DNA of 24,352 bases from a virus. The DNA lies in the IMG/VR virus record IMGVR_UViG_3300050821_010271, positions 1 to 24,352 of that record, one strand, 5' to 3'. A program made the translations under genes and the position numbers. Of the stretch, positions 1 through 24,352 are shown one piece after another. The notes beneath the pieces are model-generated. The model searched no databases. It was not told the origin of the DNA and was given only the letters and a program-made list of their open reading frames with translations. How positions within the stretch are numbered: the stretch's first letter is position 1; every line of letters begins with the position of its first letter.

Positions 1-393
1 GTTGAGCCAAGTGAAGGCGAGCCGGTGTATCCGTGGCCGTATCCGATCAACACGGGTGGGCCTCAGCTCCTCAAAGGCCGCACGCGTGCCTGCGCCTTCT
101 GGATCTCGGCGTTCGTGCCGAAGGGCCGGCGCTATCTCATGGACACAGCCACGCTTAATCCGGTCGTGAAGATGGGGAACCACAACTTAGCCGGCGATGC
201 GATTCCTGAGAATTGCCTCCTCGTGCTGGTCAACCCAGAAGACGCCGACCATATTCGCAAAGCACTCAACACGCGTAGTCCTGCGCCGCATCCGAGCGTT
301 GTCGCGGCCGAAATTATCGACCGGCTCGTTGCGGCGAACCCGAGCATGGCGGAGAAGACCGGGTGGAAGAGCTTTCCGATTCGCCGGCCATGA
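1..393 (+). CDS. 5'-truncated hypothetical phage protein
   Basis: The reading frame is open from the first base of the window to TGA at 391-393 (130 codons), so the true start is probably upstream. A GTG at 25 could be an internal start but has no clear ribosome site. The product is soluble, with a Trp/Pro-rich beginning (YPWPYP near residue 10), a central segment reading GNHNLAGDAIPENC, and a likely helical stretch near the end (SVVAAEIIDRLVAANPSM). I see no signal peptide, membrane span or catalytic motif, and I do not recognise the family. Its stop overlaps a 12-codon remnant beginning at 390. Coding is supported by codon pattern and by the tight array of same-strand genes that follows. 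Confidence 0.6.
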   Translation, partial: VEPSEGEPVYPWPYPINTGGPQLLKGRTRACAFWISAFVPKGRRYLMDTATLNPVVKMGNHNLAGDAIPENCLLVLVNPEDADHIRKALNTRSPAPHPSVVAAEIIDRLVAANPSMAEKTGWKSFPIRRP

Positions 394-428
394 CTAAAAT
401 GCGGACCCGCGAGGTCCTTGCGGGATAG
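390..428 (+). pseudogene. 12-codon remnant resembling start of gene at 983
   Basis: ATG at 390 overlaps the preceding stop as ATGA and reads MTKMRTREVLAG before TAG at 426-428. The gene at 983 begins MTRYETREVLADAYLAP, so 8 of the first 11 residues match and both are at an ATGA-type or overlapping junction. After the TAG the same frame reads AIQA and stops again. This looks like a truncated duplicate, though a short conserved leader peptide or chance cannot be excluded. Confidence 0.3.
403..424 (+). promoter_or_regulatory. Two overlapping, mutually exclusive small hairpins
   Basis: GGACC (403-407) can pair with GGTCC (413-417), while CCCGC (406-410) can pair with GCGGG (420-424). The two 5-bp stems share bases and cannot form together. 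They lie within the 12-codon remnant just upstream of the gene at 440. This is the geometry of an attenuator, but the stems are short and there is no T tract, so chance in GC-rich DNA is a real alternative. Confidence 0.2.
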
Positions 429-439
429 GCTATTCAGGC

Positions 440-775
440 ATGACCGTTGAAATTCGATGCTGTTGCAACCCGGCGCAGCTTCTTGGCTGGGTGGAGCTGG
501 CTGGGCGCGACGAGATACGCGAAGGCGAAGCGATCTCGTTTGCGCTCCGCGAATTGTATCCTCCTGAGCGCCTGAGCGATGCTGAGGCCGACTATTGGGC
601 CTTCGGGCGGATTGCTCCGCCGGAGATTCTGCGGCTTGATGTTGCCTTCTGGAGCCATGTGGTCGCGCAGTCGGACGGCTCAAGGCACATGGAGAGCGGG
701 CTCGCGCTCAAGAGCGCCGACACGCCAATCGAAACGCTTCGGCGGATCAGAAGTTTTAGAGAAAACATACTATGA
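440..775 (+). CDS. hypothetical phage protein with CCC motif
   Basis: This 111-residue soluble protein begins MTVEIRCCCNPAQLLGWVEL, with three adjacent cysteines at 7-9 followed by a hydrophobic GWVEL strand. The middle is acidic (REGEAISFALRELYPPERLSD), and the end carries a basic helix (ETLRRIRSFRENIL). There is no signal peptide or membrane segment. I do not recognise a family; the cysteine cluster could bind metal. The start is ATG 440, the first ATG after the preceding remnant. The stop overlaps the next gene by 4 nt (ATGA at 772), so the two are probably translated together. Confidence 0.65.
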   Translation: MTVEIRCCCNPAQLLGWVELAGRDEIREGEAISFALRELYPPERLSDAEADYWAFGRIAPPEILRLDVAFWSHVVAQSDGSRHMESGLALKSADTPIETLRRIRSFRENIL

Positions 776-1005
776 AGGTCGGAAGCTGGGTGCAGCTCCG
801 CCAGCGCGTCCGGGAAGGGCCGCAGAAGGCGCAGATCGAAATCGAGGCTGACGACTTCTGCGAAGGCGCTGTGCGGCTCTCCAAGCGCCTCGACGGTTTC
901 GAGTGGTGGAACAAGTCCGATCTCCGAGCCGCGAAACAACCGGCTCATATCGTGCGCCAGCGGGCGCGCCAGAAGAAACACGATGACCAGATACGAAACC
1001 CGTGA
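772..1005 (+). CDS. small hypothetical phage protein
   Basis: A 77-residue protein, basic at its C-terminus (RQRARQKKHDDQIRNP). It opens MKVGSWVQLRQRVREGP, which resembles the first strands of a small beta-barrel (KOW- or SH3-like) but is too short to assign. The middle contains FEWWNKSDLR. It starts on ATGA overlapping the stop of the 440 gene and overlaps the next gene by 23 nt. Function unknown. Confidence 0.6.
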   Translation: MKVGSWVQLRQRVREGPQKAQIEIEADDFCEGAVRLSKRLDGFEWWNKSDLRAAKQPAHIVRQRARQKKHDDQIRNP

Positions 1006-1237
1006 AGTGCTCGCGGACGCTTATCTCGCCCCGAGTAAAGGCCAGACCATGCTGAGCCACCTTGTCGAAGTCGGCGATCCGGGCTCTATGGACGAGCGCG
1101 GCCTCGTGCTTCGCGTGTATTGCGGCCGCGTTTCTCCGCTTAGCATCGCCGACCGCTATGCGTCCGATCCCAGCGCGCGGCCGAGCTGTCGGCAATGTCG
1201 CGCGAAATTCGACAAGCTTCAGGAGACCAGCGCATGA
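983..1237 (+). CDS. small Cys-pair hypothetical protein
   Basis: An 84-residue protein beginning MTRYETREVLADAYLAPSKG and ending in a knuckle, PSCRQCRAKF, with another cysteine in the strand LRVYCGRV. This gives a C-x(n)-CxxC pattern consistent with a small metal-binding fold, although only three cysteines are present. ATG 983 lies 23 nt inside the previous gene, and the stop overlaps the next gene as ATGA at 1234. Its first residues are echoed by the remnant at 390-428. Function unknown. Confidence 0.65.
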   Translation: MTRYETREVLADAYLAPSKGQTMLSHLVEVGDPGSMDERGLVLRVYCGRVSPLSIADRYASDPSARPSCRQCRAKFDKLQETSA

Positions 1238-1779
1238 ACAGTGAAAGCGCCATGAAGTGTTATCGCATCAAGATGGCGGTTCAGCCCGATCTACGCGTGC
1301 CGCGCTATGAGCCCAGAGAGCACAAGGTCTGGGCCTATTCGGCGGAGGATGCGGTGTTTCAGACGATGTTGGGACGGTCGACTGATTCTTTGGTCGAAAG
1401 CATCGAGCCATGGGACCGGCCGAAGCCGCAGGAGATCGAGCGGATCGAGCTGGAAGAGTTGCCGGTTCAAGAGCGGTGCGGCGCCGTCCTACATCTTGTC
1501 CCGTCGGTGCCTCCAGAAACATGGATGTGCGTGCTGCCGAAAACACACAACGGAGATCATGTCTTTAACTTTCAGCCGAGAGGACAAATTCTCGACGGCG
1601 CGCTGCTTGGCCGCTTCTCCTTGGCGCTCCGAGCGACGGCGGTTCAATATCTGCACTGCGAGCCCAGAGCTGGGCATGTGCTCGAGACGCTCGCCGGCTT
1701 TCTCGATGACCCGAAACGCGCGGCCGAGCGGCTGAAGCAGGAAGACGATCGGCTCGGGCGGCTCGGGCTGGTTCGGTGA
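1234..1779 (+). CDS. hypothetical protein with Cys/His (HNGDH) motif
   Basis: I chose ATG 1234 over the upstream in-frame ATG at 1195 because AGGAG at 1221-1225 sits 8 nt before it and it forms the ATGA overlap typical of this block. The 181-residue product has an N-terminal domain with a strand-rich start (MKCYRIKMAVQPD) and WAYSAEDAVFQTM. It then has ERCGAV followed by METWMC-type spacing (PETWMCVLPKTHNGDHVFN), a C-x(n)-C-x(n)-H-x3-H pattern that may bind metal. The C-terminal part is helical and charged (RAAERLKQEDDRLGRL). A similar GHDGKH motif occurs in the gene at 4021. Family not recognised. Confidence 0.7.
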   Translation: MNSESAMKCYRIKMAVQPDLRVPRYEPREHKVWAYSAEDAVFQTMLGRSTDSLVESIEPWDRPKPQEIERIELEELPVQERCGAVLHLVPSVPPETWMCVLPKTHNGDHVFNFQPRGQILDGALLGRFSLALRATAVQYLHCEPRAGHVLETLAGFLDDPKRAAERLKQEDDRLGRLGLVR

Positions 1780-2060
1780 GCGCCGACGCTTGCCCGCGAT
1801 GCGGAGAGCCGCTTGAGTATGACGAGGCCGACATCGGCGTCGGCACGATACGCGGCAACCCCGGCTGCCCGAACTGCTTCTGGACGCCGGACGAGGCCGC
1901 CGTCGAGGAGATGGTCGCGCTAATCATGAAGTGCCCGAACTGCGGCGCGCCGCAGGAAGATCACGACGGCTTCGGCGTGCTAAGCTGCGCGGTCTGCGGC
2001 TACTGCACTCACCCGAGCTTGACCGGTGGAGTCTGTGATATATGTCACAAGAAACCGTGA
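1776..2060 (+). CDS. multi-zinc-ribbon small protein
   Basis: This 94-residue protein has a run of paired cysteines: CPRC near residue 6, CPNC in the middle of the first half, CPNCG near 53, CAVCGYC near 70 and CDIC close to the end. The spacing suggests two or more small zinc ribbons or knuckles. Such proteins usually bind nucleic acid or protein partners, but no function can be read here. It starts with GTG at 1776, overlapping the previous stop as GTGA. Its end overlaps the deaminase-like gene by 19 nt. The second half could be an independent ribbon, since an in-frame ATG lies at about 1926. Confidence 0.75.
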   Translation: MSADACPRCGEPLEYDEADIGVGTIRGNPGCPNCFWTPDEAAVEEMVALIMKCPNCGAPQEDHDGFGVLSCAVCGYCTHPSLTGGVCDICHKKP

Positions 2061-2515
2061 AGCCGCTTCAGGCGGCCATTAATGGGGCGCTCTCGGCCTC
2101 GACGCTCTCGGGCTGCCGGAGCCAGCGCGGCGCGGCGGTCTTTCGCGGCTCCGAGCTGATCTCGGTCGGCTTCAACCATAAGCCGTTCCCTTTCGTCTGC
2201 TCGCAGACCGTCGGCTGCAAAGCGACATGTCGTATAGAAGCGGTGCACGCCGAGCAGATGGCAATTAATGGTCTGCCGCGCCGGTTCACTGACGGCGCCG
2301 ATCTTCTGCACGCCAAGACCGTCGACGGCGTGCTCGTGCCGTCGGGCGAGCCGAGCTGCGTCGAATGCAGCAAGCTGGCGCTCGAGCAGGGCCTCGCGGC
2401 CGTCTGGCTCTTCCACGAGAGCGGGTGGCGCCGCTATCCGATCATCGAATTTCACCGGCTCTCGGTCGAGTTTAGCCGGCGCACGATGGCGCCGCTCGAC
2501 GGATTCCGCGTATGA
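2042..2515 (+). CDS. cytidine/dCMP deaminase-fold protein
   Basis: This 157-residue protein matches the zinc-dependent cytidine deaminase superfamily. HAE is at 69-71, preceded by CRIEAV as in phage dCMP deaminases, and the second zinc motif PSCVECSK starts at 104 with cysteines 106 and 109. Extra cysteines at 53, 59 and 63 precede HAE. H69, C106 and C109 would hold zinc and E71 would act in proton transfer. The usual Pro-Cys contact is separated by a serine (P-S-C rather than P-C). Family members convert cytosine nucleotides to uracil nucleotides, often feeding phage dTTP or modified-base synthesis. The substrate is not determined; an RNA or tRNA editor is possible but less likely. It sits among small accessory genes and overlaps both neighbours. 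Confidence 0.75.
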   Translation: MSQETVKPLQAAINGALSASTLSGCRSQRGAAVFRGSELISVGFNHKPFPFVCSQTVGCKATCRIEAVHAEQMAINGLPRRFTDGADLLHAKTVDGVLVPSGEPSCVECSKLALEQGLAAVWLFHESGWRRYPIIEFHRLSVEFSRRTMAPLDGFRV

Positions 2516-2922
2516 AGGCGCCAGAGCAGGAAACACCGGCCGAGAAGAAGGCGCGGCTTTCGGCAGAGATCGCCCGGACGCCAAGCTGGGAGTCTTTTAT
2601 CTCGGCGTTTAGAGACCGCGCTAGTTCATGCCGGGAGACCTGTAATTGCGGCAGAGAATTTTACAACCCCGGCAATGGCTGGGACTGGGAGTTTGGTGAA
2701 ATCGAAGCGCTGGAGGCCGTGAAAGCTACGCCGCTCAACTACGCAGTCCAACGCATCAGGCTGGAAGGCTGTATCTATGTCGAAGATTGCGACTGCTGGC
2801 ACGAGCGGGCGCTTCGGATTATCGGTTTTATTAACCGTCATAATTACGCGCTGGCGGACTTTCTCACGCTTGAGAAAACCAGAAAGCAGCTTGAAGCCGA
2901 CCGCTCTCCGGTGGTTAAGTGA
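2512..2922 (+). CDS. Cys-rich hypothetical phage protein
   Basis: A 136-residue soluble protein that starts on ATGA at 2512. Its N-terminal 30 residues are charged and helical. A cysteine-rich core follows (SCRETCNCGREFYNP near 39-53, then GCIYVEDCDCWHERA near 85-100), giving CxCG and CxCW pairs that could form a metal site. The C-terminal half (IIGFINRHNYALADFLTLEK) is helical. Family not recognised. The cysteine pattern fits a small metal-binding domain like those in the neighbouring genes, but the spacing is not a textbook zinc ribbon. Confidence 0.65.
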   Translation: MKAPEQETPAEKKARLSAEIARTPSWESFISAFRDRASSCRETCNCGREFYNPGNGWDWEFGEIEALEAVKATPLNYAVQRIRLEGCIYVEDCDCWHERALRIIGFINRHNYALADFLTLEKTRKQLEADRSPVVK

Positions 2923-3263
2923 AGGAGCGAAAAGCGCCAGCGCTCCGGCGGCATCAGGACGGCGTTCAGATCGCCGTGGCCTTCATCGACATCATGGAAA
3001 GCGAAGAAGTCGTAGAGGGCCACTTCTGGGCGCCGAGCGCGAACGGCATCCGCTACGCGCCGAGTAATGTCCGCTGTCCGTTTTGCTTCGGCGCGATGGA
3101 GCTAGTCACCGGAAAGTATTTCGGGCGCATCATGGCGGAAGTCGAAGGCAAGCGCACGAAGCAGACGGCGCAGGCCTCCGTGGAGTTCATGCCGGAGACG
3201 CACGAGGCGCTCTCCTGCACCGGCTGCGAAATTGTGTTGACGAGGCCGAAAGAACATGAATAA
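2919..3263 (+). CDS. zinc-ribbon-like hypothetical protein
   Basis: This 114-residue protein has CPFC near residue 49 and CTGCE near 98, about 45 residues apart, which would form one zinc ribbon with an inserted arm. It begins with GTG at 2919 overlapping the preceding stop as GTGA, and its end overlaps the next gene by 8 nt. The N-terminus is basic (MKERKAPALRRH), followed by a strand (VQIAVAFIDIM) and an aromatic FWAPSANGIRY segment. A nucleic-acid or regulatory role is possible, but nothing identifies one. Confidence 0.65.
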   Translation: MKERKAPALRRHQDGVQIAVAFIDIMESEEVVEGHFWAPSANGIRYAPSNVRCPFCFGAMELVTGKYFGRIMAEVEGKRTKQTAQASVEFMPETHEALSCTGCEIVLTRPKEHE

Positions 3264-3438
3264 GAAAGAGCTTCAGTTCGTCGAGCTAATTTTGAGCCGC
3301 TGCAAGCCATGCGACACAAAGATCGCCAAGGCGCTCGCGCTCGTGCGCAAGGACCTCGCCTGCTATGACGCGCGGAAGGGCCAGCTCCGCGAGAGCTACG
3401 AGCACGACAGCTTCGATCTGCATCTCGGAGGCCTATGA
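3256..3438 (+). CDS. small helical hypothetical protein
   Basis: A 60-residue protein overlapping both neighbours (ATG 3256; stop in the ATGA at 3435). It is predicted mostly helical: MNKKELQFVELILSRC, then a KPCDTKIAKALALVRKDLACYDARKG segment with three cysteines in total. No membrane segment or known motif is seen. Function unknown. Confidence 0.55.
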   Translation: MNKKELQFVELILSRCKPCDTKIAKALALVRKDLACYDARKGQLRESYEHDSFDLHLGGL

Positions 3439-3719
3439 ACATTCCGTGGTGGGCCGCCGTCGCCTTCGCGCTCCTCGTGGCGCTCTTCGTCATGGTCGAG
3501 CCCGAGCAAATTCTATCGGCCCGAGAGAAAGTGCTCGAAGCGCTGAACGGCGAGCGGGAGCAAGGCGCGCTCGCTATCGCGGCCGAGACCGGGCTTCTTA
3601 TCGGGACCGTCTATGCCGTGCTGTTCGTGCTGGAGGAGCGCGGCCTCGTCACGAGCCGCTGGGAAGGCCTCGACTATCCGCGCAAGCGCCTGTATCGCAG
3701 AGCTTCTAAGCTCGGGTAG
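3435..3719 (+). CDS. membrane-anchored PadR-like winged-helix protein
   Basis: The 94-residue product has an N-terminal membrane segment (WWAAVAFALLVALFVMV, residues 5-21). It is followed by a compact winged helix from about 35 to 90: a first helix around GERE, a turn helix AIAAETGLLIGTVYAVLFVLEE, then the wing GLVTSRWEG with a closing PRKRLYR strand. The GTVYxxLxxLEERGLVxSxWEG pattern and the Arg/Lys-Tyr ending are characteristic of PadR-type transcription regulators. A PadR domain tethered to the membrane is unusual. The start is ATGA at 3435, coupled to the previous gene. DNA binding is inferred from the fold; the target is unknown, and a generic wHTH is the alternative. Confidence 0.7.
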   Translation: MNIPWWAAVAFALLVALFVMVEPEQILSAREKVLEALNGEREQGALAIAAETGLLIGTVYAVLFVLEERGLVTSRWEGLDYPRKRLYRRASKLG

Positions 3720-3758
3720 GCCGAGCGTTTGCACTCCAGCTTCTCGGAGGGCAAGCAA

Positions 3759-3950
3759 ATGAGCCATGAAAAGCAGGACGTCCAGACCGTGAAGAAAGAT
3801 GCCGTCGGCGCCATGACCACTGAGAATACGCCGCTCGGGCAGCCGAAGCAGGCCGAGCCGCACGATCCGAACCCGCCGAAGGGCCAGCCGGGCACGACGG
3901 AGAAGCCGAAGACGGTCGAAGAGCCGTCCCAGCATCCGCCGAAGAAGTAA
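3759..3950 (+). CDS. small Pro/Lys-rich disordered protein
   Basis: I placed the start at ATG 3759 because GGAGG at 3746-3750 sits 8 nt upstream; an earlier in-frame start at 3729 lacks a ribosome site. The 63-residue product begins MSHEKQDVQTVKKDAVGAM. It then consists almost entirely of Pro, Lys, Glu, Gln and Thr (NPPKGQPGTTEKPK and so on) and ends PPKK. It is very likely disordered. Function unknown. It is one of the few genes in this block with a good Shine-Dalgarno and no overlap with its neighbour, so it may be translated independently. Confidence 0.6.
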   Translation: MSHEKQDVQTVKKDAVGAMTTENTPLGQPKQAEPHDPNPPKGQPGTTEKPKTVEEPSQHPPKK

Positions 3951-3959
3951 GTTCCGCTC

Positions 3960-3992
3960 GCGGCGCTGGCTTTTCGCTGAGGCTGGCGCCGC
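3960..3992 (+). terminator. GC-rich hairpin without T tract
   Basis: An 11-bp stem (3960-3970 with 3982-3992, including two G-T wobble pairs) encloses an 11-nt loop, in the gap between the 3759 gene and the 4021 gene. It has the strength of a terminator stem but is not followed by a run of T. It may end or slow transcription, or stabilise the 3' end of the upstream message. Confidence 0.35.
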
Positions 3993-4020
3993 TCCTGAAG
4001 GCGCGCTAAGATACGGCGCA

Positions 4021-4419
4021 ATGGCCACCGTTAAGATACCTGTCGAACCCGTCGAGGCTCCAAAGGCGCGGCTCTGCTGGCAGCAGCCGCCGAGCGACAA
4101 CCCGCTAGCGCAGCGGCCGTATTGCGACCGCCGGCAAGGACATGACGGCAAACACTCGTGGGATACGAGCGCCGAAGCCGACCGCGAGCTGGCCGCGAAG
4201 CTCGATCTCCTTAGCTCGGAGCTAAAAGCCGAAGCCGAGGCCGTCAAAGGCCAGCAGCGGCGCGACGAAAGCGACATCCTGCTGGATATCGCCGGCAAGC
4301 TGGACGGCCTCTCCGGCGCCGTGCCGGCAGGCGCGCAGCATGCGCCAGTCCTGACAAACCAGAACGGCGACGTCATTTCCGGCGCGGAGGAAGTGCCGAG
4401 CGCTGAGCCGAAGCAATGA
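4021..4419 (+). CDS. hypothetical protein with C-x-C-GHDGKH motif
   Basis: This 132-residue protein has an N-terminal Cys/His motif: LCWQQPP at about 18, then YCDRRQGHDGKHSWD at about 34-48, a C-x(n)-C-x(4)-H-x(3)-H arrangement plausible for zinc. A charged helical region follows (ADRELAAKLDLLSSELKAEAEAVKG, about 52-76), and the tail is flexible and acidic. A similar motif is present in the 1234 gene. ATG 4021 is the first in-frame start after the hairpin at 3960-3992; I see no strong ribosome site. The stop overlaps the next tiny gene (ATGA at 4416). Confidence 0.65.
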   Translation: MATVKIPVEPVEAPKARLCWQQPPSDNPLAQRPYCDRRQGHDGKHSWDTSAEADRELAAKLDLLSSELKAEAEAVKGQQRRDESDILLDIAGKLDGLSGAVPAGAQHAPVLTNQNGDVISGAEEVPSAEPKQ

Positions 4420-4520
4420 CGCGCCACGAAGCCGAAACGCTTCGCTGGTTTCTCTGCATCGTTGCTCTTGCTGTAGCGATTACTTTAGGCTTGCAAGCTG
4501 TCATTGGAGGCTACTGGTGA
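4416..4520 (+). CDS. 34-residue single-span membrane peptide
   Basis: ATG 4416 overlaps the preceding stop (ATGA) and the frame ends at TGA 4518-4520, which itself overlaps the next start (GTGA at 4517). The peptide has a short charged N-terminus (MTRHEAETLR), then a single membrane helix (WFLCIVALAVAITLGLQAVI) and GGYW. Coding is supported by double 4-nt coupling and by the clean hydrophobic helix. GGAGG at 4506-4510, within its end, also serves the next gene. A small phage membrane protein is likely; holin-like or inner-membrane modulator roles are possible but unproven. Confidence 0.6.
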   Translation: MTRHEAETLRWFLCIVALAVAITLGLQAVIGGYW

Positions 4521-4906
4521 ACGCAGCGCTTTTGGCTTTGCTCCTGCTTTCCGGACAGAACCTCGGCCAGCCGGCGACCTGCGGAGTCCAGCAGCTCCGC
4601 ACCGGAAGCGATGCGATCTTTAAGCATGGGCTGACGCACAAATGGGTCTGCGACCGCTTGCCGGGCAGCGGCAACCCGGTTCTCGTCAGCAAGACATGGT
4701 TTAAAGCGACCTGCTACGCCACGAGCAGCACCACGGCAAGCTGCCGAGACTTCGCCGTGGCTGATCCGGCGCTCCTCGTCAAAGACGCGGCCGGCCCACC
4801 GGTCTGGAAGCATCGCCTCGAAGACGCGGCGCTCGGCGCGGCTGTGGGAGCTATCGTCGTCGGCTGCATTGCTTCCGGCGGCTGCGCGGCTATGGGTGGC
4901 GGATAA
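4517..4906 (+). CDS. exported Cys-rich protein with C-terminal hydrophobic segment
   Basis: GTG 4517 follows GGAGG (4506-4510) by 6 nt and overlaps the previous stop. The 129-residue product has an uncharged hydrophobic N-terminus (NAALLALLLLSG) that looks like a signal peptide or anchor. A central domain has cysteines at CGVQQ, WVCDR, TCYAT and SCRDF. The C-terminal segment is hydrophobic, Gly/Ala-rich and has two further cysteines (ALGAAVGAIVVGCIASGGC). The even cysteine spacing suggests disulfides in the periplasm. It forms a coupled pair with the preceding membrane peptide. I cannot assign a function; a spanin-like or surface-exclusion role would be speculation. Confidence 0.65.
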   Translation: MNAALLALLLLSGQNLGQPATCGVQQLRTGSDAIFKHGLTHKWVCDRLPGSGNPVLVSKTWFKATCYATSSTTASCRDFAVADPALLVKDAAGPPVWKHRLEDAALGAAVGAIVVGCIASGGCAAMGGG

Positions 4907-5220
4907 TGAGCGACTGCGGAGGACCTAAGCCTGTCTTTGGAAACTTTGGAACGCTAGGTCGCGTTCACGCCACTCCGTCAGGCCCTAAGCCGACAGCCGA
5001 TCAGCAGGCTAATCGAATGCGCGTGGGCGAACGATATCGAAACGAGCGCACAACGTTGCCACCGAAAAGAAAAAGGCCAAGCGCGGCGCTCTTTCAATAT
5101 CAGGAGTTCGAAAAGGAAGCGGAAGCGGTCTGCCAGCACGGCACGGCGCTCGACGTGCATTGCTGCAATTGCCACAGCGGCTTCATTTTCGACATCGATC
5201 ACGAATGTCCCGAGCCATAA
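4906..5220 (+). CDS. hypothetical protein with Cys/His cluster
   Basis: A 104-residue protein starting at ATG 4906 in a TAATG overlap. The first half is basic and flexible (Gly/Pro/Lys/Arg-rich, with PPKRKRPSAALFQYQ). The last 35 residues carry a compact Cys/His group, VCQHG, VHCCNCHSG, then DHECPEP, which could bind zinc. Function unknown. The stop overlaps the next tiny gene, again as TAATG. Confidence 0.6.
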   Translation: MSDCGGPKPVFGNFGTLGRVHATPSGPKPTADQQANRMRVGERYRNERTTLPPKRKRPSAALFQYQEFEKEAEAVCQHGTALDVHCCNCHSGFIFDIDHECPEP

Positions 5221-5327
5221 TGTCGCGCGAACAATTCGAGGCGTTGCTTCTTGAAATCAACATGCGAATCGCCGTGCTGCAAACACAGCGCGATCTCGAA
5301 GCCGCGAAGCAGAAGGCCAAGAAGTGA
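5220..5327 (+). CDS. 35-residue coiled-coil peptide
   Basis: ATG 5220 overlaps the previous stop (TAATG), and TGA 5325-5327 overlaps the next start (GTGA at 5324). The 35-residue peptide is one continuous amphipathic, charged helix: SREQFEALLLEINMRIAVLQ, then a basic end rich in Lys and Gln. Leu/Ile spacing suits a short coiled coil. Function unknown. Coupling on both sides supports it as a genuine gene. Confidence 0.5.
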   Translation: MSREQFEALLLEINMRIAVLQTQRDLEAAKQKAKK

Positions 5328-6040
5328 CAAGCGAGCAGCTTTTCGACGGGCTCCGGAGCCTCTATCCGGAAGCGCACGGCTGGGCCTTGCTGCCGCAGGT
5401 GCGCGACACGACCGGTATCTACGGGAGCCGCACAGCCGACGGCGTGGCGATGAATACATGGCCGAGCCGAGGCCTTGAAGTCCACGGCTTGGAGCTGAAA
5501 GTCACGCGAGGCGACTGGCTGCGCGAGCTGAAGAAGCCGGCCAAGGCGGACAGAATTTTCAAGTATTGCGACCGCTGGTCTGTCGTCATTCCGGAGCACG
5601 CTTCGCTTATCGTCCAGCCGGCGGAGCTGCCGAGCAATTGGGGCCTCATTGTCGTCGATGGGAAGGGCAAAGCCAGCCAGCAGCGGCCGGCGCCGAAGCT
5701 GAAGCCGGCCGCGCTCGACAAAGGCTTCCTCGCGGCCATTCTGCGGCGGCTGGCGGCCTGCGGCACGCCAGAGGCCAAGATCTCCGCCTCCTTTGCTCGT
5801 GGGCTTCTGGAGGGCCGCGAGGAGGGCAAGCGTGAGGCCTTGGCGCGGCTCGAGCGGCGCGGCCAGCGCGAAGAGGTCCGGTGGCAGCGGGAAAGCTTGG
5901 AGCGGCTCGAGGAGATTGCCGGCCGCTGTCTCAAGGGCATTCGGCGCGAGCTAGGCGCGCTGAAGGAGCTTCCGGACATCCTCGACGACGCGGAACTTCC
6001 GCCACCGGAAGCCAACCCGCCGGTGTCGGCCGGAACGTAG
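5324..6040 (+). CDS. MmcB-like PD-(D/E)XK nuclease-fold protein
   Basis: The 238-residue product has an N-terminal domain (about 1-105) of the type annotated as MmcB family DNA repair protein in alphaproteobacterial phages. It shows RTADGVAMNTWPSRGLEVHG (36-55), then LELK with E57 and K59, then WLRELKKPAKADRIFKYCDR and WSVVIP. D39, E57 and K59 fit the D-x(n)-E-x-K core of the PD-(D/E)XK nuclease fold. Known MmcB acts in DNA damage response in Caulobacter; here it may repair, process or degrade DNA. The C-terminal half (about 145-215) is a long Arg/Glu-rich helix, probably coiled coil. It starts with GTG at 5324, coupled to the previous gene. Confidence 0.75.
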   Translation: MTSEQLFDGLRSLYPEAHGWALLPQVRDTTGIYGSRTADGVAMNTWPSRGLEVHGLELKVTRGDWLRELKKPAKADRIFKYCDRWSVVIPEHASLIVQPAELPSNWGLIVVDGKGKASQQRPAPKLKPAALDKGFLAAILRRLAACGTPEAKISASFARGLLEGREEGKREALARLERRGQREEVRWQRESLERLEEIAGRCLKGIRRELGALKELPDILDDAELPPPEANPPVSAGT

Positions 6041-6043
6041 GCG

Positions 6044-6136
6044 ATGTGGCGGATGTCGGCGATGTTCTGGCGTATCTGGGCCTCGGGCTTTCTGCTCGGC
6101 CTCGTGGTGGGCCTGCTGCTCTCGGGCTTGCTCTAG
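6044..6136 (+). CDS. 30-residue single-span membrane peptide
   Basis: ATG 6044 begins 3 nt after the preceding stop and the frame ends at TAG 6134-6136, which overlaps the next GTG. The peptide opens MWRMSAMFWRIW and continues as one hydrophobic Gly/Leu/Val helix to its end. It has positive residues only near the N-terminus, implying the N-terminus stays inside. No partner or function is evident. It is too short for confident gene calling, but the position exactly fills the gap between two coupled genes. Confidence 0.5.
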   Translation: MWRMSAMFWRIWASGFLLGLVVGLLLSGLL

Positions 6137-6495
6137 TGACGCTCCTCGAGCTTCGGCCACAATTTCTTAAGCTGCATCCGACAGACTCTCGGTTCCGGCG
6201 CTATGTTGATAGCAGAGAAGACGCCGACGGCCTGATCTTTCTCTGCCCGAAATGCCTTCAACAGAACGGCATGTCAAGCAAAGGCGTGCACTCGGTGATC
6301 TGCTGGAAGCCCAGCGTTTCGCAGACGGTCAAGCCAACGCCCGGACGTTGGCATATTCTGGGCTCTGGCTTCGCGGACCTGACGCTGCAATCGGGCAGCT
6401 CCAGCGTGCTTATTACCGACGGCTGCCGCGCGCATTTTTATATCACGAACGGAAACATCATCCCGTGCGATCCATGGACCAGTGGCACGCCTTAA
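6136..6495 (+). CDS. DUF6527-like small phage protein
   Basis: I place the start at GTG 6136 (TAGTG overlap), although the frame is open further upstream inside another gene. The 119-residue product has a CPKC pair near residue 37, then HSVICWKPSV, then PTPGRWHILGSG, DLTLQSGSSSVLITDGC, and finally AHFYITNGNIIPCD. This order (Cys pair, CW, PGRW, CxxHFxIxNGxI ending) is like DUF6527 and related phage proteins that appear to form a small zinc-binding beta fold. The biochemical role is unknown. The end overlaps the next gene by 22 nt. Confidence 0.65.
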   Translation: MTLLELRPQFLKLHPTDSRFRRYVDSREDADGLIFLCPKCLQQNGMSSKGVHSVICWKPSVSQTVKPTPGRWHILGSGFADLTLQSGSSSVLITDGCRAHFYITNGNIIPCDPWTSGTP

Positions 6496-6719
6496 ACAAA
6501 GTCCATCGCATGATTCTAACCTTCGTGCTGGACAAGCAGGAGGCCACCATTCTCGGCGGCTTTTCCAAGACGCGGCCGGTCTACTTGCCGGCGCTCGGAG
6601 ACGCGGGCATGATGACGAGCGACGAAACCCTGAGCTATCTCGTCGACGGCGGCTGGCTGGAGCGCTGCGACGGCGACCGCTTTCGGCTCACGAAGAAAGG
6701 CAGACGTGCTCTTGAGTGA
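6474..6719 (+). CDS. small winged-helix-like hypothetical protein
   Basis: The frame is open well upstream, but I take ATG 6474 (MDQWHALNKVHRMILTFVLDK) because earlier codons lie inside the previous gene; ATG 6510 is the alternative. The 81-residue product ends SDETLSYLVDGGWLERCDGD followed by RFRLTKKGRRALE. That helix-plus-wing pattern with a closing LTKKGRRAL is common in MarR/PadR-like winged helices. The first half would supply the remaining helices. DNA binding is inferred from this pattern only. No strong ribosome site is visible. The stop overlaps the next gene by 14 nt. Confidence 0.5.
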   Translation: MDQWHALNKVHRMILTFVLDKQEATILGGFSKTRPVYLPALGDAGMMTSDETLSYLVDGGWLERCDGDRFRLTKKGRRALE

Positions 6720-7473
6720 CCCACAGCCGGCGGAGCTGGGCCGCGTAATCACGGCGAAGCTTCATAAGCGCCGAGGCACGAAGGTCCTGCACCTTGTCGT
6801 GGAAGCCAGCGGCCATGATGCCGCTATCGACGCGTTCGTGAAGGATCTGAAGCGCCACGGCCTGACGCTCTGGCTCGATCCCGAGCCGTCTCCGCCGGAA
6901 GCGCTGAGCGAGACGCTCGTGCTGCATGATCCAGTCAAGGTCTTTGAAATGACCGGCATGGAGGAAGGTGACGTGCTGGCTGCGCCCTGCCGCTGGTGTG
7001 GCTACAACGGCGAGGGCTATTGGCAGTCTGGCACGCACGGGAGGCTCTGCCCGTGGCGCTTCATCGGTGGCGAACGACAGCGGCGCTCCATTCTCGGCGA
7101 GCACCGGCTGGCTTCGCGCACGCCACTGACCGATGCGGTCAACGCCTTTCCGCCGAGACTGCTGACACCAGCGGAGGAGCAGACACTCGACGCCGGCTTC
7201 ATCAGCGGCGACGGCTCGGAGACGCCGGCCGGCCTGCTCTCGGTCGACGCATGGAAGGACGCAGGCTCGACCAACGTGGGCTTCGATCCTGCGGCCTTCC
7301 AGCGCTGCGCTGACTGCGCGCGGCCTCGGCTCTGCTCGGCCCACAAGCGCTGCATGTGCAAGCAGATCAACAAATTCGAGGAGCCAGACGAGAACGGCTT
7401 CTGCGTGGGCTGCCCAGACAATGCCGCCTGCCTTGCGCTCGGCTGCTCCGGCCCGAAGGAGGGCCACGCATGA
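6706..7473 (+). CDS. Cys-rich hypothetical phage protein, two metal-site regions
   Basis: GTG 6706 follows AAAGG at 6695-6699 by 6 nt. The 255-residue product has an N-terminal alpha/beta segment (KVLHLVVEASGHDAAIDAFV, then LKRHGLTLWLDPE), then a CRWCGYNGEGYW pair near 95 and CPW near 115. The C-terminus is strongly cysteine-rich (RCADCARPRLCSAHKRCMCKQ near 200, then FCVGCPDNAACLALGCSG). Two separate zinc sites are likely. I do not recognise the family. It ends at an ATGA overlap with the next gene. The C-terminal cluster resembles a treble-clef or small finger domain in cysteine density only. Confidence 0.65.
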   Translation: MLLSDPQPAELGRVITAKLHKRRGTKVLHLVVEASGHDAAIDAFVKDLKRHGLTLWLDPEPSPPEALSETLVLHDPVKVFEMTGMEEGDVLAAPCRWCGYNGEGYWQSGTHGRLCPWRFIGGERQRRSILGEHRLASRTPLTDAVNAFPPRLLTPAEEQTLDAGFISGDGSETPAGLLSVDAWKDAGSTNVGFDPAAFQRCADCARPRLCSAHKRCMCKQINKFEEPDENGFCVGCPDNAACLALGCSGPKEGHA

Positions 7474-7631
7474 CGGCCGCCGAGGTGCGGCGGCTGCTGG
7501 CTGGGCTGCGCTCCAGCTATCAGCCGAGAACGACGTGGCAGAGGCGGCGCGATGCGTGCCCAGCTATCGCAAGCCTTCGGCCTCTCACAGAGCGCGCTGC
7601 CAGAGCACAAAAGACACGGAGCCCACAGTGA
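7470..7631 (+). CDS. 53-residue basic hypothetical protein
   Basis: ATG 7470 overlaps the previous stop (ATGA) and follows GAAGGAGGG (7455-7463) at 6 nt, a strong ribosome site that decides this start over an upstream one in the same frame. The 53-residue product (MTAAEVRRLLAGLRSSYQPR, then TTWQRRRDACPAIASL) is basic and helical. Function unknown. It lies just before the HNH endonuclease gene. The next 75 bases (7632-7706) hold only a very short open frame and no clear signal. Confidence 0.5.
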   Translation: MTAAEVRRLLAGLRSSYQPRTTWQRRRDACPAIASLRPLTERAARAQKTRSPQ

Positions 7632-7706
7632 TGCCGGCTTCGCTTATCGGGTCTGCCTTCCAATTCCGGATTCCGCTGTGCTGGCCGTAGCCCGTTTGCG
7701 TTTTCG

Positions 7707-8051
7707 ATGCCTGCCTATCCGACGCGCGCTTGCCCTTGCCGGCCGGACTGCCCAAACCGCATCGCGCGAGGACAGCGCTTCTGCTCTGCGGGCTTGGCCG
7801 CCAAGGAAGCCAGCCGTCCGAACCCATGGCTGCGCCGGCTCTACCACACCGCCCGGTGGCTCAGACTCAAGCGCGACCACTTGCAGCGGGAGCCCGCCTG
7901 CTACGACTGCCGGAGCCTCGGCAAGATCATTCCGGCCACCGACGTCCACCACAAGGAGAAGCCTCAGACGGAGCTGCAATTCTTCGATGCCTCCACACTC
8001 GGCTCCCTCTGTCATAGCTGCCACTCCAAGCGCACAGCGCGCGGCGAATAG
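7707..8051 (+). CDS. HNH endonuclease
   Basis: This 114-residue protein matches the HNH nucleases found beside phage terminase genes. It has an N-terminal cysteine set (CPCRPDCPNRI, then FCSAG), then WLRLKRDHLQREPACYDC, the ATDVHHKEK motif, and the closing GSLCHSCHSK. CxxC pairs from YDC and CHSCH would hold structural zinc, and the His-His of DVHH would include the catalytic base. In HK97-type phages such a protein works with the terminase to cut concatemers during packaging. ATG 7707 is the first ATG after the preceding stop in this frame; no Shine-Dalgarno is visible. It lies 182 nt upstream of the terminase gene. Confidence 0.88.
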   Translation: MPAYPTRACPCRPDCPNRIARGQRFCSAGLAAKEASRPNPWLRRLYHTARWLRLKRDHLQREPACYDCRSLGKIIPATDVHHKEKPQTELQFFDASTLGSLCHSCHSKRTARGE

Positions 8052-8075
8052 CCCGAGCCCGACGAAACGATCAGC

Positions 8076-8103
8076 TCGACGCCATGGGGGCCGCTTTTAT
8101 ATA
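8076..8103 (+). promoter_or_regulatory. candidate promoter upstream of terminase
   Basis: TCGACG (8076-8081) and TATATA (8098-8103) are separated by 16 nt, each matching 4 of 6 consensus sigma-70 positions. The -10 overlaps a small hairpin, CCGCT (8091-8095) with AGCGG (8103-8107). The surrounding 8052-8233 gap is AT-richer than its flanks (notably 8158-8195) and contains no convincing gene, so a promoter or terminator here is reasonable but weakly supported. Confidence 0.25.
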
Positions 8104-8233
8104 GCGGGGGGGAGCTTCGCACGGCTAGAAATGAAGCCCGGCAAACCGCCCGGCTCCCTTTTTAAGAATAAAGCAATAACGAACTTAAGCGTAATAGGCC
8201 TGTTTTCGCAGGCTTTCGCAGACATGTCGCCAC

Positions 8234-10165
8234 ATGGACCACAACGGGACACCTGAAGCGAATCAAGACACCTTCGGCGACAGGCTTGACCGCTGGCGGC
8301 TGGAGCGACACGCGGAAACATCGCGCGACACGCCGGACACGCCAGCGGTTGCGCCCGAGCCGCCGAAGCGGAAGCGCGGGCGACCGCCGATCTCGGACGA
8401 CGAGAAGCGGCGGCGCGGGACCTTCCAAAAGAGCCGAGCGCGGGAGCCGCTGCCGGTCGAGCCCATGCGGCTGGACACCGATCCTGAGGCGAAACAGGAC
8501 TATCTCGCGGTCATGGTCGGCTACATGGACGGCGTGCGGAGCGGCCGCATTGTCGCAGGCAAATGGGTCAAGCTGGCGGTCGAGCGGCAATACGAAGACA
8601 TGGAGCGCGAAGGCTGGGAGTTCGCGTTCTCCCGGTTCTTCGCGTCGAAGGCGTGCGCCTTTATCGAGGCGCTGCCGCATGTGGAGGGCCGCTGGTCGAG
8701 CGCGCTGATTCACCTTGAGCCGTGGCAGGTCTTCGTCGTCTGCTGTCTTTTTGGCTGGCGGCACAAGAGCGACAGCTTCCGGCGGCGGTTCACGGTCTTC
8801 TATCTGGAGCTGGCGCGGAAGAACGCGAAGAGCACGCTCGCAGCCGGCATGGCGCTCTATCACCTGCTCCGCGAAGACGAGCCGGGCGCGCAGGTCATCT
8901 GCGGCGCCACGACTGGCTCGCAGGCACGTATTGTGTTAGATATCGCCAAGAAGATGTGCGACCGCTCGGCCTTCCTGCGGCAAGCGGGCGTGGTCACGCT
9001 CTCCAATTCGATCCGCTATCTGGACGGGCTCATGAAGAGCATCAACGCGAAGGCCTCGTCGCAAGACGGGTTGAACCCCAGCGTGATCCTGCTCGACGAA
9101 GCCCACGCGCAGGACTTTGAGCTGCACGACGTGCTGAAGAGCGCGCAGGGCGCACGGGACAATTCCCTTATGCTCTGCCCAACCACGGCTGGCTATGACC
9201 TGCTCTCGGTCGGCTATGCCATGCACCAGACGGTGCGGAAGATCCTTCAGCACGTGGTCTCGGCGGAGCATTACTTCGGGATCATCTACGCCATCGACTA
9301 CGAAGACGGCGACGACTGGCAGGACGAGACCGTGTGGCCGAAAGCGAACCCCATGCTCGGCGTGACGCCGAAGATGGACAAGTTCCGGCAGAACTTCGTC
9401 GACGCCCAGAACATGCCGGGCGGCGAGCGCGACTTCCTGATCAAGCAATTGAGCGTCTGGAGCGGCGCCGGCACAGGCTTCCTCTCTCTGGCGAAGTGGG
9501 ACAAGTGCGCGGACCCGAGCTGCCGGCTCGAGCGCTTCATCGGCAAGGAGTGCTGTATCGGCGGCGACCTGTCGCAGAGCGACGACATTACGGCTGTCGC
9601 TTATACCTTTAAGGAAGCCGATCTCTTCTGGAGCTGCGTGCAGCTCTATTTGCCGGAAGACGTGGTCGAAGAGCGCGCTCGGAAGGTGCCCGAATACGAA
9701 GTCTGGGTTCGGCTGGGCATTCTGAAGCTGACGCCCGGCGGCATGATCGATGTCAATTTGATTGAAAAGGATATCCGGGCGAACCTTCAGCGCTTCAAGG
9801 CGAAGGACATCGCCTTCGACCAATGGGGCTCGCTCCAGCTCGTCGGCTCCCTGTTCAATGACAGCTATCCGGCGCGGATCGAGACGAAGAACTCCGTCAA
9901 CTCCACTCCGCCGGCTCGGGAGCTGGAGAGCCGCGTGAAGCGGGCGCGCTTCCGGCACGACGGCAACGCGGCGCTGCGCTGGCATGCGGCCAACACCGTG
10001 GTCACGCGTAAGGTTGACGGGAGCCTCGTGCCGAAGAAAGACCACGCCGAGAGCCCGAACAAGATCGACGGCATCGAAGCCATCCTCCGAAGCCTCTCCG
10101 GCTGGCTGAAGGCCGATCCGAAGAAGGGCGGCGGCGGCCAATATCAAGCCATGGTCTTCGGCTAG
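8234..10165 (+). CDS. terL: terminase large subunit (TerL), HK97 type
   Basis: The packaging motor and nuclease that translocates DNA into the prohead; 643 residues. The ATPase domain has LEPWQ at 161-165, Walker A ARKNAKST (194-201), Walker B VILLDEAH (284-291) and coupling motif CPTTAGYD (315-322). The RNase-H-like nuclease has GGDLSQSDD (D445), AFDQW (D529) and KIDGIEA (D612) as the likely acidic metal ligands. An N-terminal extension of about 80 residues carries KRKRGRPP (45-52), an AT-hook-like basic motif not needed for the motor. No small-terminase gene is evident in the window. ATG 8234 is the first suitable start and lacks a clear Shine-Dalgarno. The HNH gene upstream and capsid genes downstream fit a packaging module. 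Confidence 0.97.
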   Translation: MDHNGTPEANQDTFGDRLDRWRLERHAETSRDTPDTPAVAPEPPKRKRGRPPISDDEKRRRGTFQKSRAREPLPVEPMRLDTDPEAKQDYLAVMVGYMDGVRSGRIVAGKWVKLAVERQYEDMEREGWEFAFSRFFASKACAFIEALPHVEGRWSSALIHLEPWQVFVVCCLFGWRHKSDSFRRRFTVFYLELARKNAKSTLAAGMALYHLLREDEPGAQVICGATTGSQARIVLDIAKKMCDRSAFLRQAGVVTLSNSIRYLDGLMKSINAKASSQDGLNPSVILLDEAHAQDFELHDVLKSAQGARDNSLMLCPTTAGYDLLSVGYAMHQTVRKILQHVVSAEHYFGIIYAIDYEDGDDWQDETVWPKANPMLGVTPKMDKFRQNFVDAQNMPGGERDFLIKQLSVWSGAGTGFLSLAKWDKCADPSCRLERFIGKECCIGGDLSQSDDITAVAYTFKEADLFWSCVQLYLPEDVVEERARKVPEYEVWVRLGILKLTPGGMIDVNLIEKDIRANLQRFKAKDIAFDQWGSLQLVGSLFNDSYPARIETKNSVNSTPPARELESRVKRARFRHDGNAALRWHAANTVVTRKVDGSLVPKKDHAESPNKIDGIEAILRSLSGWLKADPKKGGGGQYQAMVFG

Positions 10166-10195
10166 TGCCGGCGGCGTGCGGCTGGCGTAAAGCGC

Positions 10196-10224
10196 TGGAG
10201 AGCCGCTGGTAGGGCTGCTATAAT
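10196..10224 (+). promoter_or_regulatory. sigma-70-like promoter overlapping RHH start
   Basis: TGGAGA (10196-10201, 4 of 6 matches), a 17-nt spacer and a perfect TATAAT (10219-10224). The -10 box overlaps the ATG of the next gene (10223). Transcripts would begin about 10231, inside that gene, so this would supply mRNA for the capsid gene rather than for the full RHH gene, unless RHH begins at the internal GTG near 10301. Confidence 0.4.
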
Positions 10225-10450
10225 GCTGGCGTTGCCGCAGGTTCGCGAGAAGGTCGCCAAAGCGCCGGGACGCCCGGCCGTGGCGGAGCCCCGAAGCTGC
10301 GTGGCGGCGATACGCTTGACGCCTTCGGAATACGACGGCCTGATCCAGCTCGCCGGCACCGGCTCGGTCTCGGACCTCGGACGGGAGCTGCTCTCCGAAG
10401 CGCTCCTCGCTCGCTCCCTCCGGTCGCAGCGGTCAGGCTTGTCCGTCTGA
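10223..10450 (+). CDS. ribbon-helix-helix (Arc/CopG-like) DNA-binding protein
   Basis: The 75-residue product has a flexible basic N-terminus (PQVREKVAKAPGRPAVAEP) and then the RHH core from about 26: the strand CVAAIRL, helix one TPSEYDGLIQLAG, a turn TGSVS, and helix two DLGRELLSEALLARSL. In Arc/MetJ/CopG proteins the paired strands of a dimer insert into the major groove at palindromic operators. AGGG at 10211-10214 sits 8 nt before ATG 10223. Its TGA stop is the first three bases of the repeated element at 10448-10471, making that element an attractive operator (inference). It separates the terminase and capsid genes, a place where small regulators are unusual. Confidence 0.65.
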   Translation: MLALPQVREKVAKAPGRPAVAEPRSCVAAIRLTPSEYDGLIQLAGTGSVSDLGRELLSEALLARSLRSQRSGLSV

Positions 10451-10471
10451 ATTTCCGTTAACGAAAATACC
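10448..10471 (+). promoter_or_regulatory. 24-bp repeated element, copy A (upstream of capsid gene)
   Basis: Begins on the TGA stop of the RHH gene and reads TGAATTT, then C, then CGTTAAC, then GA, then AAATACC. Copy B at 23183-23206 matches at 21 of 24 positions and also begins on a stop codon. The centre GTTAAC (10457-10462) is palindromic, and TTTC/GAAA half-sites flank it. A TTTATC sequence at 10490-10495 could be a -10 box. Only 38 nt separate the element from the capsid ATG at 10510. Confidence 0.6.
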
Positions 10472-10509
10472 GACACCGACGCCTCAGGCTTTATCCTGCT
10501 CGGCGTCCA

Positions 10510-12966
10510 ATGGCCGTCAAGAACCGCAAGCCGAGCGCGCTCGAAAAGGCGTTCAGCACTCTGGTCATCAAACAGATCGATGAAGACCAGCGCATTATCA
10601 CGGGCATCGCGTCGACGCCGGCTCCGGACCGCGTCGGCGACATTGTCGAGTCCGAAGGCGTCGAATATACCCTCCCGCTGCCGCTCCTGAAGCACCACGA
10701 CTGCGAATGCCCAATTGGGCAGGTGACGAAGGCGAAGGTTACAGCGGACGGCATTCAGATCACGGCGCAGGTCTTCAAGGTGGCCGAGCCGGCCAGCCTT
10801 GTCGATCGACTCGACCAAGCGTGGCAGGAGATCAAGAGCGGCCTTATCCGAGGGCTCTCTATCGGCTTCCAGCCAATCGAGTATTCGTTCATGGAAGACT
10901 CGGGCGGCATCCGGTTCATTCGCTGGATGTGGCTTGAGCTGAGCGCGGTCACGATTCCCGCGAATCAGGACGCCTCGATCCAGACGATCAAAAGCCTCGA
11001 GCTGGTCGGCCTCGGTCGGAAGAGCGCGACCTCCTTCTCGGACCTGCCGGTCGACTCCAACCGGGACGCCACATGGGACGCCTCGGCCGCTGACGGCCGC
11101 GTGCGGAAGTGGGCCAGCTCTGACGGCTCTGGCGACAAGGACAAGATGGACTGGAAGAAATACGCGAAAGCGTTTTTCTGGCAGGCCGCCAGTCCGCAGG
11201 ACTACGGTGACTTCAAGCTCGGGTTCGCCGACGTAAAAGACGGCGCGCTGCAAGCGGTGCCGCGCGGCATCTTCGCAGCGGCCGCTGTCCTTCAAGGCTC
11301 CCGAGGCGGCGTCGATCTCCCGAGCGGCGACGAGGCCGGAGTCAAGGATCATGTCGCGCGCTACTACGCCAAGATGCGGCGCGTGTTCAACGACGACACT
11401 CTCATGGCTCCATGGGAGCAGGAAGGCTCCCGCTCGGTTGCGAACCGCCGAGAAGCCGCCAAGCAACACCGAGCGTTCGCCACGAAAGCACTGCCCGGCG
11501 CTTCGGGCTCCACTACCACCCGTCCACAGAAAGGGACCGACATGCGAAAGCCCCTTGCCGAGCAGATCAAGACGTGGGAAGCCACGCGGGCTGCGAAGGC
11601 CGCCAAGCGGGACGAGATCATGGAGAAGGCGGCCGACGCCGGAACCACTCTCGATGCCGCACAGAAGGAAGAGTACGACACGCTCGACGGTGAGCTGAAA
11701 GACATCGACGAGCACCTTGACCGCCTCCGGAGCATGGAGAAGGCAGCAGCCTCCACGGCCGCTGCGGTCGCCGGCTCCACGGCCGAGGAAGGCGCGGCCT
11801 CGCGCGGCCAGCGCGTGATCACGGTCAGCGAGCCGACGCTCCCGAAGGGCATCGAGTTCGCGCGCTACGCCATGTGCCTCGCGGCGGCGAAGGGCAACGC
11901 CCACATCGCGTACGAGATCAGCAAGGCGCGGTTCCCGAACATGCAGCGCGTGCAGGAAGTGCTGAAGAGCGCGGTCGCGGCCGGCACGACCACGGACCCG
12001 GCATGGGCCGGCTCGCTCGTGCAGTACATCCAGTTCGCCGGAGACTTCGTCGAGTTCCTCCGGCCGCAGACGATTGTCGGGCGCTTCGGTCAGGGCGGCA
12101 TTCCCGCGCTGCGACAGGTGCCGTTCAACGTCATGATCAAGGGTCAGACGAGCGGCGCCTCCGGCTACTGGGTCGGGCAGGGCAAGCCGAAGCCGCTGAC
12201 CAAGTTCGACGTCGATACGCAGACGCTCCGCTGGGCGAAGGTCGCGAACATCGCGGTCATCACCGAAGAGCTGGCGCGCTTCTCGACGCCGAGCGCGGAA
12301 GCGCTGGTGCGCGACGAGCTGGCGAGGGCCATCGTCGAGCGCCTCGACATCGACTTCATCGATCCCGCCAAGACGGCGGTGGCCGATGTGAGCCCGGCCT
12401 CGGTGACGCATGGCGCGGCCACGGTCGCCAGCTCGGGCACGGACGCGCACGCCATCGAGACCGATGTCAACGCTCTGTTCAACATCTTCGTCGAAAACAA
12501 TCTGAACCTCGCGTCCGGGGTTTGGATCATGAGCGCCTCTTCGGCGCTCGCGCTGACGATGATCAAGAACGCGCTCGGGCAGCGGATCTACCCGGAGATG
12601 ACGCTTCAGGGCGGCACCTTCTACGGGCTGCCGGTGATCGTCAGCCAATACGCGGCGCTCGACGGCTCGCCGGGCAACGCGGTGGTGGTCCTGTTGAACG
12701 CCTCGGACATCTATCTGGCCGACGACGGTCAGGTGGTGATCGATGTCAGCCGAGAGGCTTCGCTCGAGATGAGCGACTCCCCGACGAACGCCAGCGCAGC
12801 GGGCTCGCCCGAAGCGCCGGTGGCGACCTCGGTGGTCTCGCTCTGGCAGTCGAACAGCATCGGCATCAAGGCCGAGCGGTTCATCAACTGGGCGCGCCGC
12901 CGGCCGACAGCGGTGGCGTATCTGACGCGGGTCAACTGGGCAGGCGTCAGCGCTTCTCCGGCATAG
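10510..12966 (+). CDS. prohead protease-scaffold-major capsid polyprotein, HK97 fold
   Basis: One 818-residue frame joins functions that HK97 spreads over two genes. Residues about 17-165 are the S78/U35-type prohead protease, with KHHDCECPIG (H63), GLSIGF (S117) and LELSAVTIPAN (E143) as the likely catalytic triad. About 185-305 is an extra domain seen in some phage proteases (DVKDGALQAVPRGIF, QGSRGGVDLP, HVARYYAKM). About 345-425 is a helical delta/scaffold region. About 440-818 is the HK97-fold capsid protein (YWVGQGKPKP, WAKVANIAVITEEL, WIMSASSAL, GLPVIVSQY). No ribosome site precedes ATG 10510, whereas M345 (ATG 11542) has AAAGGGA 5 nt upstream, so separate capsid translation is plausible. 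Strong hairpins follow the stop. Confidence 0.95.
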   Translation: MAVKNRKPSALEKAFSTLVIKQIDEDQRIITGIASTPAPDRVGDIVESEGVEYTLPLPLLKHHDCECPIGQVTKAKVTADGIQITAQVFKVAEPASLVDRLDQAWQEIKSGLIRGLSIGFQPIEYSFMEDSGGIRFIRWMWLELSAVTIPANQDASIQTIKSLELVGLGRKSATSFSDLPVDSNRDATWDASAADGRVRKWASSDGSGDKDKMDWKKYAKAFFWQAASPQDYGDFKLGFADVKDGALQAVPRGIFAAAAVLQGSRGGVDLPSGDEAGVKDHVARYYAKMRRVFNDDTLMAPWEQEGSRSVANRREAAKQHRAFATKALPGASGSTTTRPQKGTDMRKPLAEQIKTWEATRAAKAAKRDEIMEKAADAGTTLDAAQKEEYDTLDGELKDIDEHLDRLRSMEKAAASTAAAVAGSTAEEGAASRGQRVITVSEPTLPKGIEFARYAMCLAAAKGNAHIAYEISKARFPNMQRVQEVLKSAVAAGTTTDPAWAGSLVQYIQFAGDFVEFLRPQTIVGRFGQGGIPALRQVPFNVMIKGQTSGASGYWVGQGKPKPLTKFDVDTQTLRWAKVANIAVITEELARFSTPSAEALVRDELARAIVERLDIDFIDPAKTAVADVSPASVTHGAATVASSGTDAHAIETDVNALFNIFVENNLNLASGVWIMSASSALALTMIKNALGQRIYPEMTLQGGTFYGLPVIVSQYAALDGSPGNAVVVLLNASDIYLADDGQVVIDVSREASLEMSDSPTNASAAGSPEAPVATSVVSLWQSNSIGIKAERFINWARRRPTAVAYLTRVNWAGVSASPA
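11530..11544 (+). promoter_or_regulatory. internal ribosome site and start for capsid part
   Basis: AAAGGGA lies at 11530-11536, followed by a 5-nt gap and an in-frame ATG at 11542 (M345 of the polyprotein). The residues just before it (about 328-344) are low-complexity Gly/Ser/Thr/Arg, like a former gene junction. This would yield a 474-residue scaffold-plus-capsid protein without protease. Confidence 0.5.
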
Positions 12967-12972
12967 CCTGAA

Positions 12973-13007
12973 GCCGGGCTCTGAGCCTTCGCAGCTCTGA
13001 GCCCGGC
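12973..13007 (+). terminator. strong hairpin after capsid gene
   Basis: A 9-bp perfect stem (12973-12981 with 12999-13007), a T-T mismatch, then a further 4 bp (12983-12986 with 12994-12997) around loop CTTCGCA. It starts 7 nt after the capsid stop. No T run follows, so it may act as partial terminator or mRNA 3' stabiliser. Confidence 0.6.
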
Positions 13008-13022
13008 GCACGACAACGAGGC

Positions 13023-13052
13023 GCCGCGCTCTTTCGGTTGGAAGAGCGCGGC
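13023..13052 (+). terminator. second hairpin, 11-bp perfect stem
   Basis: An 11-bp uninterrupted stem (13023-13033 with 13042-13052) with an 8-nt loop TCGGTTGG, followed by a mildly T-rich stretch (TCTTCGCTTAAGG). It lies in tandem 15 nt after the first hairpin and 22 nt before the next gene. Confidence 0.6.
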
Positions 13053-13074
13053 TCTTCGCTTAAGGTGTGGGGCC

Positions 13075-13434
13075 ATGCCTCAGATGATTCAGATGCGTGC
13101 ATTGGTCGCGTTTGACCGCAACGGAAAGCACGTCAAAGCCGGCGACCTCCTTCACGTATTTCCCATCGAAGCCGCCTCACTGCGTTATCTCAAACGAGCT
13201 GACTACGCTCCGCATGCGAAGCCGCCGGCGCCGACGCCGGAGCCTCCGCCAGCGGAGAGCCGCCCGGTCTCGGACGAGGCACAGAGACCGCCGGCTGCCG
13301 CTCCGGCTTCGGAGCGCGTGCCAGTGCAGGCCCAGCAGGCCGAGGCCGTCGAGACGGCGGATGGCAGCCGAGGCCGGCGGACGCGCACCAGCAGTCCGAC
13401 GCGGCGCGACATTTCGAACGCCTCAGAAGGATAG
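13075..13434 (+). CDS. small capsid-adjacent protein with Pro-rich tail
   Basis: ATG 13075 has AAGG at 13062-13065. The 119-residue protein has a folded N-terminal part of about 42 residues (MIQMRALVAFDRNGKHVKAG, DLLHVFPIEAASLRYLKRAD), resembling a small beta fold found in proteins coded next to phage capsid genes. A long Pro/Ala/Glu-rich tail then ends with Arg/Ser/Thr-rich residues (GSRGRRTRTSSPTRR). The tail is almost certainly disordered. It may be a minor head or decoration-like protein, inferred from position only. The stop lies 7 nt before the portal start. Confidence 0.6.
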   Translation: MPQMIQMRALVAFDRNGKHVKAGDLLHVFPIEAASLRYLKRADYAPHAKPPAPTPEPPPAESRPVSDEAQRPPAAAPASERVPVQAQQAEAVETADGSRGRRTRTSSPTRRDISNASEG

Positions 13435-13441
13435 CGGCTCC

Positions 13442-14923
13442 GTGAAGCTACTCGGCCTTGAGATCGGGAGGGCGGTTCCGGTCGTGCAGGCCGAGCCCGT
13501 CAACGAGCAGGCGCTCGTCTCCGCCCAGCGCGGCATCCCGATTCCGAACCCTCCGGCCTCGCTCTCGCCGGCCAGCTCCTCCGGCTGGTGGCCTTTCGGG
13601 TGGCTCCGCGAAGCCTTTCCCGGCGCGTGGCAGCGCGATATTAAAACGCCGGTTGTTGATGTCCTGACCTACGGCGCGGTCTTCTCCTGCGTCACGCTCA
13701 TTGCGTCCGATATCGCCAAGATGGGTCTCGGCATTGTCGAGCGCGTCAAAGACGGCACAACGATCCCGGCGATCAACTCCGCATGGTCGCCGGTGCTGAA
13801 GAAGCCGAACCATTATCAGATTCGCATCATGTTTGTGATGCAATGGCTGATCAGCAAGCTCACGTGGGGGAACGCCTATGTGCTGAAGGAGCGGGACAAC
13901 CGAGGCGTCGTGACTTCGCTCTATGTGCTGGACCCGAGCCGCGTCATTCCGCTCGTCGCCTCTAACGGCGATGTCTATTACGCGCTGACGGAAGACCTGC
14001 TCGCCGGCATCAAAGCCGGGATTCCGGCGATCCCGGCATCGGAGATCATTCACGATGTCATGTATCCCATTTATCATCCGCTGGTCGGGCTGAGCCCGAT
14101 TCATGCCTGCGGCTTGGCCGCGATTCAGGGCCTCCGCATTCAGGTCAACAGCGCGAAGTTCTTTGAGAATGGCGCCGCGCTCGGCGGCGTCCTGACCGCT
14201 CCCGGCGCCATTTCGAACGAGACCGCCGAGCGGCTGAAACAATTCTGGGAGAGCAAATACGTCGGCGCCTCGAATGTCGGCAAGGTGGCGGTCCTCGGCG
14301 ACGGTCTGAAGTTCGAGAAAATGACCATGTCGAGCACCGACGCGCAGTTGATCGAGCAGCTCAAGTGGACCTCGGAGAATGTCTGCACTTGCTACCATGT
14401 GCCTCCGCATAAGGTCGGCGTGCAGCCGCCTCCGACGCATACGAACATCGAAGCGCTCGACCAGCAATATTATTCGCAGTGCCTTCAGATCCTCGTCGAG
14501 TGTGTGGAGGGCCTGCTCGACGAAGGGCTGGCGATCAAGAATCCCTACTCCGTCGAGTTCTCGCTTGACGACCTGCTCCGCATGGACTCGGCCACGCTCA
14601 TGGACGTGCAAGCGAAGGGCGTCGGGGCCGGACTCGTTGCGCCGAACGAAGGCCGAAGGAAGCTGAACCTTCCGCCGGTGGTCGGCGGCCAAACGCCGTA
14701 TCTGCAACAGCAGAACTTCTCGCTCGCGGCGCTCGACGCACGCGACAAAGCTGGGCCGGCGCCAAGCACGGTGCCGGGAGCCGGCGGTGCGGCCGCTCCG
14801 GCGACCTCGGAGCCGAAGCCGCGCGTCTCCTCCAACGAGGAACCCGAAACGGAAATTCTGGAGGAGGCGATCTTCCTCGAAGCGCTGGAGCTGAAAATGA
14901 CGGAGTTCTTCGATGCAGCTTGA
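13442..14923 (+). CDS. portal protein, HK97 family
   Basis: The dodecameric ring at the capsid vertex through which DNA passes. I start at GTG 13442, with AGAAGGA at 13425-13431, not at the far-upstream in-frame ATG that overlaps the previous gene. The 493-residue product fits HK97-type portals (usually 400-500). It has [23 protein letters not shown] near the N-terminus, then [33 protein letters not shown], and LYVLDPSRV. Further on are [36 protein letters not shown], and [10 protein letters not shown], followed by [11 protein letters not shown]. The C-terminus is flexible and acidic. It sits after the capsid gene, a non-canonical order, and overlaps the collagen-like gene by 11 nt. Confidence 0.95.
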
Positions 14924-16223
14924 TGGCAAACAGCTCGCCGAGCTGGTCGGCATCGGCATTCAGAAAGCCGTGCGGCCGCTGCTCGAGCGGATCAAGCTCG
15001 TCGAAGCGCGGCCGCTGGCGCGCGACGGCAAGGACGGCCGCGACGGGCTCGAGGGCAAAGCCGGGCCTCAGGGCGATCCGGGACCGCAAGGCCTGAAGGG
15101 CGACAAGGGCGACCGAGGCGAAGCCGGGCCGGAAGGGCCGGTCGGGAAGCAGGGCACCATCGGCCTGCCGGGCGAGCCGGGTCCTATCGGCGCGCCGGGC
15201 GCGGACGGGCTGCCGGGGCCGAAGGGCGAAGCCGGCGAGCCGGGCACGGCCGGAGGGCCGGGTCCGCAAGGGCCAGCCGGGCCGCCCGGACCCATGGGGC
15301 CGCTCGGGCCTCCGGGACCGCAAGGCATGCCGGGCGATCCCGGTCCTATCGGCCCCGCCGGCCCAGAAGGGCCTGCCGGGCCGCAGGGCGCGCCGGGGGA
15401 GCCGGGCTTGCCCGGTGCGAAGGGCGAGCCGGGCGATCAGGGCCAGCCGGGGCCGCCGGGGCCTGCTGGGCCTCCCGGCAGCGCTGGGCCGCAAGGAGAG
15501 CCCGGTGTGCGCGGCGAGGCGGGCCTTCCCGGCGATCCGGGACCGCTCGGGCCGGCTGGGCCTCCGGGACCGGCTGGCGTGCAGCCGTCCGAGCTGCTCA
15601 GCATGTCGGAGCGGCTGGCGGCTATCGATGTCGAGCTGCCGAAGATGCTTCCGCTCTCCGCCTTGGAGGCGAAGCTCGCGGAGCTGCGCGGCGCCTTCGC
15701 GGCCGAGATCGCGGCGGCCACGAGCCTCGTCACCGAGTTCGCCACGAGCCTGACGAAGCGCATGGAGGCGGTCGAAGCCTTCAAGCCGGAGCCCGGTCGC
15801 GATGGCCGCGACGGCCGCGACGGTGCGCCGGGCGAGAAAGGCCTCGACGGCGCCGCTGGCAAAGACGGCCGCGACGGCTTCGGCTTCGACGACCTCTCGG
15901 TCGTCAAGAGCGGCGACCGGCTCTTCCTGCTGGTCTTTCAGCGCGGCGACGAGCGGAAGGAATTTCCGATCAGCTTTGACGGGCTCGTGCTCGACAAAGG
16001 CGTGTGGCGAGAGGAGCGCAGCTTCGAGCGCGGCGACGGCATCTCCTACGGCGGCTGCTTCTGGATCGCGCAGAAGGACAGCCAAGGCGCGCGGCCGGGC
16101 ACGTCCGACGACTGGCGGCTGGCGGTCAAGCAGGGCCGCGACGGGAAGCAGGGCCTCACCGGGCCGAAGGGCAAGGACGGGGCGCCGGGCAAAGACGGCA
16201 AAGACATGAACCTTCGGCGGTAG
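14913..16223 (+). CDS. collagen-like virion fibre protein
   Basis: A 436-residue protein. Residues 1-38 form a helical head ([20 protein letters not shown]). Residues 39-224 are 62 uninterrupted Gly-X-Y triplets, many GPP/GPQ/GEP/GDP. A helical, probably trimeric coiled-coil section follows (about 226-300), then about 10 triplets rich in GRD, then a beta domain (about 320-405) with [19 protein letters not shown] and [20 protein letters not shown]. This domain resembles carbohydrate-binding or fibre-tip modules in phage proteins. A last 8-triplet stretch ends KDMNLRR. Collagen-like phage proteins form trimers on heads or tail fibres. It overlaps the portal gene and sits immediately before the glycan cassette, so it is a candidate glycosylation substrate (inference). 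Confidence 0.88.
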
Positions 16224-16224
16224 C

Positions 16225-16914
16225 GTGGTCAACAACATGTGGGAGCTGCCGCAGGAGCGCCGCGCGCTCCTCGAGACGCGGGAAGCTGCGCGGCGCAACG
16301 AGATCCTCAAGAACAGCCACAAGGTGCCTCCGCTCTGTCCGGGCGGCACGGTGGTCTGCCTCGGCTGCGGGCCGAGCCTCGTCAAAGCCGACGTCGACTG
16401 GGCGCACGCCAAAGGCGCCACGATCATTGCGGTCAACGACGCCTACACGCTGGCGCCATTCGCGGCCGCGCTGATGGCCTCGGACGGCGCGTGGTGGATT
16501 CACAAGAAGCCGGCATTTGCCGGGCTCCGCTATTCGCTCGATCCCTCGGCCAGCCGCGTCAAGGGCGTGATCGTCCTGAAGAACACCGGCACTGATGGCA
16601 TCGAGCAGGACCCGGCCGGCCTCCGCACGGGCCGCAATTCCGGCGCGGCTGCTGTGAACCTCGCGGTCCATTTCGGCGCGAAGCGGATCATCTTGATCGG
16701 CTACGACATGGGCCACCAGAGCTCGAAGCGGTCCCACTTCTTCGGCAACCATAAGTTCCCGCTGCGCGACGGCTCGCCGTTTCCGGTTTTCATCGAAGCG
16801 TTCAAGCGCCAAGTCAACCCGCTGAAGCAGCTTGGCATCGAAGTAGTAAACTGCTCCCGGCAGACCGCGCTGACGTGCTTTCCACGGCTCCCGCTCGAGG
16901 ACGCGCTTCCGTGA
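16225..16914 (+). CDS. DUF115/MptE-like glycan enzyme, copy 1
   Basis: This 229-residue Rossmann-like protein has GGTVVCLGCGPSL (GPSL at 49-52) as the nucleotide-binding turn, AVNDAYTLAPFAAALMASD (N71, D72), GLRTGRNSGAAAVNLA (132-147), and the AKRIILIGYDM strand (152-162). This pattern is shared by DUF115 (MptE-like, Maf-type flagellin glycosylation) proteins and GT42 sialyltransferase-like proteins in phage genomes. A sugar transfer role is likely; the sugar is unknown. The start is GTG 16225 or possibly ATG 16237; neither has a good Shine-Dalgarno. It follows the collagen gene by one base and its stop overlaps the GT-D gene by GTGA. Confidence 0.75.
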   Translation: MVNNMWELPQERRALLETREAARRNEILKNSHKVPPLCPGGTVVCLGCGPSLVKADVDWAHAKGATIIAVNDAYTLAPFAAALMASDGAWWIHKKPAFAGLRYSLDPSASRVKGVIVLKNTGTDGIEQDPAGLRTGRNSGAAAVNLAVHFGAKRIILIGYDMGHQSSKRSHFFGNHKFPLRDGSPFPVFIEAFKRQVNPLKQLGIEVVNCSRQTALTCFPRLPLEDALP

Positions 16915-17627
16915 AGCGCTGGCCGGCTGTGCTCTCCGAGGAGGAGACGCTCGACGAGGTGCTCGCCGGGCGTAGCATCGCGCGCTACGGCGACGGAGAG
17001 TTCAAGCTCTGTCAAGGCGCCAGCATCAAGAGCCAGCAGTTCGAGCCGAAGCTCGGGCGGCGGCTCCGGGCGATCCTGCTGGAGCGGAGCAAGGCCGACT
17101 GCATCGTGGCGATCCCGAACCTGAACGTGCCGACTAAACCGTTCTGGGACGGCTTCAAGACGCCGAAGACCACGGCGCTCTTCGACATGAAGCGCGTCTA
17201 CGGCTCGGCCTTCATCTCTCGGCCTGACAGCGCGCCATGGATTCACCAGCCGCGCTACTGGCGGAAGGTAGAGAGCCTCTGGAAAGGGCAGGAGGTGACG
17301 CTCGTGCGCGGCTCTGGTAAGAGCCTCACGGCGGGCGTGCTGGCCTCGGCCAAGGCGGTCAACGAGATCATGTGCGCGCGGCAGCATGCGTGGGCCGAGC
17401 GCGAGGAGCTGCTGGAAAAGATCGGCCGGCCTCGGCGCGTGCTGCTCTGCTGTGGGCCGACGGCCACGGTGCTGGCCGCTGACTTAGCGGAGCGAGGCGT
17501 TCATGCCATCGACCTCGGACACATCGGAATGTGGTTTAAGCGACTCGACAAGAGCGCACTCGACGCGCTCGAAATCGGGCGGGCGGAAGAGCGGGCCGAG
17601 GATGCAGCCGACCATACCGTTGGATGA
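16911..17627 (+). CDS. GT-D type glycosyltransferase
   Basis: I start at GTG 16911 (GTGA overlap). The 238-residue product fits the GT-D fold glycosyltransferases (formerly DUF1792). It has the motif ARYGDGEFKLC (D28-G-E30), then VAIPNL, VYGSAFISRPDSAPWI (97-111), LVRGSGKSLTAG, and LLCCGPTATVLAADLAERGV (178-197), and IDLGHIGMW near the end. In GT-D enzymes the Asp-x-Glu motif binds metal and the sugar nucleotide, and family members add sugars to Ser-rich adhesin proteins. That is an appealing parallel with a structural protein next door. The donor sugar is unknown. Confidence 0.8.
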   Translation: MKRWPAVLSEEETLDEVLAGRSIARYGDGEFKLCQGASIKSQQFEPKLGRRLRAILLERSKADCIVAIPNLNVPTKPFWDGFKTPKTTALFDMKRVYGSAFISRPDSAPWIHQPRYWRKVESLWKGQEVTLVRGSGKSLTAGVLASAKAVNEIMCARQHAWAEREELLEKIGRPRRVLLCCGPTATVLAADLAERGVHAIDLGHIGMWFKRLDKSALDALEIGRAEERAEDAADHTVG

Positions 17628-17790
17628 AGTCGCGCTCCGCCTGCTCTGCGCCATGGTCTCGAAAGGCGAGCCGCATAGCCTAACCACGGTGCGTGAAGCT
17701 TTCGCGCTGGCGCTCAATTTCCACGACCACGCAGCGCTGATCAGGAGTCGCAAAGGCGAACCGCTCGCCTTCGACGATAACGGGGTATGA
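17602..17790 (+). CDS. small hypothetical protein in glycan cassette
   Basis: I start at ATG 17602 because upstream codons in this frame lie inside the GT-D gene. The 62-residue product (MQPTIPLDEVALRLLCAMVS, then FALALNFHDHAALI) is helical with no motif I recognise. It overlaps the GT-D gene by 26 nt and ends on the ATGA of the next gene. A helper subunit of an enzyme is possible but unsupported. Confidence 0.5.
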   Translation: MQPTIPLDEVALRLLCAMVSKGEPHSLTTVREAFALALNFHDHAALIRSRKGEPLAFDDNGV

Positions 17791-18416
17791 TGTCGCGGCG
17801 ACAATTCAAAGCCAACGCTGTCGTGCCGCGCTGGCGCGTGCCGCTGGAGTGGGCCGGGCAGCGCTGCTTTATTATTGCCGGCGGCCGAAGCGTAGCCGAT
17901 CAAGCGCGCCTGATCCCGAAGCTTCGAGGCCGCATTATCGCCATCAAGCAAAGCGTGGCGCTCCGCCCGACGGCCGATGTCATGCTGCTGGCTTCGCGGG
18001 AGGACTGGTTCGTCTGCCGCGACTACTTCCGGCTCTATCGCGGGCCGCGCGTCATTTGCCGGTCGAATTATCCCAACATGCCGAAGGGCACGCTCTATCT
18101 GCGGCGCAGCAAGGAGGCGCTGTCTCGGGACCCGGAGCACCTTGCCGGCCTCGACGCCGGATCGAGCGCGATCAACCTCGCGGCGCTCTTCGGCGCGAAG
18201 GAGATTGTCGTGCTCGGCATGGACATGGTGCAGGGCCGGTGGGTGAGGAGCCACCCGACCATGCCGGTGATTCCGGACTGGCACTTCAAGCTGCACCTCC
18301 AAGGCCTGCAACGCATGGCGCCGGAGCTGAAGCGCGACGGCATCCGCGTTATAAACTGCTCGCCGATTTCCGCCGTCGAATGCTTTGAGCGGCGGGAGCT
18401 GAGGGAGTTTCTATGA
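17787..18416 (+). CDS. DUF115/MptE-like glycan enzyme, copy 2
   Basis: A 209-residue relative of the 16225 product with the same layout. It has RCFIIAGGRSVADQA as the nucleotide-binding turn (GGRS in place of GPSL), VMLLASREDWF, then LDAGSSAINLAALFGAKEIV, and VLGMDMVQGRW, then GIRVINCSP near the end. The GSSAINLAALFGAKEI stretch aligns directly with GRNSGAAAVNLAVHFGAKRI of copy 1. A second sugar-transferring or nucleotide-sugar enzyme is likely. The degenerate GPSL turn leaves open a loss or change of activity. It starts on ATGA coupled to the previous gene. Confidence 0.7.
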   Translation: MMSRRQFKANAVVPRWRVPLEWAGQRCFIIAGGRSVADQARLIPKLRGRIIAIKQSVALRPTADVMLLASREDWFVCRDYFRLYRGPRVICRSNYPNMPKGTLYLRRSKEALSRDPEHLAGLDAGSSAINLAALFGAKEIVVLGMDMVQGRWVRSHPTMPVIPDWHFKLHLQGLQRMAPELKRDGIRVINCSPISAVECFERRELREFL

Positions 18417-18613
18417 CGGCGATGGACGAGCTTTCGGTCACTCTCGAATTTCGGCCGCGTCCGCTCTGGCGGCCGCTCGGCCTTCGAGCCTTCGCGCGTT
18501 GGTATCGGGAAGCGCGCCGCTATCACGGCCGCGTCGTCTCGGCTTTCTGCGCCTGCCGGGTGGCGCGCTGCGAAGTCTTCATTAACGGCAAGAAGCGAAC
18601 CCATGACGCGTGA
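18413..18613 (+). CDS. 66-residue basic hypothetical protein in cassette
   Basis: It starts on the ATGA at 18413 and overlaps the methyltransferase gene by 11 nt. The product is strongly basic and aromatic (LEFRPRPLWRPLGLRAFARW, YREARRYHGRV, then FCACRVARC). CAC and a nearby Cys are present. No recognised domain. It could be a membrane-surface or nucleic-acid-associated small protein, but this is guesswork. Confidence 0.5.
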   Translation: MTAMDELSVTLEFRPRPLWRPLGLRAFARWYREARRYHGRVVSAFCACRVARCEVFINGKKRTHDA

Positions 18614-19193
18614 GCAGCTCATCTCCGAGGCCTATCTCGAAGAGCAGCGCATTCTACACGCCTCTCCGCGCGGCTACGGCGGCCGAGGCGACAAGTGGGC
18701 GTCGTTCGTTCTGGAGCTGCTTAAGGCGCACTCGCTTGCCTCGATGCTCGACTACGGCTGCGGTCAAGGCTCGCTCTGCCGGGCGCTGCTGGACGGCTTC
18801 GGCGACTTCCGCATCGTGGAAGGCTTCGACGGGATGGTGGAGCTGCGCGAATACGATCCCGCCATTCCGGGCAAGGACGAGCCGCCCAGCGCGCCGGCCG
18901 ACCTCGTGGTCTGCACCGACGTGCTGGAGCACATCGAGCATGACAAGATCCACGCCGTGCTCTGCCACCTGCGCGAGCTGACCGGCCGCGCGCTCTTCGT
19001 AGTCGTCTCTCTGGTGCCAACCGCAAAGACGCTCCGGAATGGTAAGCAGGCGCACATCCTGCTGCGCTCCGAGGAATGGTGGCGCTATCAATTCGAGGAG
19101 CATGACTTCGCGCTGGGCAAGACCGTCAAAGGCCGAGACCCGAAGAAAGACCACAAGCAGTTCGCGGCAGTGTGGAAGCCATGCGGAAGATAG
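18603..19193 (+). CDS. class I SAM-dependent methyltransferase
   Basis: A 196-residue protein with the Rossmann methyltransferase motifs: motif I LDYGCGQGSLC (D50 to G56), an acidic end of strand two (EGFDG, YDP), and VVCTDVLEHIEHDKIHAVL (103-120), the DxLEHI motif typical of small-molecule or sugar methyltransferases. A VVSLVPTAKTL strand follows. It lies between glycosyltransferases, so methylation of sugars or sugar nucleotides is the likely role. A C-terminal KDHKQFAAVWK strand completes the fold. ATG 18603 is within the previous gene's end (11-nt overlap). Confidence 0.85.
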   Translation: MTREQLISEAYLEEQRILHASPRGYGGRGDKWASFVLELLKAHSLASMLDYGCGQGSLCRALLDGFGDFRIVEGFDGMVELREYDPAIPGKDEPPSAPADLVVCTDVLEHIEHDKIHAVLCHLRELTGRALFVVVSLVPTAKTLRNGKQAHILLRSEEWWRYQFEEHDFALGKTVKGRDPKKDHKQFAAVWKPCGR

Positions 19194-19786
19194 AGGGGCT
19201 CTTCTGGCCGGACGATGTTGCTGATAAATGGCAGCATTCGCTACGGCATATGGCGTCCCTCGACTGGACGCTGAAGCATTGCGGCGGCCGGCGCACGGCG
19301 GTGCAGGCCGGCGGCAATATCGGCATCTGGCCTCGGCGCATGGCGGAGGCCGGCTTCCGGCGCGTCCTGACCTTTGAGCCGGACGTCTTTAGCCGAAAGT
19401 GTTTGGAGCGCAATGTGTCGGCGCGCGTCGAGGTATATCCCTACGCGCTGGGCGCTGCCGCTGGTGAATGCGATATCCACCACAGAAGCCTCGGCTCCCA
19501 TCGCGTTGTGGAAGGCTCGGGCGTCAACATGGTTCCGCTCGATTCTTTTCGGCTGGAGGATGTCGATCTGCTCCAGCTTGACATCGAGGGCTACGAATGG
19601 CACGCGCTCGCCGGCGCCGTCGATACCCTGACGCGCTGCCGGCCCATGGTGCACATCGAGCTGCGCGGCTTCACGGAGAAATACGGCCATTCCGACGAGG
19701 AGGTGCGTGAGCTGCTCCGCCGGCACGGCTACAAAGAGCTAAAGGCGCTTCCCGGCAACGACTTCGTCTTTAAGGTGCTGTCATGA
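19181..19786 (+). CDS. FkbM-family methyltransferase
   Basis: I prefer ATG 19181 (MRKIEGLFWPDD), preceded by GGAAG, over the in-frame GTG at 19172. The 201-residue product carries FkbM motifs: VQAGGNIGIWP (motif I, 41-51), LTFEPDVFSRKCLERN (63-78), VPLDSF, LLQLDIEGYEW (130-140) and VHIELRGFTEKYGH (157-170). FkbM enzymes O-methylate sugars or secondary metabolites, and are frequent in capsule, O-antigen and phage glycan loci. The start lies within the end of the previous gene. The stop overlaps the next gene by ATGA. Confidence 0.88.
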   Translation: MRKIEGLFWPDDVADKWQHSLRHMASLDWTLKHCGGRRTAVQAGGNIGIWPRRMAEAGFRRVLTFEPDVFSRKCLERNVSARVEVYPYALGAAAGECDIHHRSLGSHRVVEGSGVNMVPLDSFRLEDVDLLQLDIEGYEWHALAGAVDTLTRCRPMVHIELRGFTEKYGHSDEEVRELLRRHGYKELKALPGNDFVFKVLS

Positions 19787-20343
19787 TTCCAGTCGAAAAC
19801 TACGAGGCGGTCTGCCGCGCGGTGCCCTATCGCGTCAAGGGCGTGTTCTATTCGGAGCTGTATCTCTTCCTGCAAGCCTGCTCCGACAACGACGTCAACC
19901 TCGTTATCGAGAGCGGGGTCAAGCACGGCATGTCGACGCGGTTGCTGGCGTCCGCATGGCCGGGAGAGATCATCAGCATCGACCGCGACGACGGCATTAT
20001 TCCGGAGGTTGTCGAAGGCGTGCAATTCATGGAGGGCGATTCGCGGGAGCTGATACCGATGATCCTGCGCGCCTACAAAGGCCGGCGCGCGGCGGTCCTA
20101 ATCGACGGACCGAAGGGAGAGACCGCGCTCCAGCTCAAGGCCGCGATCTGGCAAAGCGACATTGTGCGCGTCGTGGCGATACACGACCTTCCGCTTGAGG
20201 CCGTGCCGAGCTGCCACCGGCACAGCCATGAGCCGAGCTTCCGGACGAGCGTTGGGCGCCGGCTCGACGCCTTCATCGCGCACGACTATGCCCGGAAGTA
20301 TCCAAACGGAACCGGCTTGGCAATCTGGGAGAAGAAGCAGTGA
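19783..20343 (+). CDS. SAM methyltransferase-fold protein
   Basis: A 186-residue protein with an alpha/beta methyltransferase-like order: VNLVIESGVKHGMSTRLLA as a degenerate motif I, GEIISIDRDDG for strand two, FMEGDSRELIPMIL, and AAVLIDGPKGETAL, the IDGxKG-like strand four common in Methyltransf_24 enzymes. Then DIVRVVAIHDLP and a His-rich SCHRHSHEPSF segment. The glycine-rich loop is ESGVKHG rather than ExGxGxG, so cofactor binding is probable but less certain than in its neighbours. It starts on ATGA and overlaps the next gene by GTGA. Confidence 0.65.
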   Translation: MIPVENYEAVCRAVPYRVKGVFYSELYLFLQACSDNDVNLVIESGVKHGMSTRLLASAWPGEIISIDRDDGIIPEVVEGVQFMEGDSRELIPMILRAYKGRRAAVLIDGPKGETALQLKAAIWQSDIVRVVAIHDLPLEAVPSCHRHSHEPSFRTSVGRRLDAFIAHDYARKYPNGTGLAIWEKKQ

Positions 20344-21083
20344 GCTACGACAAGCCGCGCATGATGGATGCGCTGACGCTGGTGATGCCTTACTACGACA
20401 ACCCGACCATGCTCTCCGAGCAGCAGCGGCAGTGGATGAAATATCCAGAGGAGATGCGCCAGAAGCTTCACGTTGTCATCGTTGACGACTGCTCTCCGCG
20501 CTGGCCGGCTCGTGAGCGCGTGCTCGAGCCGGAGATACTCGGGCTGGCCTCGTTCAGCCTGTATCGGACGCTCGTCGATGTCCGGTGGAACTGGCTCTTC
20601 TGCCGAAACCTCGGCGTCTCGGTGGCGACCACGAACTGGGTCTTGATGACGGATATCGACCATGTCATGCCGGGCAAAACCTTCGCGGCTATCCTCGAGA
20701 CGAAGCTCTCGCCCGGTATGGCCTATCGGCTCTCCAGAGTCGACGCTCCGCTCGGCACGGCTTACAAGCCGCATCCGAACACATGGATGATGACGCGGGC
20801 GCTCTTCGACAAGATCGGCGGCTACGACGAGCGCTTCTCCGGCTTCTATGGGACTGACGGAGAATTTCGGCGCCGTGTGCAGGACCGCGCCGACGGGATC
20901 ATCATGCTGCCGCATACCATGGTCCGCTATCCGCGCGAAGTGATCGCCGACGCCTCGACCACGACCTATGGCCGGAAGGAGCCGCAGGACCGGTCAAATG
21001 TCAAGCGTATCGTCTTGGAACGCGCTGAGATTCCAAAGTGGGAAACGAAGCGACTAACCTTTCCCTATGAGCGGCTGGTATGA
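20340..21083 (+). CDS. GT2-family glycosyltransferase
   Basis: A 247-residue GT-A fold enzyme. LTLVMPYYDNPTML (12-25) opens the fold, VVIVDDCSP (45-53) carries the UDP-binding acidic pair, NWLFCRNLGVSVATTNWVLM (84-103) is the conserved RNxG helix, and DID (105-107) is the DxD metal site. GGYDERFSGFYGTDGEFRRRV (160-180) holds the acceptor-side acidic catalytic motif. These are classic GT2 features. It is cytoplasmic, with no membrane span. It starts with GTG overlapping the previous stop (GTGA). Confidence 0.88.
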   Translation: MSYDKPRMMDALTLVMPYYDNPTMLSEQQRQWMKYPEEMRQKLHVVIVDDCSPRWPARERVLEPEILGLASFSLYRTLVDVRWNWLFCRNLGVSVATTNWVLMTDIDHVMPGKTFAAILETKLSPGMAYRLSRVDAPLGTAYKPHPNTWMMTRALFDKIGGYDERFSGFYGTDGEFRRRVQDRADGIIMLPHTMVRYPREVIADASTTTYGRKEPQDRSNVKRIVLERAEIPKWETKRLTFPYERLV

Positions 21084-21796
21084 GTAGCGCGCCTCTGACG
21101 ATTGTCTGCTGGAAATGGAGCTCGCCGGGCTATCGCTCAGAGTTTGGTCCAGAGGCCGTCAATGTCCTGCGGCGCATGGTGAGCCGGCATTACGTGCGGC
21201 CGCACCGGTTCTGCTGCGTCACGAACGAGCCGAAGGGCATCGATCCGCAGGTTGAAATCATTCCAGACCGCGAAGACTTTAAGGACATCCCGAGCCCGCA
21301 CGGCGGCAGGAACCCGAGCTGCTACCGCCGGCTGCGCCTCTTCGCTCCTGATGCCGGAGAGATCTTCGGGCCGCGCTTCGTGAGCCTCGATCTGGACTGC
21401 GTGATCGTGCGCGACATGATTCCGGTCTGGGACCGTCCGGAGCCGTTCGTGATCTGGGGCGACACGAACCCGAAGACGCTCTACAACGGAAGCATGATGC
21501 TCCTTAAGGCTGGCGCGCGAACAGTGGTGTGGAACAATTTCAACCCGAAACACTCGCCTCGGCTGGCGCAGTCGTCGGGCAATTTCGGGAGCGATCAGGC
21601 GTGGATCTCCTTCTGCCTTGGCCGGGGCGAGAAAAAGTGGAGCCGGATTGATGGGGTTTATTCCTACAGGAATGAGATAATGCGCCGGGGCTCGATGCTG
21701 CCTCCCGATGCGCGTATTGTGATGTTCCACGGGCTCACTGATCCATGGTCGCCGGAAGCGCAACGGCTCTCATGGGTTCGGCAGCATTGGATCTGA
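21080..21796 (+). CDS. GT-A fold glycosyltransferase (GT8/GT32-like)
   Basis: A 238-residue protein with LTIVCWKWSSPGY at the start, FCCVTNEPKGI, then YRRLRLFAPDAG, VSLDLDCVIVRDM (DLD at 104-106 as the metal site), VIWGDTN, LYNGSMMLLKAGAR (134-147) and NFGSDQAWISF (168-178). DxD followed by NGSxxLL and GSDQAWI is the order seen in GT8/GT32-like enzymes that use a nucleotide sugar. It is the last gene of the cassette: the stop is 10 nt before the connector gene. It starts on ATGA. Confidence 0.8.
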   Translation: MSSAPLTIVCWKWSSPGYRSEFGPEAVNVLRRMVSRHYVRPHRFCCVTNEPKGIDPQVEIIPDREDFKDIPSPHGGRNPSCYRRLRLFAPDAGEIFGPRFVSLDLDCVIVRDMIPVWDRPEPFVIWGDTNPKTLYNGSMMLLKAGARTVVWNNFNPKHSPRLAQSSGNFGSDQAWISFCLGRGEKKWSRIDGVYSYRNEIMRRGSMLPPDARIVMFHGLTDPWSPEAQRLSWVRQHWI

Positions 21797-21806
21797 GGAG
21801 GCGCCG

Positions 21807-22166
21807 GTGCTTATCACGACTCAGCAAGCTATCGACCACCTGCGGCTGCCGCTGGCTATCGGCAGTCCGGGCCAGCTTCTTGACAGCTCTCAGGCGCGCG
21901 ATCTCAACATGAAGATCGCGCAGGCCTCCGCCTTGGTCCTTGACTATATTAAAGTCAGCTTGACCTCTCCGCCCGACTGGGACGCCGAGGCGAACAACGT
22001 GCCGCTCGTCATTCAATGCGCCACGCTGGTGCTGCTGGCCGAGCTATGGCGCTTCCGAGGCGATGACCCGGCCTCTGTCAACGACGCGCCACAATATCCG
22101 GACGGGCAGCTCTCTCCGCAGGTAACGAATTATCTGCGGCGCTGGCGCGATCCGGCCATGGCATAG
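21807..22166 (+). CDS. head-tail connector (gp6-like)
   Basis: GTG 21807 has GAGGAGG at 21795-21801, a strong ribosome site after the cassette. The 119-residue product fits the HK97 gp6/connector family (usually about 100-120). It has LITTQQAIDHLRLP, a helix NMKIAQASALVLDYIK, then VPLVIQCATLVLLAELWRFR, with a C-terminal QLSPQVTNYLRRWRDPAMA. In HK97 gp6 forms a ring below the portal. Confidence 0.88.
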   Translation: MLITTQQAIDHLRLPLAIGSPGQLLDSSQARDLNMKIAQASALVLDYIKVSLTSPPDWDAEANNVPLVIQCATLVLLAELWRFRGDDPASVNDAPQYPDGQLSPQVTNYLRRWRDPAMA

Positions 22167-22174
22167 GAGGAGCA

Positions 22175-22408
22175 GTGGACCGACGCGAAGCTCTGAAGGC
22201 GCTTGTTTCCCTGCCGGCCGTGGCGCGCATTTCGGTGGCCGAGCTGAAACCGGACGACGTGATAGTTATGGAATGCGACGGGCCGGTGAGCGCCGAGGCG
22301 GTCAAGCGTATCAAAGAGACCACCGAGGCTGTGTGGCCGGGGCGGAAGGTCGTCGTGCTATCCGACGGGCTCAGCATGAAGGTGGTGAGCGGTGGCAAAA
22401 TCCCTTAA
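22175..22408 (+). CDS. small connector-adjacent protein with TAT-like leader
   Basis: GTG 22175 has AGGAGGAG just upstream. The 77-residue product begins MDRREALKALVSLPAVARIS, superficially a twin-arginine leader, and continues as a small alpha/beta domain (LKPDDVIVMECDGPVSAEAV, KRIKETTEAVWPGRKVVVL). Proteins of this form are common between connector and adaptor genes in alphaproteobacterial phages, with no assigned function. The leader is probably not a true TAT signal because the cleavage region is weak. The end overlaps the next gene by 17 nt. Confidence 0.65.
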   Translation: MDRREALKALVSLPAVARISVAELKPDDVIVMECDGPVSAEAVKRIKETTEAVWPGRKVVVLSDGLSMKVVSGGKIP

Positions 22409-22742
22409 GCCGGCCGGCCTGCGTCAATGGCCGCTCCTGCTCCAGCGGCCGCCAGCCGGCGCCACGCGCGATGGCGACGGCAACTACTCGGAACCCTTTG
22501 AGACTTTCGCGGAAGTCTTCGGCAGCGTCCAGCCGGCCACGAACCAGCGGCTCGAGCGCATTACGCAGGCGTCCGTGATCGGCTCGGCCACGCATATCGT
22601 CACGATTCCCTTTCTGGAAGGCGTCGAGCTTCAGCAGCGCGTCATCCATCAAGGCAAGCGCCGGCTCGATATCACCGGCTTTGCGGACCCAGACGAAAAC
22701 ACCATCGAGCTGATCCTCGTCTGCAATGAGGTGAAACAGTAA
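22392..22742 (+). CDS. head-tail adaptor / head-closure protein
   Basis: A 116-residue protein starting at GTG 22392 within the previous gene. It matches phage head-tail adaptor proteins (Phage_H_T_join, SPP1 gp16-like): RQWPLLLQRPPAGATRDGDG, then FETFAEVFGSVQPATNQRLE, then SATHIVTIPFLEGVELQQRV, and a closing GKRRLDITGFADPDENTIEL and ILVCNEV. The FAEVxGSVQP and GKRRLDI features define this family. It plugs or joins the connector to the tail. TAATG overlap with the next gene. Confidence 0.88.
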   Translation: MAKSLKPAGLRQWPLLLQRPPAGATRDGDGNYSEPFETFAEVFGSVQPATNQRLERITQASVIGSATHIVTIPFLEGVELQQRVIHQGKRRLDITGFADPDENTIELILVCNEVKQ

Positions 22743-23185
22743 TGCCGCTGCCCGCTCAAGCGCCGGATAGCTCCCTCGTCGAAGACACGCTCATGGCCTT
22801 TCTTCGTAATGATGCCGCGCTGAAGAAGCTGTGCCCGGACGGTGTCTGGTGGGATGCCGGCGACGAGAAGGCCAAGCGCTTTATCGTGGTCTCTCTTGTG
22901 AATCATTCAGACGGCGTTGTCTTTGAGGGCCGAGCCTTCGAGAACTATCTCTTCCTCGTGAAAGCGGTGATGCTGTCCAATGCTGGCACCAGCGTGGCGA
23001 AGGCGGCCGCTCGTATCGACGTGCTGCTCAACAACGCCGTGATCCCGGTGGACGGCTTCGGCGAGCTGGCGCTCGGCCGGGAAAGCCGCGTGCGGGCCAC
23101 CGAGCAGGACGCCGAGAACTCCGCGCTCCGCTGGCTGCACCGAGGTGGACGCTACGAAGGGCATGCCGGGATAGCCTCAGCTTGA
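22742..23185 (+). CDS. tail completion / DUF3168 protein
   Basis: A 147-residue protein in the position and layout of DUF3168 (gp17-like tail terminator) proteins. It has a helical N-terminus (SSLVEDTLMAFLRNDAALKK), strand-rich middle (RFIVVSLVNHSDGVVFEG, FENYLFLVKAVM), helix SVAKAAARIDVLLNN, then a late RWLHRGGRYEGHAG strand. It binds the end of the tail tube to complete the tail and meet the head. It starts at ATG 22742 (TAATG overlap). Its TGA is the first part of the copy-B element. Confidence 0.78.
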   Translation: MPLPAQAPDSSLVEDTLMAFLRNDAALKKLCPDGVWWDAGDEKAKRFIVVSLVNHSDGVVFEGRAFENYLFLVKAVMLSNAGTSVAKAAARIDVLLNNAVIPVDGFGELALGRESRVRATEQDAENSALRWLHRGGRYEGHAGIASA

Positions 23186-23206
23186 ATTTTCGTTAACTGA
23201 AATACC
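23183..23206 (+). promoter_or_regulatory. 24-bp repeated element, copy B (upstream of tail tube gene)
   Basis: Begins on the TGA stop of the DUF3168 gene and reads TGAATTT, then T, then CGTTAAC, then TG, then AAATACC, matching copy A (10448-10471) at 21 of 24 positions. GTTAAC is at 23192-23197. A TATTAT (-10-like) is at 23227-23232. The following 112 nt leader to the tube gene has two small hairpins (23237-23252 and 23310-23328) before AGGAGG at 23331. Confidence 0.6.
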
Positions 23207-23309
23207 CGGCTTTCCCAGAGCCGAGCTATTATCTCGGCGCTGGCGTAAGCGCGTGTGGGCTCGGCGCGCCTTCGGCCTCCATCGGCCGGGCCATATTCGG
23301 GACGGGTCC

Positions 23310-23328
23310 ACTGGGTAAAAAAACCAGT
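23310..23328 (+). promoter_or_regulatory. leader hairpin before tail tube ribosome site
   Basis: ACTGG (23310-23314) pairs with CCAGT (23324-23328) around a 9-nt A-rich loop. It lies 2 nt before AGGAGG (23331-23336), which precedes ATG 23345. It could protect the message 5' end or hold the ribosome site open. The stem is short. Confidence 0.3.
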
Positions 23329-23344
23329 TCAGGAGGCCGCCCAC

Positions 23345-23770
23345 ATGATCAAGACAGGACGCTTCGGGCAGATCAAATACGATCCAGCCGGCGACGTCTC
23401 TCCGCTCAACCTCGCCATTGTCGGTTCCATCGACACGTGGAAGCTCTCGCAGAAGACCGACAAGGTCAATGTGACCTGCTTCGGCGATGCGAACAAGAAA
23501 TACGTGACCGGCCTGCGCGATATCTCGGGCTCGGTCGGTGGCTTCTGGAACAGTGACGAGCTGACGCTCTTCCGCGCCGTGCTGGCGGCCACGCCCGGCA
23601 TGCTGGAGCTGATCCCGAACACCACGGACGAAGCGGGAAGCCCGCTCGTTGTGCCGGCCTTCATCGGTCTCGCCTATCTCGATGTCGATATTGACACCGC
23701 TGTAGCCGGCGCGCCGAAGATCACGGGCACCTTCGTGGCGGCTGGCGACTGGACGCTCAACATCCTGTAG
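23345..23770 (+). CDS. major tail tube protein
   Basis: I start at ATG 23345 because AGGAGG (23331-23336) precedes it by 8 nt; the frame is open to 23255 but that part is leader. The 141-residue product has strand-rich tube features: MIKTGRFGQIKYDPAG, LNLAIVGSIDTWKLSQKTDK, NVTCFGDANKKYVTGLRDIS, GSVGGFWNSDE, and a closing GAPKITGTFVAAGDWTLNIL. The DVTxFGD/GLxDxSGSxxG pattern is typical of siphovirus tail-tube proteins that assemble as hexameric rings. This is normally one of the most abundant virion proteins, matching the strong leader and repeated element upstream. Confidence 0.85.
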   Translation: MIKTGRFGQIKYDPAGDVSPLNLAIVGSIDTWKLSQKTDKVNVTCFGDANKKYVTGLRDISGSVGGFWNSDELTLFRAVLAATPGMLELIPNTTDEAGSPLVVPAFIGLAYLDVDIDTAVAGAPKITGTFVAAGDWTLNIL

Positions 23771-23779
23771 GCGTAAGGA

Positions 23780-24112
23780 GTGATCGAGCAGCTCAGCATA
23801 CGCGGAGCTGCCGGATCTCTGCTCTGGGGCTATCGCGACGTCGCCGAGTTGGGCGCGTGGGTGGTCATCCGAGCGTTGCCGACGGACCAGAAGCGCAGCA
23901 AGCCGTCCGAGAAGCTCAAAGCCGATAAGCGGACGCCGAAAGGCTGGGAGCTTCTGGCACGGGTGCGGCGCGTCGAAGCCTTCCAGATCCGGCAGAAGCC
24001 TCTGTATTTCACGGCGCCTCGTCGCGGCGGGTTCTGGACGTTCCCGATCCTCGAGCCGCCCGAAGTGAAAGACGGCATCCTTCGCGCGCTGCTCGGACAG
24101 CCTGAGCGATGA
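23780..24112 (+). CDS. tube-adjacent conserved phage protein
   Basis: A 110-residue protein with LSIRGAAGSLLWGYRDVAEL at the start, GWELLARVRRVEAFQIRQKP in the middle and TAPRRGGFWTFPI near the end. I know this arrangement as a conserved but unassigned protein in phages of Alphaproteobacteria, in this position after the tail tube. The start is uncertain: GTG 23780 shares its first base with AAGGAG (23775-23780), leaving no usual spacing. No better start is seen. The stop overlaps the gp10-like gene by ATGA. Confidence 0.7.
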   Translation: MIEQLSIRGAAGSLLWGYRDVAELGAWVVIRALPTDQKRSKPSEKLKADKRTPKGWELLARVRRVEAFQIRQKPLYFTAPRRGGFWTFPILEPPEVKDGILRALLGQPER

Positions 24113-24352
24113 GCAATAACCGATTCGTTCTTGACGGCTGGGAGGCGCTCCGGGCGGAACTACGCAACCTTCCGCCGTCTATGGTTGACGAGGCCTCTGG
24201 CATCGTGGCCGACGCAGCGCGCAACTCGGAGAGCGACATTCGGGCCGCCTACGAAGCGCACATCAAAGCCGGAGAGCTGAGCGCCGATCTCACGACCGTG
24301 ATTCAGAAGGGCGGCCGCGCCTTCGCCGGAGCTATCGTGCGGAACACCTCGA
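24109..24352 (+). CDS. HK97 gp10-like tail component, 3' truncated by window
   Basis: ATG 24109 overlaps the previous stop (ATGA). The 81 codons present read SNNRFVLDGWEALRAELRNL, then SMVDEASGIVADAARNSESD, IRAAYEAHIKAGEL, and AFAGAIVRNTS. The WEALRAELRNLP start followed by a long helix and later GAxVRN strands matches HK97 gp10-type proteins, thought to act at the tail terminus or head-tail joint. In HK97 it precedes the DUF3168 and tube genes; here it follows them. The rest of the gene lies outside the window. Confidence 0.7.
   Translation, partial: MSNNRFVLDGWEALRAELRNLPPSMVDEASGIVADAARNSESDIRAAYEAHIKAGELSADLTTVIQKGGRAFAGAIVRNTS

Follow-up and report, generated by a model that had tools for sequence, protein, structure and literature searches.

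The virus record IMGVR_UViG_3300050821_010271, analyzed from position 1 to position 24,352 (hereafter, the window), carries within its head operon an overlapping block of genes that encode four kinds of glycosyltransferase along with two or three methyltransferases. Judged from gene order and homology, these genes are a conserved module whose linkage to virion structural genes holds across phages. We favor, with moderate confidence, the interpretation that the block specifies a soluble, probably late-expressed pathway by which a virion protein, most probably one of the head proteins, is glycosylated and methylated.

Results

Ten overlapping frames lie between virion genes

The block extends from position 16225 to position 21796 of the window and is made up of 10 frames, designated A to J, all on the forward (+) strand. 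Neighboring frames overlap at all nine internal junctions, by exactly 4 bases at six of them. On its upstream side, a single base separates the start of A from the stop codon of a gene for a collagen-like protein (14913 to 16223, +; PF01391), and on its downstream side, J is followed after 10 bases by a connector gene (21807 to 22166, +) whose profile matches PAJU2 gp08, a protein annotated as head-tail adaptor Ad1. Both flanking genes are outside the cassette. The sequence-only reading had described 10 consecutive, overlapping same-strand genes placed between a collagen-like gene and a head-tail connector, and both parts of that description hold. All 10 frames have a coding-like distribution of GC over codon positions (GC3 of 0.73 to 0.86), and the arrangement is not due to chance, because the identical order was found again in many other phages. 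On these sequence criteria, eight of the frames are backed by families or homologues; of the other two, C is weakly conserved and E is unsupported. By hydropathy, all cassette products look soluble and none spans a membrane, and none of them resembled a flippase or a membrane-bound glucosyltransferase.

Five frames encode predicted glycosyltransferases. Frame A (16225 to 16914, +) encodes a putative glycosyltransferase of the DUF115/Maf fold, which matches PF01973 (DUF115/MptE-like) at 34.5 bits, against a curated cut-off of 34.6, and phrog_4603 with an E value of 1.1e-39. Its AlphaFold model (pLDDT 92.6) aligned best to the Maf flagellin glycosyltransferase of Magnetospirillum (5mu5), with residues 32 to 229 of A resembling Maf residues 263 to 511 only (Z 16.4, rmsd 2.6, 173 aligned); the next matches, i.e., archaeal HPPK (Z 11.6), SteA (11.5), and the sialyltransferase CstII (10.7), were well below Maf. 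This alignment was obtained by realigning the list returned by Foldseek, which on its own yielded no significant PDB hit for A. The phage genes differ from Maf in their setting, being placed among head genes and not flagellin genes. Homologues of A include D3 orf7 and P1 pmgO, and a scan with protein A alone gave no matches. As A shares its fold with a pyrophosphokinase, its glycosyltransferase activity is presumptive. Frame D (17787 to 18416, +) encodes a second protein of the DUF115 family, with a weak PF01973 match (21 bits), a phrog_4603 match (E value of 1e-16), 33% identity to A across 160 residues, and a counterpart that is 75% identical in locus L003.

Frame B (16911 to 17627, +) encodes a GT-D fold glycosyltransferase that scored 102.9 bits against PF08759 (cut-off of 27). 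It is homologous to the solved GT-D enzyme GalT1 of Streptococcus (4pfx; E value of 1.3e-24), a bacterial enzyme of adhesin glycosylation, and its DxE motif (D28-G-E30) lines up with that of GalT1 and is invariant in four homologues. Frame I (20340 to 21083, +) encodes a GT2-family glycosyltransferase, exceeding the PF10111 (Glyco_tranf_2_2) cut-off at 30.4 versus 27.3 bits. The product of frame J (21080 to 21796, +), a GT8-like GT-A glycosyltransferase, matched the glycosyltransferase family phrog_1962 and no Pfam family, GT8 included, at an E value of 0.1. Its model (pLDDT 94.9) was closest in fold to LgtC (E value of 5e-9) and glycogenin, and residues D104, D106, D172, and Q173, which form a DxD motif and a DQ pair as in LgtC, were invariant in 53 homologues. 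Thus, the two DUF115-like proteins, the GT-D enzyme, the GT2 enzyme, and the DxD-bearing GT-A protein that had been proposed from the letters alone were all recovered, including by a fold search suggested at that stage, which was run on A and J and returned Maf-like and LgtC/glycogenin-like folds. These assignments support the conclusion that the cassette enzymes are of a type that glycosylates proteins or oligosaccharides.

Of the three methyltransferase-fold proteins that had also been proposed, F and G stood and H matched weakly. Frame F (18603 to 19193, +) encodes a class I methyltransferase (PF13489, Methyltransf_23; 48.2 bits against a cut-off of 27), and F-type frames are fused to or overlap the GT-D frame in three other loci (L138, L168, and L079). 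Frame G (19172 to 19786, +) encodes an FkbM-type methyltransferase (PF05050; 60.8 bits against a cut-off of 22.7). The product of frame H (19783 to 20343, +) is a weak methyltransferase candidate, with 15.3 bits to PF13578 (Methyltransf_24; cut-off of 26.3) and homologues in L003, L095, and L119. As for the small frames, C is open from 17503 to 17790 (+) and probably starts at 17602, giving 62 amino acids (aa), because the longer frame would overlap B by 125 bases and about 43 aa alone are conserved in L003 (42% identity over 43 aa). The GC3 of C is coding-like, and it had no family match in the profile search. Frame E (18413 to 18613, +; 66 aa) is doubtful as a gene: it matched no family, and neither of the two closest relatives, L003 and L004, has a homologue of it.

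The cassette recurs beside at least four non-homologous head-gene types

Scans with J and B gathered more than 100 distinct viral loci. In a profile survey, the order DUF115, GT-D, DUF115, methyltransferases, GT2, and J (GT8-like) recurred in dozens of environmental phages, in which the cassette adjoins at least four head-gene types that are not homologous to one another. The first, exemplified by the window, comprises a fused protease-capsid gene, portal, collagen-like gene, cassette, and connector. In the second, HK97-type terminase, portal, protease, and capsid genes precede the cassette and connector; Tetraselmis viridis virus S20 is of this type, as are about 20 environmental loci. The third is a Bradyrhizobium prophage-like locus with an S49 protease and a lambda-like decoration protein D, and the fourth has SU10-type portals (five records), with the cassette of locus L128 sitting between portal and major head protein. 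In T. viridis virus S20/SI1, an almost full cassette occupies the slot between the head genes and head closure; unlike the window, this virus has HK97-type head genes, no collagen-like gene, and no detected homologue of H. Linkage to virion genes was likewise seen when 80 window-like portals were sampled irrespective of the cassette; of these, 44 loci had at least 4 kb downstream, and 16 of the 44 carried DUF115.

A quick tree of I and J from 58 loci (17 of 55 branches open) placed the first and second head types in largely separate clades, pointing to infrequent exchange and to long retention within each type. J by itself directly precedes the portal gene in some 25 related phages. The content of the slot also varies: L154 carries a CMP-sugar synthetase gene immediately before GT-D, and L250 has genes for an epimerase and for GT8-like and GT9-like proteins in the slot. 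Tail genes, not head genes, precede a DUF115 and a methyltransferase gene of Caulobacter phage CcrBL9, so the neighboring structural gene differs among distant relatives, and in Cronobacter phage JK004 there is no annotated structural neighbor.

Partial likenesses exist in phages P1, D3, and PAJU2

Reduced likenesses of the cassette are found in better-known phages. P1 has a DUF115 pair, pmgO and pmgP, and a weak J homologue, pmgQ, in its late region; none of the three was identified as a GT-D, GT2, or methyltransferase gene. All three genes were non-essential in a CRISPRi survey, in agreement with deletions (PMC10695390). In D3, the DUF115 homologue orf7 is situated between the genes for the major head protein and for the head-tail adaptor, with a methyltransferase gene, orf13, a few genes beyond it; PAJU2 carries gp10 and gp12 between its head-closure and tail-terminator genes. 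Both phages thus resemble the window in having DUF115 and Methyltransf_23 genes among head, connector, and tail genes, and differ from it in having no GT-D, GT2, or detected J. A collagen-C domain was not found in D3 and is present without collagen repeats in PAJU2.

Discussion

Virion glycosylation has been documented in few phages, chiefly those of actinobacteria. According to Freeman et al. (2023, Cell Host Microbe), as cited in PMC12619734 and PMC13313380, the capsid and tail-tube subunits of mycobacteriophages bear glycans, in a system that likewise involves phage-encoded glycosyltransferases, and a glycosyltransferase and a methyltransferase of Rhodococcus phages have already been interpreted in terms of virion glycosylation (PMC13313380). 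Virion glycosylation itself is therefore known, and it is the enzyme set that differs: the window combines predicted Maf-like, GT-D, GT2, and GT8-like enzymes with two to three methyltransferases. No mycobacteriophage was among the tblastn matches listed for phage-record relatives of A, B, I, and J. This enzyme set and its spread across unrelated head types are undescribed in the open-licence literature that we searched, in which no description of the cassette was found (DUF115, FkbM, sialyltransferase, and capsid glycosylation).

The idea that the phage places a methylated glycan on its virion had been raised in the sequence-only reading; the enzyme types and the linkage to virion genes support it, and the collagen-like protein as its particular target is not supported (see below). 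The cassette would be made late, alongside the capsid proteins. A cytoplasmic Maf-like enzyme (A or D) would start a glycan on Ser or Thr of a virion protein, possibly from a CMP-activated sugar donor; the GT-D, GT2, and GT8-like enzymes would lengthen it; and F, G, and H would O-methylate it. The acceptor would most likely be a head protein, e.g., the abundant capsid subunit, since the head module is the constant neighbor of the full cassettes surveyed. The resulting glycan coat may alter the particle surface, and with it stability, adsorption, or recognition, and would be dispensable for assembly. Several observations are consistent with such a scheme. Soluble products agree with the needs of cytoplasmic protein glycosylation; the CMP-sugar synthetase of L154 fits a CMP-sugar donor for a Maf/CstII-like fold; the variable sugar genes in the slot (L154 and L250) fit glycan variation from phage to phage; and P1 pmgO, pmgP, and pmgQ are non-essential, as a decoration should be. 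We count against virion glycosylation that the Maf fold also occurs in a pyrophosphokinase and other proteins, that neither capsid nor tail tube has an obvious Ser/Thr-rich tail, and the gene placements in CcrBL9 and JK004.

Alternatively, the cassette might act during infection on flagellin or a surface glycan of the host and so block superinfection, to which we assign a low probability. Phage glycosyltransferases are able to modify host surface glycans, as is established for temperate serotype-converting phages, and the Maf and GT-D relatives of the cassette enzymes act on surface proteins of bacteria. However, the cassette lies within the virion operon. A role at the host surface is further disfavored because the products look soluble, with none that spans the membrane or is flippase- or membrane-bound-glucosyltransferase-like. 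Moreover, superinfection immunity matters most in prophages, whereas relatives of J were present in only 3 of the 84,980 host genomes scanned (Bradyrhizobium, Sphingobium, and Bosea only), so that, within the sensitivity of the scan, carriers seem mostly not to be integrated.

Glycosylation directed specifically at the adjoining collagen-like protein, in the manner of the glycosylated collagen-like proteins of spores and giant viruses, is in our assessment quite improbable. The collagen-like gene does directly adjoin the cassette in the window and in the relatives nearest to it, and collagen repeats tended to be slightly longer in the DUF115 carriers of the portal sample (Mann-Whitney P of 0.037, or 0.067 after dereplication). 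Yet kin-independent pairs, which are few, revealed no association between cassette and collagen, and a Pfam Collagen match was absent from 15 of 24 cassette records, one of which, that of T. viridis virus S20 (38,987 bases), is a whole record, while several others are fragments. Conversely, relatives with 38 to 73 collagen triplets carry no cassette (L180, L183, L187, and L235). Ser and Thr make up about 2.5% of the X/Y positions in the 80 triplets of the window, which is not above the level in cassette-free relatives, and the repeats do not have the Thr-rich Gly-X-Y O-glycan sites of BclA-like glycosylated collagen proteins. We therefore rejected collagen-specific glycosylation, which record survey, portal sampling, kin-independent pairs, and repeat composition all failed to support. 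In the survey of gene neighborhoods, a check that had been suggested for collagen-like, DUF115, and GT-D genes, DUF115 and GT-D recurred together, either with a collagen-like gene or without one. The collagen-like protein itself is probably portal-associated. Its gene comes right after the portal gene, and its C-terminal domain matches the end of the portal family phrog_2271, which suggests a portal-associated component; this link is based on the phrog_2271 profile and gene order, and no gene fusing portal and collagen-C domain occurred in the fetched loci.

Finally, glycosylation of hypermodified phage DNA by the cassette is unlikely, with a very slight probability in our estimate: viruses do encode DNA-hypermodifying glycosyltransferases (Pyle et al. 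2024, as cited in PMC12619734) and one gene of the window bears a weak likeness to dCMP deaminase, but the thymidylate-synthase/hydroxymethylase family was absent from 24 cassette records in a search with a positive control, no TET/JBP match appeared (a weak point, as that control was silent), and the block belongs to the virion operon.

Returning to glycosylation of a head protein, we tentatively advance a broader proposal, which we regard as possible rather than probable. Siphovirus-like and SU10-type phages, few of them cultured, may share an exchangeable head-glycosylation cassette for a methylated glycan that is primed with a CMP-sugar and carried by a head protein; P1 pmgO/pmgP/pmgQ and D3 orf7/orf13 would be reduced forms of this cassette. 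If this is true, a second, unrelated enzyme set would glycosylate virions in phages of other hosts, the cassette would have been exchanged between head types, and the unexplained P1 and D3 genes would gain a testable role.

Collagen-like genes and portal neighborhood

In the nearest relative (L003), the cassette follows two long collagen-like genes arranged in succession (5251-6618 and 6622-8388), which contain 66 and 60 triplet runs, respectively. The window's own collagen-like protein (14913-16223, + strand) has a C-terminal domain that resembles the final stretch of phrog_2271, a portal family; this domain occurs without collagen repeats directly 3' of the portal gene in PAJU2 and EBPR siphovirus 3. 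It may represent a component bound to the portal. Rhizobium phage RHph_X2_26 (L331) encodes a related portal and a protein with this C-terminal domain without carrying the cassette; an SGNH hydrolase gene (L331:3033-4247) lies between its capsid and portal genes. Tetraselmis viridis virus S20 (NC_020840.1), which has an algal host on record yet tailed-phage genes throughout, carries the cassette. The GT8-like gene J was found without the other cassette genes in about 25 phages (L037-L083; e.g., L044, L047, and L058), and in these the portal gene is located directly 3' of it. Outside the cassette, the window contains a weakly matched dCMP-deaminase-like gene (2042-2512; phrog_174, E 1.1e-5; PF00383 below cut-off).

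Clues to the sugar donor and pathway

At locus L250, an 88-triplet collagen-like gene precedes a DUF115 gene flanked by NAD-dependent epimerase, GT8-like, and GT9-like genes (5883-6845, 7599-8381, and 9283-10119, respectively). In the cassette of L154, the GT-D gene is positioned directly 3' of the end of a CMP-sugar synthetase family gene (9243-9995; PF02348, 65.8 bits), a clue to a CMP-activated donor. GT-D and methyltransferase domains share a single frame at three loci (L138:10001-11200, L168:6725-7909, and L079:5754-6914), and this apparent fusion supports a shared pathway.
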